A stretch of DNA of 64,000 nucleotides, taken from assembly GCF_001006045.1 (NCBI RefSeq), contig NZ_CP011267.1, positions 372,001 to 436,000 on the forward strand. The letters are read 5' to 3'. Position 1 is the first letter of the stretch. Each line of letters opens with the position of its first letter. Under the pieces are notes generated by a model, which searched no databases, was not told the origin of the DNA, and saw only the letters and a list, made by a program, of their open reading frames with translations. Position numbers and translations under genes: made by a program. Of the stretch, positions 1 to 64,000 are shown one piece after another. This DNA is from Geoglobus ahangari (GTDB lineage: Archaea > Halobacteriota > Archaeoglobi > Archaeoglobales > Archaeoglobaceae).

Positions 1-2287
<2,287 letters not shown>

Positions 2288-2291
<4 letters not shown>

Positions 2292-3013
2292 ACCACCTTC
2301 ACCATCCCGAGCCCCATTGAATTCTTACCACCGAATCCCGCCCAGTATCCCATCTCCAGCAGCTCCTTGCTCCCTTTAGCCTCGAAAACCATCTCAACAC
2401 AGCGGTGAAATGTGTTCTTTATCCTGATCCTTTTTGCCTTAACATTCAGGGGTTTTATTTCAAGCTCCACGTTTTCTGGAGTTCTGCGGTAGAACTCAAT
2501 GTACTTCTTCACAAGGTTCTGCTGTAAAATTGCATAGAACCTCTCATCATCCGGATATAGATCAAGAATTCTCTTTCTGCCGTTCTTGCTCTCGACTGTC
2601 GAGACGTTTATCGGGCTTAGAGTGATGAACCTCGCTTTGCTGCCGATCTCCCTTTCCGGAACGATCCTTACCTCAGATACTACGAAATCCACCCCCGAGA
2701 TTCTGAATTCCGGTTTCGAGAGAATTCCCTCTACAAACGCCTCGGCCACATCCGTCCTCGGTGTGGAGAAGAAGAAAGCAAGCTCCTCTCCGAAAACATG
2801 CATCCTCTCTCCAGAAATCCGGAACTTCCTGCCGGGAACGAGGAGCCTGCTGAAGGTGAAAAGCTTGGGTCTGGATGGACTGTGGAGCTCGAGTGAAAGG
2901 GTTGGGTTGGCCCTCTCGATCGCCCTGTAAATTGCGGAGGCAAGATGATAGTTGTAGTTCAGGTCAATTGTGAAGTTTTTCTCGCGGGCGGTCAGCCCGA
3001 TCTTAATCCGCAT
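2288..3013 (-). CDS. cas6: Cas6 CRISPR RNA endoribonuclease
   Basis: Cas6 cuts the CRISPR precursor transcript within each repeat and leaves an 8-nt 5' handle. The C-terminal glycine-rich loop GFGGKNSMGLG is the RAMP/Cas6 hallmark, and a His near residue 23 (NYNYHLAS) sits where the family usually has its catalytic His. I choose the ATG at 3013 over an in-frame TTG at 3028 because an A/T-rich TATA-like box at 3038-3050 lies about 25 bp upstream, which suggests a leaderless mRNA. The stop overlaps the cas8 start (ATGA). Base composition matches the host genome rather than the A+T-rich cas8 and cas7. Confidence 0.9.
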
Positions 3014-3037
3014 TAAGCAAATTACCAAAGTAAACTA

Positions 3038-3133
3038 ATAAAAATTTTTTGCTACGTGTGAAAGTAAAATATTTCTATATGGAGGTTAAGTGCTTTCCCG
3101 TTTCACTGAATGAAACAACAGGGATAAATTAAT
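3038..3133. promoter_or_regulatory. Divergent promoter region of cas6 and queC
   Basis: An A/T box at 3038-3050 faces cas6. An ATAAATTAAT box at 3124-3133 lies 26-35 bp ahead of the queC ATG, consistent with leaderless starts on both sides. Between them is a perfect 6-bp inverted repeat, GTTTCA-CTGAA-TGAAAC (3100-3116), which could be an operator for either gene. No regulator can be assigned. Confidence 0.45.
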
Positions 3134-3158
3134 TTGCACTTTCCAAAAACTCCAAGCA

Positions 3159-3887
3159 ATGAAAGCCGTCCTCATACTCAGCGGGGGAATAGACAGCTCA
3201 ACCCTCCTCTACTGGCTCTTGGATAAGGGTTACGAGGTTCACGCTCTCACGTTCAACTACGGGCAGAAGCACTCGAAGGAGATAGAACACGCTGGGCTGA
3301 TAGCGGAAAAGGCAAGGGAAAGGGGTACTGTGAGCCACAGAGTCGTGGACATCTCCACAATTCACGACCTCATTTCCGCGGGAGCGCTAACCGGGAGCGA
3401 TGAGGTGCCCAAGGCGTTCTACAGCGAGGACGTGCAAAGACAGACCATAGTCCCCAACAGGAACATGATAATGCTGTCCATAGCCGCTGGATATGCGGTG
3501 AAGATTGGGGCGGGAGAGGTTTACTACGCAGCCCACAGAAGCGACTACAGCATCTACCCGGACTGCAGGAAGGAGTTCGTCAAAGCTCTGGATACAGCAG
3601 TTTACCTCGCAAACCTCTGGACGCCTGTCGAGATTAGGGCCCCATTCGTGGACATGACCAAGGACGAGATAGTCGGGCTCGGGCTGAGGCTTGGAGTTCC
3701 CTACGAGCTCACGTGGAGCTGCTACGAAGGTGGAGAGAGGCCGTGCCTCGAGTGCGGAACGTGTCTGGAAAGAACTGAGGCGTTTCTGCTGAACAACGCA
3801 AAAGACCCGCTGCTCAGCGATGATGAGTGGGGTAGGGCCGTTAAAGCCTACGAGGAGAAGAAGAGGGAGCATGAGGGCAAACATTAG
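3159..3887 (+). CDS. queC: QueC, 7-cyano-7-deazaguanine (preQ0) synthase
   Basis: QueC converts 7-carboxy-7-deazaguanine to preQ0 with ATP and ammonia. In archaea preQ0 is the precursor of archaeosine in tRNA. The protein has 242 residues, the usual length. It opens with the PP-loop SGGIDSS (about residues 8-14) and ends with the zinc-binding cysteines of CYEGGERPCLECGTC. It is the first gene of queC-queE-queD. queE starts inside its last codons, so the three should be co-transcribed. The ATG at 3159 sits about 26 bp after a TATA-like box. Confidence 0.95.
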   Translation: MKAVLILSGGIDSSTLLYWLLDKGYEVHALTFNYGQKHSKEIEHAGLIAEKARERGTVSHRVVDISTIHDLISAGALTGSDEVPKAFYSEDVQRQTIVPNRNMIMLSIAAGYAVKIGAGEVYYAAHRSDYSIYPDCRKEFVKALDTAVYLANLWTPVEIRAPFVDMTKDEIVGLGLRLGVPYELTWSCYEGGERPCLECGTCLERTEAFLLNNAKDPLLSDDEWGRAVKAYEEKKREHEGKH

Positions 3888-4548
3888 CGAGATCTTCTAC
3901 TCGATACAGGGAGAGGGCATTTTCTGCGGGGTAAGACAGCTCTTCGTCAGGTTCTCGGGCTGCAATCTCGACTGCTACTACTGCGACACCCAGTACTCTG
4001 AAAAATGTGTGGACTATGCGAGCGGAAGGGAGCTTGAGAACCCTGTTGGCATAGATTACGTTCAGAGGGTCATAGACTCTGCTACGAGCATTCACTCCGT
4101 CTCGTTCACCGGAGGGGAGCCGCTGCTCTATGCGGATTTCATATCCGGGCTGGAAAAGACGAGGACGTTCTACCTCGAGTCCAACATGTCCCTGCCCGAA
4201 GAGGCCAGAAAGCTGAAACACGTTGACATAGTGGCGGGAGATCTTAAGGTGAGAGAAGCGCTGAGAGCTGGCTACGAGGAAATATACGAGAGAACAGTCG
4301 AGACGTTCAGGATTCTGAGGGACTCGAAGGAGAGAGTGACCTTCGCCAAGATCGTCCTGCCAGAGCAATTCGACTTTGAGGATGTCATGGCAAGGGCTGA
4401 GGGAATCTCAGACTACGTTCGCTGCTTCGTCCTGCAGCCCGTGTTTGGTTCGGATGTGAGAAACATTTTAAAGCTTCAGGAGAAGATGCTGGAGCTTGCC
4501 GACACGAGGGTGATCCCTCAGGTTCACAAGTACTTAGGGGTGAGATGA
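3871..4548 (+). CDS. queE: QueE, 7-carboxy-7-deazaguanine synthase (radical SAM)
   Basis: QueE rearranges 6-carboxytetrahydropterin to 7-carboxy-7-deazaguanine using S-adenosylmethionine and a [4Fe-4S] cluster. The cluster motif CNLDCYYC is near residue 25, after YSIQGEG, which is typical of QueE. The radical-SAM motif FTGGEPLLY follows. I choose the ATG at 3871 (225 residues), preceded by a purine-rich GAGGAGAAGAAGAGGGAG stretch. The longer in-frame start at 3820 would add an arginine-rich tail with no family match. The gene overlaps queC by 17 bp, and its stop abuts the queD start. Confidence 0.93.
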   Translation: MRANISEIFYSIQGEGIFCGVRQLFVRFSGCNLDCYYCDTQYSEKCVDYASGRELENPVGIDYVQRVIDSATSIHSVSFTGGEPLLYADFISGLEKTRTFYLESNMSLPEEARKLKHVDIVAGDLKVREALRAGYEEIYERTVETFRILRDSKERVTFAKIVLPEQFDFEDVMARAEGISDYVRCFVLQPVFGSDVRNILKLQEKMLELADTRVIPQVHKYLGVR

Positions 4549-5212
<664 letters not shown>

Positions 5213-6409
5213 TCACGCGTATGCTCGCTCACCGTGCTGGGAGATGTCCAGCCCGACGTATTCCTCCTCCTGCGCTACCCTCAGCCCCATCGCCATGTCG
5301 ACGGCCTTCGCCAGAACAAGTGTTACAGCGAACGCATAAAGTATTGCTGATGCCGTGGCGATGACCTGCGCGACGAACTGGTCGGTATTCCCGTAGAGCA
5401 GACCGCTGTATCCACCAACACTCTCCATGGCGAAGATTCCCGTTGCCAGAGCGCCCCACACTCCTCCAATTCCATGCACCGCCCATGCATCGAGGCTTTC
5501 GTCCCACCTCATGCGCACCCTGAAGAGCATTGCTCCGTAGCAGAGCGCACCTGCTAATCCGCCAATGGCCATCGCGGAAATGGAATCCACATAGCCTGCG
5601 GCGGGAGTTATCGCCACCAGCCCCGCTATTGCGCCGCTCACCATTCCGAGGGCGCTGGGCTTGTCGTGAAGCCAGCTCGCAATCAGCCATGCTATTGCTC
5701 CTGATGCTGCGGCCGTATTTGTCACAAGCAGTGCGTTCGCCGCACTCTCTCCAGCAGATAGAGCACTTCCGGCGTTGAAGCCGAACCACCCGAACCACAG
5801 CAGCGCGGTGCCGAGCATGGTCATCGGTATGTTGTGAGGAGTTATGCTGTGCTCCTCGTAGCCCAGTCTCTTGCCGACAACGAAGGCAAGAGCCAGTGCA
5901 GAGAACCCGGAGCTTATGTGCACCACAGTTCCTCCAGCGAAGTCCAGCGCTCCGAGCTTCGCAAGCCACCCTCCGCCCCACACCCAGTGGGCGAGCGGGT
6001 CGTAGACGAGCGTTGTCCACAGCAGCCCGAAAACCATGAACGAGCTGAGCTTCACCCTCTCCGCCACTCCGCTCGATAGTATCGCGAGGGTTACCGCTGC
6101 AAACGTAAGCTGGAAGGCAACGAACAGCAGCGAGGGTATGCTGCCGGAATCTCCGGAAACCCCTCTCAGGCCAAGCCAGCTCAGATCTCCGACAAAACCC
6201 AGAACATCGCTGCTAAACGAGAGCGTGTAGCCCAGCAGCACCCACTGAAGGCTCACAACAGCCAAGGCCACGAATGACAGCGAGAGCATTGAAACCGCGT
6301 TCTTCCTCCTCACCATTCCCGCATAGAAAAGCCCGACTCCCGGCACCATCAGCATGACCATCGCCGTTGAGACGAGGAGCCAGGCAGTATCTCCGCTGTC
6401 CACGTGCAT
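5213..6409 (-). CDS. amtB: AmtB ammonium transporter
   Basis: This is an integral membrane ammonium channel with about 11 transmembrane helices. The family signature [13 protein letters not shown] (around residue 160) and conserved HGIGG and GHDKP-like segments are visible. I choose the ATG at 6409 (399 codons including stop). The longer GTG start at 6436 lies about 10 bp from the TATA-like box at 6440-6455, too close to be in the transcript. The adjacent PII gene implies nitrogen-status regulation. Confidence 0.93.
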
Positions 6410-6435
6410 CACCTCGAAGCTTGTTTCTCGCCGCA

Positions 6436-6503
6436 CTATTAAAATATATTTAATAAAAAACGGAAAATCTTCTGAAAATTTAAGAAATTATCCCAAATTT
6501 TCT
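6436..6503 (-). promoter_or_regulatory. amtB promoter with A/T-rich inverted repeat
   Basis: On the minus strand a TATA-like TTAAATATATTTTAATA lies at about 6438-6455, placing the transcript start near 6420. Upstream is an inverted repeat, GAAAATTT (6474-6481) and AAATTTTC (6495-6502), with a 13-bp spacer. It is a candidate operator for nitrogen control but does not match the NrpR GGAA-N6-TTCC site of methanogens. Confidence 0.4.
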
Positions 6504-6594
6504 AAAAAATTTTAAAAAGTGCAGCAGAATTGTGAACCATCTTAAACCCAGACATTCCAAAAGGTATTAATTTCCGCACCGGATGAGAGTAGTA

Positions 6595-6651
6595 GGCCAA
6601 TGATGAATGATGGGCGATCTGACAGGTGATGAGAGGGGAGAGGCTGAGGCT
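6595..6651 (+). ncRNA. Box C/D sRNA (2'-O-methylation guide)
   Basis: All four boxes are present with archaeal spacing: C TGATGA (6601-6606), D' CTGA (6619-6622), C' TGATGA (6627-6632) and D CTGA (6644-6647). A terminal stem forms between GGCC (6595-6598) and GGCT (6648-6651). A TATA-like ATTAATTTC at 6566-6574 lies about 25 bp upstream. The D' guide is 6607-6618 and the D guide 6633-6643. The D guide has only an 8-nt match to 23S rRNA (opposite 22804-22811), so its target is uncertain. No good D' target was found in these rRNA genes. Confidence 0.85.
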
Positions 6652-6677
6652 GCCCATCCTTTAAAAACTTAATTTTA

Positions 6678-7070
6678 TCACGACTCCACTTCCAGTTCCC
6701 GTATTCTGCCAAAGTGTTTTGTGTTTCTTGTCAAAACTCTCTCATTATGGGCCAGAGCTATGCTGGCAATGAGAACATCCATTTCACCTACACGCTCACC
6801 CCTTCTTCCAAGTTCCGAAACTATTCTGCCATAGATATCAGATGCCACAAGATTGAACTCAAGAATGTCTATTCTCGCCAACAAGCCGCGAACTTTCCTG
6901 AGATTATCCTCAACGTTTTTGGACATGTATACTCCCTTGAACAGCTCAGCAGCATTTACAGGAGTAGTAGAAAGCCTTTCTCCACCCTCAACCAAGCTTT
7001 TTAACTTATCCAAGGCACTTTGGTCCTTTCTCAGCAGAGCAACAAGAAAATCTGTTTCGAGACACACCAT
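6678..7070 (-). CDS. vapC: VapC-family PIN-domain toxin ribonuclease
   Basis: PIN-domain toxins are Mg-dependent RNases. The acidic residues expected of the fold appear in order: ETDFLVALL at the N-terminus, NAAELFKG, a late GEMDVLIASIAL and a C-terminal TRNTKHFGRI. The start is taken as the ATG at 7070, preceded by GGTGGT; the upstream in-frame ATG at 7094 would overlap vapB. It is downstream of, and co-directional with, its antitoxin 13 bp away. The region is A+T-rich compared with the flanking metabolic genes. Confidence 0.88.
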   Translation of the reverse strand: MVCLETDFLVALLRKDQSALDKLKSLVEGGERLSTTPVNAAELFKGVYMSKNVEDNLRKVRGLLARIDILEFNLVASDIYGRIVSELGRRGERVGEMDVLIASIALAHNERVLTRNTKHFGRIRELEVES

Positions 7071-7083
7071 CAAACCACCCACG

Positions 7084-7305
7084 TCAGATTTCAATGTCTC
7101 TGCCCCTGATTAGCTCTCTGTCTTTGTAAACATCCTCTATGCTTTTTATCAGATCCTCAGAGAACTCATTGGCCTCCAGATATTCCAGCAATCTTGCTCC
7201 CTTGGTTATTCTAAGAATGACGTCACTGAAGGACTCTCCCTCCTTTTTGAGTCTCTTGAGAGTGTTGTACGCCTCTTCCGATATCGTAAGGGTTTTGTGG
7301 GCCAT
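7084..7305 (-). CDS. vapB: VapB-type antitoxin
   Basis: This 73-residue protein begins MAHKTLTISEEAYNTLKRL, a ribbon-helix-helix-like N-terminus of the VapB/DUF217 antitoxin family. The charged C-terminal half would bind the toxin. The ATG at 7305 is preferred over an in-frame GTG at 7320, which lies in the inverted repeat that probably forms the operator. It precedes vapC in one operon. Confidence 0.83.
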   Translation of the reverse strand: MAHKTLTISEEAYNTLKRLKKEGESFSDVILRITKGARLLEYLEANEFSEDLIKSIEDVYKDRELIRGRDIEI

Positions 7306-7311
7306 ATTATT

Positions 7312-7329
7312 TACATGCACTTACGTGTA
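7312..7329. promoter_or_regulatory. Candidate VapBC autoregulatory operator
   Basis: The 18-bp inverted repeat TACATG-CACTTA-CGTGTA lies immediately upstream of the vapB ATG, where the transcript start would be. VapB antitoxins usually repress their own operon by binding such palindromes. One position of the arms is mismatched. Confidence 0.4.
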
Positions 7330-7377
7330 CTTAACATTTCCGAACATGCAAAAATAAAAATCTAACAAATCCAACAT

Positions 7378-7842
7378 CTATTCAGCAACCGGAACACCTT
7401 CAAACCTGAAAAGAACGGGAATATTTTCTATCCCAAGTTTCCCAGCCTCCCTGTTGATTATTTCATAGATTGCATCCAGTTCGTGTTTTTCAATTTTCGA
7501 ACAGTTCTCCAAAGCGACCACAAAATACCCTCTGTAGTCGAAACCGTAGGAAATTACCGGCCCATTTGGGTAGAAATGCTGGGCTAACAGTCCATTCTCC
7601 CTGATAGATTTTCCGAGAGTATCAAGCTTCGCCAGCCACTCCTGCCTGTCTTCCTCGCTTCTGAAATTTGGAAGATCTCCATATATTATCTGCCCATCTG
7701 AACTGTTACACACCCAAGAAAGGTTTTCAGAACTGATTGATGGAGGTTCCTTCTCTGATCTTACCATATCATGCACGGCAAGGCCTGCGATGACTCCAGC
7801 GACCACCAGAAGCAGCAGTGCGGCGATTCGCTCCATCCACAC
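7378..7842 (-). CDS. Hypothetical protein with N-terminal membrane anchor
   Basis: I do not recognise a family. The 154-residue protein starts MWMERIAALLLLVVAGVIAGLAV, one hydrophobic helix (about residues 5-24), and continues with a roughly 125-residue soluble domain that would face the outside. That domain has only two cysteines (WVCNSS and ENCSKIE), which could form a disulfide. The start may instead be the Met at residue 3. It stands alone, with an A/T-rich promoter-like stretch at about 7870-7884. The ORF length and codon use support a real gene. Confidence 0.65.
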   Translation of the reverse strand: MWMERIAALLLLVVAGVIAGLAVHDMVRSEKEPPSISSENLSWVCNSSDGQIIYGDLPNFRSEEDRQEWLAKLDTLGKSIRENGLLAQHFYPNGPVISYGFDYRGYFVVALENCSKIEKHELDAIYEIINREAGKLGIENIPVLFRFEGVPVAE

Positions 7843-8004
7843 ACCTTAGATAGATACAACCAAGCGTATTATATTAACTTTTGCTCTAAAACACAGTTCA
7901 AATTTTAATCCCTATTACCACAAAAGAGCCGCGAAATGCGAAACTGCAACCTGAACACACTCTCCAGAACATATTTTTACGTCCACTGAGCTTTTTCAAG
8001 TGGG

Positions 8005-8745
8005 GTGTTCTTTTTGAAGGTAACAAAACCGAGAGCCTGTGGGTACCTCGTAACCATTACGATCACATCTTACGCCACCTCACTTGCTCTTCACAGCCTC
8101 ACACCTAACCCCGGTGTGGAAGCAAAGCTGATTGAGGCACTGCTCCTGCTCGCAGTACTCTGGATGATCTCAAGGATTTTCCTGAAAAGTCAGCTCAGCC
8201 ATGCAGATTCATCGGATTTTGCGAGCAGCCTAATCCACGTCCTCACCCTTCTCGCTGTGGGAAACGCAATTCCCCTGGCAATAATGCTGACCTCCGGCCC
8301 GGAGCGGATGTTTGTCGATGCGAAGCCTAGCTTCATAGACAAGTGGAGCACCGTAATCCCAGCCTTTGCTGTACTCTACTGGGGAATTTTCAGCATAATC
8401 GTCGCCTACATCTACCACTCAGCAGCATACGAGCTGTTTGGAGGAAAAACCGGTATCGCCGCATCCTTCCTGCTGTTCACGATCAACTACAACTTACCGC
8501 TCGTTTCTGGATACTGGAACCTGTGGGACATCCTGTTCTTTGGAGCTGCGTTTTCATACTCGTACTCGGTGAACAGAAACCCCAGAGCCCTCGCATCCGC
8601 CTACCTGATCTCCGAAGTCCCCTTGTGGTGGTGCATTCTCGCTCCACTTGGTGCAGGGGTTTTTGCAGCATACTTTGCAGCAAGGTTCGCAGCTTCTGTT
8701 GCCGCACTGATAGCACTCGCATGGAAGCGATTTTCAAGAAAGTGA
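8005..8745 (+). CDS. Hypothetical multi-spanning membrane protein
   Basis: The 246-residue protein has about six to seven hydrophobic segments: near residues 13-30, 44-60, 76-95, 115-135, 148-165, 172-190 and 205-240. I recognise no enzyme or transporter motif. The start is a GTG at 8005 preceded by GTGGG; an alternative TTG at 8015 would cost three residues. It is followed 66 bp later by a small membrane protein on the same strand, so the two may act together. Its role is unknown. Confidence 0.65.
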   Translation: MFFLKVTKPRACGYLVTITITSYATSLALHSLTPNPGVEAKLIEALLLLAVLWMISRIFLKSQLSHADSSDFASSLIHVLTLLAVGNAIPLAIMLTSGPERMFVDAKPSFIDKWSTVIPAFAVLYWGIFSIIVAYIYHSAAYELFGGKTGIAASFLLFTINYNLPLVSGYWNLWDILFFGAAFSYSYSVNRNPRALASAYLISEVPLWWCILAPLGAGVFAAYFAARFAASVAALIALAWKRFSRK

Positions 8746-8811
8746 AGAGTCGACAAGTGAATGCCAAGCGAAACACAAAAGGACAGGCTTATATGCTCCC
8801 GAGCGAAAAGC

Positions 8812-9009
8812 ATGGACATGGATGAAAGAGAGAAAAAAGCACTGACCACAAGCCTCCAGCGCTCATCAATTGCGGGAACAGCAATAATGAGCTTTGCCCT
8901 CGCGTTTCTCGTGCTGCATTATGCAGGGCTCAGCATATCCTACTCGCTCCTAATCTCCACAGCCTTCGCAGCAATCACAACCCTTGCAAGAAGTCGCTCA
9001 AGGTTATGA
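8812..9009 (+). CDS. Small two-helix membrane protein
   Basis: This protein has about 65 residues: a charged N-terminus (MDMDEREKKALTTSL) followed by two hydrophobic helices (about residues 22-39 and 42-58). A TATA-like box, CTTATATGC (8788-8796), is about 20 bp before the ATGs at 8812 and 8818, so a leaderless start at either is likely. Its last 35 bp overlap the 3' end of the convergent isochorismatase-family gene. The function is not recognised. Confidence 0.55.
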   Translation: MDMDEREKKALTTSLQRSSIAGTAIMSFALAFLVLHYAGLSISYSLLISTAFAAITTLARSRSRL

Positions 9010-9517
9010 TCTCCGCGCTGAAGACGTTTTCCATGTGCTTCAAAGCGTACTCGTAATCGTAGTCGTTCAGTGCCGCGGTGCAGTCCTTTATCACCGCAAC
9101 CTTGTAGCCCCTGAGCACAGCATCTCCAGCAGTGTGCAGGACGCAGATGTTCGTCAGGACTCCCGTGAGGTATAGCTTTTCAATGCCAAGCTCTCTGAGT
9201 GTTAGATCGAGGTCGGTGCCGAAGAAAGCCGAGTACCTGCGCTTCCTGACGATGTAATCCTCTTCCCTCACCTCAAGCTCGTCTATTATCTCAGCCCCTT
9301 CAGTATTTGCGACGCAGTGCTCGGGCCATATCTCGAACTCTGGATCGTCCTTCCTGTGCCAGTCCTGGGTGAAGATTACCGGCATTTTCTTCCTCGTCTC
9401 GCTGACTGCCCTTGCGGTTGGCTCGAATATGCTCGAGAGGTGCTCTCCTCCAAAGAGCTTTCCATCTGGATAGCAGAAATCCTTCTGCATGTCCACAACG
9501 ACGAGGGCAGACCTCAT
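8975..9517 (-). CDS. pncA: Isochorismatase-family hydrolase, probable nicotinamidase
   Basis: The 180-residue protein begins MRSALVVVDMQKDFC, the cysteine-hydrolase family start with the catalytic Asp. It has a DWHRKDD metal-binding type motif and ends with TGVLTNICVLHTA, whose Cys is the nucleophile. The PncA-like layout suggests conversion of nicotinamide to nicotinate in NAD recycling, though other amidases share these motifs. The start at 9517 is chosen because translation from 9559 would add 14 residues before the core beta strand. Confidence 0.82.
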   Translation of the reverse strand: MRSALVVVDMQKDFCYPDGKLFGGEHLSSIFEPTARAVSETRKKMPVIFTQDWHRKDDPEFEIWPEHCVANTEGAEIIDELEVREEDYIVRKRRYSAFFGTDLDLTLRELGIEKLYLTGVLTNICVLHTAGDAVLRGYKVAVIKDCTAALNDYDYEYALKHMENVFSAEIITLSDFLQGL

Positions 9518-9568
9518 ACTATCTGAATTGAGAGAGGAGATTAAAAATCTGTCGAACACATGTTCGAT

Positions 9569-9877
9569 CTACTTCTCCACGACTGCCTCCTTCACGGCGA
9601 TCCTCTCAACCTCGTCCCTCATCTCGTCGAGTGTGTCCATCAGCACCCTCCACTCCTCGAAGTCAAGGTTGAAGGAGCCCATCTGAGCTCTCAGCTCCTT
9701 GAGCCTGAGCTTTAGCCTCCTGAGGACATCCCTGTAAACGTCCTCCTTCTCCGTCCCGTAGAAGATGTTCTCCAGCTTTCCAACAGCCGCTCTGAGGAGC
9801 CGGATTCTCTCCTCAACATCGGACGAGAACTCGAAGCTCTCCAGAAGGACTGCAAAACTGGATCTGAGCGATTCCAT
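9569..9877 (-). CDS. Hypothetical helical (coiled-coil) protein
   Basis: The 102-residue protein is rich in Leu, Glu and Arg in heptad-like spacing, and is predicted to be almost wholly helical. There are no cysteines, membrane segments or catalytic motifs. I do not recognise a family. It lies 51 bp upstream of the pncA-like gene in the same direction and may be co-transcribed with it. The start could be the Met at 9877 or 9889. Confidence 0.55.
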   Translation of the reverse strand: MESLRSSFAVLLESFEFSSDVEERIRLLRAAVGKLENIFYGTEKEDVYRDVLRRLKLRLKELRAQMGSFNLDFEEWRVLMDTLDEMRDEVERIAVKEAVVEK

Positions 9878-10044
9878 AATACTATTCAAAACGCGAAAAT
9901 ATAATAATTTCCTCCTTTAGGAAGCGAAGACATGCACCTACAGGTAATCCCAAATCCTCTACTGCCCAGCAAAACTTTTCCACGTTTCATGAAGCTTTTG
10001 CCGAAGACAACAGTTTATAAAGTACCAAAACCAGAACATCTATC

Positions 10045-10273
10045 GTGACAACACTAACAGCTCTGGTAAGGAGGGAAGGATATCAGTACGTTTCAAAATG
10101 CCCTGAGCTTGAGGTTGCGAGCTGTGGAGATACGATAGAGGAGGCTCTGGAAAATCTAAAAGAAGCTGTAGAGCTATACATCGAGAATGCAAAAGAACTT
10201 GGCATATCCTGACGACAAATTCGAAGCTGTTTTCAGTAAAAAGTTTGTAACAACATTTGAAGTTACTATCTGA
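10045..10273 (+). pseudogene. hicB: Decayed HicB-family antitoxin (frameshifted)
   Basis: From the GTG at 10045 the frame encodes 55 residues of a clear HicB-like protein (TALVRREGYQYVSKCPELEVAS, then TIEEALENLKEAVELYIE) and stops at 10212. The family's usual C-terminal strand continues in the +1 frame from 10208 as FVTTFEVTI and stops at 10273, so a frameshift lies near 10205. A TATA-like box, AGTTTATAAAG (10010-10020), lies about 25 bp before the start. The 55-residue product might still fold, but with a broken hicA opposite, decay is the simpler reading. Confidence 0.8.
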
Positions 10274-10456
10274 GGAGTTCCAGAAATTCCTCCTTGTTTA
10301 ATTTCCTCGGAATGATTATCAATCTCGTTTTTCCTGCGTTATCTACTTTATACATGGCAATGTGGCTATCTTACCTCTTTTTGGTGCGTAAACGAATCCA
10401 GCTTTTGATAAAGCCCTTATGACATCATTGTAAGACACTACTGGCAGCTTAGACAT
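10266..10456 (-). pseudogene. hicA: Decayed HicA-family mRNA interferase
   Basis: The frame from the ATG at 10456 gives MSKLPVVSYNDVIRALSKAG, a typical HicA N-terminus, but stops after 37 codons. The family's second half continues in another frame as SHIAMYKVDNAGKTRLIIIP (His is the catalytic residue in HicA) and ends EEFLELLR. Dropping the five bases AAGAT between GGT and AGC would restore the reading frame. The segment between the IIIPRK strand and EEFLELL is also shorter than usual, suggesting an internal deletion. It is convergent with hicB, whereas hicAB genes are normally co-directional. Confidence 0.78.
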
Positions 10457-10547
10457 TAAGACATCCGGAGAAGCCGGAAAAATAAAAGAATTGCAGAAAT
10501 ATCGACTCGCAAACCAAGCAAAATCAGCTTATTAAAAATTGAGATAC

Positions 10548-10804
10548 CGGGGGAGTGGCGGTAGTAAGCCCCCTTCTGTTTCAGGCAGCATCCGTCTGAG
10601 CGGCACATGCCTTGCACCGGCGGGGACGGCCGTTTCAACTCCCGCAGGTGATCTCGGCCTTCCGGCTTCCTCGCATTACCCTGCAGGAGTGACGTTTCTG
10701 TTCCGTTGCCGTGCCTCTCGGCACGACGCCTTGCGGCGTCCCGCCATCAGCGGTGGGGGGACTTTCCTCCCGCACAGCGGGAAGCTGCCCTCCGCCGCTC
10801 CCCC
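10548..10804 (-). ncRNA. rnpB: RNase P RNA (archaeal type A)
   Basis: The minus strand carries the universal core elements: GAGGAAAGTCCCCCC near the 5' end (CR-I), GAAACGGCC and GGTGCAAGGCATG in the middle, and ACAGAAGGGGGCTTAC near the 3' end (CR-V). The ends pair as helix P1 (GGGGGAGCGGCGG with CCGCCACTCCCCC). A TATA box (TTTTTATATTA, 10827-10838) lies about 25 bp upstream, and a T-rich stretch follows the 3' end. The roughly 257-nt length is slightly short for type A but complete. It is the catalytic RNA for tRNA 5' maturation. Ends are good to a few bases. Confidence 0.95.
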
Positions 10805-10849
10805 AAAAAGAGTCTTGAGCGGAAGTAATATAAAAAAGTTGTCCCGACC

Positions 10850-11209
10850 TCAGCCGAGCGTCGCCTTTCTCAGGAACCAGACCTCGATTTTTATGCAGTC
10901 CGATGGCTCACAGTCGTAGACCCTGCAGCCGAAGCATGGAGGCAGGCCGGTGATGTCCTCGTACCTCTGCATTATTTCCATCAGAGTGAGCTCTTCCTCC
11001 TCTTCCTCCTCTGCGTCGGCTGGGACTATCTTGAATGTCTTGACGCCGTCCACGACTATCTCCAGTCTCTTTATGAGCCCCTCCTTCTCAAGCTTCCTGA
11101 GAATCCTTGAGCACTTGCTGCTGTCTATGTTGAGCTCCTTCCACAGATCCTTCTGAAGAATTGCTCCCTTTTCCTCGAGAAGCTTGAGGATCTGGTCCCT
11201 AATCTCCAT
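10850..11209 (-). CDS. Winged-helix DNA-binding protein with C-terminal Cys cluster
   Basis: Residues 1-60 form a winged helix (ILKLLEEKGAILQKDLW, then SRILRKLEKEGLIKRL), followed by an acidic linker with eight glutamates. The C-terminus contains CFGCRVYDCEPSDC, four cysteines that could bind Fe-S or zinc. This suggests a redox- or metal-responsive regulator, but the target is unknown. The start is the ATG at 11209; a TTG at 11215 would overlap the Sm-like gene upstream. It is co-transcribed with that gene. Confidence 0.75.
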   Translation of the reverse strand: MEIRDQILKLLEEKGAILQKDLWKELNIDSSKCSRILRKLEKEGLIKRLEIVVDGVKTFKIVPADAEEEEEEELTLMEIMQRYEDITGLPPCFGCRVYDCEPSDCIKIEVWFLRKATLG

Positions 11210-11211
11210 CT

Positions 11212-11442
11212 TCAATCCTCAAACGGCTGGATGAGAATCACGTTGTTTCCTCTGAGCACTATGTCTCCCAGAACCCTCACCTTCTCCTCGCCTTTGTACT
11301 CTATTGCGTTGGAGAGGTGGAGGTTCATGTAGTCGTCAACACTCTCCAGCTTGCCCACAAGGCTGTTCTCCTCACCCTTCATCTCCACTCTAACCATTTT
11401 GCCGACCATTGACTTGACCATCTGGTTCGGAAGCACCCGCAT
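11212..11442 (-). CDS. Sm-like archaeal protein (SmAP2 type)
   Basis: The 76-residue protein has Sm1 (VGKLESVDDYMNLHLSNA) and Sm2 (LGDIVLRGNNVILIQP) motifs. It closely resembles the Archaeoglobus SmAP2 protein as I remember it (VLPNQMVKSMVGK start). LSm rings bind U-rich RNA and take part in RNA metabolism. The ATG at 11442 is preferred over the preceding Met codon by comparison with that protein. It heads a two-gene operon with the winged-helix Cys-cluster gene 2 bp downstream. Confidence 0.92.
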   Translation of the reverse strand: MRVLPNQMVKSMVGKMVRVEMKGEENSLVGKLESVDDYMNLHLSNAIEYKGEEKVRVLGDIVLRGNNVILIQPFED

Positions 11443-11545
11443 CACCTCTTTCTGTCATTATTTTTTATTTTAGAGCGAAATAACGCCTCTAAGCAGACCT
11501 ACCATTTATCAAAAATAGTATATATACCTTTCCAGATTTTGAAGC

Positions 11546-12472
11546 ATGATACTGGTCACGGGAGGAGCAGGATTCATAGGAAGCCACATAGTCGACGCAC
11601 TCATCGAAAGAGGTAACGAGGTCAGGATTATAGACAATTTATCATCCGGAAATCCTTCTTTCGTTAACGAAGATGCGGAATTTGTTGAGGGTGATCTGAG
11701 GCGCTTGGACGATGCCCTGAACGCCGTTAAAGGTGTTGAGGAGGTCTGGCACATAGCCGCCAACCCGGATGTCAGGCTGTCATACCAGAGGCCGGATGAG
11801 ATTTATGAAAATAACGTTCTCGCCACGTGGAACCTTCTCGAGGCGATGAGAAAGGAGGGTGTGAGCAGAATCGTCTTCACATCTACGTCCACGGTTTACG
11901 GGGAGGCGAAGGTAATCCCCACCCCCGAAGAGTACCCGACGATGCCGATTTCCGTTTACGGCGCCTCAAAGGTTGCTGGTGAGGCCATGATCTCATCCTA
12001 CTGCCACACATACGACATGAAGTCCTGGATCTTCAGGTTCGCCAACGTGATTGGAAGGAGGAGCAGGCACGGCGTGATCTACGACTTCATACTCAAGCTC
12101 AGGAAAAACCCGGAGGAGCTGGAGATACTTGGAAACGGGGAGCAGAACAAGTCGTACATATACATAGACGACTGCATTGGTGCGATGCTTCACGCCGTCG
12201 ATAGGAGTGATGACGTTGTGAACATCTTCAACATAGGCAGCGAGGATCAGGTGAAGGTCAGGAGGATAGCGGAAATCGTCAGCGAGGAGATGGGGCTGAA
12301 CCCGAGGTTTAGGTTCACCGGTGGAGACAGGGGCTGGAAGGGGGACGTGCCTGTGATGCTGCTGTCAATCGAGAAGCTGAAGTCCCTCGGCTGGAGGCCA
12401 AGGTACTCCAGCGAGGAGGCTGTCAGAAGGGCCGTGAGGGATCTACTCGACGAGGGCATAGTCGACAGTTAG
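11546..12472 (+). CDS. NAD-dependent epimerase/dehydratase (GalE-like)
   Basis: This 308-residue extended SDR protein has the NAD-binding GGAGFIGSH at residues 6-14, TSTSTVYGE, and the catalytic YGASK. It resembles UDP-glucose/UDP-N-acetylglucosamine 4-epimerases used for surface polysaccharide and N-glycan precursors, but the substrate cannot be fixed from sequence. A strong TATA box (TATATATA at 11518-11525) lies about 24 bp upstream, so the mRNA is probably leaderless. The 3' end overlaps convergent ccmB by 30 bp. Confidence 0.9.
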   Translation: MILVTGGAGFIGSHIVDALIERGNEVRIIDNLSSGNPSFVNEDAEFVEGDLRRLDDALNAVKGVEEVWHIAANPDVRLSYQRPDEIYENNVLATWNLLEAMRKEGVSRIVFTSTSTVYGEAKVIPTPEEYPTMPISVYGASKVAGEAMISSYCHTYDMKSWIFRFANVIGRRSRHGVIYDFILKLRKNPEELEILGNGEQNKSYIYIDDCIGAMLHAVDRSDDVVNIFNIGSEDQVKVRRIAEIVSEEMGLNPRFRFTGGDRGWKGDVPVMLLSIEKLKSLGWRPRYSSEEAVRRAVRDLLDEGIVDS

Positions 12473-13081
12473 GTAACCAACTGCAATCATCGCGGTTGAG
12501 AAGCCGAGCACCACGGAGAGAGGAGAAGCTATTCCCTCCACATTCCCCGACACGGCCATGCCAAACGCCTGAACTGTGGAGAGAATCACCGGAAATACGA
12601 CGGGGAACAGCAGTATTGGAAGAAGAAGCTCCCTCGCCTTGGACTTTATAACGAGAACTGACAGGGAGCTGCTGACTATCACGAAAGCGAGATTGCCAGC
12701 GGTTATCGCAACAAGAGCCATCAGCAGGTTTTTTGGATAGATCTCAAAAACGGCCATGAAGATGGGCACAATTACGGCCTCAAGCAGAAGCATTATGACG
12801 GCGTTGAACACAATCTTTCCGAACAGGATTGAGGATGGCGAGACGGGAGAGATCCTAAGCGCATCAAGGGTGCCCGTCTCGACCTCCTTCAGGAACGCCC
12901 TCGAATAGCCGAGCATTCCCGCGAATATGAAGACCACCCAAAGCAACGCCGGCTCTGGATTCTCAACGGTGGCGCTGAAGAGCATTATGGACAGCAGTGC
13001 AAAGAGGAACAGGAAGTTTATTGTGTTCTTGGTTCTGAACTCCGACTTCAGATCCTTCTTCGCTATTTCGAGGAACTTCAC
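12443..13081 (-). CDS. ccmB: CcmB, haem exporter ABC permease
   Basis: The 212-residue protein has six hydrophobic helices and resembles CcmB (KDLKSEFRTKN at the start, then LKEVETGTLDALRISPVSPSSILFGK). CcmB pairs with the CcmA ATPase in the system I pathway that drives haem handling for c-type cytochrome maturation. It overlaps ccmA by 4 bp. It is the last gene of the ferredoxin-oxidoreductase-ccmA-ccmB operon. ccmC is found separately at 60.3 kb, and the multihaem cytochrome at the right edge is a plausible client. Confidence 0.88.
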   Translation of the reverse strand: MKFLEIAKKDLKSEFRTKNTINFLFLFALLSIMLFSATVENPEPALLWVVFIFAGMLGYSRAFLKEVETGTLDALRISPVSPSSILFGKIVFNAVIMLLLEAVIVPIFMAVFEIYPKNLLMALVAITAGNLAFVIVSSSLSVLVIKSKARELLLPILLFPVVFPVILSTVQAFGMAVSGNVEGIASPLSVVLGFSTAMIAVGYLTVDYALVE

Positions 13082-13743
13082 CCCATCACCTCCCTGTAGA
13101 CCCTCTCGACCTCATCTGCAGTCCCATCGTAAACGAGCCTTCCGTCCCTGATTATCAGCACCCTCGTGCAAAGCATCTCAGCCTCGCCAAGGTTGTGGGT
13201 GGTAAAGAGGATTGTTGCGCTGAACGAGGAAATGGCCTCGAAGAGCCTGTTCCTCCCCTCCACGTCAAGCCCGGTCGTGGGCTCGTCGAGTATCAGGAGG
13301 TCGGGATCGTTTATCAGAGCCCTCGCGATGGAGAGTCTCTGCTTCATCCCCCTCGAGTAGTTTCTTACGAGCTCGTGTCTCCTCTTCCACAGCCCGAACT
13401 CCCTGAGCAGCTCCCCAATCCTCTCCTCATCCAGCCCGTAGATCCTCGCGAAGAACTCGAGGTTCTCGTAAGCCGTGAGGTCGTCGTAGAGGAATGTGTT
13501 GTGGCTCACCACCCCAATCCTCGCCTTAACCTCCTCGTCAATTCTGGACTTCCCGAAGACCCTCACCTCTCCCCCCGTCGGCCTGATCTGCCCGCTTATG
13601 AGCTTGACCGTCGTTGTCTTCCCGCTGCCGTTGGGCCCGAGAAGCGCCACCCTCTCATCTCCGGATATTTCGAAGCTCAGCCCCTTCAGGGCCTTGAACC
13701 TTCCAAAGGTCTTCTCCACGTTTCGGAACTCCACGACCTTCAC
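13078..13743 (-). CDS. ccmA: CcmA-type ABC transporter ATPase
   Basis: The 221-residue protein carries Walker A GPNGSGKTTT (about residues 35-44), the signature YSRGMKQRLS and Walker B LLILDEPT. The adjacent ccmB identifies it as CcmA, which energises haem release from the CcmE chaperone in system I maturation. It overlaps ccmB and the oxidoreductase gene by 4 bp each, indicating translational coupling. Confidence 0.88.
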   Translation of the reverse strand: MKVVEFRNVEKTFGRFKALKGLSFEISGDERVALLGPNGSGKTTTVKLISGQIRPTGGEVRVFGKSRIDEEVKARIGVVSHNTFLYDDLTAYENLEFFARIYGLDEERIGELLREFGLWKRRHELVRNYSRGMKQRLSIARALINDPDLLILDEPTTGLDVEGRNRLFEAISSFSATILFTTHNLGEAEMLCTRVLIIRDGRLVYDGTADEVERVYREVMG

Positions 13744-14897
13744 AGCAGCTCCCCCAGAACCCTCTCAACCCCAAGGGCCACCCCGTCAACCTCTATGTCC
13801 TCGCCCTTGGCACCGTCACCAACAACGTAAAGGTTCCTGTAGGGTGTGGAGTTGCTCTCCTTCATCCCAGCCATCACCCTGTTGACCGGCCAGTCACCCT
13901 TGTAGCTCTGAACCGCGATTATCACATAGCTGTACCCCTTGAGGATCTCCCTGAGCTCCTTGAGACCAGCAAGGATCTCCTCTCTGCTCCCCTCTCTCAG
14001 GGGCTGGTGGGCCTGAAGCATGTGCTTCTTCCCCAGATTGTCATCCGCATTCGTCACTTCATTCATCCCGGCTATCCTCATCCCGAGTGTGAAGAGGACT
14101 CCGGTGTGACCGACAAACGGCTCGTCAAGGGCGATCGTGTACTTCACACCCCTGCTCTCCGGCTTAACCTCCCCGTATCGCTCGCCGAGGAGTTCCATGG
14201 TGAGCTTGTGACCGAGGTTGGATACGACGACGTCATAATCACGCCTCTCCTTACCGTAAACGCCGAAGATCTCCCCCGGCTTTAGAGCCGTGACCTCCTC
14301 TCTCGCTATCACGCCATCGTTCGACTTTATAACCTCAGCAAGCTCCTCAACAACCGCCTTGCACCCGCCGACAGGAATCCCGGGACCTCTGTATCTCTCG
14401 GTTTGCCTGTAAATCGGAACTATGCTTCCGAAGCTGATCTGATCAGGGAAAACGCTCAGGCTCCATCCGAGGAACGCCCTCATGAAGAGGTATGCCCTCT
14501 CGCTCAGCCCCTTGCCGAACTCCTCCAGAGTTCTGTTCCTTCCAAACTTCAGCCTCAGAAACTCGAGATTGAGCTTCATCAGGTCTCTGAACGGAAACGA
14601 CCTCCTGCTCAAAACCTCCCTTTCCCCGTTCCAGTAGATCTCGGCCTCGGGTCTTGAATCCACGATCTCCACCCTGCAGCCAGCCCTCCTCAGCAGCCTC
14701 GCCAGAGGGCCTTTGCTCCCGTGCGGGATCATGTGGAGAGCGCCGGTGCTGACCTCGTAGCCTTTGTAGCTTATAGACGTGAACCTGCCGCCGATGAACG
14801 GCAGTCTCTCGAAGACCTCAACCCTGTACCCGTTCTCTGCCAGAATTGCTCCCGTCAGCAGACCTCCGAGCCCCGCACCGACTATGCCGACCCTCAT
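13740..14897 (-). CDS. FAD-dependent oxidoreductase, phytoene desaturase-like
   Basis: The 385-residue protein begins MRVGIVGAGLGGLLTGAILA with the dinucleotide-binding GxGxxG, then ERLPFIGGRFTS. It ends NLYVVGDGAKGEDIEVDGVALG, the second FAD-contact motif of the CrtI/amine oxidase superfamily. The substrate is unknown; members act on isoprenoids. The ATG at 14897 overlaps the ferredoxin stop (ATGA), so a ferredoxin may be its electron partner. It is coupled to ccmA downstream, a pairing that hints at a reductive step linked to haem or cytochrome assembly. Confidence 0.78.
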   Translation of the reverse strand: MRVGIVGAGLGGLLTGAILAENGYRVEVFERLPFIGGRFTSISYKGYEVSTGALHMIPHGSKGPLARLLRRAGCRVEIVDSRPEAEIYWNGEREVLSRRSFPFRDLMKLNLEFLRLKFGRNRTLEEFGKGLSERAYLFMRAFLGWSLSVFPDQISFGSIVPIYRQTERYRGPGIPVGGCKAVVEELAEVIKSNDGVIAREEVTALKPGEIFGVYGKERRDYDVVVSNLGHKLTMELLGERYGEVKPESRGVKYTIALDEPFVGHTGVLFTLGMRIAGMNEVTNADDNLGKKHMLQAHQPLREGSREEILAGLKELREILKGYSYVIIAVQSYKGDWPVNRVMAGMKESNSTPYRNLYVVGDGAKGEDIEVDGVALGVERVLGELL

Positions 14898-15064
14898 TCC
14901 ACCACCAAGGCCGAGAGAGGACAGTAGGAAATGCACCTCCTGCAGAGAGTGCACCTCTCGTGATCTATCTCAGCTTTTCCTAAAACCTCAATCGCGTCGA
15001 ACCTGCACGAAAGCTTGCAGAAAGAGCAGCCCACGCAGCTGTCCCTCACAACAACCTTCACCAC
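14894..15064 (-). CDS. Small 2[4Fe-4S] ferredoxin
   Basis: A 56-residue protein with two complete cluster motifs: C10-x2-C13-x2-C16-x3-C20 and C38-x2-C41-x2-C44-x3-C48-P, the bacterial/archaeal 2[4Fe-4S] ferredoxin pattern. It starts at tandem GTG codons (15064 or 15061), about 20 bp after an A/T-rich TATA-like stretch (15082-15096), and stops at 14894 overlapping the oxidoreductase ATG. It is easy to miss because of its length and GTG start. It probably supplies low-potential electrons to the FAD protein downstream. Confidence 0.88.
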   Translation of the reverse strand: MVKVVVRDSCVGCSFCKLSCRFDAIEVLGKAEIDHERCTLCRRCISYCPLSALVVE

Positions 15065-15103
15065 AAAGCAAGTTGTCAGCAGAAATAAAAATTTTTTCAG
15101 GCC

Positions 15104-16660
15104 TCACGCTCTGGGCAGCCTGATCACGAACACCGCTCCGCCCTCCGGATTGTCCTCCACCCAGACCTTCCCACCGTACCTCTCGACTATCCTCCTCACG
15201 ATGTAGAGGCCCAGTCCGAGGCTGTCCGCCGTGCTGAAACCCTCCCTGAAGATCTCCTCCTTGATCTCATCTGAGATCCCCCTGCCGTAGTCCTTAACCC
15301 TCAGCTCCACATACTCTTCCTTCTCAGCGATCTCGAACTCGATCCTCTCCGTTCCGCCATGCCTTATGGCGTTGCTGACGAGGTTGTCAACAACCGAGTA
15401 TATCCCGACGTCCGCCAAGACCGTCGCGTCCCCGTGGATCTCGTAGGCAATGTCGTAGTTCTTCATGACCTCCTCGATGACCTCCCTGAGGTCTATTCTC
15501 TCGGGCCTGTAGTCGGTGAAGGCCACCTCAAGATTCTTGACCCTCTCAATCAGCCTCGCAGAGTCCTCTACAGCCTCCAGAATCCCCTCGTAAAACTCAG
15601 GAGTCTTCCTCTCCAGCCCCAGCTCCGCAAGCCCCATGATCCTCGTAAGCCTGTTGAGCAGGTCGTGCCTCATGAGCCTGTTGAGGAAGCGCAGGTTCTC
15701 GTTGGCCATCTCTAAGCTCCTCTGGGACTTCTGGATCTCGTCGAGCATCGTGTTGATGCTCTCGGCAAGTGATGAGATCTCGTCATCTCCCCTCACCTCC
15801 AGCCTCCTGTCAGAGTACCCGTGCTCCGTCACGGATCTCGTGAACTCGGAGATCTCCCGTATCCTCTCCACGTCCCTGCCAAGGACGATCAGTACGGCGA
15901 AGCCCACAACAACTGTGGTTGCGGAGACGAACACTATCGCGCTGAGCACGCCAAACCTCGAGAGGTCTCTCCAGTACGGGTGGAGCGAGTACTCGAAAAC
16001 GAGCGCAATATCCCCTCTCACATCCCTGAGTGGGAGGTAAATGATGAGGTTTCCGTCCCTCAGCTCGTAAACCTGCTCTTCGACCCTCCTGTCGCTCAGT
16101 CCGATCTCAACGTCCTCGTGGGACTTCAGCTCGGAGATCATGTGCTCGTCAATGTACCTGACGAAGACCACATAACCGTTCTCCTCGCTCAGGGTCTCAA
16201 CAGGGTGAACCGAGAATATGGCAGGCCTGTCGAGCAAGATTATGCCGCTCCTGTGCTCCACCATCGTTCCGATGCTTTCTCTGACTCGATCCGGGACCCT
16301 CACCCAGCTCCCGTTTCTCGAGTCGTAGGCGAGCGATGCAACCTCCTCATACGAGCTGTCAAGGACTATCGCAGCACTGATCCCGAGAAGCTTGAACAGC
16401 ACCGGGTTTTCCAGCCTCCTCCCAACATCCCCGAGGTCGGAGAAGCTCTCTGCGTTCAGGTAGACTGCACACCTCTCGCCGAGCTCGTCAACCTGCCTGT
16501 CCATGAACCTCTCTATGCTGCCGGACTCCATCTCGACTACCATCTGCTCGATCTTATCGGAGATCGAAACGACGGAATACGTCACGTAGATGACCGAGAG
16601 GATGAGCATGCCGAGAAAGGACACGACTATTACCGCTACGAGCTTGGTCTGCAGCTTCAT
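15104..16660 (-). CDS. Membrane sensor histidine kinase
   Basis: The 518-residue kinase has TM1 (about 7-29), an extracytoplasmic sensing domain (30-235), TM2 (about 236-260) and a HAMP-like linker (262-315). A dimerisation helix with phospho-acceptor His332 ([11 protein letters not shown]) follows, then a HATPase_c domain with an N box ([11 protein letters not shown]), DYGRGI and GLGLYIV. No response regulator is adjacent, so its partner is elsewhere or unknown. Its ATG overlaps the stop of topoisomerase VI subunit A (ATGA), an unusual coupling. Confidence 0.92.
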
Positions 16661-17742
16661 GCTTTCAAGATCCCCATCTCCGTTAATCTCTCGGGCAGGT
16701 AAACATCGGTGACGTAGTCGAGACCGTACTTGGCGAGTGCCTGCTGCTCCGACTTCTTGCCGAGGTCAAGCTGCAGCTTAACCTCGCTCCTCCAGAAGTC
16801 AGAATCAAAGCGCGGGTCGGTGAGAATCGCGTTCAAAGCCTTCACATCCTGCTCGTTCAGCTTGTCCGAAGGGAGGTTGTACTTCACGATGTCCGACGGC
16901 CTGATCCCCACGAATTTCGCTGCGGGAGTTGCGAGGTACTCGCTGAGGTGGGCTGACTTTATGCTCCCGTAAGCAACGCTGGCGTAGATCCTGTAGCTCC
17001 AGGGGTCTCCATCCGTGAAGACCACCACGGGCAGCCCGAGCTCTGTGTTCAGTCTCTTGAGCAGCCTTCTGGTGCTCCTCGCTGGCTGGCCTTTCAGGTG
17101 CACGATTATCGCGTCAAACTCCTCGTCAAACCCGTTCTCGACGAGCCTGTCCCTCATACCTCCGGTCTCTATTGCTATGACGAACTTCGCGTCGTGCTCG
17201 ACAAACTCCAGCCTGTCCACGTTCACGGGAATCTGGTATCCACCCTCTCCAACGTCCTCCTGACAGTGGATCTCCCTAACACCCCTCCTCGTCTCCTCCC
17301 TAATCCTGATTGGGCCAATCACCGTAGCGCCATCCTCTTCTGGCCTTATGTGGAAGTGCTCCCTCTGAAAGGCGGTGAGAATCTCGAGATCCTCTATCAG
17401 CCTGTCGCTGTCGGCCTGCTCGTTGAACTTGGCCATCCCCCAGTTCTCGGAGATGTAGTAGAGCTCTCTGAGGGTCGAGGACTTGTTCACTTTGAGCTGC
17501 TCCTTTATGAAGCCCATCACGTACGCCATCCTGAGCATCATGTACGCTCCCTTAAGCGTCTTCGCAGACCTCGTTGATGTCCTGTCGCCATAAACCCACA
17601 CCTCGCTCTCCTCATTGAACTCGATGTTGTACTTTGTTCTCGTGGAGATCTCTATCTCCGGTATCTCCCCATTCTTCAGCTGCTCGTAGATGGACTCGGC
17701 TATCCTGAGCAGGGCCTTCAACGCTTTCTGCTCAATATCCAA
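16657..17742 (-). CDS. top6A: DNA topoisomerase VI subunit A
   Basis: This is the Spo11-like DNA-cleaving subunit of the type IIB topoisomerase, which makes double-strand breaks with 2-nt overhangs to relax and decatenate DNA. The 361-residue protein has the winged-helix tyrosine region LRELYYIS (Tyr95/Tyr96) and Toprim motifs, including VIAIETGG and [13 protein letters not shown], that bind Mg. It overlaps the end of top6B by 11 bp, and the histidine kinase starts at its stop. Confidence 0.96.
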
Positions 17743-19504
17743 GCTTCACCACCTCTCCACCCGCGAGCATCTCTTCCTCAATCCCCTCAACGAGCGGCTT
17801 TCTGTTGATGTGCCTGCCTTTGAACTCGTACTCTATCCTGCACTCCTCCCCCGGCCCAACCTCCACGTCCCACTTGGCAGTCCTGTCCCCGTTTATCCCG
17901 CCGTCACACATTTCATAGATTCTGAGTCTCCTCCTCGCGCTGGAGAAGTTGTGAATGACTACGACGGCCCTGCCATCCCTTACCTCCCTCGACACGTACA
18001 CCTTCCCCATTATCCTCGCTATAACCTTCTCAGCGTCAACCTTCTCCCTCTCGACCACCTCGCTTATCTTCTCCGCCAGCAGCGGGATGATCTTCAGGAG
18101 CTCTTCCTCCTTCTTCTTCCTCTTCTGAATGCTCTTCTTCCTCTCAACATACTCCTTCAACCTTCTCCCGCACTCCTGAAGCGCGAGCCTGACCTCCTCG
18201 ATTATCTCGGGTATAGCTGCAACGGCCTCCTTGGACTCGGAAACGTAGGGAACGTTTGTGGAGGCGACGTGAACGAGTATTACTGCCGGAGCCACAGGCA
18301 GCTCGTTTTTGGACTGCTGAAGCCCGTAGTTCTTCCAGTTAACGCTCACCACAGCCTGAGTGAGGGCACAGCCGCTCTGCTGGTAGAGTAGCGGGATCTT
18401 GTTGGCAAACCTCAGAAGCGAAACCTTGTCCTCCTTGATCTCTCCCCCGTAGGCTATTCCGGCCTCGACGAGAAACGGATGCCCTGAGTAAACCTTCGGC
18501 TTCCTCGTCACAGCATAAACGAATTCTGGGGAGTACTCCTCCATCAGGCTCTTCATTATCAGGCTCTCACCTATCGGCGAGAGGCAGTCTACAGGAGGGG
18601 GGAGGAGGTCTGTCAGCCTGAAAGCGTTTATGAGCCTCTCGGCATCCTCCCTCGAGAGGGATGAGGGGCTCATGCTTGCAGGCAGACCGGCCTTTGCGAG
18701 GATCTCCTCGCTTATCTTGTCCCCAACTCTCACAAACTCGGTTTTGAGGAAGTTCTTCAGGTCTCTTGCCTTCGTGTTCTTGAGCATGGCCATCAGCGTA
18801 CCTATCTCGATGCCGTGCGGGTGAGGTTTTATCTCCTTCGGCGGCTCAGGAGGGGTGTCGCTGATCCTCTTGAAATCGTGCACCTCCCCGTCGGGGGTTA
18901 TGAAGGTGATTCTTGCGTGCGGGTTGACGACGGAGGTTTCCTTCAGGTACTCGTAAACGCTCTGCTTCCTCTCCTTGACGTAGCTGCCCCTTATCTCGAG
19001 CTCAATCCTCGTTCCGTGTGGTGAGAACCACTCAACCTCGCGCTCACTCACGATTTCGGGCTCGTTCTTCTTTGTGTCTATGAGGAGCTCGAACCTGTAG
19101 GCCTTTCCACCCTCAACCTTTGACGTGACAACCGTGGGCTTTCCGGTGGTGATCTGGGCGTAGAGGACTGCCGACGAGATTCCTATACCCTGCTGACCCC
19201 TGCTCTGCTTTATCGCGTGAAACCTCGATCCGTAAAGGAGCTTTCCGAATACCCTCGGTATCTGATCCCTCTCTATGCCCGGGCCGTTGTCCTCCACTAC
19301 GATCCTGAAAAACCCCTCCCCGGTCTTGGAGATCTTGACCATTATGTCGGGCAGTATCCCCGCCTCCTCGCAGGCATCGAGGCTGTTGTCCACGGCCTCC
19401 CTGACACAGGTTATGAGCGCCTTGGATGGGTTGGAGTACCCGAGAATGTGCTTGTTCTTCTCAAAGAACTCGGCTATGCTTATCTCCCTGTGCTTGGAGC
19501 TCAT
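17732..19504 (-). CDS. top6B: DNA topoisomerase VI subunit B
   Basis: The 590-residue ATPase subunit carries the GHKL motifs [16 protein letters not shown] (N box), VEDNGPGI and [10 protein letters not shown], then the H2TH and transducer domains. ATP binding closes the gate and triggers cleavage by subunit A. A Lys-rich helical segment ([13 protein letters not shown]) precedes a C-terminal immunoglobulin-like domain. It is first in the order top6B-top6A-kinase. Its start at 19504 lies 5 bp after the AsnC-like gene's stop. Confidence 0.96.
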
Positions 19505-19509
19505 AATGA

Positions 19510-19740
19510 TCAGATTTCTGCCCCAACCACCGTTTGAGTCTTGGTGACGCCCTCAATATCCCGGATGGAGTCAACCGTCTTGTTGAGTTCTGAGAGGCTG
19601 CCCGCCTCGATGATGACCACGAAGTCGAACTCGCCGAAAACGTGGTAAACCTCCCTGACGTTCTTCATCTCCTTTATGGCCTTGTAAACCGCCTTTTCCC
19701 TTCCGGGAGAGACGTTCACCATTGTGACGCCAATAACCAT
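19510..19740 (-). CDS. Lrp/AsnC-type ligand-binding (RAM) domain protein
   Basis: The 76-residue protein is a stand-alone RAM domain: MVIGVTMVNVSPGREKAVY, then VYHVFGEFDFVVIIEA. It has no DNA-binding helix-turn-helix, and such proteins bind amino acids or modulate partner regulators. The ATG at 19740 is chosen because a TATA-like box at about 19760-19768 (minus-strand GGTTTTATGC) is about 25 bp upstream. Longer in-frame starts would cross that promoter. It precedes top6B by 5 bp and may share its transcript. Confidence 0.85.
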   Translation of the reverse strand: MVIGVTMVNVSPGREKAVYKAIKEMKNVREVYHVFGEFDFVVIIEAGSLSELNKTVDSIRDIEGVTKTQTVVGAEI

Positions 19741-19827
19741 GTTCGATACTTGTCCCGAACGCATAAAACCTTTTCCCTGCCTTTTGCAGGGCATAAGGAA
19801 TATATCGCGCCCGCGCCAAAAACCCAT

Positions 19828-19886
19828 GACCGATGATGAGCTGATCCGCCGCTGAGGCGGTGATGAGGCCAGTACGGTCTGAGGTC
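19828..19886 (+). ncRNA. Box C/D sRNA with predicted 16S rRNA target
   Basis: Boxes C TGATGA (19834-19839), D' CTGA (19852-19855), C' TGATGA (19861-19866) and D CTGA (19879-19882) are enclosed by a GACC/GGTC terminal stem (19828-19831 with 19883-19886). A TATA box, GAATATATC (19798-19806), lies about 25 bp upstream. The D' guide (19840-19851) pairs over 11 nt, with one G-U, to the 16S segment opposite 26887-26897. The N+5 rule puts 2'-O-methylation on the G opposite 26893, about nt 237 of 16S. The D guide has no convincing target here. Confidence 0.9.
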
Positions 19887-20283
19887 ACCAGAACCCGAAC
19901 TCGTGGAGATACGCGTGGATGTTCAGCAGGAAGTCGTTGAGCTTGACGAAAGGCACTATCACCGCACCCTTGTGCAAGTAAACGCTGTCGTCTATGAGCG
20001 GGACAACGACCGGCACAACTTTCCTCCCCTCGAGCCTTTCGAGCCTCTCACACCGCTTAGCGTGCTTCTCCGCCTCCCTTTTTATCGCCGACAGCCTGTA
20101 CCAGCCGTGAGTGTACCTCTTCGCATCTATCGCCAGCACGAGTCCATACCTCTCCGCCAGCACGTCAATCTCCGCCCTGCCCTGCTCGTCTTTGAATACG
20201 TGGCGAAACCTTGTCGTGAATCCGTGGTGCTCGAGGATTTCCCTTATCGCTTCCTCAAACTCCTGCCACGTCGAAAAGTTCAT
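19885..20283 (-). CDS. Mrr/PD-(D/E)XK-like restriction endonuclease-fold protein
   Basis: The 132-residue protein shows the nuclease core order: an N-terminal helix (WQEFEEAIREILEHHGF), EIDVLAERYGLVLAIDAK (the D-x(n)-DxK metal site), and a following basic helix. Mrr-like domains cleave or bind modified DNA, or act in repair. The ATG at 20283 lies inside the last codons of the DUF1786 gene (29-bp overlap, different frame), which indicates coupling. With the radical-SAM HhH protein upstream, a DNA maintenance role is a reasonable guess. Confidence 0.75.
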   Translation of the reverse strand: MNFSTWQEFEEAIREILEHHGFTTRFRHVFKDEQGRAEIDVLAERYGLVLAIDAKRYTHGWYRLSAIKREAEKHAKRCERLERLEGRKVVPVVVPLIDDSVYLHKGAVIVPFVKLNDFLLNIHAYLHEFGFW

Positions 20284-21304
20284 GGCTCCTGAGCAGGCTG
20301 ACCATTCCCACATTCCCCACGATCATGACATCGCCAACAGGGTTCGCCTCTCTGAAGTCGGAGAGCTGGGCATTGGGGCCAGTCGCAACAAAATCCCTGA
20401 CCTCCACGACGCTGTCGATGTACGCTCCATGCCCTCCCTGCTCGTAGACAGCATCGTTCGTCAGCTCACCCCTGATGAACTGGCCGACCAGCCTGTTGAT
20501 GTCCATCCTCCTGACTATGGATGTGTGGTGCTCCATGAGAGCGTAGATTCTGCCGTCCCTGTCCACAATCGCGAAGACCGTGTGGCCGTTGCCGAAGTTC
20601 ATCACGAGGGCCGGAAACTCCCTTGCATCGAGCATAGCCCCGGCTATTGCTGAAAACACGGTGTCGATGACGTAGAGCTCGAAGTCTCTGCCCACCCTGT
20701 CCCCGTAATCTCTTACAGCCTCAGCAACGGCCATCATCCTGTTGTAGTGCTCCGGGATTTTCTCTGCAGGGTAGAGGAAGCTGTCGAGGTACGGGCTCTC
20801 CTTCAGAACCCTCTCGAACATTCTGAACCTGAACCTCCTGTTGCTCTCCTCCGGCGAGAAGCCGTGATCCTGAACGGAGATCACGAGCCTGTCTGGCAGA
20901 TTCATGCCAAACGAGGAGAGCATAGATGAGTAGGCATCGAGATCCACGTCTCCAAGCTCTATTTCTACAAGATTCTCATCCTCGGGTCTCTCATCCACAA
21001 TCGTCACGCCCTCAGCCCTCACCCTGTCAAGATCGTCGTTTATTGTCAGGGCGGGCTTCTCGTACGCGTAAACCCTGACCTTGCTCGCAGCCTCCCTTAT
21101 GGCCCTGCTGCTCGGTCCCCCGCCCATTGTGTAGCCGGTGAGCAGGATGTTCCTCCCAGCATCGGCAATCTCTCTGACCCTCTTGGCCACAACCTTCGTC
21201 GGAGAGGGCATGACGGACTTGGGGCAGTTCCTGACGTTCTCCCCCTCAATGTAAAGCAGGAAGTCCTGCGTGCCCGTCCCCACATCGAGCGTGAAAATTT
21301 CCAT
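20255..21304 (-). CDS. DUF1786 family protein (ASKHA-like fold)
   Basis: The 349-residue protein begins MEIFTLDVGTGTQDFLLY, a phosphate-binding turn as in actin/hexokinase-fold ATPases, and has later MNFGNGHTVFAIVDRDG and IVGNVGMVS segments. These features match the archaeal DUF1786 family as I know it. The biochemical role is unknown. Some homologues are annotated by context as related to radical-enzyme activation, and here a radical-SAM gene lies 38 bp upstream. The nuclease gene overlaps its 3' end. Confidence 0.75.
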   Translation of the reverse strand: MEIFTLDVGTGTQDFLLYIEGENVRNCPKSVMPSPTKVVAKRVREIADAGRNILLTGYTMGGGPSSRAIREAASKVRVYAYEKPALTINDDLDRVRAEGVTIVDERPEDENLVEIELGDVDLDAYSSMLSSFGMNLPDRLVISVQDHGFSPEESNRRFRFRMFERVLKESPYLDSFLYPAEKIPEHYNRMMAVAEAVRDYGDRVGRDFELYVIDTVFSAIAGAMLDAREFPALVMNFGNGHTVFAIVDRDGRIYALMEHHTSIVRRMDINRLVGQFIRGELTNDAVYEQGGHGAYIDSVVEVRDFVATGPNAQLSDFREANPVGDVMIVGNVGMVSLLRSHELFDVAGV

Positions 21305-21342
21305 GTCCTGAGTCTGAGGGCAAGTTAAAAAGGTTTGGCCGC

Positions 21343-22353
21343 CTAAGAGGTGAAATCGCCAATCCTCCTCTGAGAGGGATGAAAAGCTGAAGCACGCTTC
21401 ACGGAAAAACCCGCCCTCTTGAGGGCTGCAAGGTCTGAAGAGCTCGCGATGAGGGACGCGCCCTTCACACCGATCCCGGGAACCTCGATGGGGGACAGCT
21501 TTTCTCCCCTCTCAAGCTTCCTCAGCGCCAGCGCGACCTTTGGATCTTCCCTGGGCAGAAAGCCGTCTTCCATAACTTTCTCGATTTCGGATGGGTCGAA
21601 GCCGTAGACCCTGATGAGCGCGTCAGCCCTGTAGAGGTTCACGAGCCTCCTCCTGCTCTCAGGCCTTCTGTTCTCGAGGGGCGTTCCGGAGATTGGCCTG
21701 AATGCGGAGTAGTAAACGCGCTTCACACCCATTCCGTAAAGCCTGCCCGCAACCCTCAGAATCTGGGAGTCCTTCTCCCCGAGACCCGCGATCAGCTGAG
21801 TAGTGAAGCTAACACCCATTTTCCTCGCATACTTCATGACAAACCTCAGCGTTCTGGAGAAATCTGACTTTGACTTCGTCGAGCAAAGCTCCGAGAGCAG
21901 AGAACGCGACGGGGACTCGAGGTTCAGGCTCACCCTGTTGGCAAGCTCAACCGCATGCCTTATCTGATCCCTGCTGCAGCCCGGGATGATCTTCAGGTGC
22001 ATGTAGCCGCGGAAGTTCTCTCTGATCATCTCTCCGGCACGCAGGATGTCGTCCATCGACCTCTCCGGGTCCCTTATGGAGTTGGAGAGGAACGCGCCGT
22101 TGACAAGACCCCTCTCCCTCATGAGAAAGAAGAGTCTGGCAATCTCCTCGGGGCTCGAGTTCACCCCCCTATTCCACGCGTTGTGGCAGTAGAGGCAGTC
22201 GTACGAGCATGAGGATGAGATGACCGTCTTCAGTAGTCTGAGATTCCCCGAGCGATAGATGTGCCTAAGAGGGTCGTAAACGCACCTCTCGTGGCACACG
22301 TCGTAGCTGGAGAGCTGGATGAGACGGTAGAGTTTTCCAAGCTCCACAGACAA
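21343..22353 (-). CDS. Radical SAM protein with C-terminal helix-hairpin-helix
   Basis: The 336-residue protein has the cluster motif CSYDCLYC (about residues 49-56) in an N-terminal radical SAM domain. At about residue 288 it has a helix-hairpin-helix, IEVPGIGVKGASLI, a DNA-binding element. It resembles the putative DNA modification/repair radical SAM family (often linked to uracil-DNA glycosylase). The reaction is not established. It heads the rSAM-DUF1786-nuclease cluster and starts just beyond the 3' end of the 23S rRNA region. Confidence 0.8.
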   Translation of the reverse strand: MSVELGKLYRLIQLSSYDVCHERCVYDPLRHIYRSGNLRLLKTVISSSCSYDCLYCHNAWNRGVNSSPEEIARLFFLMRERGLVNGAFLSNSIRDPERSMDDILRAGEMIRENFRGYMHLKIIPGCSRDQIRHAVELANRVSLNLESPSRSLLSELCSTKSKSDFSRTLRFVMKYARKMGVSFTTQLIAGLGEKDSQILRVAGRLYGMGVKRVYYSAFRPISGTPLENRRPESRRRLVNLYRADALIRVYGFDPSEIEKVMEDGFLPREDPKVALALRKLERGEKLSPIEVPGIGVKGASLIASSSDLAALKRAGFSVKRASAFHPSQRRIGDFTS

Positions 22354-22383
22354 AGTCTTTCAGAATAGTATGTAGATTTTTCG

Positions 22384-22407
22384 GGCCGTGTACAGGTCTG
22401 TTCCCAG
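22384..22407 (-). other. 23S rRNA processing stem, 3' strand
   Basis: This 24-bp segment is a perfect inverted repeat of 25408-25431. In the precursor the two strands form the helix enclosing 23S rRNA, with the bulge-helix-bulge region just inside it, where the archaeal splicing endonuclease cuts. Confidence 0.85.
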
Positions 22408-25407
<3,000 letters not shown>

Positions 25408-25431
25408 TACCTGGGAACAGACCTGTACACG
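25408..25431 (-). other. 23S rRNA processing stem, 5' strand
   Basis: This segment pairs over 24 bp without mismatch with 22384-22407. It lies between the tRNA-Ala gene and the 5' end of 23S rRNA, where the precursor is cut by the bulge-helix-bulge endonuclease. Confidence 0.85.
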
Positions 25432-25514
25432 GCCTCACAGCCCACGTGGGGCTAGGCCCTTCCCCGACGACTTTTCCATCGCCGGGTGCACCTCAACCGA
25501 TGAATCTTAATCAA

Positions 25515-25587
25515 TGGACTCGTCGGGATTCGAACCCGAGGCCTCCGCCTCGCAAAGGCGGCGCTCTCCCAGCTGAGCTACGAGCCC
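25515..25587 (-). tRNA. tRNA-Ala (TGC anticodon)
   Basis: The 73-nt cloverleaf is complete. The acceptor GGGCTCG pairs with CGAGTCC and includes the G3-U70 alanine identity pair. The D arm is GCTCAGCTGGGAGAGC. The anticodon stem CCGCC/GGCGG encloses TTTGCAA (anticodon TGC), and the T loop is TTCGAAT. CCA is not encoded. It sits in the 16S-23S spacer, as in many euryarchaea. Its 5' end is 1-2 nt from the 16S processing stem. Confidence 0.98.
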
Positions 25588-25588
25588 A

Positions 25589-25622
25589 TGGGCTTGCCAG
25601 CATTTAGGCTCCGGCGGGAGAA
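25589..25622 (-). other. 16S rRNA processing stem, 3' strand
   Basis: Two blocks here, TGGGCTTGCCAGCA and CCGGCGGGAGAA, are complementary to blocks in 27153-27192 on the 5' side of 16S. They are separated by a short unpaired segment, the layout of a bulge-helix-bulge motif. The strand directly follows the tRNA-Ala 5' end on this map. Confidence 0.75.
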
Positions 25623-25636
25623 AGGCCCGCTACGTT

Positions 25637-27129
<1,493 letters not shown>

Positions 27130-27152
27130 GGCGGGGGAAAAGGTGAATACGT

Positions 27153-27192
27153 CCCTTCTCCCGCCGGATTTGCCTTGCTGGCAAGCCCATCT
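27153..27192 (-). other. 16S rRNA processing stem, 5' strand
   Basis: The + strand segments TTCTCCCGCCGGA and TGCTGGCAAGCCCA are the complements of the 3' strand at 25589-25622. In the precursor they form the 16S helix cut by the archaeal splicing endonuclease. Confidence 0.75.
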
Positions 27193-27324
27193 CAGACGTG
27201 TCCCCTCTGGACACGTCCTCCCTCGCTATACCGCGGGTGGGAACACCGCCCCTCATCCCGGGCTTTCGCCCTCTCGGGGCCCTTGCCGGACCCGCGGTTT
27301 TTGGTAATGTGTTATTGGGACTTT

Positions 27325-27488
27325 GTGATTTATAAGCTTTATCGTTGCTCTCACGCCCCCAAAGGGCGATTTGAAGCTTGTCAATTCAGGATTTATAAAC
27401 ATTTCCCATGTCTCAGGGGCTTTCCTCCCTCGGAAAACCCCCGCACCTCGTGGAATTAGCTGGTTAGGGCTGGAAATATAAACCTTTT
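27325..27488 (-). promoter_or_regulatory. Tandem rRNA operon promoters and leader
   Basis: Three TATA-like boxes face the 16S gene on the minus strand: GTTTATATTT (about 27475-27485), GTTTATAAAT (about 27391-27400) and CTTATAAAT (about 27328-27337). Tandem promoters are common for archaeal rRNA operons. The 27130-27552 stretch otherwise holds only the processing stem, the transcribed leader and the start region of the divergent nitroreductase gene. Confidence 0.6.
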
Positions 27489-27552
27489 GGATGAGAATTG
27501 CTACTGAAAAATTATGGCAAATTAGAAATAAGAGAACTGAGAGTTACGTAAC

Positions 27553-28137
27553 ATGGAAGAGTGTTTCGAATGTGTCGAGAGGGTGATTAAGGAGAGAAGA
27601 TCCCACAGAGTTTACGATGGCAGGCCTGTCGAGAGGGAGAAGCTCGAGAAGATGATAGAGCTCGCGATGTGGGCTCCATCGGCAATGAACAGGCAGCAGT
27701 GGTTCTTTGTCGTGGTTTCCGGGAAGAAGCTGGAGGAGCTGAGAGACACGCTGAGGAAGAGCTTCGACCACATCCACGACAGGCTGAAGAGGTTCTACGC
27801 GGACAACCCGAAGGTCATACGGTTCACCAAGCAGTTCTTCGAAAGCCTCGGAAACGCACCTGTTGTGATCTTCGCCTACTATATTCCAACCGGAGATGAC
27901 TACAGCGATGTGCAGAGCGTTTCGGCCGCTATTCAGAACATGCTGCTTGCAGCCCATGCAATGGGCCTCGGAACCTGCTGGATGACTGGGCCTGTGCACG
28001 TGGAGGAGGAAATAAACAGGGCGCTCGGAATTGAGGACAAGAAGTTTGTGGCCGCAATAACAGTTGGGTACCCCGCCAAGAACCCGCCGGTTCCGCCGAG
28101 AAGGGATGTTGACAAGAAGGTAGTGTGGATGGTTTAG
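27553..28137 (+). CDS. Nitroreductase family FMN oxidoreductase
   Basis: The 194-residue protein has the family's N-terminal FMN phosphate-binding RRSHRVYD, the WAPSAMNRQQWFFVVV segment, AIQNMLLAAHAMGLGTCWM and a final VGYPAKNPPVPPRR. These enzymes reduce flavins, nitro compounds or quinones with NAD(P)H; the natural substrate is unknown. It is monocistronic and divergent from the rRNA operon, and its 3' end abuts the convergent adenylate-kinase-like gene by a single base. Confidence 0.9.
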   Translation: MEECFECVERVIKERRSHRVYDGRPVEREKLEKMIELAMWAPSAMNRQQWFFVVVSGKKLEELRDTLRKSFDHIHDRLKRFYADNPKVIRFTKQFFESLGNAPVVIFAYYIPTGDDYSDVQSVSAAIQNMLLAAHAMGLGTCWMTGPVHVEEEINRALGIEDKKFVAAITVGYPAKNPPVPPRRDVDKKVVWMV

Positions 28138-28662
28138 CTACCTCCTCACGAACTCGTCTATCCTGTCCCCAAGCTCTGCGATCCAGTCAATGCCCCCCGG
28201 AGGGAGGCTTACCTCCCCTCTGAATATTTTCTCCACCAGATCCGCCACCTCTTCTGGGGTTTTGCCAGTAGTGTCGATCTCGTGAACCTCCTCGCAGACC
28301 TCAAGGGCCTCGACAAGGATGTAGTCAATTATCTCGGCCTCAAGATTTTCCGCGATCTTCTCCTCGCTCCATCCCTTGCCCTCCATCCTCCTCCTCAGCT
28401 CCACTGGATTGCACCTGAGAACCACACACCTCCTGGCAATGTGGTGGCTGAGGTGCCCCTCAACAAAATCCGCGCTGAAATCATCCTCGCTGAACCTCTC
28501 CACGAGCGCCTCAAGGTCGACCAGCTTCTCCTCTCCATCCTCCTCGAGGCAGTCGTAGTGCTCCGCTATCTCGTTCAGGTGCAGAACCCTGTACCCCCTG
28601 CTCCTGAGCACCTCGGCAACGCTCGTCTTGCCGACCCCCGGAGTCCCGGTTATCGCGAGCAT
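28138..28662 (-). CDS. AK6/Fap7-type adenylate kinase family NTPase
   Basis: The 174-residue protein begins MLAITGTPGVGKTSVAEVL with a Walker A motif, followed by HLNEIAEHYDCLEEDGEE and a lid-like ELRRRMEGKGWSEEKIAENLEAE, the AK6/Fap7 pattern. Fap7 binds uS11 (Rps14 in yeast) and acts in the last steps of small-subunit maturation. It has weak adenylate kinase activity. A strong GGAGGTTCT ribosome site precedes its ATG. It overlaps hisC by 13 bp. Confidence 0.88.
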   Translation of the reverse strand: MLAITGTPGVGKTSVAEVLRSRGYRVLHLNEIAEHYDCLEEDGEEKLVDLEALVERFSEDDFSADFVEGHLSHHIARRCVVLRCNPVELRRRMEGKGWSEEKIAENLEAEIIDYILVEALEVCEEVHEIDTTGKTPEEVADLVEKIFRGEVSLPPGGIDWIAELGDRIDEFVRR

Positions 28663-29696
28663 AGAACCTCCTCCAGAGCTGAGAGGAAGATGTCGTTCTC
28701 CTCTCTCCTGCCAATGCTCACCCTGACCGCGTTCTTGCCCGCACCCTCAAAGCCTGAGAGGTTTCTGACTATCACACCCCTCCTCTCCAGCTCACTCACG
28801 AGTTTGTCCGAGCTCATCCCGGTCTCGAGGTAGATGAAGTTGGCCTCTGACGGGTAAGGCCTTGCGAGCTTTTCGAGCTCCCTGTAAAGCCTCTCCCTCT
28901 CCTCAACAATCCTCCCCACAGCCTCCCTCATCCACTCCAAGTCCTGAAGGGCAGCGATTCCAGCCCTTATTGCAGGAGTTGAGACGGGGAAGGGGGTGTT
29001 GAACTTCATGAACTCCTTCCTGACATCCGGGTGCATCACCCCGTAACCAAGCCTGATGTTGGCAAGGCCAAACGCCTTTGAGAACGTCCTGCCGACTATC
29101 ACGTTCTCGTACTCTGCAAGGCGGATCAATTGCCTCTCTGTGAACTCCGCATAGGCCTCGTCGATGAAAACATAGCCCTTAACACTCTCCACCACATGCC
29201 TCACAAACTCAGGATCCTCCACATTCCCAGTGGGGTTGTTGGGTGAGCAGATGATCGTCAGCTTTGCCCCGTCATCAAAATCCCTCATCTCCCAGCCCTC
29301 ACCCCTCCCAACCTTCACCTCTTTCGCCCTGTAGATCTTGGAGAGGATCGAGTAGTAGGGGAAAGTGGGAACGGCGAAGCACACCCTGTCCCCGGGCTCG
29401 AGAAGCATCTTGAAGACGGTCTCGAGAACCCCATCCATTCCGGCAGAGACGGCAACCATGTCGCTCTCAAACCCGATGTAGTCCGAGATTGCCTCTCTCA
29501 GCTCTTCCGGATCAGAGGGGGGGTAAACGTTCGGGGAAAACTCACTCCTGAGAGCCTCCAGAACCCTCGGAGAACAGCCGTACGGGTTCTCGTTGGAGGT
29601 GAGCTTCACCACCCTTTCGAGCCCGTACTTCCTCTTTATCTCCTCAACGCTCTTCCCCGGAACGTATTCCGGGATTCTGTCTGCGTCACTCCTCAT
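28650..29696 (-). CDS. hisC: HisC, histidinol-phosphate aminotransferase
   Basis: This class I/II PLP aminotransferase of histidine biosynthesis has 348 residues. It begins with VKLTSNENPYGCSP, which binds the phosphate end of the substrate. It has SPNNPTGN and the PLP-lysine motif FSKAFGLANIRLGYG (Lys about residue 208). It sits in a mixed operon after a 51-residue protein and moaA, and before AK6, with overlaps on both sides. Other his genes are not in the window. Confidence 0.92.
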   Translation of the reverse strand: MRSDADRIPEYVPGKSVEEIKRKYGLERVVKLTSNENPYGCSPRVLEALRSEFSPNVYPPSDPEELREAISDYIGFESDMVAVSAGMDGVLETVFKMLLEPGDRVCFAVPTFPYYSILSKIYRAKEVKVGRGEGWEMRDFDDGAKLTIICSPNNPTGNVEDPEFVRHVVESVKGYVFIDEAYAEFTERQLIRLAEYENVIVGRTFSKAFGLANIRLGYGVMHPDVRKEFMKFNTPFPVSTPAIRAGIAALQDLEWMREAVGRIVEERERLYRELEKLARPYPSEANFIYLETGMSSDKLVSELERRGVIVRNLSGFEGAGKNAVRVSIGRREENDIFLSALEEVLCSR

Positions 29697-29841
29697 CCTT
29701 CTTTATGACAAGTTCCAACTCCTTCCAGTCCTCCGGCACGCCCTTCAGAGTTGAGATCAGGGCGGAGATGACCTTCAGAAACACGTCGCTGACGTACCTG
29801 TTCAGCGGAATCTTCTTCCCATCTATTTTCAGCTCAATCAC
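29686..29841 (-). CDS. Small conserved-type protein (51 residues)
   Basis: A GTG-initiated frame of 51 residues, IELKIDGKKIPLNRYVSDV, then SALISTLKGVPEDWKELELV. It is preceded by GGGGGTGATG with suitable spacing. It starts 4 bp after the moaA stop and overlaps the hisC start by 11 bp, which argues for real translation in this operon. The sequence resembles short archaeal hypothetical proteins I have seen in methanogens (I/V-x-PLN start, LKGV centre), but I cannot name a function. Confidence 0.72.
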   Translation of the reverse strand: MIELKIDGKKIPLNRYVSDVFLKVISALISTLKGVPEDWKELELVIKKDEE

Positions 29842-29845
29842 GACA

Positions 29846-30727
29846 TCACCCCCTGTAATAAGGCTCTCTGAGCATTACAGCCTTCTTTATGGCGTTTATT
29901 AAGCTTTCCCCCCTCAGCCCGCGGATGTCTATGAGGTTGTCGTTCCTCATCAGACACGGCTTTATCTTCCCATCCGCTGTCACCCTGATCCTATTGCATG
30001 CGGAGCAGAACTCCGAGTTGTCCACGGGCTTCACCAGCTCAACCGCATAGTCCTCGAAGACGTACTGTTTCCTCCTCTGCATGCTCCTGACCCTGACCTC
30101 CTTGGCGTTCTCCTCGAACTTCCTCGCGAGCTCGTAAACGTCGAAGTGTCCCTCTCCATTGTAGTTCAGGCTCACGAGCTCTATGAGCTGGAGTATCACC
30201 TTTCCATTGAACTTCCTAACGAACTCCACCATCCTGTCCACTTCTTCCAGATTGAAGCCCGAGATGAGCACCATGTTGATCTTAACGGGAGTTAGGCCAG
30301 CATTGACGGCCTCGTGAATCCCGTCTATAACCCTCTCAATTCTCCCCCCTCTCGTCATTATCCTGTACTTCTCCTCGTCAAGCGTGTCGAGGCTGACGTT
30401 CACCCTGTCGAGACCTGCTTCGCTCAGCTCGTGAGCGTATCTGGGCAGCAGGGCGCCGTTCGTTGTCATTGACACCTCATCGAACTCCGGCAGCTTCTCA
30501 ACTATCTCAACTATGTCCTTCCTGATGAGCGGCTCTCCGCCAGTGATCTTCACCTTCCTTATGCCGAGGCTCTTGAAAGCTCCGGCAATTTCGGAGATCT
30601 CGTCGGGCGTGAGCTCCTTGTCAGATGAGTAGCCCTCCTGATGACAGTAAAAGCAGTTCAGATTGCACCTCGAGGTAACGGAGATCCTGAGGTTGGTCAC
30701 TCTCCTTCCGAAAGCATCAACGAGCAT
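29846..30727 (-). CDS. moaA: MoaA, GTP 3',8-cyclase
   Basis: This radical SAM enzyme carries out the first step of molybdenum cofactor synthesis, from GTP to 3',8-cyclo-7,8-dihydro-GTP. The 293-residue protein has the N-terminal cluster CNLNCFYC (about residues 21-28), the SAM motif KITGGEPLIR and the C-terminal second cluster CSACNRIRVTADGKIKPC. Its N-terminal 31 bp overlap the mobA-like gene upstream, so the two cofactor genes are coupled. Confidence 0.95.
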   Translation of the reverse strand: MLVDAFGRRVTNLRISVTSRCNLNCFYCHQEGYSSDKELTPDEISEIAGAFKSLGIRKVKITGGEPLIRKDIVEIVEKLPEFDEVSMTTNGALLPRYAHELSEAGLDRVNVSLDTLDEEKYRIMTRGGRIERVIDGIHEAVNAGLTPVKINMVLISGFNLEEVDRMVEFVRKFNGKVILQLIELVSLNYNGEGHFDVYELARKFEENAKEVRVRSMQRRKQYVFEDYAVELVKPVDNSEFCSACNRIRVTADGKIKPCLMRNDNLIDIRGLRGESLINAIKKAVMLREPYYRG

Positions 30728-31305
30728 AACTCCTCAGCCCTCTTGAGGTCTTCGGCCGTGTTTATGTTGAAGAATGAGATCAGGTTTTTATCAATTTTCC
30801 TGAGGCACTCGACATCGTAGAGAAAGACCCTCTCCGCTCTGAAGACCGGGGCGAGGATCTTTCTCTCGTTCCTTTCGAAGCTTTTCTCTATCTCGGGCAT
30901 CAATTCTGGAGAGTAAACGGATGCGAGGGGTTCAAACCTCCCGTCCCTCCAGTAGGGCATGAGGACGGACGCATTTATTTTTTCAGAGCTGCGAAAGAGC
31001 TCTCCCACAACCTCCTCCCTCAGAAAGGGCATGTCGGTCGCAACAACCGCAACCCTGTCACCGAAGAACTCCAGCGCTGAGTATATCCCGGCGAGGGGGC
31101 CGAAGTTCTCCACCCTGTCTACCACGCACTCGACACCCTCAAAAAGCCCCTTCTGCTCCTGATCCCTGCACACGACCACCACATTCCATGAGGAGAACTC
31201 CTCGGTGAGGATGTCAATCACCTTCCTCCCGCACAGCCTGAGCTGGGACTTTTCGATCCCTCCAAGCCTCCTGCCCCTCCCTCCAACCAGAATTGCAAGG
31301 TTCAC
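30697..31305 (-). CDS. mobA: MobA-like molybdenum cofactor guanylyltransferase
   Basis: The 202-residue nucleotidyltransferase begins LAILVGGRGRRLGGIEKS (GTP-binding GG-x-G-x-R-x-G), has VENFGPLAGIYSAL and the metal-binding VVATDMPFL, and ends FFNINTAEDLKRAEE, typical of MobA. It transfers GMP to molybdopterin to form the bis-MGD/tungstopterin cofactors common in archaeal oxidoreductases. It is first in the operon mobA-moaA-small protein-hisC-AK6. Confidence 0.88.
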   Translation of the reverse strand: MNLAILVGGRGRRLGGIEKSQLRLCGRKVIDILTEEFSSWNVVVVCRDQEQKGLFEGVECVVDRVENFGPLAGIYSALEFFGDRVAVVATDMPFLREEVVGELFRSSEKINASVLMPYWRDGRFEPLASVYSPELMPEIEKSFERNERKILAPVFRAERVFLYDVECLRKIDKNLISFFNINTAEDLKRAEELCSLMLSEGE

Positions 31306-31351
31306 AGGAAGAGTGGATTAGCTATTTAAATAAATTGATGGGCTTAGTGCT

Positions 31352-32458
31352 ATGGACATCATCGATGAGCTCAGGATCTACAGGGAGAGGGATATCCCCT
31401 ACTCCAGAGTTCTGAGTTCCATGTGCACCACTCCCCACCCAGTCGCGCTCGAGGCTCACAGAATGTTCGTGGAGACGAATCTGGGCGACCCCGGGATATT
31501 CGTGGGAACGACCGAGCTTGAAAGGAAGGTAATCGAGATGCTTGGAAGCCTGCTCAACCACCCGAAGGCGGCAGGCTACATCTCCTCAGGTGGCACCGAG
31601 GCCAACATTCAGGGAATAAGGGCCGCGAGGAACCTGAAGAGGGTAAAGAACCCGAACATTGTGATTCCCAAGTCAGCACACTTCTCATTCGAGAAGATCG
31701 GCGACATCCTTGGCGTGGAGATAAGGAGGGCAGCGCTGGACGAGAGCTACAGGGTGGACACCGCAGAGGTCGAGAGGATGGTGGATGAGAACACGGTGGC
31801 GATAGTGGGCATAGCCGGCACAACTGAGCTCGGGCAGGTTGACGACATAGAGGAGCTGGGGAGGATCGCGAGGGACATGAACGTGTTCCTGCATGTAGAT
31901 GCGGCATTCGGCGGACTTGTCCTCCCGTTCATGGACGAAAGAATCCCCTTCGATTTTGGTGTCGAGGGCGTGAGCTCGATAACGGTCGACCCCCACAAGA
32001 TGGGCATGGCCACCATCCCTGCTGGCGGGATACTGTTCAGGGGCGAGGAGTTCCTCAGAGCTCTTGAGGTCGAGACCCCCTACCTGACCTCAAAGTACCA
32101 GTACACCCTCACGGGCACGAGGCCCGGGACGGGGGTGGCGTCAACATACGCGGTTCTGAAGCATCTGGGATTTGAGGGAATGAAGGAGATCGTTGAGAGG
32201 TGTCTGAGGAACACGAGAATTCTTGTGGAGGAGATGGAGGGCATCGGCTTCGAGCCAGTAATCAGACCGATCATGAACGTCGTCTCGTTCCACGCGGAGA
32301 ATGCGGAGAAGATAAAGGACGAGCTCTACAGGAGGAGGTGGGTGATCTCGACTATAAGGGTGCCCAAGGCCGTCAGGATGGTCATAATGCCCCACGTGAC
32401 AGAGGAGATAATCAAGGAGTTCATATCGGAGCTCAGGCAGGTCGTGAGGGTTGTTTAG
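31352..32458 (+). CDS. mfnA: MfnA, L-tyrosine/L-aspartate decarboxylase
   Basis: This 368-residue PLP group II decarboxylase has the cofactor lysine in TVDPHKMGMATIPAGG, preceded by HVDAAFGGLVLPF. The closest known role is MfnA, which makes tyramine for methanofuran and/or beta-alanine for coenzyme A in methanogens and Archaeoglobus. A TATA-like CTATTTAAATA (31321-31331) lies about 25 bp ahead of the ATG, indicating a leaderless mRNA. Confidence 0.9.
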   Translation: MDIIDELRIYRERDIPYSRVLSSMCTTPHPVALEAHRMFVETNLGDPGIFVGTTELERKVIEMLGSLLNHPKAAGYISSGGTEANIQGIRAARNLKRVKNPNIVIPKSAHFSFEKIGDILGVEIRRAALDESYRVDTAEVERMVDENTVAIVGIAGTTELGQVDDIEELGRIARDMNVFLHVDAAFGGLVLPFMDERIPFDFGVEGVSSITVDPHKMGMATIPAGGILFRGEEFLRALEVETPYLTSKYQYTLTGTRPGTGVASTYAVLKHLGFEGMKEIVERCLRNTRILVEEMEGIGFEPVIRPIMNVVSFHAENAEKIKDELYRRRWVISTIRVPKAVRMVIMPHVTEEIIKEFISELRQVVRVV

Positions 32459-32493
32459 GGAAGGCTTAAATTTGTCTGAAGAGACTTCGAGAG

Positions 32494-33093
32494 ATGATAG
32501 TGGGAGTGTCGGGAAGCCCGAGGAAGGGAGCAACACACCACGTTCTCTCACTCGCGCTGAAAATGCTTGAGGAGCGCGGGTTTGAAATCGCAATCTTCTC
32601 AGCCCACGATAGTAGGATAGAGCTCTGCAGGCACTGCGACTTCTGCAGAAAATCGAAGAGGTGCGTGCATGAGGACGACATGATAAAGCTCTACGAGCTG
32701 CTCGAGGCTTCGAAGGGCGTGATCCTCGCCACCCCAGTTCACAACGGTGGTGTGTCTGCTCACATGAAGGCGATGCTTGAAAGAACGAGGGCGCTGCTGT
32801 TCAGAAACCCTGAGGCACTCGCGGGAAAGCCGGGAATGGGGATTGCCGTTGGTGGAGACAGGAACGGAGGTCAGGATCTGGCTCTGCTCGAGATAAACGC
32901 GTTCTTCACAATGAACCGCATGATTCCTGTGAGTGGCGGGAGCTTTGGAGCAAATCTTGGAGCGGCGTTCTGGAGCAGAGACACCCTTGAGGGTGTGAGG
33001 AATGACGGGGAGGGAATGAGGAGCCTCGAAATGACGGTGAAGAGGTTCGCGGAATGGGTTGAGAAATCAGAAAGGATCAGAAAATCATTCTGA
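32494..33093 (+). CDS. Flavodoxin-like FMN reductase with Cys cluster
   Basis: The 199-residue protein has the FMN phosphate-binding [13 protein letters not shown] at residues 6-18, then [15 protein letters not shown], a compact four-cysteine cluster as in iron-sulfur flavoproteins of methanogens and Archaeoglobus. It may be an electron carrier reducing oxygen or peroxide with ferredoxin. A CTTAAATTT box (32464-32472) lies about 25 bp upstream. Its end overlaps the convergent ABC ATPase gene by 17 bp. Confidence 0.85.
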
Positions 33094-33802
33094 GAAAGCG
33101 CCTTGTCCTCTCCTCCTTCGGGTTTGAGAAAATCTCCTCCGGAGTCCCCTCCTCCACTATTACCCCGTGATCCATGAAGATGACCCTGTCTCCGACCTCC
33201 CTCGCGAAGCCCATCTCGTGCGTCACGACCAGCATCGTCATGCCCTCCCTCGCGAGCCCCCTCATGACCTCGAGCACCTCCTTCACGAGCTCAGGATCGA
33301 GAGCTGAGGTGACCTCGTCGAACAGCATCACCTCTGGATTCATGGCCAGAGCCCTTGCTATCGCAACTCTCTGCTGCTGTCCTCCAGAGAGCTGGTGGGG
33401 ATAGTAGTTGGCCTTGTCCTTCAACCCAACCTTCTCCAGAAGCTTCATGCCGATCCTGTAAGCCTCCTCCCTATCCATCCCCTTGACCTTTATCGGCGCG
33501 AGGGTCACGTTCTCTATGGCGGTGAGGTGTGGAAAGAGGTTGAACTGCTGAAAGACCATCCCTATCCTCTGCCGTATCCTGTTTATGTCCACCCTATCAG
33601 AGGTGATCTCCTCGTCATCCAGAAAGATTCTGCCGGATGTTGGCTCCTCGAGCCTGTTTATGCACCTCAGCAGGGTGCTCTTCCCGCTGCCAGACGGGCC
33701 GATTATGACCACGACCTCCCCCTTCTCCACCTCGAGGTTCACGCCCTTGAGCACATGCAGGTCGCCAAACTTCTTGTGGAGGTTCTCAACTCTTAACAGC
33801 AT
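33077..33802 (-). CDS. Polar amino-acid ABC transporter ATPase (GlnQ-like)
   Basis: The 241-residue ATPase has Walker [11 protein letters not shown] (about residues 35-44), signature LSGGQQQRV and Walker [13 protein letters not shown]. It is the energy subunit of the adjacent permease and binding protein. The ATG at 33802 lies within the permease 3' end (17-bp overlap). An in-frame upstream start is possible. Substrate class follows from the HisJ/GlnH-type binding protein. Confidence 0.92.
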
Positions 33803-34469
33803 ACTTACCAATCCTCCTCTGGTAGTAGTTGACCAGCCTGCTCAGCGGGATTGTCATCATCAGGTAGAACAGTGCCACGCCGATGAAGGGAGTCCATGCG
33901 TTGAATGTGGCCGAGACTATCTGCCTGCCAACCCTCGTGAGCTCGACTATTGAGATCACCGACAGCAGCGAGGAGTCCTTCAGCAGGGCTATGAACTCGT
34001 TGCCCAAGGCGGGCATTATGTTCCTGAACGCCTGCGGGAAGATCACGTACCTCATGGCCTGAAGGTAGGTCATTCCAAGGGATCTCGCTGCCTCCATCTG
34101 GCCGTGGGGCACTGACTCTATCCCCGCTCTAACAATTTCGGCGATGTAAGCTCCGCTGTTTATGCTGAGAGCGATTATGCCCGCAGGCTCGGGGGAGAGG
34201 TTCACCCCGATGGCCGGAAGGCCGAAGTAGACGATTAGGATCTGGACGAGGAGAGGAGTTCCTCTTATGACCTCCACGTAAAACGTTGAGAGGTAGTGGA
34301 AAACGGGATTGTGGGATACTCTGGCCAAACCGGCAATGGAGCCAATTATCAGGCCGAAGAACGTTGAGATCGTGGTGAGCTTGAGGGTCATGAATGCCCC
34401 GAAGGCAAGGTCGGGAAGGATGTTTATGAACAGCTCGGGATCGAACTGGTTTATCCCTACCATGGGCAC
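33786..34469 (-). CDS. Polar amino-acid ABC transporter permease
   Basis: The 227-residue protein is a GlnP/HisM-type permease. It has five helices and the EAA loop in the segment [37 protein letters not shown] (about residues 117-153). It forms the membrane channel of the transporter and lies between the binding protein (33 bp upstream) and the ATPase (overlapping). Confidence 0.92.
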
Positions 34470-34501
34470 AAAAAAATTGGGAGATTTTAAACCTTACCCT
34501 T

Positions 34502-35320
34502 TTACTCCCCGAACCACTTCTTGTAGATCTTGTCGTAGGTTCCGTCCTCCTTCATCTCCTTCAGGGCCTTGTTTATGGCCTCGAGGAGTGCTGGATTGTC
34601 CTTGTTCACGGCAATTCCGTAGTACTCGGGCTCGAAGGTCTTGTCCTCGATCACCTCGAAGACATCAGGGTTGTTCTTTTGGGCAAGATATGCAACGAAG
34701 TTGTCAATTATCGCCGCGTCTATGTCTCCCTTCTCGATTGCCATCAGTGCTGAGGGGGTGTCCTCGTACTTGATCAGCTCGAACTCTATGCCGTTCTCGA
34801 TGAGCTTCTGGGCTGCAAAGTCTCCCGTCGTGCCGAGCTGCACTCCAACCTTCTTGCCTGCCAGATCCTCCACGCCCTTAATTCCCGAGCCCTTCTTGGC
34901 GAGGATGACCTGCTTGGCCTCGAAGTAGGGGTCGCTGAACGAGACCTGCTTCGCCCTCTCCTCGGTTATCGTCATGGCTGAGATTATCACGTCGTACTTG
35001 TGGGCCAGCAGACCCGGAATTATTCCATCCCATGCGGTGTTCACAACCTCAAGCTCCAAACCGAGCCTCTTCGCAAGCTCCTTAGCAAGGTCTATGTCGA
35101 AGCCCTCGTACTCACCCGTCGTCTGGTTGGTGTACTCAAACGGGGGATACGCAACGTCGCTGCCCACAGTCAGCTTTCCGGGGTTTACAAGCTTCAGCTC
35201 GACCTTCTGTTCGGCCGCTTTTTCAGGCGTGGGCGTTGGTGTTGCGGCCTTCTCCTCCTGCTGCGCGCATCCGGCGAGCATCACTCCAAGAATCAGCAAT
35301 ACAATAAGCACCTTCCTCAA
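34502..35320 (-). CDS. Amino-acid-binding lipoprotein of ABC transporter
   Basis: This 272-residue family 3 solute-binding protein has a signal peptide ending in the lipobox LAGC (Cys about residue 18), then a TPTPTP-rich linker. The domain starts LTVGSDVAYPPFEYTNQ, then EGFDIDLAKELAKRL, the HisJ/GlnH-type signature for polar or basic amino acids. It is anchored to the cell surface by lipid on the Cys. It is the first gene of the binding-protein-permease-ATPase operon, with a TATA-like box at about 35349-35360. Confidence 0.93.
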   Translation of the reverse strand: MRKVLIVLLILGVMLAGCAQQEEKAATPTPTPEKAAEQKVELKLVNPGKLTVGSDVAYPPFEYTNQTTGEYEGFDIDLAKELAKRLGLELEVVNTAWDGIIPGLLAHKYDVIISAMTITEERAKQVSFSDPYFEAKQVILAKKGSGIKGVEDLAGKKVGVQLGTTGDFAAQKLIENGIEFELIKYEDTPSALMAIEKGDIDAAIIDNFVAYLAQKNNPDVFEVIEDKTFEPEYYGIAVNKDNPALLEAINKALKEMKEDGTYDKIYKKWFGE

Positions 35321-35435
35321 GCTACCACCCGTGAGAGCCTTGCGCCAAAAGTTTATAATTTTTCCTGAAAGATCTCACAGACTGCAAGGTGCAGAAAGAA
35401 TAGCTATTTAAAGACTCGATGCCAAAGGTTCCAGC

Positions 35436-35630
35436 ATGACAAGGAAGGTTCTCGTCTGTCCGGTCTGCAAGTCAACCGACGTCGAGCTTGACACCGGGGG
35501 CGTTTCCGGGAAGTACTACTGCAAGAGCTGCGGGTACATAGGCAGCTACGTTCTCGAGATGACGGAGGGAGAGTACGAGGAGATGCTGAAGATGGAGGAG
35601 GTCGAGAAGAGGCACGATGAAAAAGAATGA
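35436..35630 (+). CDS. Small zinc-ribbon protein
   Basis: The 64-residue protein has two CxxC knuckles (VLVCPVCKS near residue 8 and YYCKSCGY near residue 29), making one zinc ribbon, then an acidic helix. It may bind nucleic acid or protein; no specific role is recognised. A CTATTTAAA box (35404-35412) is about 24 bp upstream. It is 43 bp upstream of the RibBA-like gene, which has its own promoter. Confidence 0.7.
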   Translation: MTRKVLVCPVCKSTDVELDTGGVSGKYYCKSCGYIGSYVLEMTEGEYEEMLKMEEVEKRHDEKE

Positions 35631-35673
35631 GAAACTTCTCAAAAATTATATACCCATCCAGCCAAGGCAGAGC

Positions 35674-36777
35674 ATGGGCGCAGTGATCCACAACGGCAAG
35701 AGAGCAGTGGTGTGCTTCCCCGCCGAGTCCGTTGAATCGAAGGAGATCAACCTCCTGATGAAGAACTGCGACAGGATAATTCTCGCAATGCCCTGGAAGG
35801 AGATCGTCTCCCTCAACCTTAACAGGTTCAGGTTCTACAACGGGAGGTACATCCCGATAGACTTCTCAGAGAACGGAAGCGCCGGAAAGAAGGCGGAGTT
35901 CATAAGGAGGCTCGTCAGAAAGGAGGTCAAAAGCGGAGAGGTCGTTTACCCCGGCAACATCTTCGTCGAGGAGGCGAAGGAGGGTGGTGTGCTCGAGAGG
36001 CCGTTTTTTGGAGAGGCTGCGATGGACTTTGCCAAGCTCAGCAACCACGAGCGCTTCGCAGTCTACGGCTTTCTGATGAACGAGAATGGTGAGTACGCTG
36101 ACATAGAGTTCGCCGAGAGATTCGCCAAGGAGAACGGACTCGCGTTCCTCTCAATTCAGGAGATCATCTCAAGAAGGCTGAAGGAGGAGAAGCTCGTAAG
36201 GAGGGTTGTTGAGGCGACGCTGCCGACAAAGTTCTACGGCACCTTCAGGGCTGTTGGCTATGAAACGCCTCTTGGAGAGATAGTCGCGCTTGTGAGAGGA
36301 GAGGATCTGCATGACGTGCCGGTGAGAATCCACTCGGAGTGTTTAACGGGGGACATATTCCACTCCCTCAGGTGCGACTGCGGAGAGCAGCTGGAGAAGG
36401 CGCTGAAGAAGATAGACCGCGAGAACAAGGGCGTGCTGATCTACATGCGCGGTCACGAGGGGAGAGGAATAGGGCTGCTGAACAAGCTGATGGCCTACAG
36501 GCTGCAGGAGGAGGGCAAGGACACTGTGGAGGCGAACCTCGAACTCGGATTCCCGTCAGACATGAGGAGCTACGGCATAGCCGCGCAGATCCTGCTCGAC
36601 CTCGGGGTCAGAAGGGTGAGGCTGATGACCAACAACCCAGAGAAGATAGAAGAGCTCAGAGCGTACGGCTTCGAGGTCGTGAGGGAGCCGATAGAGGTCG
36701 AGCCGAGCAGGGAGAACTTCATCTACCTGAAAACCAAGAAGGAGAAGATGGGGCACATGATATGCATAAACGACTGA
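35674..36777 (+). CDS. ribA: RibBA-like protein: active-looking GTP cyclohydrolase II, degenerate RibB domain
   Basis: Residues from about 190 onward match GTP cyclohydrolase II (riboflavin pathway, GTP to a diaminopyrimidine): zinc cysteines in CLTGDIFHSLRCDCGEQ and the catalytic RGHEGRGIGLL. The N-terminal half aligns with 3,4-dihydroxybutanone-phosphate synthase (GGVLER, LMNENGEYAD, LKEEKLVRRV) but lacks its catalytic ENEGD acids and the GHTEA histidine (here PFFGEAA). The half is probably structural. The ATG at 35674 is chosen because an ATTATATAC box (35644-35652) lies 22-30 bp upstream; an in-frame ATG at 35617 lies before it. Confidence 0.87.
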   Translation: MGAVIHNGKRAVVCFPAESVESKEINLLMKNCDRIILAMPWKEIVSLNLNRFRFYNGRYIPIDFSENGSAGKKAEFIRRLVRKEVKSGEVVYPGNIFVEEAKEGGVLERPFFGEAAMDFAKLSNHERFAVYGFLMNENGEYADIEFAERFAKENGLAFLSIQEIISRRLKEEKLVRRVVEATLPTKFYGTFRAVGYETPLGEIVALVRGEDLHDVPVRIHSECLTGDIFHSLRCDCGEQLEKALKKIDRENKGVLIYMRGHEGRGIGLLNKLMAYRLQEEGKDTVEANLELGFPSDMRSYGIAAQILLDLGVRRVRLMTNNPEKIEELRAYGFEVVREPIEVEPSRENFIYLKTKKEKMGHMICIND

Positions 36778-37185
36778 TCAGAACTCCTCCTCCCATGTCA
36801 GAATCGTGTGGGTGTACGTGCCTTCCTCCTCCCTTATTCCCCTCTTGACCTCAGAAACGTGGGCGTGCTTCGCCCCTATTTTCTCCAGAATGTAGTCCAC
36901 GGCCTTCTCGGGGTCTGAGTCCCCGCAAGTGTAAACGTCGAGGGCTGCGTAGCCAAACTCGGGCCACGTGTGTATCGAGATGTGGGACTCTGCTACGATC
37001 ACGGCGCCAGAAACGCCAGCAGGCATGAACTTGAAGAAGTACGAGGCCTTCACGGTCATCTTCGCATGCCTTGCAGCGTCCTTGAAAATCCTCTCAATCT
37101 TCTTAGGATCCGAAATCACGTCTGCATCGCAGCCTGAAGCCTCGACTATTATGTGTATTCCCTCAGTTTCGACCACGGGAACCAT
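36778..37185 (-). CDS. speD: SpeD-type S-adenosylmethionine decarboxylase
   Basis: The 135-residue proenzyme cleaves itself at the Glu-Ser bond in AESHISIHTWPE, and the Ser becomes the pyruvoyl cofactor. The Cys in YTCGD is the conserved catalytic one. In archaea, members decarboxylate S-adenosylmethionine for polyamines, or arginine in some lineages. The gene abuts the convergent ribA stop directly. Confidence 0.93.
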   Translation of the reverse strand: MVPVVETEGIHIIVEASGCDADVISDPKKIERIFKDAARHAKMTVKASYFFKFMPAGVSGAVIVAESHISIHTWPEFGYAALDVYTCGDSDPEKAVDYILEKIGAKHAHVSEVKRGIREEEGTYTHTILTWEEEF

Positions 37186-37241
37186 CGCTCAGAATACGTC
37201 GCAGGAATTTTAAACTTATCCCCGATCTGATGGTCAGAGCA

Positions 37242-39239
37242 TCAACCCGAACTGTCCTGTCTTCCCCGTTCCTTCCACTCCAGATAGCTGCAGTAGGGGC
37301 AGAACGTCCAGGACTTCCCCTTGGAGGGTCTGATCCTCAGGATGCTCATCCCGTGCTTGTCGCACTTCTTGGCAGTCACCTCAAGCCTGCCCTTCTGGGG
37401 CAGGGGCAGGGTGAACCTGCACTCCGGGTAGCCCGTGCACCCGATGAACCTCCCCTTGGCCTTCCTGATCTCCAGCTCCTTGCCGCATTCTGGGCACATG
37501 CCTACAACCCTGTCCCTCTTTATCCCCTCTCTTATGACCTTTCCGAGCTCCTCTGCATCCACCTTCTCAAGGACGTTCTCGAGGAACCTCGCGCTCTCCT
37601 CAACGACCTCCTTCTGATCGAGCCTGCCCTCCTCGATCCTGTCCATGTCCTGCTCGAGCTTTGCGGTCATGTCCGGCAGGGTTATCACCTCAGCCTCCTT
37701 CTTCAGCGCGTCGATTACAGCGAACGCTATTTCGGTGGGAGTTATCGGGTTGCCTCTCACATACCCCCTCGTGTAGAGCTTCTTCAGGATCTCGTGCCTC
37801 GTTGACTTCGTGCCGAGGTTGTGCTTCTCCATCAGCTTGATTATCGAGCTCATCGTGTACCTTCCGGGCGGCTTGGTCTTCTTCTCGTGTAGTTTCTTGG
37901 AGAGAACCTGAAGCACTTGCCCAACCTCAAGCTTGGGGAGATGGGTCTCCTCGGTCTTCACGTACGTGTAGACCTCCCTCCAGCCCATCCTGACGATCTG
38001 TCTGCCTGAAGCCTTGAAGACCTCCCCGTTAGCGTCAATCTCAACCTGCCTGACTGCCCAGATTGCTTCGGGAGAGAGCGTGGCGAGGAACCTCCTGACC
38101 ACAAGCTCGTAGATCCTCCACTCGTCCTTGGAGAGATCGTTCCTGCTGGCAACTGCGACGGGGTGGATCGGAGGGTGGTCTTTGGTCTCCCTCTTCCCCC
38201 TCGAGGGCTTCATGTGGCTCAGGGCTATCTCCGCCTCCTTCCTGAACTCGGAGTTCAGGAACTGCTTGACTATGGCCTTGAGGTTGAGGGATTTGGGGTA
38301 GACGGTGTTGTCGGTTCTGGGGTAGGAGATGTAACCGTTCATGTACAGGTTCTCGGCGATGCTCATCGCTCTGTCAGGAGGCATGAACTTCCCCGCCTCT
38401 CTGAGAAACTCGGTGGTGTTGAACGGTATCGGCCTCCCCTCCACGACCTCCTTCTCAACGAACTTCCTGACTGTCGCCTCCCTGCCGATCCTCGCAAACG
38501 CTTTTTCGGCCTCCTCCTTCTTCAGGAACCTCTTGACGTGCTTTGCCTCAAACTTCTCGGAGTTCTTGAAGACGGCAGTTATTTCCCAGTATGGGGTTGG
38601 AACGAACTCCCTGATCTCCTTCTCCCTCTCCACGATGAATCTGAGAGTGGGAGACTGAACCCTCCCGACGCTCAGGAAGTCCTTCCCCATCCTGCCTGAG
38701 GAGAGCGAGATGAGCCTCGTCAGAACAGCACCCCACATCAAATCGACAATCTGCCTCGTCTCAGCAGCCTTCGCGAGGTTGTAGTTGACCTCGGTCCTGT
38801 TCTTGAAGGCGTTCCTGATCTCAGAAGGGGTTATGGCCGAGTACTTGGCCCTGTCCACCCTGACTTTTGGGTTCACCCTCCTGATTATCTCGAGGGCCTC
38901 AAACCCGATCAGCTCACCCTCTCTGTCGTAATCTGTCGCTATCGTCACCCTGTCAGCTTCTTTTGCAAGCTTCTCGAGAGTTTGAGCTATCCTTCTCTCC
39001 TTCACCCTCTTTACGAGCCTCGCCCTCAGCAAAGACTTCAGTGGCACCTTGCTCCAGTTGTTGTACTCCTTCGGGTAGTCAAGCTCCACTATGTGCCCCT
39101 TTAACCCCACAACCGCGCTGTCTCCGTCTTTTGAATAATAAACGTTTATTCCGTTGATCTTCTTCGTGCTGACGCTGCCAAAGAGGATGCTCGCGATTCT
39201 CCTTGCGGTGTTATCCTTTTCCGTCACTATCAGCCACAT
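37242..39239 (-). CDS. topA: DNA topoisomerase I (type IA)
   Basis: The 665-residue enzyme has the Toprim motif ATDYDREGELIG (about residues 95-107), GKDFLSVGRVQSPTLR, and the catalytic tyrosine in YISYPRTDN. At the C-terminus are zinc-binding CPECGKELEIRK, then CTGYPEC, and CDKHGMS, then CPYC. It relaxes negative supercoils by single-strand passage. Hyperthermophiles also carry reverse gyrase, which is not in the window. The start overlaps the CYTH gene upstream by 29 bp. Confidence 0.95.
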   Translation of the reverse strand: MWLIVTEKDNTARRIASILFGSVSTKKINGINVYYSKDGDSAVVGLKGHIVELDYPKEYNNWSKVPLKSLLRARLVKRVKERRIAQTLEKLAKEADRVTIATDYDREGELIGFEALEIIRRVNPKVRVDRAKYSAITPSEIRNAFKNRTEVNYNLAKAAETRQIVDLMWGAVLTRLISLSSGRMGKDFLSVGRVQSPTLRFIVEREKEIREFVPTPYWEITAVFKNSEKFEAKHVKRFLKKEEAEKAFARIGREATVRKFVEKEVVEGRPIPFNTTEFLREAGKFMPPDRAMSIAENLYMNGYISYPRTDNTVYPKSLNLKAIVKQFLNSEFRKEAEIALSHMKPSRGKRETKDHPPIHPVAVASRNDLSKDEWRIYELVVRRFLATLSPEAIWAVRQVEIDANGEVFKASGRQIVRMGWREVYTYVKTEETHLPKLEVGQVLQVLSKKLHEKKTKPPGRYTMSSIIKLMEKHNLGTKSTRHEILKKLYTRGYVRGNPITPTEIAFAVIDALKKEAEVITLPDMTAKLEQDMDRIEEGRLDQKEVVEESARFLENVLEKVDAEELGKVIREGIKRDRVVGMCPECGKELEIRKAKGRFIGCTGYPECRFTLPLPQKGRLEVTAKKCDKHGMSILRIRPSKGKSWTFCPYCSYLEWKERGRQDSSG

Positions 39240-39747
39240 TCAGAACCATCTCCAAGTATGACGTTCTTATGCTTTTCTCCCTGCTGAGCCCCAGCTTTTC
39301 CGCATACTCGAAGAGCCTCTCCTTGGCACCCTCGACGTCGTCGCTCTCAATCTCGAGCTCGACAAAGCTCCCGATCCCCTCAAGCCGATCTATGCATATC
39401 ACTATGCTTCCATCTCGGTAGATCTTCCTCCTCTTCCTCACCTCCCCGGCAACCCTGAAGCCAAGCTTCCCGAGAATGGCCACCATCCTGTCGAAGTCGT
39501 CCAGCCTGACCTTGATCTCCTCTCTCGTCTTCGTTTCCGGATCCACCTTCCTCCCCTTGTAGGTCAGAGTCACGCCCTCAACGTCCCTCCTGACCCTGAG
39601 GGCCTCATCGGTTTCGGCAAAATCTCTGCAGGGGTGGTTGAAATAGAGGTCATACTCCTCCTTGTCAATAACGAACTCCGCCATCTCCTCGACAATCCGC
39701 TCAATCTCATCCGGGTTCTCGACGGCGAACTTGACCTCAACCTCCAT
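39211..39747 (-). CDS. CYTH domain protein (CyaB/ThTPase-like)
   Basis: The 178-residue protein begins MEVEVKFAVENPDEIE, the ExExK motif that defines the CYTH triphosphate tunnel enzymes, with further acid/basic strands (LRVRRDVEGVTLTYKGRK, FVELEIES). Members hydrolyse inorganic or thiamin triphosphate, or act as class IV adenylate cyclases. Tripolyphosphatase is the more common archaeal activity. The ATG at 39747 is chosen as the start of the motif. Confidence 0.85.
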   Translation of the reverse strand: MEVEVKFAVENPDEIERIVEEMAEFVIDKEEYDLYFNHPCRDFAETDEALRVRRDVEGVTLTYKGRKVDPETKTREEIKVRLDDFDRMVAILGKLGFRVAGEVRKRRKIYRDGSIVICIDRLEGIGSFVELEIESDDVEGAKERLFEYAEKLGLSREKSIRTSYLEMVLNVADSDGKG

Positions 39748-39823
39748 GGCCTGCCTTGAGGTGAGCGGATTTAACCTTAACCATACATTTTTAAATCTGA
39801 AGCTCCAGCGGGAAAGAGAGGTG

Positions 39824-40573
39824 ATGACTGTGATCAAAAAGGGCGACTTCGTCAAGATTAGCTACACGGCAAAGCTTGAGGACGGCACCGTAATCGACTC
39901 AACGGACGAGAGCGTTGCAAGGGAGCACGGGGTTTACGAGGAGGGCGCGAGGTACGGAGACATAGTCGTCGTTGTTGGAGAGGGGCACGTGCTCAAGGGG
40001 CTCGACGAGGATCTTGAGGGCAAGGAGGTTGGCTACAAGGGCACAGTCGAGGTTCCTCCAGAGAAGGCGTTCGGAGAGTACGACCCGGACAACAAGGAGG
40101 TCGTGTCGATAACCAAGTTCAGCGAGAGGCCTGTTCCGGGGCAGAGGGTCAGGATCGGCGAGAAAACGGGGATAGTCGAGAAGGTGATCGGAAGGAGGGC
40201 GATAGTGGACTTCAACCACCCGCTCGCGGGGAAGAAGATAATTTTCGAGTACGAGATAAAGGAGCTCATTGACAAGCCGGAGGAGAAGGTGAAGTACCTG
40301 TTCCTGATCTACACTGGCAGGGAGCTCGTTCCTGAGATAGAGGATGGCAGGGTTGTTGTCGAGGTTCCGAGAGACGCGACGTTCAACCAGTACTTCCTGC
40401 TGGGCAAGTTCACGGTGGTCGACCAGATATTCAAGCACCTGCCCGAGGTGAAGGAGGTCGTCTTCACCGAGAAGTTCGAGAGGCCTGAGGAGAAGCAGGA
40501 GACTGAGGCAAAGGAGGAGAGCTCCGAAGGCAAAGAGGAGGCTCAGAAGGAAACCGAGGCAAAAGAAGAATAA
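39824..40573 (+). CDS. FKBP-type peptidyl-prolyl isomerase, long archaeal form
   Basis: The 249-residue protein has an FKBP core with the IF (chaperone flap) insertion as in SlyD: KGDFVKISYTAKLEDGTVIDST, LKGLDEDLEG, PPEKAFGEYDP and VDFNHPLAGKKI. It is followed by an extra domain and an acidic Glu/Lys-rich tail. It isomerises prolyl bonds and helps folding in the cytoplasm. The ATG at 39824 follows a GAGGTG site and a TATA-like TTTTTAAAT (39788-39796). Confidence 0.9.
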   Translation: MTVIKKGDFVKISYTAKLEDGTVIDSTDESVAREHGVYEEGARYGDIVVVVGEGHVLKGLDEDLEGKEVGYKGTVEVPPEKAFGEYDPDNKEVVSITKFSERPVPGQRVRIGEKTGIVEKVIGRRAIVDFNHPLAGKKIIFEYEIKELIDKPEEKVKYLFLIYTGRELVPEIEDGRVVVEVPRDATFNQYFLLGKFTVVDQIFKHLPEVKEVVFTEKFERPEEKQETEAKEESSEGKEEAQKETEAKEE

Positions 40574-40595
40574 ATCTTTTTGTTCAACCCCTTTC

Positions 40596-41909
40596 TCACA
40601 ACTCTTCCCTCAGGTCTATAACCCTCTTGGCCTTCCCCTCGAATCTCTCCAGCGTTCCCTTCTCGACGAGCTCGACGTTGACCCTTATGTTGAGCTCGGT
40701 CTGGAGGGCCTTCGAAACTTTGCCCTGAATCCTCCTGAAGTCCTCGAGCTCTCCGGTGAATATCTCGTCCCTCATCTCCACCCTCACGGTAATCTCATCC
40801 AGAGAGCCGTTTCTGGTTATCAGCACCTGGAAGTGGTCTCCCACCTCAGGAATGTTCATCAGCACGTGCTCGATCTGGCTCGGGTAGACATTTATCCCTC
40901 TCACGACGATCATGTCGTCCACCCTCCCAAGGATCCTGTGTATCTTCGGATGCGTCCTGCCGCAGCTGCACTTCTCGTAGTCCATTATGTATGTAACATC
41001 TCCCGTCCTGTACCTTATCAGCGGCATCGCCTCCTTTGTCAAGGGAGTCAAGACGAGTTCGCCCCTCTCCCCCTCAGCCAGCGGCTCCCCGGTTTCCGGA
41101 TCCACGACCTCGACAAAGTAGTGGTCGTGCCAGATGTGCAGGCCGTTCTGCTCCTCGCACTCGAACGCAACTCCGGGGCCGTTCATCTCGCTCAGACCGT
41201 AGCTGTCGAAAGCCTTGATGTCAAAGGCATCCTCCAGCCTCTTCCTCGTGTTGTCGCTCCACGGCTCAGCTCCAAAACAACCAATCCTCAGGGGTAGGGA
41301 CTTCGGGTCTATTCCCCTCTCCTCCGCGACCTCCTTTATCCTGAGGGCATAGCTGGGGGTCGCGTGGATCACGGTCGTGCCGAAGTCGAGCATGTACTGC
41401 AATTGCTTCTCCGTATTCCCAGTACCGCTCGGAACCACCATCGCCCCTATCCTCTCCCCGGCGTAGTGGAAGCCGAGGCCTCCGGTGAAGAGGGTGTAGC
41501 TCACCATGTTCTGGAAGACGTCCCCCCTCCTCACGCCAACCATGTACAGGCATCTCGCCACCATGTTTATCCAGTTCTCCAGATCTCTCTCCGTGTACGC
41601 CACAACCTTCGGCTTTCCAGATGTCCCGGAGGACATGTGGATCCTCACGAGCTCCGACCTGTCCACTGCCATTAAACCGAATGGATAGTTTGCCCTCAGA
41701 TCCTCCTTGGTCGTGAAGGGGAGCCTCGCTATATCCTCCCTCCTCCTGATGTCGTCTGGGTGGACTCCCAATTCTCTCATCCTTCTCCTGTAAAAGGGAA
41801 CGTTATCGTAAGCGTGCCTCACAACCCACCTGAGCCTCTTGAGCTGAAGTTCCTCAAGCTGGTTGAGCGGCATTACCTCCTCACGTTGCCAATAGTTACC
41901 AAATGGCAT
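40596..41909 (-). CDS. Phenylacetate-CoA ligase family AMP-forming enzyme (PaaK-like)
   Basis: The 437-residue adenylate-forming enzyme begins YWQREEVMPLNQLEELQLKRL, as in PaaK, and has the P-loop SSGTSGKPKVVAYT and SYGLSEMNGPGVAFECE. The domain ends with a C-terminal PaaK-type fold. It probably activates an aryl or other acid to its CoA thioester; the exact acid is unknown. The start at 41909 keeps the conserved YW segment; a Met at 41873 is an alternative. Confidence 0.88.
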   Translation of the reverse strand: MPFGNYWQREEVMPLNQLEELQLKRLRWVVRHAYDNVPFYRRRMRELGVHPDDIRRREDIARLPFTTKEDLRANYPFGLMAVDRSELVRIHMSSGTSGKPKVVAYTERDLENWINMVARCLYMVGVRRGDVFQNMVSYTLFTGGLGFHYAGERIGAMVVPSGTGNTEKQLQYMLDFGTTVIHATPSYALRIKEVAEERGIDPKSLPLRIGCFGAEPWSDNTRKRLEDAFDIKAFDSYGLSEMNGPGVAFECEEQNGLHIWHDHYFVEVVDPETGEPLAEGERGELVLTPLTKEAMPLIRYRTGDVTYIMDYEKCSCGRTHPKIHRILGRVDDMIVVRGINVYPSQIEHVLMNIPEVGDHFQVLITRNGSLDEITVRVEMRDEIFTGELEDFRRIQGKVSKALQTELNIRVNVELVEKGTLERFEGKAKRVIDLREEL

Positions 41910-42169
41910 ACCCGGAAATTCTTACGGACAGGTTAAAAAGTTTATCAAAACGCCCGGCAGGTTGGATATTCGAACCCGCGCGAGGGCGCAGGTCTGCGCG
42001 CTGAAGTAGGATACATGAGATATAAGGTAGCTGAAGACCACAAATCTGCCTCAGTAATTTCTCCGGTGATTTAATGGCCAGTGAAGGCCTTTCATCCCTA
42101 TCGTGGCAGAGCTCCCGCACCTCGACCTTAATTCCAAAAGTGATTTATACTATGTAAGGAAAAACTGCT
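41910..42169. other. Intergenic region, GC hairpin, no gene recognised
   Basis: This 260-bp stretch carries promoter-like A/T boxes for paaK (41935-41955) and for the ferritin-like gene (TTTATACTA, 42146-42154). It also has a GC-rich hairpin, GCGCG...CGCGC, at about 41978-42001. No coding frame, tRNA or C/D box set could be supported. Confidence 0.4.
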
Positions 42170-42658
42170 ATGATGGAAAACGTACCTGTGGAGTTCAACT
42201 GCAAGGTGCTCGCGAGGATGCTTGCAAGAGCATACGTCGCAGAGCACACCGAGACCGAGGCGATTTCAGAGGCGATGCTCCAGCTTGGAGATGATGAGGT
42301 ATCCGAAGCCCTCTTCAAGCTCATACGGGATAACGAGATGCACAAAATGATGATCGAGGCGATAATAGAGCGGCTGAACTTCAGCATAGACGAGTTCAAG
42401 GAGTACTCGATAAGAACCATAGGGCTGAGGAGGTTCGACTTCTCAGACGAGTTCACGGTGCAGCAGCTCAACGAGATCCTGAAGTGGGAGAGGTGGGCGA
42501 GAGACTACTACAGGGAACTGCTGAAGCAAGACTACTCGAAGATATCCGAGGAGCTCGGAGACAAGGCCGTCGAGTTCATCAAGGACGCCCTTAGAAAACT
42601 CGTCCAGTGGGAGGAGGGGCACATAAAACTCGTTGAGAACCTGATGAGCAAGGCCTGA
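42170..42658 (+). CDS. Ferritin-like/rubrerythrin-fold protein
   Basis: The 162-residue all-helical protein carries E-x2-H-like pairs typical of a diiron four-helix bundle: AEHTETEAISEAM, RDNEMHKMMIEAI, LKWERWARDYY and QWEEGHIKLVE. No rubredoxin domain is present. A role in iron or peroxide handling is plausible but not proved. A TATA-like box about 20 bp upstream supports a leaderless ATG at 42170 or 42173. Confidence 0.75.
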   Translation: MMENVPVEFNCKVLARMLARAYVAEHTETEAISEAMLQLGDDEVSEALFKLIRDNEMHKMMIEAIIERLNFSIDEFKEYSIRTIGLRRFDFSDEFTVQQLNEILKWERWARDYYRELLKQDYSKISEELGDKAVEFIKDALRKLVQWEEGHIKLVENLMSKA

Positions 42659-42679
42659 CAACAAAAAAATTTGAAGAGA

Positions 42680-42883
42680 TTAGAGCTGGCTCGTCGCGAG
42701 CTTGATGTCCTCAACCTTGACCGTTTTTCTGCCAGAGTGCTTTGCGAGCTCAACAGCCTTCTTGCCGACCTGAAGAGCGTACTCCTCAATGGCCTCCGCA
42801 AGAGCTTTCTTGGCATCCTCACTAACCCTCTGGGCTCCGGCCTTCCTTATAATCCTCTCAACCGGGGCAAGTGGCAGCTCCAT
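42680..42883 (-). CDS. Archaeal histone
   Basis: The 67-residue histone-fold protein ([21 protein letters not shown] ending in [12 protein letters not shown]) is a minimal archaeal histone that forms dimers and DNA-wrapping polymers. It matches HMf/HpyA length and motifs. A T7 run follows the stop on the minus strand (42663-42669), a likely terminator. Confidence 0.96.
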
Positions 42884-43081
42884 CAAAACACCTCCTTAGC
42901 TTTTTTCGAGTAGAAATTAAGTAATTCAATTATATAAATTTTTGGGTTCATCGAAGGCCTCAAAGCTATCCGTTTAGACATTGGCATTACATGCGATGCT
43001 GACTGATGCTCACAGTTTCACCCCTACCCCCTCCACATGAAATCAGCAAAGTATATACCACAAAACCCCAAATCAACCACC

Positions 43082-43573
43082 ATGAAGAGAATCTTCGCTC
43101 CCTGGAGGATACGGTACATAATGTCCCCGAAGCACGAGGGGTGCATTTTCTGCGACTTTCCGAAGGAGAACAGAGATGAGGAGAGGCTGATAGTCCACAG
43201 GGGGGAGACCTGCTTCGTGATCATGAACAACTACCCGTACAACCCGGGTCACGTCATGGTGTCACCTTACAGGCACGTGGGCAGTCTGGAGGATCTCACC
43301 GAAGACGAGGCGCTGGAGATGATGACGCTCGCCCAGAAAACGGTGAGAGTGATAAAGCAGGTCATGAGCCCTGACGGGTTCAATCTGGGGATAAACCTCG
43401 GGAAGGTGGCCGGGGCCGGAATAGAAGATCACATACACCTGCACATCGTGCCGAGGTGGAATGGAGATACGAACTTCATGCCGGTGATAGCGGACGTGAG
43501 GGTGATACCCGAAGCTGTGGAGGAAACCTACAAAAAATTGAGAGAGGGGTTCGAAAAGCTTACCTCCCCTTGA
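43082..43573 (+). CDS. HIT family hydrolase
   Basis: The 163-residue protein has the histidine triad HIHLHIVPRW (about residues 113-122) and a zinc-knuckle-like CIFCDF near residue 22, as in Ap4A/AMP-lysine hydrolases. The ATG at 43082 is preceded by a TATA-like AGTATATAC (43049-43057) at the right distance, and in-frame start 43037 lies beyond it. It overlaps the convergent acyl-CoA dehydrogenase gene by 14 bp. Confidence 0.9.
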   Translation: MKRIFAPWRIRYIMSPKHEGCIFCDFPKENRDEERLIVHRGETCFVIMNNYPYNPGHVMVSPYRHVGSLEDLTEDEALEMMTLAQKTVRVIKQVMSPDGFNLGINLGKVAGAGIEDHIHLHIVPRWNGDTNFMPVIADVRVIPEAVEETYKKLREGFEKLTSP

Positions 43574-44732
43574 ACCCGAAGAGGTTTCTTGCGATTATGA
43601 GTTTCTCAACCTCTTTTGCACCCTCGTATATCTCCGTGATCTTCGCGTCCCTGTAGAACTGGTTGATCGGGTACTCGTCTATGTAACCGTATCCTCCGTG
43701 GAACTGGAGCGCCCAGTTTGTGGTCTCAACTGCAACCTCTCCAGCATACCACTTGGCCATCGCCGAGAGAGTGTTGTCCGGCTTGCCCTGCTCGACCTGC
43801 ACCGCGGCAGCCCTGTAGGTAAGGGTCCTCGCAGCCTCGATCTTCGTCGCGAGCTCGGCGATCTTGAACTGTATGTACTGGAAGGCCGCGAGCGGCAGGC
43901 CGAACGCCTTCCTCTGCTTGACGTAGTCAATCACGAGCTGCAGCGCACCTCTCGCAATGCCCACTGCCTGCGCGGCAACCCAGACCCTCGTTATGTCGAA
44001 GAACTCCATCATGTAGTAGAATCCCTTACCCTCCTCTCCAACAAGGTTGCTCTCAGGAACCCTGACGTTGTTCAGGCTGACCTCGGCTGTGTCTGTGGCC
44101 CTTATACCCATCTTGCCCTTGATCTTGTCCGCCTTGTAGCCTTCCCTGTCGGTCTCGACTATGAAGTAGCTGATCCCCCTGTGCCTCTTTTCGAAGCTCT
44201 CCATCTCTCTTGTCCTCGCGGTCACGAGGATGAAGTCGGCAATTGAGCCGTTTGATATGAACTGCTTAGTCCCGTTAAGCACCCACTCGTTTCCGTCCTT
44301 AACCGCCCTCGTTTTTATGCTCGCGGAGTCGCTTCCCGCATCTGGCTCGGTGTTGGCCATGCCCATTATGGCATCTCCCTTCGCAATCTTCGTCACGTAC
44401 TGCTCCTTCTGCTCCTCGCTGCCGTGCAGGAGCAGGATCTCAACACCGAAGGTCGGAAGAAGGCATGCAAGCCCGAGTCCCGGGTTTACGGCAGAGAATT
44501 CCTCCATCACGATCATCTGCTCTATCGGCCCGTAGCCACCTCCGCCGTACTCCTCCGGAATTGCCACGGCATGGAATCCAAGCTTCGCGCACTTCTTGAA
44601 GAGCTCCATCGGGAACTTCTCCTCCCTGTCGCACTCCCTCGCAAGCTCGGGCGTGAACTCCTTCTCCGCGAACTCCCTTGCAGCCCTCCTTATGTCCTCC
44701 TGCTCCTCCGTAAACTGAAAGCTGACTGTCAT
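43560..44732 (-). CDS. Acyl-CoA dehydrogenase
   Basis: The 390-residue flavoenzyme has the family motifs GMANTEPDAGSD, TNWALQFHGGYGYIDEYPI and the catalytic Glu in TEIYEGAKEVEKL. It oxidises acyl-CoA to enoyl-CoA and passes electrons to ETF, whose genes are 4 kb to the right. With the thiolase, fused dehydrogenase/hydratase and ETF genes it forms a beta-oxidation cluster. The start at 44732 is preferred to 44735 by length only. Confidence 0.92.
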   Translation of the reverse strand: MTVSFQFTEEQEDIRRAAREFAEKEFTPELARECDREEKFPMELFKKCAKLGFHAVAIPEEYGGGGYGPIEQMIVMEEFSAVNPGLGLACLLPTFGVEILLLHGSEEQKEQYVTKIAKGDAIMGMANTEPDAGSDSASIKTRAVKDGNEWVLNGTKQFISNGSIADFILVTARTREMESFEKRHRGISYFIVETDREGYKADKIKGKMGIRATDTAEVSLNNVRVPESNLVGEEGKGFYYMMEFFDITRVWVAAQAVGIARGALQLVIDYVKQRKAFGLPLAAFQYIQFKIAELATKIEAARTLTYRAAAVQVEQGKPDNTLSAMAKWYAGEVAVETTNWALQFHGGYGYIDEYPINQFYRDAKITEIYEGAKEVEKLIIARNLFGFKGR

Positions 44733-44973
44733 CACACCACCTCACGATTATCTATGACGGAATTGTGTATCCGGAAGTATAAAATTCTTTTGGGAGAAAT
44801 AAAAAGGCAGAGAGGCTTTGAAAACCTACAAAAAGTTTATAAATGCTCCACCGCAAAATTGGTAAAAATCATGACAGATTTTGGGCAATTAAAACCTTTT
44901 CTATTTTTAATCTTGGTTTGGAGGCAGGAAAAGCGAGAAAATCTTATATAATGAAAGAACGTTATAAAAGCGT
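44733..44973. other. Promoter region between acyl-CoA dehydrogenase and thiolase genes
   Basis: TATA-like boxes face both ways: TTTTATAC on the minus strand (about 44779-44787), and CTTATATAA (44943-44951) for the thiolase ATG at 44974. A third, GTTTATAAAT (44836-44845), lies 25 bp ahead of an isolated ATG (44871) with 26 codons that stop in the thiolase TATA box. Only the promoter pattern supports the short frame. Confidence 0.4.
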
Positions 44974-46155
44974 ATGGCAGTAGCAATTATAGGAGCTGGC
45001 CAGTCCAAATTCGGGACAAGAAAGGACGTCAACGTGGCAGAGCTTGCATGGGAGGCCGTTAAACCGGCGATGCAGTCTGCCAACGTGGAGCAGAAGGACA
45101 TTGACTTCATGGTTGTCGGCACGGCGGGAATGTGGAGCAGCGAGGCTGCTGTGCCTGCCCTGATGTACGAGTACGGGAAGTTTGAGGACGTTGGAAGCAT
45201 GAGGGTCGAGGCCGCATGCGCGACAGGTAATGCGGCGATCAGGGTTGGCTACACGGCAATAGAGAGCGGTGAGGCTGATGTTGTGCTCGTGCTTGGCGTC
45301 GAGAAGATGCAGGAGTCACCCAATCCGACGGTAATCGAGCTGATCGGCAGGTTCGGCAGCTACTTCTGGGAGTTCGAGAACTTCGGCCTCACGTTCCCCG
45401 GGTACTACGCCCTGCACGCCACAGCATACATGGCCAAGTACGGAGCGACCGAGGAGGACTTTGCGAGGGTCGCGGTTAAGAACCACCACTACGGTGCCAA
45501 AAACCCGTACGCCCAGTTCCAGAGGGAGATCAGCCTCGAGAAGGCCCTCAACTCACCGTACGTCGCGTGGCCATTCAAGCTGTTCGATTGCTCACCCATC
45601 ACCGACGGTTCTGCTGCGGTGATTCTCGCGAGCGAGGAGAAGGTAAAGGAGTGGGGCATCGAGGAGAAGATATGGATACTCGGTCAGGGAGTCGGAACGG
45701 GCACGGCAAACCTCAGCAGGAGGGAGAGCTTCACCTCTCTGAGATCCGCAGCCTACGCTGCAGAGGTGGCATACAAGAAGGCGGGAATAGACATGGACGC
45801 CCCGTACAAGTATCTGGACGGAGCAGATGTCCACGACTGCTTCACGGCTGCCGAGGTTATCGCCTACGAGGATCTGAGGTTCGCGAAGAGGGGAGAGGGT
45901 GTCCAGCTCGTCAGGGAGGAGCAGACGTACATCGGTGGAAGGATCCCCGTGAACGTAGATGGAGGTTTGAAGGCCAAGGGTCACCCGATTGGGGCGACAG
46001 GAGTGAGTCAGGCTGTCGAGGCCTGGAAGCAGCTTCTCAGCAAGGCCGAGAACGGAAGGCAGGTTGACGTCAAGAACGGAAGGTATCTGGCCCACAACGT
46101 GGGTGGAACGGGTCACTACAGCTACGTGACCATTTACGGTTTGGAGAAGAGGTGA
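44974..46155 (+). CDS. Thiolase family acyltransferase (SCP-x type)
   Basis: The 393-residue protein has the nucleophilic Cys in VEAACATGNAA (near residue 84) and GLKAKGHPIGATG with the catalytic His. The final motif is AHNVGGTGHYSY, with His where classic thiolases have Cys, typical of SCP-x-like thiolases. It would cleave or form 3-ketoacyl-CoA. The next gene, 6 bp downstream, is a DUF35 protein, a common partner of this subgroup. TATA box and leaderless start are visible. Confidence 0.92.
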   Translation: MAVAIIGAGQSKFGTRKDVNVAELAWEAVKPAMQSANVEQKDIDFMVVGTAGMWSSEAAVPALMYEYGKFEDVGSMRVEAACATGNAAIRVGYTAIESGEADVVLVLGVEKMQESPNPTVIELIGRFGSYFWEFENFGLTFPGYYALHATAYMAKYGATEEDFARVAVKNHHYGAKNPYAQFQREISLEKALNSPYVAWPFKLFDCSPITDGSAAVILASEEKVKEWGIEEKIWILGQGVGTGTANLSRRESFTSLRSAAYAAEVAYKKAGIDMDAPYKYLDGADVHDCFTAAEVIAYEDLRFAKRGEGVQLVREEQTYIGGRIPVNVDGGLKAKGHPIGATGVSQAVEAWKQLLSKAENGRQVDVKNGRYLAHNVGGTGHYSYVTIYGLEKR

Positions 46156-46161
46156 TGTGTT

Positions 46162-46665
46162 ATGGACGATTTGAGGAAGGCTGCTGAAACGAATATTAAG
46201 GAGTACGGGTTCCCGGTTGCCATAGACGAGAAGAGCGGAGCCCTGCAGTGGGTCGACATGAGAGATCTTCACCTCAAGTACGTCATCTCCATTGAGAACA
46301 TCCAGAACTTCTACGAGGGTCTGAGAGAGGGCAAGCTCCTCGCCACGAAGTGCAAGAAGTGCGGAGAGCTGTTCTTCCCTCCGCAGAAGGACTGCCCGAA
46401 GTGCATGGATGATGACATGGAGTGGGTGGAGCTCAAGAACGAGGGTGTGCTCGAAACCCTGACCGTGATATTCGTCAGGCCGCCAAGCTTCGCCAGCTAC
46501 GACCCGTACACGGTCGCTATCGCAAGGCTGGACGATGGGGTCAAGATAACCGCATGGCTTAAGGGAGATCCGCAGAAGGTCAGGCCGGGACAGAGGGTGA
46601 AGGTTGAGGTGTCGAAGAGAAAGGAAGGGTATTTAATGTATGAAATCGTCCCGGTGGAGGGGTGA
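46162..46665 (+). CDS. DUF35 OB-fold zinc-ribbon protein
   Basis: The 167-residue protein has a rubredoxin-like zinc site CKKCGELFFPPQKDCPKC (about residues 65-82) and a C-terminal OB fold (LTVIFVRPPSFASYDPY, then VKVEVSKRK). DUF35 proteins bind acyl-CoA and pair with thiolases and HMG-CoA synthase. Here it directly follows the thiolase. It is followed, 4 bp after its stop, by the 3-hydroxyacyl-CoA dehydrogenase gene. Confidence 0.9.
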   Translation: MDDLRKAAETNIKEYGFPVAIDEKSGALQWVDMRDLHLKYVISIENIQNFYEGLREGKLLATKCKKCGELFFPPQKDCPKCMDDDMEWVELKNEGVLETLTVIFVRPPSFASYDPYTVAIARLDDGVKITAWLKGDPQKVRPGQRVKVEVSKRKEGYLMYEIVPVEG

Positions 46666-46669
46666 TGAG

Positions 46670-48628
46670 ATGGAGATAAAGAAGGTTGCCGTTCTCGGCG
46701 CGGGAGCGATGGGTTCCGGCATCGCTCAGGTCGTTGCGCAGGCCGGTTATGAGGTCTGGGTGAGGGACATAAAGGAGGAGTTCCTCGAGAGGGGCAAGGC
46801 TAACATCGAGAAGAATTTGAGAAAAGCGGTTAACAAGGGCAAGATAAGCCTCCCCAAGTACAAGGAGATCGTCGCGAGGATCCACTACACGACCGACATG
46901 AAGGAGGCTGTTGAGGACGCAGACCTCGTCATTGAGGCTGTTCCCGAGGTAATGGACCTGAAGAAGCAGGTATTTCAGGAGGTGTGCCAGTACAACAAGA
47001 AGGCCCTCCTCGCCACAAACACCTCGGGGCTGAGCATTACCGAGCTCTCGAAGGCTACTGACAGACCCGACAGGTTCGTGGGAATGCACTTCTTCAACCC
47101 CGTGCCCGTGATGGCCCTCGTTGAGGTCATAAGGGGTGAGCAGACCAGCGACGAGACGGTGAACATAGCCGTCGAGTTCGTGAAGAGCATCGGAAAGACG
47201 CCCGTTGTTGTCAAGAAGGACGTTGAGGGGTTCATAGTCAACAGGTGCCTCGTGCCCTACCTCGTGCTCGCTATTGACGATGTCGAGAAGGGTATAGCAG
47301 AGCCTGAGGAGATCGACGCGACGATGCTCTACGAGTACAAGATGCCGATGGGGCCGCTGGAGCTTGCAGACTTCGTGGGCCTCGACGTGCTCTACTACGC
47401 GAGCCAGCAGTGGAGCATCGTTCCGAAGTCCAAGCTCCTCGAGGAGAAGTTCAACAACAAGGAGCTGGGAATGAAGACAGCCAAGGGCTTCTACGACTGG
47501 AGGGCTGGCAGGCCCAAGATACCTAAGGAGAAGGCCGGCAAGTACGACGGGCTCAGGATAATCGCTCCGATGGTGAACATCGCAGCCGGGCTCATAGAGA
47601 TGGGCGTTGCTGATGCGAAGGAGATCGACACCGCGATGAAGCTCGGAACGAACATGCCCAAGGGTCCGCTCGAGATGGCTGACGAGATCGGGCTTGACGT
47701 CATACTCGCCAAGGTGGAGGAGCTATACAAGGAGAAGGGCTACGAGATCCTCAAGCCGTCGGAGTACCTCAAGAAGCTTGTGGCAGAGGGCAAGACCGGA
47801 AAGAAGGCCTCGGAGGGATTCTACAAGTACGAGGCCGGGACTTACCAGAACATAAGGATCGAGAAGCTTGAGGGAGGGATCGCCAAGATCGTCCTCAACA
47901 GGCCGCACAGACTCAACGCCATAACCATCGAGCTGCTCGACGAGCTCAAGAGGGCGTTCGGAGAGCTGGAGTTCGACGACGAGGTGAGGGTGGTCATACT
48001 CACCGGAGAGGGCAAGGCGTTCTCGGCTGGCCTCGACCTGCAGGCCGCTGGAACGGACGAGGTTCTCAACCCACCCGTCGCAATGCTGCTTGCAGCCAAG
48101 GGACAGGACGTCTTCACCACCATCGAGAAGTTCCCCAAGCCCGTCATAGCAGCCATCAACGGCTACGCGTTTGGCGGTGGCTGCGAGATGGCCCTCGCAT
48201 GTGACTTCAGAATAATCGCCAAGAACGCGCAGATTGGACTGACAGAAACTGCCCTTGGACTCATACCGGGCTGGGGCGGAACCCAGAGGATGGCGAAGAT
48301 ACTGGGCATCGCCAAGGCCAAGGAGCTGATAATGTTCGCCACGAGGCTTTCCGGAGAGGAGGCCGAGAAGGTCGGGCTTGTCAACAAGGCAGTGGATCCG
48401 GAGAAGTTCTGGGACGAGGTCATGGAGTTCGCCAAGAAGCTCGCCGAGGGTGCTCCGATCGCTCTCAGGCTCGCGAAGTACGCCATAAACTTCGGCTACG
48501 AGCTGCCTGTGGAGGTCGGGCAGGCTCTGGAGTCAGCTTACTTCGGCCTCGTCACAGGCACAAAGGACGTGAGGGAGGGCTTCGCGGCGTTCTTCGAGAG
48601 GAGGAAGCCCAACTTCACAGGAAAATAA
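46670..48628 (+). CDS. 3-hydroxyacyl-CoA dehydrogenase/enoyl-CoA hydratase fusion
   Basis: The 652-residue protein starts with a NAD-binding 3-hydroxyacyl-CoA dehydrogenase (VAVLGAGAMGSGIAQVVAQAG, residues 6-26; GMHFFNPVPVM). Then come two C-terminal dehydrogenase domains and an enoyl-CoA hydratase domain from about residue 405 (IVLNRPHRLNAIT, FGGGCEMALACDF, GLIPGWGGTQRMAK). It carries out two consecutive beta-oxidation steps. This order, dehydrogenase then hydratase, is opposite to bacterial FadB. A strong GGTGATGAG site precedes the ATG at 46670. Confidence 0.93.
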   Translation: MEIKKVAVLGAGAMGSGIAQVVAQAGYEVWVRDIKEEFLERGKANIEKNLRKAVNKGKISLPKYKEIVARIHYTTDMKEAVEDADLVIEAVPEVMDLKKQVFQEVCQYNKKALLATNTSGLSITELSKATDRPDRFVGMHFFNPVPVMALVEVIRGEQTSDETVNIAVEFVKSIGKTPVVVKKDVEGFIVNRCLVPYLVLAIDDVEKGIAEPEEIDATMLYEYKMPMGPLELADFVGLDVLYYASQQWSIVPKSKLLEEKFNNKELGMKTAKGFYDWRAGRPKIPKEKAGKYDGLRIIAPMVNIAAGLIEMGVADAKEIDTAMKLGTNMPKGPLEMADEIGLDVILAKVEELYKEKGYEILKPSEYLKKLVAEGKTGKKASEGFYKYEAGTYQNIRIEKLEGGIAKIVLNRPHRLNAITIELLDELKRAFGELEFDDEVRVVILTGEGKAFSAGLDLQAAGTDEVLNPPVAMLLAAKGQDVFTTIEKFPKPVIAAINGYAFGGGCEMALACDFRIIAKNAQIGLTETALGLIPGWGGTQRMAKILGIAKAKELIMFATRLSGEEAEKVGLVNKAVDPEKFWDEVMEFAKKLAEGAPIALRLAKYAINFGYELPVEVGQALESAYFGLVTGTKDVREGFAAFFERRKPNFTGK

Positions 48629-48709
48629 ATGAAACGATAAATAATTACATTTTTATTTTTTGGAAAGAGTTATCAATAACGTAAAATCACGCAAGATGGG
48701 GGTGGTAGA

Positions 48710-49450
48710 TTGAATATTATCGTACTCGCGAAACACGCAGCTGACCCAGAAAGCGAGATCCGCGTGTCAAGTGATGGGAAGAGTGTTGACGAGAAGGGGC
48801 TCGTGTTCGACATCAACGACTGGGACAGATACGCTGTTGAGGAGGCCATAAGGCTCAAGGAGGAGCACGGAGGAGAGGTTGTAGTCGTCGGCGTTGGCTA
48901 TTCCGACGACACCCTGAGGAAGTGCCTGGCCATGGGGGCTGACAGGGCCATAAAGATTCCCCTCGACGCGGGAATGGACTCCTACAGGACGGCTCTGGCC
49001 ATAAAGGAGGCGATCTCCGGAGAGAGCTTCGACCTGATACTCGCAGGCCTGATGAGCCAGGACTACAACAACGCGCTCGTGGGTGTTCTCCTTGCCGGAA
49101 TGCTCGACATCCCGTTTGCAACTGCGGTGACAAGCATAAAGGTCGAGGACGGGAAGATAAGGGTCGTCAGGGAGCTTGAGGGAGGATATGGAGAGGAGAA
49201 CGTCCTTCCGCTGCCAGCGCTCGTTACTGTCCAGAGTGGTATAAACGAGCCGAGGTACGTCTCGATCATGGGCATCAAGAGGGCAAAGAGCAAGGAGCTG
49301 AGAGAGGTCGGAGTGGAGGTAGGAGAGGGATTCATAGAGGTCGAGAAGGTCTACACTCCGCCGGTCAAGAAGGCCGAGATGATTGAGGGTGCTCCGGAGG
49401 AGATTGCCGAGAAGCTAATCCAGATACTCAAGGACAGGGGGTTGATCTGA
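48710..49450 (+). CDS. etfB: Electron transfer flavoprotein beta subunit
   Basis: The 246-residue protein begins MNIIVLAKHAADPESEIRVS and has the ETF-beta body (MGADRAIKIPLD, LAGLMSQDYNN). It pairs with EtfA to carry electrons from acyl-CoA dehydrogenase. The start is a TTG at 48710 preceded by GGGGGTGGTAGA. It lies 81 bp after the fused dehydrogenase gene, across an A/T-rich terminator-like run (48651-48662). The etfA start is 1 bp after its stop. Confidence 0.93.
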   Translation: MNIIVLAKHAADPESEIRVSSDGKSVDEKGLVFDINDWDRYAVEEAIRLKEEHGGEVVVVGVGYSDDTLRKCLAMGADRAIKIPLDAGMDSYRTALAIKEAISGESFDLILAGLMSQDYNNALVGVLLAGMLDIPFATAVTSIKVEDGKIRVVRELEGGYGEENVLPLPALVTVQSGINEPRYVSIMGIKRAKSKELREVGVEVGEGFIEVEKVYTPPVKKAEMIEGAPEEIAEKLIQILKDRGLI

Positions 49451-49451
49451 A

Positions 49452-50408
49452 ATGAGGGTTTTTGCCGTTGCCGAGATTAATTTTGGAGAGCTCGATCCCG
49501 TTAGCGTTGAGCTCCTCAACCTTGCGAACACCATCAAGGGAGACGGCAGTGCTGAGGCAGTCGTGATTGGAAGCAGCATTTCCTCTCACGCTGAGAAGCT
49601 TGCCAAGTACGCCGACAAAGTCTGGAAGATTGAGGACGCGAGCCTTGAGAACTACAACCCCGAGCTCTACGTTGACGTCCTTCTGCAGCTCTTCCAGAAG
49701 GAGAAGCCTGACGTCGTTCTCATCGCCAACTCCTCCAGAGGCTCGGAATACGCTCCGCTCCTCGCGACGAAGCTGAACGCTCCCATAGTCACGGACATTG
49801 TCGGCCTCGACGTCAGCGACGGTGTGAAGGCCACGAGGTACATCTTCCAGGGCAAGCTCCTCGTGGATGTTCTGGTGAAGCAGGCGGACACGTACGTCTT
49901 CACGGTCAGGCAGGGAGTGTTCAAGGAAGAGAAGCAGGCCTCCGGAGAGGTAGTCGATGCGGGAATAAAGCCTTCAGTCACTCCAAAGAGAGAGTTCAGC
50001 CAGATAATCGAGCCAGAAGCCGGAGAGGTCGACATAACGCAGGCGGACATAATCGTCTCTGTCGGCAGGGGAATTGAGGACGCGTCCAACATAGAGCTTG
50101 CCGAGGAGCTCGCCGAGCTGCTTGGCGGAGTTGTGGCCGGAAGCAGGCCCGTGATCGACAACGGCTGGCTGCCGAAGGACAGGCAGGTCGGTATCTCGGG
50201 CAAGACCGTGAAGCCCAAGCTCTACCTCGCTCTGGGTATAAGCGGTGCGTTCCAGCACATCATGGGAATGAAGGACAGCGAGCTCATAATCGCAATAAAC
50301 AAGGATCCAGAGGCACCAATATTCGGCGTTGCTCAGTACGGTGTCGTTGGGGACATATTTGAGGTCGTGCCGGCACTCATAGACAAGCTCAGGGAGATAA
50401 AGGGCTAA
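49452..50408 (+). CDS. etfA: Electron transfer flavoprotein alpha subunit
   Basis: The 318-residue protein has the FAD-binding C-terminal domain with GISGAFQHIMGMKDSELIIAINKDPEAPIFGVAQYGVVGD (the canonical pattern) after VVAGSRPVIDNGWLPKDRQVGISG. With EtfB it accepts electrons from the acyl-CoA dehydrogenase at 43.5 kb. It is followed 29 bp later by a DUF1641 gene. Confidence 0.95.
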   Translation: MRVFAVAEINFGELDPVSVELLNLANTIKGDGSAEAVVIGSSISSHAEKLAKYADKVWKIEDASLENYNPELYVDVLLQLFQKEKPDVVLIANSSRGSEYAPLLATKLNAPIVTDIVGLDVSDGVKATRYIFQGKLLVDVLVKQADTYVFTVRQGVFKEEKQASGEVVDAGIKPSVTPKREFSQIIEPEAGEVDITQADIIVSVGRGIEDASNIELAEELAELLGGVVAGSRPVIDNGWLPKDRQVGISGKTVKPKLYLALGISGAFQHIMGMKDSELIIAINKDPEAPIFGVAQYGVVGDIFEVVPALIDKLREIKG

Positions 50409-50437
50409 CTCCCTTTTCTTTTTTGAGGTGATGAATT

Positions 50438-50857
50438 ATGAGCGAGGATGCCGTCATAAACACGATGGTAACGCTTGTTGAGAGGCTCTCCGACGACGAG
50501 GAGAAGATGAACGCACTCGTGGAGAAGCTGGCGGAGATGGTGGAGAGCAGGAGTGCTGAGAGACTGATTGAGCTCGCCAACACCCTCGCGCCGCTCCTCG
50601 AGACGGTCAGCGTGTTCATGGACAGCGAGACTGAGAGTGTGGTGAACAACCTCATCGAGGCCCTTGGAGCTGTGGCACTCAGCATAGACAGCAACACGAT
50701 TGAGATAGCGGAGAAGATGATGGATGCCCTCAACGCAAGCAGAAATGCTGAGCCGGTAACCCTCATGGGGCTTTTCAGGGCCATGAAGGACGAGAACGTC
50801 CAGAAGACCCTCGGGTTCTTCGTGAAGTTCGCGAGGGAATTCGGAAAGAGGCTCTGA
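50438..50857 (+). CDS. DUF1641 family protein
   Basis: The 139-residue helical protein has the DUF1641 pattern of paired helical repeats (LAEMVESRSAERLIELANTL, then VTLMGLFRAMKDENVQKTLGFF). Such proteins are found near redox operons such as formate dehydrogenases, and their function is unknown. It follows etfA in the same direction with a GAGGTGATG ribosome site. Confidence 0.8.
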   Translation: MSEDAVINTMVTLVERLSDDEEKMNALVEKLAEMVESRSAERLIELANTLAPLLETVSVFMDSETESVVNNLIEALGAVALSIDSNTIEIAEKMMDALNASRNAEPVTLMGLFRAMKDENVQKTLGFFVKFAREFGKRL

Positions 50858-50858
50858 A

Positions 50859-51095
50859 TCAAATATTTTTGATTATCAGGTACGCGAGCAGAATCGTCAC
50901 AACCACTATCGCCAGATCTATGACCCTGATTTTCAGGTCGGGGCCCACCTCGAAAACAACCGCTGTGTGAACGCTCCTGCTCTTTTCACCTCTCTTCCCG
51001 GCCCTTTCAACCTCAGGCGTGAGCTCCCTAACAACCTCGAGCTCATCATCCTCCATCAGAATGTCCGCAACCCTCTCCCTCTCCAACTCTACCAC
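50859..51095 (-). CDS. Small tail-anchored membrane protein
   Basis: The 78-residue protein is hydrophilic and acidic for the first 50 residues and ends in a hydrophobic helix (IDLAIVVVTILLAYLIIKNI), so it is probably anchored by its tail. Its 5' end overlaps the MinD-type ATPase gene by 7 bp on the same strand. It has no known domain, and an ATPase/tail-anchor pair is suggestive. Confidence 0.65.
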   Translation of the reverse strand: MVELERERVADILMEDDELEVVRELTPEVERAGKRGEKSRSVHTAVVFEVGPDLKIRVIDLAIVVVTILLAYLIIKNI

Positions 51096-51853
51096 CCGAG
51101 CAGGTACCTTACTCTTCCAAAGGGACGTATATTAACCTTCTGTCCCGCAACATTCATCGCGAGGTTCACCAGATCCCTCGACACGGCCGATCTTGGGCGG
51201 TAGGAGATCACCGGAACGCCAGCATCCCAGCTCCTCGAAATGTCCCTCGACTCCCTGATTATCCCCGCGAGCTCCGAGTCGAGAATCTCTGACACGAGTT
51301 CGGCGAAGCTCCTCTCACCCCTGTACCTGTTGAGGATTACCCCTCCAACCTCCACCCCGAGCTCCCTCGCGACCGTCACAACCCTCTTGGCAGAGTTCAC
51401 AGAACTCCTCTCCGGGTTGACAACCACATAAGCCCTGTCCGCGTTCCCCATCGAAACCAGAGACAGCCTGCTCAGCCCTGCAGAGACGTCGAGGACAACG
51501 TAGTCATACGTCTCCGAGAGCTCCTCAACAACCTCACCAAACCTCCGCTCCTCAAACTCCTTGAGCATGCTTAGCGAGGCTAGAGAGGGGATCACGTGGA
51601 GGGTGGTCAGGGTTCTGCCAACAGCCATCCTGAGCCTGTAGGTTGCATCCTTTAAACTCGCGTCTCCCCTCAGAACGTCGAAGAGCGACAGCCCGGGGTT
51701 CTCTATGGCCAGCAGTATGTGGAGGTTGGGCAGCATGAAGTCGCAGTCCACGACCACAGTTTCCCCGAATGCTGTAAGGGCTGCCGCGAGGTTTGCCGAA
51801 ACGGTGGTCTTTCCAACGCCACCCTTTCCGGAGCACACGGCGATGACAGGCAT
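51089..51853 (-). CDS. MinD/ParA-type P-loop ATPase
   Basis: The 254-residue protein has the deviant Walker A SGKGGVGKTTVSANLA (about residues 8-23), VVVDCDFMLPN and VLDVSAGLSR. It belongs to the MinD/SIMIBI group but lacks the C-terminal amphipathic membrane-targeting helix of bacterial MinD. A small tail-anchored protein gene overlaps its 3' end and may provide the membrane link. Its role is unproved. Confidence 0.88.
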   Translation of the reverse strand: MPVIAVCSGKGGVGKTTVSANLAAALTAFGETVVVDCDFMLPNLHILLAIENPGLSLFDVLRGDASLKDATYRLRMAVGRTLTTLHVIPSLASLSMLKEFEERRFGEVVEELSETYDYVVLDVSAGLSRLSLVSMGNADRAYVVVNPERSSVNSAKRVVTVARELGVEVGGVILNRYRGERSFAELVSEILDSELAGIIRESRDISRSWDAGVPVISYRPRSAVSRDLVNLAMNVAGQKVNIRPFGRVRYLLGW

Positions 51854-51954
51854 GACCCAGCGAATCTAATCCACCATGATATTTAACGGTTGTCTGGCGG
51901 CACGGTTTCTGGAGGCCGAAATCTATATATTACAAGCTATTGAAGGGGTGGGGA

Positions 51955-53178
51955 ATGACGGTAATCAGATTCCTCGGAGGGTGCAGGGAGGTAGGCAGGT
52001 CTGCGATAATGGTGGACTCCATTATTCTGGACTATGGCCTGAAGCCCTCCGACCCGCCAGAGTTTCCGATAAACGGCGTTGCTCCGAAGAGCGTGTTCAT
52101 CTCCCATGGGCACCTCGATCATGTCGGGGTGGCTCCGAACCTGATGGACTACGACCCCAAGGTGTACATGACCGCTCCGACAAGGGAGCTCTCCGATATA
52201 CTCTTAAGAGACTCGATGAACATAATGGAGTACCCACCGTTCGGCAAGAGGGAGTACCTGCAGTTCAACAGTAACACGAGGGAGATAAGCTACGAGGAGC
52301 CGCTGATGGTCGACGGCTGGGAGATAACTCTTTTCAACGCGGGTCACATCCCGGGAAGCTCGACGATATACATGTCGAGGGACGTCAACATCCTCTACAC
52401 GGGCGACATAAGGCTCGAGGACACAAGGCTTCTGGAGGGCGCGGATACATCCTTCCCCGAGACCGACATCCTGATAGTCGAGTCCACCTACTTCGGAGTT
52501 GAACACCCTGAGAGGAAGGAGCTTGAGAAGCTGTTCGTCGAGAGCGTCATAGAGACGCTCGACATGGGAGGGCACGCGATAATTCCTGCCTTTGCAGTCG
52601 GAAGGACGCAGGAGATAATGATGATCCTGACCAAGCACGGAATAACTCCCTACGTGGACGGAATGGGCAGGGAGGTGTCGAAGATACTCGAGAGGTATCC
52701 GGAGTACATCAAGAGCGTCAGGGAGCTGAGGAGGGCGATGAGGAACTCGATAATAGTCGAGAGGGGCAAGAGAGAGAAGGTTCTCGAGGAGCCAGCTGCC
52801 GTCATAACGACCGCGGGCATGCTCAACGGCGGGCCGGCGCTCTTCTACATCTCGAGGCTCTACAACGACGAGAAGTCGAAGATAATCCTGACGGGGTATC
52901 AGGTTGAGGGCACCAACGGGGACAGGGCGCTGAGAACAAACACGATAGACCTCGGAATGAGGACTGTAAGGCTGAAGATGAAGGTCGAGCAGTACGATTT
53001 CTCAGCCCACGCAGACGACTCGCAGCTGAAGGAGCTGGTCAGGAAGGTCGCGGACAGGGGCATGGAGAAGGTATTCACCGTACACGGGGAAGAGACGGAG
53101 GCGTTCGCAAGCTGGATAGAGGAAGAGCTCGGGCTCGAGTGCTACGCACCCAAGAACGGCGACATGTACGTTTTATGA
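51955..53178 (+). CDS. aCPSF2-type beta-CASP ribonuclease
   Basis: The 407-residue metallo-beta-lactamase/beta-CASP protein has the metal-binding HGHLDHVG (near residue 52), NAGHIPGSS, and LYTGDIRLED. Later come the beta-CASP motifs FAVGRTQEIMM and YDFSAHADDSQL. It lacks an N-terminal KH domain, so it resembles the short archaeal CPSF (aCPSF2) ribonucleases involved in RNA 3'-end processing or decay. A CTATATATT box (51923-51931) is about 25 bp upstream. Confidence 0.9.
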   Translation: MTVIRFLGGCREVGRSAIMVDSIILDYGLKPSDPPEFPINGVAPKSVFISHGHLDHVGVAPNLMDYDPKVYMTAPTRELSDILLRDSMNIMEYPPFGKREYLQFNSNTREISYEEPLMVDGWEITLFNAGHIPGSSTIYMSRDVNILYTGDIRLEDTRLLEGADTSFPETDILIVESTYFGVEHPERKELEKLFVESVIETLDMGGHAIIPAFAVGRTQEIMMILTKHGITPYVDGMGREVSKILERYPEYIKSVRELRRAMRNSIIVERGKREKVLEEPAAVITTAGMLNGGPALFYISRLYNDEKSKIILTGYQVEGTNGDRALRTNTIDLGMRTVRLKMKVEQYDFSAHADDSQLKELVRKVADRGMEKVFTVHGEETEAFASWIEEELGLECYAPKNGDMYVL

Positions 53179-53798
53179 GGATTATTGTCTCTTCAGACCT
53201 CCACTCCCGTTTTTCGATGCTCGAAAAGCTTGTCGATAAAGCAAGGGCAGATGTCCTTGCGATCTGCGGCGACGTGACGGACTTCAGCCGGAGAGATGTG
53301 GAGAGGTTTCTGGAGATAGTCGAGAGGTTTTCGGGGACGTGTCTGGTCGTCCACGGAAACTGCGATTACGAAGATGCCTTCAGCAGCCTGAAGTCCGAGA
53401 ACGTTGAGTACATACACGGAAGGAGCGTTGAGCTCGACGGAATCACCTTCCACGGGCTCGGGGGCTCGACGTTCACACCTTTCAACACTCCCTCAGAGTA
53501 TGACGAGAGATACTACCACAGGCTGCTCAGCAGGTTCGAGTATGGAGAGAAGAATGTCCTCGTGTCTCACTCACCACCCTACGGCGTGCTCGACGTTACA
53601 CATTCCGGAGTGAACGCGGGAAGTGTGGCAATCAGGGAGAACGCTCACCTCTTCGACTTCATCCTGTGCGGGCACATCCACGAGGCGAGGGGGGTTGAGA
53701 GGGTTGGCAGCACAGTTGTTGTTAACCCCGGAACCCTCTCGAGGGGAGAGTACGGCGAACTCACCACCGGTAGCTCGGTAACGCTTTTGAAACTTTAA
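53175..53798 (+). CDS. Metallophosphoesterase (YfcE/MJ0936 type)
   Basis: The 207-residue protein has the two-metal motifs SDLHS, ICGDVTDF, VHGNCDY, VSHSPPYGVLD and CGHIHEARG. YfcE-like enzymes hydrolyse phosphodiesters; the true substrate is unknown. Its ATG (53175) overlaps the stop of the beta-CASP gene (ATGA), so they are translationally coupled. Confidence 0.88.
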   Translation: MRIIVSSDLHSRFSMLEKLVDKARADVLAICGDVTDFSRRDVERFLEIVERFSGTCLVVHGNCDYEDAFSSLKSENVEYIHGRSVELDGITFHGLGGSTFTPFNTPSEYDERYYHRLLSRFEYGEKNVLVSHSPPYGVLDVTHSGVNAGSVAIRENAHLFDFILCGHIHEARGVERVGSTVVVNPGTLSRGEYGELTTGSSVTLLKL

Positions 53799-53893
53799 TG
53801 GCTGTATTCTATAAATTCTCCGAGAACGTTTCGCTTTTAATGGCGAGCATTGGGCGTGTATCTTTCACCGAAGGGGCAAGGTTTTTCTATATG

Positions 53894-53947
53894 CGATAAA
53901 AGTTATCGAGGGGAAGCGAAAGATTTAACTCGCGGTGAGCCTACGCA
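53894..53947. promoter_or_regulatory. nrdJ upstream elements
   Basis: A palindrome CGATAA-AAG-TTATCG (53894-53908) lies just upstream of a TATA-like AAGATTTAA (53920-53928). The motif GTGAGCCTACGCA (53935-53947) falls between that box and the expected start. The inverted form of its 10-bp core recurs at 56301-56310 ahead of the thioredoxin gene. The mRNA would carry a leader ending in a GGTGGTAAG ribosome site. Confidence 0.45.
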
Positions 53948-53989
53948 AGCTTACTTGATAGAAAATCAAATTAGTTTGATGGTGGTAAG

Positions 53990-56257
53990 ATGGAGCTGAA
54001 TGACACTGCCAAGGTTGTTCTGGAGAAGAGGTACCTGCTCAAGAACGAGAACGGCGAGCCCATAGAGACCCCGGAGGAGATGCTCTGGAGGGTCGCGAGG
54101 GCGATAGCCAAGGCCGAGGAGAACTACGGAGGAGATCCGGAGGAGTGGGCGAAGAGGTTCTACGAGGTGATGGACAGGCAGGAGTTCATGCCCAACTCCC
54201 CAACGCTGATGAACGCCGGCACGCCCCTCGGACAGCTCTCCGCATGCTTCGTCATCCCGGTTGACGACAGCATAGACGGGATATTCAAGGCGCTGTGGGA
54301 CATGGCGAGGGTGCAGAAGAGCGGGGGAGGAACGGGGTTCAGCTTCTCGAGGATAAGGCCAAAGGGCGACATCGTAAGGTCAACGATGGGGGTCGCGAGT
54401 GGTCCGGTTAGCTTCATGAAGATCTTCGATTCCGCAACGGAGCAGATAAAGCAGGGAGGAAAGAGACGGGGAGCGAACATGGGAGTTCTGAACGTCCACC
54501 ACCCCGACATAGAGGAGTTCATAACCGCCAAGTGGGAGGAGGGTGTGCTCAGGAACTTCAACATAAGCGTCGCTGTGACCGACAGGTTCATGGAGGCCCT
54601 GAAGAGCGACGGGGAGTACGAGCTGATAAACCCGAGGACGGGGGAGGTCGTCAGGAGGATTCCCGCGAGGAAGATCTTCAACCTGATCGTTGAGGGGGCG
54701 TGGAGGAACGGAGAGCCGGGAATGATATTCATAGACGAGATAAACAGGCACAACCCCACACCCCACGTCGGAGAGATTGAAGCGACAAACCCGTGCGGTG
54801 AGCAGCCCCTCCTGCCCTACGAGTCCTGCAACCTCGGGTCGATAAACCTCTCCAAGTTCGTTGACGAGGGCAGAAAGGACTTCGACTGGGAGAGATTGAG
54901 AGAGGTCGTCTGGATTGCCACGAGATTTCTCGACAACGTCATAGACGTGAACAGCTACCCGATCCCCGAGATAGAGGAGATGACGAAGAAGAACAGAAAG
55001 GTCGGGCTGGGAGTGATGGGCTGGGCCGACGCGCTGTTCAAGCTCGGGATACCCTATGACAGCAAGGAGGCTGTTGAGCTTGCCGAGAGGGTCATGAAGT
55101 TCATACAGGAGGAGAGCCACAAGGCATCGCAGAAGCTCGCCGAGGAGAGGGGGGTGTTCCCCAACTGGGAGGGCAGCGTGTGGGAGAAGATGGGAATAAG
55201 GATAAGGAACGCGACCACCACAACCATCGCCCCAACCGGAACCATCAGCATAATCGCCGGATGCAGCAGCGGAATAGAGCCCGTGTTTGCCCTTGCATAC
55301 AAGAGAGCAAACATTCTCGATGGAGACGAGTTCTTCGAGGTCAACCCGATTTTTGAGAGGACGCTGAGAGCCCTTGACCTCTACAACGACGACATACTGA
55401 ACAGGGTCGTTGAGGAGGGGAGCATACAGGGAATCGACGAGATCCCCGAAGAGATCAGGAGGGTGTTCAAGTGTGCCCTCGACATCTCCCCCGAGTGGCA
55501 CGTCAGAATGCAGGCGGCCTTCCAGAAGTACACGGACAATGCGGTCAGCAAGACGATAAACATGCCGAACCACGCCACGAAGGCTGATGTGGAGAAAGCG
55601 TTCCTCTTGGCGTACGAGCTCAAGTGCAAGGGGATAACGGTATACAGGGACGGCAGCAGGGAGGAGCAGGTGCTTTCTGTCAAGAAGACCGAGAAGAAGA
55701 AGGAAGACGAGAAGGTGAGGCCACCGGCAAGGTACCACAGGCCGAGGCCGAGGCCGAGGATAACCAAGGGCACGACGGTGGAGACGAGGACTGGCTGCGG
55801 CTCCCTCTACGTCACGATAAACGAGGACGAGTACGGAATAGCGGAGGTCTTCGTGCAGCTCGGGAAGAGCGGGGGCTGTGCGGCATCGCAGACCGAGGCG
55901 ATAGGCAGGCTGCTGAGCGTCGCTCTGCGAAGCTGGGTTGATCCGGAAGCTCTGATAAGGCAGCTCAAGGGAATAAGGTGCCCCTCGGTTGGCTTCGACA
56001 ATGGAGAGATAATAACGAGCTGCGCAGACGGGGTGGCCAAGGTTCTCGAGAAGCACCTCAAGGGAGAGTTCAGGAAGATAAAGCTGGACGTCAAGGGTGT
56101 GAAGCCGCTTACGGAATTCACGGGGGAAGAGGAGGAAAAGCAGGAGCAGCCGAGGACGAGGCTCATAGGCGGGATGTGTCCGGAGTGCGGGAACATCTTA
56201 GAGTACGGAGAGGGCTGCATGACCTGCAGGATGTGCGGATTCACGAAGTGTGGCTGA
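53990..56257 (+). CDS. nrdJ: Adenosylcobalamin-dependent (class II) ribonucleoside-diphosphate reductase
   Basis: The 755-residue protein makes deoxynucleotides using B12. Recognisable elements are LSACFVIPVDDSI, NPCGEQPLLPYESCNLGSINLS (active-site cysteine finger loop) and APTGTISIIAGCSSGIEPVFAL. The C-terminal end has the zinc ribbon CPECGNILEYGEGC, then CRMCGF. N- and C-terminal cysteines exchange electrons with a thioredoxin, and a thioredoxin gene lies 101 bp downstream. A GGTGGTAAG site precedes the ATG. Confidence 0.95.
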   Translation: MELNDTAKVVLEKRYLLKNENGEPIETPEEMLWRVARAIAKAEENYGGDPEEWAKRFYEVMDRQEFMPNSPTLMNAGTPLGQLSACFVIPVDDSIDGIFKALWDMARVQKSGGGTGFSFSRIRPKGDIVRSTMGVASGPVSFMKIFDSATEQIKQGGKRRGANMGVLNVHHPDIEEFITAKWEEGVLRNFNISVAVTDRFMEALKSDGEYELINPRTGEVVRRIPARKIFNLIVEGAWRNGEPGMIFIDEINRHNPTPHVGEIEATNPCGEQPLLPYESCNLGSINLSKFVDEGRKDFDWERLREVVWIATRFLDNVIDVNSYPIPEIEEMTKKNRKVGLGVMGWADALFKLGIPYDSKEAVELAERVMKFIQEESHKASQKLAEERGVFPNWEGSVWEKMGIRIRNATTTTIAPTGTISIIAGCSSGIEPVFALAYKRANILDGDEFFEVNPIFERTLRALDLYNDDILNRVVEEGSIQGIDEIPEEIRRVFKCALDISPEWHVRMQAAFQKYTDNAVSKTINMPNHATKADVEKAFLLAYELKCKGITVYRDGSREEQVLSVKKTEKKKEDEKVRPPARYHRPRPRPRITKGTTVETRTGCGSLYVTINEDEYGIAEVFVQLGKSGGCAASQTEAIGRLLSVALRSWVDPEALIRQLKGIRCPSVGFDNGEIITSCADGVAKVLEKHLKGEFRKIKLDVKGVKPLTEFTGEEEEKQEQPRTRLIGGMCPECGNILEYGEGCMTCRMCGFTKCG

Positions 56258-56300
56258 TCGATTTATTTTTCCACTTTTTACCAATTTTGAAAGGCGAGTG

Positions 56301-56315
56301 TGCGTAGGCTTTCAC
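56301..56315. promoter_or_regulatory. Motif ahead of thioredoxin, inverse copy of nrdJ motif
   Basis: TGCGTAGGCTTTCAC here is the inverse of GTGA(AA)GCCTACGCA, sharing the 10-bp core AGCCTACGCA with 53938-53947 upstream of nrdJ. It lies just upstream of the trx TATA-like box (TTTTTACATT, about 56329-56338). Confidence 0.4.
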
Positions 56316-56358
56316 TACCGGGCTCTCTTTTTACATTACCGCGAGAACCTGCACAGGT

Positions 56359-56721
56359 ATGGGGCTGATTGACAGAATACTGAGAAAGTCCAGAAAAACA
56401 GGGGTCGTGCCTGCCAGCGCTCAGACATTCGACGAGCTGCTGAACTCGAGCAGGTACGTTGTCGTGGACTTCTGGGGGAAGCGCTGCCCGCCGTGCGAGG
56501 CTATGGAGCCAATCGTCGAGAGACTTGCAGGCGAATACGATGGCAGGGTTCTCTTCCTCAAGGTCAGCGTGAACTCAAGCCCTGAGCTTGCGGAGAGGTG
56601 CAGGGTGCGGAGCGTTCCGGCCTTCCTGTTCTTCGAGAACGCACGCCTCAAGGGGCGAAGGGTTGGCGCGATGAAATACGAGCACTTCAAAAGATGGGTG
56701 GACGGGCTGATGGAGGGTTAG
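56359..56721 (+). CDS. trx: Thioredoxin
   Basis: The 120-residue thioredoxin has the active site WGKRCPPCEA (CPPC about residues 45-48) and the cis-proline loop VRSVPAFLFF. The CPPC dipeptide is unusual for a classical thioredoxin (CGPC) but occurs in some. The adjacent ribonucleotide reductase is a likely client. A TATA-like box is about 22 bp upstream. Its end overlaps the convergent GlcD-type gene by 4 bp. Confidence 0.92.
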   Translation: MGLIDRILRKSRKTGVVPASAQTFDELLNSSRYVVVDFWGKRCPPCEAMEPIVERLAGEYDGRVLFLKVSVNSSPELAERCRVRSVPAFLFFENARLKGRRVGAMKYEHFKRWVDGLMEG

Positions 56722-58121
56722 GGGTCGATCACCTTTCCCGGGTTCAGGATGTTGTTCGGGTCGAAGACCCTCTTTATCGCCCTCATGAGCGTCAATGCGG
56801 TTTCTGGCATCGTCCTCGCCATGTCCTCCTTCTTCACCATCCCTATGCCGTGCTCGGCTGTTATGTATCCGCCAAGCTCCCTCGCAAGCCCGAATGCAAA
56901 CTCCTTGAACTTCGAGTAGCTCTCAACCCACTCATCCCCTTCAAAGCCCCACCTGAGCACCTGCTGGTGCACGTTCCCGTCTCCGGCATGCCCGAAGTGG
57001 AGCACCTTTATCCCGAGCCTCTCGGCCTCGTCCTGACACCGCTCAACGAACTCGGCTATGCTGCCGATGGGCACCGAGACGTCGAGAACCTCGATCGTCT
57101 CTTCCTTGAGCCCCTCGTATATCAGGCTCCTGATCTCCAGTATGTCCCTCTGCTCCCTCCTGCCAACCCCCACAAGGACGTCAAGCGCCCCGTGCCTCCT
57201 CGCAACCCTCTCAATAACCTCGGACTTGTGCATCAGCTCATCCTCTGTCCCGCCATCCACGATGATCATCAGGTGGGCCTTTCCTCCCGAGTAGGGCCAT
57301 TTCTTGCCCGTAACCCTTTCACCAGCCCTCACCGCCTCTATGTCCATGTACTCCAGAGCCAGCGGCACAACCCCGCTCCTGAGAATCTCCGGAACCGTGC
57401 GAATCGCCTCTGCAGTTGTGTCAAAGGGTATGACGAGGGTGTAGGTTGCCCCGGGCTCCGGAATCAGTCGCAGAATGGCTTTGGTGATCACGCATAACGT
57501 CCCTTCACTCCCGATGATGAGGTGCATCAGGTCGTAGCCCGTCACGTTCTTTATCACCTTCCCGCCGAGGCTCAGCACATCCCCGCTCGGCAGAACGACC
57601 TCCAGACCGAGCACGTAGTTCCTCATCACGCCGTACTTCACCGCCCTCGCACCGCCGGCATTGTTGGCAACCAGACCACCAATCTGAGCGCTCTCGTCAC
57701 CGGGGTGTGGCGGGAAGGACAGCCCGGGGACCTTCTCGACTGCCTCAAGCAGCTGCCTCAGCGTGACTCCAGCCTCGCAGACCGCGACAAGGTTCTGCTC
57801 GTCTATCTCCACAATCCTGCTCATCCTCTCCATGGACATCACGATTCCGGGCCTGGTCGGTATGGCACCACCGCTGAGCCCCGTGCCACCACCCCTTACA
57901 AAGACCGGAATCCCGCGCTCGTTTGCAAGCCTGAGAATCCTCGAGACCTCCTCGGTGCTTGCAGGCCGGACAACCACAACGTTCCTCTCCGCCTCCGGCC
58001 TTACAGGCTTGGGGGTTTCGTCGTAGAGGTAGCTTTCGGGGTGCAGGAGGATGTTCCTCTCCCCGACTATCGCCTCCAGCAGCGGAACAATCTCGAGAAG
58101 TTTTGGGGAACTGTCGGTCAT
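56718..58121 (-). CDS. FAD-linked oxidase, GlcD/D-lactate dehydrogenase type
   Basis: The 467-residue flavoenzyme has the PCMH FAD-binding domain (VFVRGGGTGLSGGAIPTRPGI, residues about 74-94; FPPHPGDES) and the C-terminal GlcD motifs LHFGHAGDGNVHQQV and YITAEHGIGMVKK. Such enzymes oxidise D-lactate, glycolate or 2-hydroxyglutarate and pass electrons to quinones or a Fe-S partner. D-lactate is common in Archaeoglobus relatives. It is alone in its operon. Confidence 0.9.
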   Translation of the reverse strand: MTDSSPKLLEIVPLLEAIVGERNILLHPESYLYDETPKPVRPEAERNVVVVRPASTEEVSRILRLANERGIPVFVRGGGTGLSGGAIPTRPGIVMSMERMSRIVEIDEQNLVAVCEAGVTLRQLLEAVEKVPGLSFPPHPGDESAQIGGLVANNAGGARAVKYGVMRNYVLGLEVVLPSGDVLSLGGKVIKNVTGYDLMHLIIGSEGTLCVITKAILRLIPEPGATYTLVIPFDTTAEAIRTVPEILRSGVVPLALEYMDIEAVRAGERVTGKKWPYSGGKAHLMIIVDGGTEDELMHKSEVIERVARRHGALDVLVGVGRREQRDILEIRSLIYEGLKEETIEVLDVSVPIGSIAEFVERCQDEAERLGIKVLHFGHAGDGNVHQQVLRWGFEGDEWVESYSKFKEFAFGLARELGGYITAEHGIGMVKKEDMARTMPETALTLMRAIKRVFDPNNILNPGKVIDP

Positions 58122-58216
58122 GGGAATCCCTCTGAGAACTGTAGCAATTAATAATTAAAAGTTTGTTTCCAGTCGTGTGTTCTTCAGTTTTTACCACACA
58201 AGCTGAACTCAATGAG

Positions 58217-58653
58217 CTAAACGCTGTCAATAAGCTCTATGCATTCCTCTTTGCATACCCTTTCAAAATCACCATCAAACGAAATCAGGTATTTTATCCC
58301 GTAAAACCTGCAGGTGGCAAGAATCAGAGCATCATTCGGCAGCAAACCGTATTTTTTAACAAACTTATAAGCCAGATTTCTGATTTCCTTATTAATTTCC
58401 AGCTCTTCAAAAATTTCGAAGAGCATGAAGAGTTCCTCAAGTTCATCTTTTTCTCCACAATCAGTTCTGGATTATTCTTCAGTTCGTAGCTCTTTTTCCC
58501 AGTAATCGCTTTCAGATACACGAGAAAAACCTCGCTGAAAACAATGGCATTTGAGTAAAGGGCATATTTGTTCCTGAGTTCAGACAAATCCAGTTTCCCT
58601 TCAAGATGGTTGACAATTACATTGCTATCAATAAATGCCTTCAAATCCCCCAT
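58217..58653 (-). pseudogene. vapC: VapC-like PIN toxin with frameshift
   Basis: The first frame from 58653 gives a PIN N-terminus (AFIDSNVIVNHLEG) and SEVFLV. It loses homology after ELIVEKK at an AAAAA run near 58455. The other half, in a frame one base off, ends with the canonical LPNDALILATCRFYGIKYLISFDGDF. Adding one A to the run restores a full protein of about 145 residues with all acidic residues. A one-base deletion is therefore likely. Programmed slippage or a sequencing error cannot be excluded. Confidence 0.82.
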
Positions 58654-58829
58654 TCCTCGTCTACCTCTTCGAGCAGCCTTTCGAGGTTCTTGTCTTTGAA
58701 TTTTCCGTGAAGTTTTTTCAGGTTGTACTCGAGCATGATTTCTCTCTCAAGCCTCTCGACTACTCTGTCTAAATCCACCTGCTTCAATATCTCGTCTGGA
58801 ATTTTGAGCCTGACGGTTATCTCGCCCAT
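58641..58829 (-). CDS. vapB: VapB-like antitoxin
   Basis: The 62-residue protein (MGEITVRLKIPDEILKQVD, then LERLLEEVDEEWGI) is a short VapB-type antitoxin: N-terminal strand-helix DNA-binding part and acidic helical C-terminus. It overlaps the PIN gene start by 13 bp. It remains intact although its toxin carries a frameshift, as expected when a toxin decays under an active antitoxin. Confidence 0.8.
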   Translation of the reverse strand: MGEITVRLKIPDEILKQVDLDRVVERLEREIMLEYNLKKLHGKFKDKNLERLLEEVDEEWGI

Positions 58830-58938
58830 ACACTACACCTTCAAAGATTGTTGTTATACGATGCTATTTAAGGGTTCTCTGAAAACCCAACACAATTTTA
58901 ATTCGTTGTGAGATGCCTATATATGTCAAAATCCCTTA

Positions 58939-60114
58939 CTTTCAATAGCATGGTCTGATTTTAACTTGCTTGTGCTGAATTTCTTCTCCCTTGCGTAGAT
59001 CTTCTTTCAATCCTATCTTAGTCTGATTTTAACTGAACAAAGACCTGAGTCACCGTGAGAGGGAGCTCTCTTTCAATCCTATCTTAGTCTGATTTTAACT
59101 ACCATCAGCATCCTGCTCAAGTGAATGCATCAATTCACTTTCAATCCTATCTTAGTCTGATTTTAACACGAAGCAGGGTCAGAAGCTATACCATGCGCTT
59201 TTCACCTTTCAATCCTATCTTAGTCTGATTTTAACTAGTAGTCTCCTGACGAGTCTAAATTGAAAGCAACAGCCTTTCAATCCTATCTTAGTCTGATTTT
59301 AACAAATGAAATGAAGATTAGCAGAGATACATTGACATATACCTTTCAATCCTATCTTAGTCTGATTTTAACTATGCTGTATGTCGCGTAGGCTATGAGG
59401 TACGCACCAACTTTCAATCCTATCTTAGTCTGATTTTAACACAAGCTTCCTCTTAATGCTTATCAGGTCCACCTCATCTTTCAATCCTATCTTAGTCTGA
59501 TTTTAACTCCATACCAGCATACACTCCAGAAATCTCAAAATCCGCTTTCAATCCTATCTTAGTCTGATTTTAACCGCGGACTACATAGCGAACAGAAACG
59601 CCGCATTCCAGCCTTTCAATCCTATCTTAGTCTGATTTTAACTCTCTTTTGCCAACACTTCAGCGTCTGGGTCTTCGAACTTTCAATCCTATCTTAGTCT
59701 GATTTTAACACCCGTAAAGGAAGGTAACTATCGGTCTATCTCCATCCATCTTTCAATCCTATCTTAGTCTGATTTTAACTCCCCCTCCTCGAGGCAACCT
59801 CCGAGGTCGTGGCCACTTTCAATCCTATCTTAGTCTGATTTTAACAAGAGAGGCCGTGCTCAAGCTCACCGAGAAGATGCCGGCTTTCAATCCTATCTTA
59901 GTCTGATTTTAACTTATCTCCGTTGAGGAGATCGCCCCACCGAGCGACCTTTCAATCCTATCTTAGTCTGATTTTAACTAATCTCTGACACATCCATCCT
60001 GAGCATCTCAGATAGCCTTTCAATCCTATCTTAGTCTGATTTTAACTTGCCCCAAACACTCCAGACAAGTTGGTTAAGTAGAACCTTTCAATCCTATCTT
60101 AGTCTGATTTTAAC
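58939..60114 (-). CRISPR. CRISPR array, 17 full repeats plus one degenerate
   Basis: Seventeen identical 30-bp repeats (+ strand from CTTTCAATCC to CTGATTTTAAC) run from 59004 to 60114. Spacers are 35-40 bp. The leftmost repeat-like unit (58939-58965) is degenerate with a central deletion, marking the old end, so the leader is on the right and transcription runs along the minus strand. There the repeat ends ATTGAAAG, the usual archaeal 8-nt Cas6 handle. No cas gene is adjacent; the nearest are at 1-3013. Spacer sources were not identified. Confidence 0.98.
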
Positions 60115-60300
60115 TACCGCTAATATTCCTCTTAATCCCTATAAAACGCTTTCTCCCGCCTTTTTCAGTTTAAATAGTGCAGCGAAAGTTGAGTGGTGTA
60201 TGAAGTATATAAAGGTGCGCGGAAAACGATTAGACAAGAAATCCCAGACTCGAATCTGTCCAGATTACTGGACTCAATAAACTACAAAACATTTTAAAGC
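60115..60300 (-). promoter_or_regulatory. CRISPR leader with promoter
   Basis: Next to the newest repeat the region is A/T-rich. Reading on the minus strand it has TATA-like boxes CTATTTAAAC (about 60167-60176) and GTTTTATAGG (about 60143-60152) that point toward the array. No gene is supported here; an apparent frame over the array and leader is an artefact. Confidence 0.65.
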
Positions 60301-60319
60301 AAGCTGAATGACTGCCATT

Positions 60320-60868
60320 ATGCGTTCCAAGGTTCTGGTAACACTATTTGGCATAACCCTCACCTTGGTCGTCTTTCTCCCCTCGGAGCACAGGCTCGGT
60401 GACGTTTACAAGCTCATCTACTTCCACGTTCCGATATCAATCGTGACGATCTCAACAATCCTCCTCTTTCCCCTGTTCCACGCAAGGTTTGCCAGCAGGG
60501 TAATGGCTCTTTCCGTGACCACCACAGTCTACGCGCTGGTCCACCTGATTCTCTCGGCAGTCTTCATGTACGCCGCATGGAGCGGTGTGATATTCTCCGA
60601 GCCAAAGTTCGTCTTCAGCTCCGTTCTGCTCATCTTTGCCCTCTCCCACACCCTGCTGTGCTTTGTTGACAGAAAGCTGGCCAAGTACTACTCGTTCCTC
60701 TCGCTGATCGTCGTCCCTTACTTTTACATGCAGGCGACATTGGCAAGCTTCCAGCTGCACCCGAGGGGAGTGGAGATGCCGGCCATCCTTTACCTGCCGT
60801 ACCTGTTCTCGGCACCCATGATAGTCCTGCTCTACGTGGAGATTTCAGAGAGGCTGAAAGCACGCTAA
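60320..60868 (+). CDS. ccmC: CcmC-like haem lyase/exporter membrane protein, divergent
   Basis: The roughly 182-residue protein has six hydrophobic helices. It starts a CcmC-like pattern at VYKLIYFHVPISIVTI (haem-ligand His) and ends HPRGVEMPAILYLPY, matching CcmC. The tryptophan-rich WGxxWxWD motif of the family is not recognisable (only AAWSGVIFSEPK), so it is divergent or specialised. CcmA and CcmB are at 12.4-13.7 kb. I choose the ATG at 60320 because a CATTTTAAAG box at 60289-60298 is about 25 bp upstream; 60308 is possible. Confidence 0.72.
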   Translation: MRSKVLVTLFGITLTLVVFLPSEHRLGDVYKLIYFHVPISIVTISTILLFPLFHARFASRVMALSVTTTVYALVHLILSAVFMYAAWSGVIFSEPKFVFSSVLLIFALSHTLLCFVDRKLAKYYSFLSLIVVPYFYMQATLASFQLHPRGVEMPAILYLPYLFSAPMIVLLYVEISERLKAR

Positions 60869-60906
60869 CCGCTTTTTATATAAATGAGAACTCCCCAACA
60901 CAGTAC

Positions 60907-62076
60907 ATGAACCGCTGGCTCTACCCGGTTCTAGGAATGATTATCCTGACAATGCTCGGTGGAATATACACCTTTAGCCTTTTCTACCATCCCCTGCAGC
61001 AACATTATGGGATTTCCAGCGTGGCACCGTTCACCCTCGCCTTCTCACTCATAACCCTCACCTACTCGATATTCATAATTCCAGCAGGCATAATCTACGA
61101 CAGACTCGGCCCGAGGATACCGCTGATAGCCGGGGCCTTTGTGATCTTCTCCGGATACCTGCTTGCAAGCCAGATGAAGTTGTTTGAGTGGGACGTTGCG
61201 AGGATACAGTACTACGTTGGCCTTGGGATCCTCCCCGGGCTTGGAATCGCTCTGGTTGATGCTGTGCCGAGGCCTCTTGCATCGAAGTGGTTCCTCGACA
61301 GGCCCGGAACTGCCATCGGGCTTGTGGCGGTCGGATTCGGGATTGGGGCTGCTGTGATGACGCCCGTCATAACATACCTGCTCGAGAGCTACGGAGTCTT
61401 CAGGGCGTTTGCCCTGATTGGACTGCTGTACTTCGGAGTTATAGTGCTATGTTCTCTCCCTATGAGGGATCCGCCTGTCAAAAGGGGGGAGGAGTCTCTG
61501 GATTTCAGCCTCGGAATGGTCGCAAGAGATATCAGGTTCTACAGGCTCTGGTTCGCGTTTTTCCTCTCCTCATTCGCTGGACTCATGGTGATCGGCAACG
61601 CTGCCCCAATACTGAGGAAGGGGGCTGAGAAGGTTCCGGAGCTCGCCGGGCTAGTTGCCCTCTTTCTGATAGTAACATCCCTCGCCAACGCTGGCGGGAG
61701 GTTTGCCTGGGGGGTCGTGCTCGACAGGCTCGGCGTCTTCAGGGCCCTGAGACTGAACTTTGTCTTATCCGCTATCGCATCTATCCTCCTTGCATACCTG
61801 TACTCGAGCTACCTCGTGTTTCCGCTCGCGTCTGTAGTTTACGCCAACTACGGCGGTGTGCTGGCGATGTTTCCGGCAGCGGTCTCGATATACTTCGGGA
61901 AGAAGTACGCAGGGAGAATATACGGAGCAATATTCACTGCTTGGGGATTCTCCGGGCTGCTCGCCCCGTATGTAGGGGGACTGATAAGGGACATGACTGG
62001 TGAGTATGTGTACGCGTTTTATCTGGCGCTCACTGCATGCGTTGTGGCGATCTTGACACTCAAAGATACGGGTTGA
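60907..62076 (+). CDS. MFS transporter (oxalate/formate antiporter-like)
   Basis: The 389-residue protein has 12 hydrophobic segments and an MFS loop IYDRLGPRIPLIAGAFVI between helices 2 and 3. The start resembles the OFA family (FSLFYHPLQQHYGIS, then TYSIFIIPAGII). It probably exports or exchanges an organic anion; the substrate is unknown. A CTTTTTATATAAA box (60871-60883) is about 25 bp upstream of the ATG. Confidence 0.88.
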   Translation: MNRWLYPVLGMIILTMLGGIYTFSLFYHPLQQHYGISSVAPFTLAFSLITLTYSIFIIPAGIIYDRLGPRIPLIAGAFVIFSGYLLASQMKLFEWDVARIQYYVGLGILPGLGIALVDAVPRPLASKWFLDRPGTAIGLVAVGFGIGAAVMTPVITYLLESYGVFRAFALIGLLYFGVIVLCSLPMRDPPVKRGEESLDFSLGMVARDIRFYRLWFAFFLSSFAGLMVIGNAAPILRKGAEKVPELAGLVALFLIVTSLANAGGRFAWGVVLDRLGVFRALRLNFVLSAIASILLAYLYSSYLVFPLASVVYANYGGVLAMFPAAVSIYFGKKYAGRIYGAIFTAWGFSGLLAPYVGGLIRDMTGEYVYAFYLALTACVVAILTLKDTG

Positions 62077-62122
62077 AACGAAACTACCCAATATCGTCAG
62101 GCTAAGGACTTTTGTAAAATAT

Positions 62123-62467
62123 TTAGTCATCCAATTCTTCAAGGATTTTAATTATTTCAGGTTTAAGTCTTGGAATCTCATATTTTATGGCATCCCACAC
62201 TAACTTGTAATCAACTCCAAAATAAGCGTGGATTAATCTATCCCTCATTCCAGCCATTCTTTTCCAAGGAAGCAAAGGATATCTTTCCCTGATGTCATCC
62301 GGAATGTTTTTAGCCGCCTCACCAATAATCTCCAATTTCCTCACAACCGCACTCCTGACAAGATCATTTTTAACAAAACCCTCATAGCCCATATCTCCAA
62401 CAAAAGATTCTATGGCTTCCATCGCTTCAATTATGTCTTTTAGAAAGAGTCTGTAGTCCCTTCTCAT
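62123..62467 (-). CDS. hepT: HepT-type toxin (HEPN, DUF86)
   Basis: The 114-residue protein contains RDRLIHAYFGVDY, the R-x4-H-x-Y motif of the HEPN RNase family, preceded by the helical KIIGEAAKNIP-like segment. It pairs with the nucleotidyltransferase gene upstream, with an ATGA overlap. In MNT/HEPT systems the nucleotidyltransferase inactivates HepT by adding AMP to its Tyr. Confidence 0.92.
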   Translation of the reverse strand: MRRDYRLFLKDIIEAMEAIESFVGDMGYEGFVKNDLVRSAVVRKLEIIGEAAKNIPDDIRERYPLLPWKRMAGMRDRLIHAYFGVDYKLVWDAIKYEIPRLKPEIIKILEELDD

Positions 62468-62757
62468 ACAATTACAACCTCTTTCAATATCCTATCTTTC
62501 AATTCAGGCCTTAATGCTCTTTCCGAGACGATATCCACCCTAACACCGAGCTTTTCCTCAAGGTACTCAGCAAGACCAACCAGATCGAATACAGTCGCTC
62601 CCTCCATGAACCTGACGAGGATATCAATGTCACTATCTGGCTTCCCTTCACCACGCGCATATGAACCAAATACCCCAATTATTTCAGCCTTAAATTCTCT
62701 TTTTATTTCATCTCTGTGCTTCTTCAGGATGCTTATTATTTCCTCAAGTGTTTTCAT
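62464..62757 (-). CDS. mntA: MntA-type minimal nucleotidyltransferase antitoxin
   Basis: The 97-residue protein has GVFGSYARGEGKPDSDIDILV, the GS-x10-DxD motif of the minimal nucleotidyltransferases. It neutralises HepT by AMPylation. The ATG at 62757 follows GGTGGGAGCT; a GTG at 62766 is the alternative start. It is first in a two-gene operon. Direct repeats TAGACTA at 62802-62808 and 62820-62826 lie upstream. Confidence 0.92.
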   Translation of the reverse strand: MKTLEEIISILKKHRDEIKREFKAEIIGVFGSYARGEGKPDSDIDILVRFMEGATVFDLVGLAEYLEEKLGVRVDIVSERALRPELKDRILKEVVIV

Positions 62758-62766
62758 AGCTCCCAC

Positions 62767-62977
62767 CTTATTTAAACAGCGTTTCCTTCAGATCACTCAA
62801 TTAGACTATAAGTAGAAAGTAGACTAATAATAAACTAACCCCACATCAAGTATTTAAGAGTAACAATCAATTGGCCAAAACACTAAAAAGACAACCCTTT
62901 CAACTCTGCAAGCATCTCTGAAAAAACGCACGTCATTCAAAGAACCGCAATACCACAAATAATCGAATTTTTAGAAA
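62767..62977. other. A/T-rich intergenic region between mntA and cytochrome
   Basis: This 211-bp stretch carries a TATA-like box for mntA (TTATTTAAAC, about 62769-62778) and the direct repeats TAGACTA described there. Nothing coding was found. Confidence 0.4.
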
Positions 62978-64000
62978 CTAATTCCAAGTGACGTTTCCAG
63001 TCGGTTCAGATTCCACATTGAAGGTTATACTTGCTGAATATGTTATTCCGCTTCTAGCGTGGCAGCGATTACAATAATAAATATCCCACCGAGTTCCATA
63101 TCCGCCACTTCCATGACACCATGAACATTGGCCAAAGTCTACATTCGAGTAATGATTCCCAGCCGCATGGCAGCCCATGCAGATGTTACCCACAAACGAA
63201 TTGGGGAGCGTGACAGTCTGATTGAGAAAGTTCATGTGATCAGATGTTGTGACCATTGCACTGGAGACTGGATCCATAATTGCTTCTTTGGTTTTTCCGT
63301 ACCCGTGGCAGGTCAGACACGTCAGTTTTTCAGCCACATGCACTCTCAAGGAGTTCGTGTCAAGTGAGACGTTTTGCAGATCGTAAGTCAGGTCAGCGTC
63401 TGGATTAAGATTGCGATACTCCTCAACATTGTGACACTCGAGGCAGTAAGTGGTGTTCACCCAAGAGCTCCTGTAGGTTCCATTTATGTAGTGGTATCTC
63501 AAATGTCCCCAGTTGTTGTTATCGCCCCAACCATCCCCTCCAGATGAACTACCGTGTTCATAAGGGTCTATCTCCACCGGAGCATGAATGAGATTCTGCC
63601 TTTCAGTCCCAAGAGTCCCGTTTACGAGAGAATCATAGATGTTCTTGTGGCACTTTATGCAGAAGTTCGGATCGTTAAAACTCGCGGCAACCCACTCGTG
63701 CTTACCCCCAGATCTCGGCAGGGATACCTCGTACGTTCTCGTCCCGTTGACGTCTGTGAGGGGATCGAAGACGAGGTTCCATCCCGAGTCCTTCGTGTAC
63801 GTCATGTTCCAGAAGTACCTGTAAGTTATCTGCACGCTGAAGTTCGTGTGGCATGCAAGGCAGGCTTCATTCTCTCCAATAGCTATTCCGCTCTGGTTTG
63901 CCCATTCCACGAAGTTCTTGTGAGCAACATAGTCTGGAATGGGTGTGGTGTTGAACGCTCTTGCAACCGGTGCGGTTTTTGTTTGTCCGAGGTAGTCGAT
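62978..64000 (-). CDS. Multihaem cytochrome c, N-terminus beyond window
   Basis: The frame is open from the right edge to the stop at 62978, 340 residues. It has seven CxxCH haem sites (CLACH, CIKCH, CLECH, CLTCH, CMGCH, CSWCH, CNRCH). Scattered His residues are candidate sixth ligands, and there are many NxT/S sites. It is likely extracytoplasmic and part of electron transfer to an external acceptor or enzyme. The signal peptide must lie to the right. Its maturation would need the Ccm proteins encoded in the window. Confidence 0.93.
   Translation of the reverse strand: MDYLGQTKTAPVARAFNTTPIPDYVAHKNFVEWANQSGIAIGENEACLACHTNFSVQITYRYFWNMTYTKDSGWNLVFDPLTDVNGTRTYEVSLPRSGGKHEWVAASFNDPNFCIKCHKNIYDSLVNGTLGTERQNLIHAPVEIDPYEHGSSSGGDGWGDNNNWGHLRYHYINGTYRSSWVNTTYCLECHNVEEYRNLNPDADLTYDLQNVSLDTNSLRVHVAEKLTCLTCHGYGKTKEAIMDPVSSAMVTTSDHMNFLNQTVTLPNSFVGNICMGCHAAGNHYSNVDFGQCSWCHGSGGYGTRWDIYYCNRCHARSGITYSASITFNVESEPTGNVTWN

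Follow-up and report, generated by a model that had tools for sequence, protein, structure and literature searches.

A box C/D sRNA of Geoglobus ahangari with two guides predicted to direct 2′-O-methylation at neighbouring sites of 16S rRNA

Does a short interval between two protein-coding genes of Geoglobus ahangari encode a methylation guide RNA, and which nucleotides would such a guide modify? The species is described in PMC4600277 as an archaeon of the Archaeoglobales growing best at 88 degrees C. The locus lies in the window, i.e., the whole analyzed stretch of 64,000 nucleotides, which is positions 372001–436000 of the single contig (1,770,093 bases) constituting the searched genome. A sequence-only reading of the window had placed a box C/D sRNA at 19828–19886 and predicted that its D′ guide targets the 16S rRNA encoded in the same window.

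The sRNA gene and its surroundings

The gene is delimited by a terminal stem and comprises both pairs of boxes and two guides; all features are given in window coordinates.

19827–19887 (+): box C/D sRNA gene including its terminal stem, from the RF00095 match, sequence, and homologs
19827–19831 (+): 5′ arm of the terminal stem, TGACC, from sequence
19832–19839 (+): box C, GATGATGA, from sequence and the box pattern
19840–19851 (+): D′ guide, GCTGATCCGCCG, complementary to 16S nt 232–242
19852–19855 (+): box D′, CTGA, the first C of which can pair with 16S G231
19860–19866 (+): box C′, GTGATGA, from sequence and the box pattern
19867–19878 (+): D guide, GGCCAGTACGGT, complementary to 16S nt 279–289 with one internal mismatch
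19879–19882 (+): box D, CTGA, from sequence
19883–19887 (+): 3′ arm of the terminal stem, GGTCA, overlapping the stop codon of a 142-aa ORF on the opposite strand
19799–19806 (+): weak TATA-like stretch, AATATATC, with 5/8 matches to a TATA consensus

The sRNA matches the Rfam family RF00095 (snoPyro_CD) at 19829–19885 with 46.7 bits (E-value 1.3e-6), narrowly passing the family cut-off of 45 bits, and the agreement in this alignment is mainly in the boxes. The strict C–D′–C′ pattern has two matches in the window and none in 100 shuffles; in the whole genome it is found seven times, in six cases together with box D, vs. zero in the reversed control. Boxes C and C′ conform to RUGAUGA, boxes D and D′ to CUGA, and the guides to the length of 10–12 nt, the archaeal consensus for which PMC4644070 is our source. 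Judged by these features, the segment 19827–19887 (+) has the canonical make-up of archaeal box C/D sRNAs and is an ordinary housekeeping guide belonging to a well-known kind of archaeal RNA genes. The family match and the strict box pattern bear out the earlier assignment of the locus, and the box spacing and GACC/GGTC stem noted at that time are present as described, the stem being TGACC/GGTCA.

The sRNA is situated between genes for an AsnC-type ligand-binding protein (19510–19740, reverse strand) and a 142-aa protein (19885–20313, reverse strand), the latter with a weak match to Mrr_cat (23.8 bits at a cut-off of 21). The stop codon of the 142-aa ORF, at 19885–19887, falls within the 3′ arm of the sRNA stem, and the ORF ends differently in G001 and G002, two genomes of the same genus with no detected sRNA.

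A TATA box had been put forward as support for an independent gene. Scored at eight positions against a TATA consensus, AATATATC is equalled by 43% of 28-mers drawn at random from the window; in this genome, it does not stand out from chance. At the same distance, some 26 nt before the 5′ end, the homologous sRNAs of relatives G013, G016, and G026 have a TATA-like stretch with 7/8 or 8/8 matches, which makes an independent promoter plausible in these three genomes. For the other five homologs, the best match anywhere in 61 nt is 5/8 or 6/8. A bacterial-type promoter scan yielded zero promoter matches and is uninformative for archaea. According to PMC7994747, a TATA-like motif accompanies roughly 20% of those archaeal C/D genes that have been studied.

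Predicted contacts with 16S rRNA

The 16S gene occupies 25637–27128 (−), and thus window positions 26887–26897 are 16S nt 232–242. The two sites predicted from the guides are as follows.

26887–26897 (−): target of the D′ guide, 16S nt 232–242; predicted 2′-O-methyl at G236, window position 26893
26840–26850 (−): target of the D guide, 16S nt 279–289; predicted 2′-O-methyl at U282, window position 26847

The duplex between the D′ guide and 16S nt 232–242 consists of ten Watson–Crick pairs and one G–U pair, as had been claimed, and the N+5 rule points to G236, which corresponds to E. coli G241 in a pairwise alignment. The G at 26893 had been identified correctly in the sequence-only reading, and only its number, about nt 237, was off by one, the nucleotide being G236 with the Rfam 5′ end. 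The pairing is extended by the first C of box D′, opposite 16S G231, and PMC4644070, where it deals with guide pairing, counts the first nucleotide of box D′. Counted in this way, the D′ guide has nine consecutive Watson–Crick pairs (231–239), and eight without this nucleotide; the threshold applied, at least nine consecutive Watson–Crick pairs including N+5, is thus reached by D′ if the first nucleotide of the box is counted.

The same best 16S score was obtained by 586 of 20,000 shuffled D′ guides, and among the 740 12-mers preceding CTGA in the window minus rRNA genes (the sRNA included), six scored at least as high. By itself, the complementarity of the D′ guide is modestly unusual, not rare by chance; one D′ guide alone is suggestive, not decisive. 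Conservation in relatives, considered below, is stronger evidence than pairing statistics for one guide. Taking all this into account, we regard it as very likely that the D′ guide positions 16S G236 for 2′-O-methylation.

The earlier account of the target stands for D′ and G236; what it overlooked is that the D guide has a 16S target of its own. This guide forms ten Watson–Crick pairs with nt 279–289, interrupted by one internal A·G mismatch, and its N+5 nucleotide, U282, lies 46 nt from G236 and aligns with E. coli U287 in a pairwise alignment. The duplex has two defects, the A·G mismatch at N+8 and T·T at N+1, and its six consecutive pairs fit only the relaxed rule given for double guides in PMC4644070. 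Since the first of these is three nt from the target pair and the second at N+1, methylation of U282 may be poor in G. ahangari. The same best score anywhere in the 16S rRNA was reached by 1,817 of 20,000 shuffled D guides, and scores as high within 100 nt of G236 by 183 of 20,000 (55 for the D guide of G032, and two for that of G013). When both guides were considered jointly, with sites in 16S or 23S rRNA within 100 nt of each other, 14 of 3,000 shuffles attained the observed sum. That the D guide positions U282 for 2′-O-methylation seems reasonably probable.

PMC4644070 defines a double guide as one whose two targets lie in the same rRNA within 100 nt of each other, and the distance of 46 nt between G236 and U282 falls within this range. 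The gene, therefore, likely encodes a double-guide box C/D methylation RNA of G. ahangari.

Conservation in the Archaeoglobaceae and alternative readings

Homologs of the entire sRNA were found by BLAST in four genomes, G013, G032, G027, and G023. The core of the D′ guide between boxes C and D′ occurs in seven of 60 genomes, this one included, and not at all in the reversed control; a looser D′ pattern retrieved the same seven, with one match in the reversed control, in G034. Two of the seven, G016 and G026, were selected by a pattern containing the D′ core, and their D′ fit is partly by construction, whereas that of the other four relatives is not forced, as these were found by the BLAST search with the whole sRNA. 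In all seven genomes, the D′ guide has its best 16S site at G236, scoring 28 in this species and 23 to 26 in the others (the guide of G026 was scanned against the 16S rRNA of G016, its own 16S not being found). Opposite U240, the guide has G in this species and A in the six others, the pairing being kept. Thus, the central claim of the sequence-only reading, that D′ addresses what is now G236, agrees with the family match, the exact pairing, and the same best site in the four BLAST relatives.

Comparison with G013 shows no change at N+3 to N+7 of either guide. Outside this core, D′ positions N+1 and N+2 are paired here and unpaired in G013, and N+9 forms G–U here and A–U in G013; in the D guide, N+1 is unpaired here and paired in G013, and N+8 is a mismatch here and G–U in G013. 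The BLAST similarity stops at the sRNA in three of the four homologs and extends about a dozen bases further in G027, and none of five neighbouring proteins of the window was found by tblastn in the flanks (about 1.5 kb) of six homolog loci.

Within the family, represented by 36 genomes, the carriers are one of seven in g1 (this one), three of three in g8, two of two in g11, and one of three in g12; the other 21 genomes have none. Conservation in related genomes, proposed earlier as a check, is accordingly seen in six relatives, and no homolog was found in the six other genomes of the same genus. A search of a species-genome collection gave 84 stretches matching the pattern, seven of them with all four boxes, namely, six from Archaeoglobaceae and one from Erwinia (L143), the latter taken as chance. 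Two further homologs are L168 and L199. Like the archaeal box C/D sRNAs in general (RF00095; Dennis et al., 2015, PMC4644070, as far as its description of them goes), this RNA has C, D′, C′, and D boxes, two 12-nt guides, the N+5 rule, and double-guide organization; unlike them, its D′ guide together with the four boxes is found only in the Archaeoglobaceae, bar the one Erwinia stretch. Box-like motifs, GGTCTGA and, in L009, also GATGATGA, occur just upstream of the homologous sRNA in L009/L080, L168, and L199, which suggests that these may be tandem sRNA genes.

Neither the D′ core pattern nor its looser version revealed a homolog in the genus apart from this genome; hidden copies are conceivable given incomplete assemblies and degenerate boxes, above all in the four genomes split into many contigs. 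The AsnC-type gene adjoins the gene for topoisomerase VI B in all six other genomes of the genus, and TGATGA in the window orientation is absent from the 250 nt upstream in each; the 142-aa gene is also next door in G001 and G002. Of the matches of covariance model R1 that were read in these genomes, those of G001 and G002 and two from G006 represent C/D sRNAs whose guides differ; the match in G005 does not parse, and there are none in G003 and G004. The 16S segment nt 226–296 is identical to that of the window in G001 and G002, the two genomes whose 16S rRNA was read.

Model R1 scores boxes as much as guides: an unrelated C/D sRNA of G032 with other guides (L282) obtained 47.8 bits, compared to 48.7 for the homolog in G016 and 51.3 for that in G026, and hence the latter two were assigned by their D′ guide, not by the bit score. 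Several candidates were set aside. The BLAST match in G044 (L013, 23 nt) has no C/D architecture, and the second match in G023 (L014) is a C/D sRNA with other guides. Among the 28 further R1 matches or BLAST neighbours that were read, 26 are C/D sRNAs with other guides and two, in G045 and G005, were unparsed; none of them scored above 17 at the G236 site (G006), vs. 23–28, or above 17 at the U282 site (G015), vs. 24–31. The short pattern CTRATCCGC...CTGA gave 16 matches in 14 of 40 genomes, four of which are the sRNA, the remaining 12 being dismissed due to the lack of TGATGA in the preceding 20 nt. A D-guide pattern was found in 13 of 60 genomes, mostly with other guides, and two of its matches (L208, L209) are coding-like stretches.

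The D guide is less uniform. U282 pairing involves all 12 positions in G013 (11 Watson–Crick pairs and one G–U) and ten in G032 and G023. In G016 and G026, the register is three nt over, at C279, with eight pairs and a score of 20, rival sites scoring 19, and a 16S scan with the guide of G027 produced no clear site in this region. Hence, among the seven genomes, U282 is the predicted target in four, the site is shifted in two, and one has no clear site. This raises the possibility that only D′ is productive, at G236, and that the D guide is decayed or orphan in this species. The mismatches at N+8 and N+1, the 1,817 shuffles with an equal best 16S score, and the shifted or indistinct register in G016, G026, and G027 would be expected in such a case, whereas the proximity of the two sites, 46 nt (183 of 20,000 shuffles), and the better pairing of U282 in G013, G032, and G023 are not. 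We consider a single productive guide possible, on the unlikely side, and prefer the double guide.

Another candidate target of the D′ guide is found in the 23S rRNA.

23014–23023 (−): possible species-specific second D′ target, 23S nt 2366–2375, N+5 at G2369; nine Watson–Crick pairs and one G–U pair

Among the four genomes with available 23S rRNA, the best 16S site of D′ scores higher than the best 23S site in three, with a tie in G013 (23 each). In this species only, among the four tested, the fit of the D′ guide to G2369 is about as good as that to 16S, so that D′ might act here on G2369 instead of or besides G236. The duplex energy at 37 C is −20.5 kcal/mol for 23S and −20.0 kcal/mol for 16S, and the N+9 base of the guide, a G in this species and an A in the six others, forms G–U with 16S and G–C with 23S. 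However, with the extra box D′ pair, a base added for 16S only, the 16S duplex has −23.4 kcal/mol; in G013, G016, and G027, which share this 23S stretch, the guide is mismatched to it at N+9 and scores 16, 21, and 19, compared to 23, 26, and 26 for 16S, respectively; and the D guide has its site in the 16S region that D′ addresses. Action on G2369 is, in our estimate, improbable, and G236 is retained as the target of D′.

Guidance of tRNA methylation appears extremely unlikely: when 45 tRNA genes were scanned on their sense strands, D′ had one match with a score of 26 (L250; one mismatch and one G–U), which is below the 28 of the 16S site, the next one scores 20, and the D guide has no sense match above 15. 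Equally little speaks for a chance box pattern or a silent, untranscribed relic, for which one might cite the TATA-like stretch no better than chance and the failure to find a homolog in six other genomes of the genus, since the strict box pattern is absent from 100 shuffles, boxes and guides are kept in relatives despite different neighbouring genes, and positions N+3 to N+7 of both guides are unchanged between this species and G013.

Helix 11 of the 16S rRNA and other guides of the genome

In the RF01959 alignment, 16S nt 235–237 pair with 279–281, G236 pairing with C280, and U282 lies just past the helix; folding nt 225–300 alone yields the same pairs. Thus, the two guides cover both strands of the base of helix 11, in the region of helices 7, 11, and 12. 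The sRNA would assemble with L7Ae, Nop5, and fibrillarin, and the fibrillarin gene is present in the genome. In the resulting RNP, D′ would position G236 and D would position U282 for 2′-O-methylation, and the two duplexes would occupy opposite strands of the helix 11 base and reach into helices 7 and 12. With both strands occupied, the expected substrate is pre-rRNA that is still unfolded, and the RNP may hold the helix 7/11/12 junction apart until released. The sRNA is perhaps also a folding chaperone of 16S rRNA, besides being a methylation guide. The gene anatomy, the complementarity, the conservation, and the mutual pairing of the target strands in the Rfam structure are observed; transcription, RNP assembly, methylation, and the chaperone role are what we infer from sequence data of this kind.

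A chaperone role has been proposed for sRNAs binding two strands of one future helix, Nanoarchaeum equitans sR15/sR17 being proposed as 16S chaperones in the respective section of PMC4644070. There, as here, each guide binds one of the two strands of a future helix, although those strands (helices 28 and 30) are separated by hundreds of nt, compared to 46 nt at the helix 11 base. The shift of the D site also has a counterpart in this source: in Methanopyrus kandleri sR24/sR25, one guide is fixed and indels at the other one shift the target by a few nt; those two RNAs are a duplicate pair within one genome, whereas the shift seen here (U282 vs. C279) is between genera. It is tempting to suggest that the conserved job is to hold the helix 7/11/12 junction of pre-16S rRNA open, while the D-side methylated nucleotide drifts freely, but we see this as a rather doubtful proposal. 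On this view, the junction would fold with or without the sRNA, given that the gene has different neighbourhoods and that no copy was detected in sister species with identical targets.

If the double-guide reading is true, the archaeal methylation map would gain a guide with two sites at the helix 11 base of 16S rRNA, and G001 and G002 would provide a natural control for the effect of methylation or pairing on ribosome assembly near 88 degrees C. A literature search combining helix 11 with archaeal guide terms retrieved no paper; we make no claim that the sites are unpublished, and the RiboMeth-seq sites of P. furiosus are said in PMC7758197 to be reported elsewhere.

Several other features of this genome can be mentioned. 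An RF01959 search finds one 16S gene, whereas a table in PMC4600277 gives two rRNA operons. The window contains a second C/D sRNA at 6596–6649 (+), matching Rfam sR1 with 50 bits. Its D′ guide pairs near 16S C1364 with one mismatch, and C1364 aligns with E. coli C1402, which is ribose-methylated in that species. The same scan predicted other double guides, L113 for 23S G833 and U858, and L110 for 23S G1983 and G2034. The D guide of L113 (G000:C1:1047859) forms 12 Watson–Crick pairs out of 12 with the G833 site, its D′ guide being directed to U858, and this D guide is also present in an sRNA of G001 (L074) and of G002 (L283).
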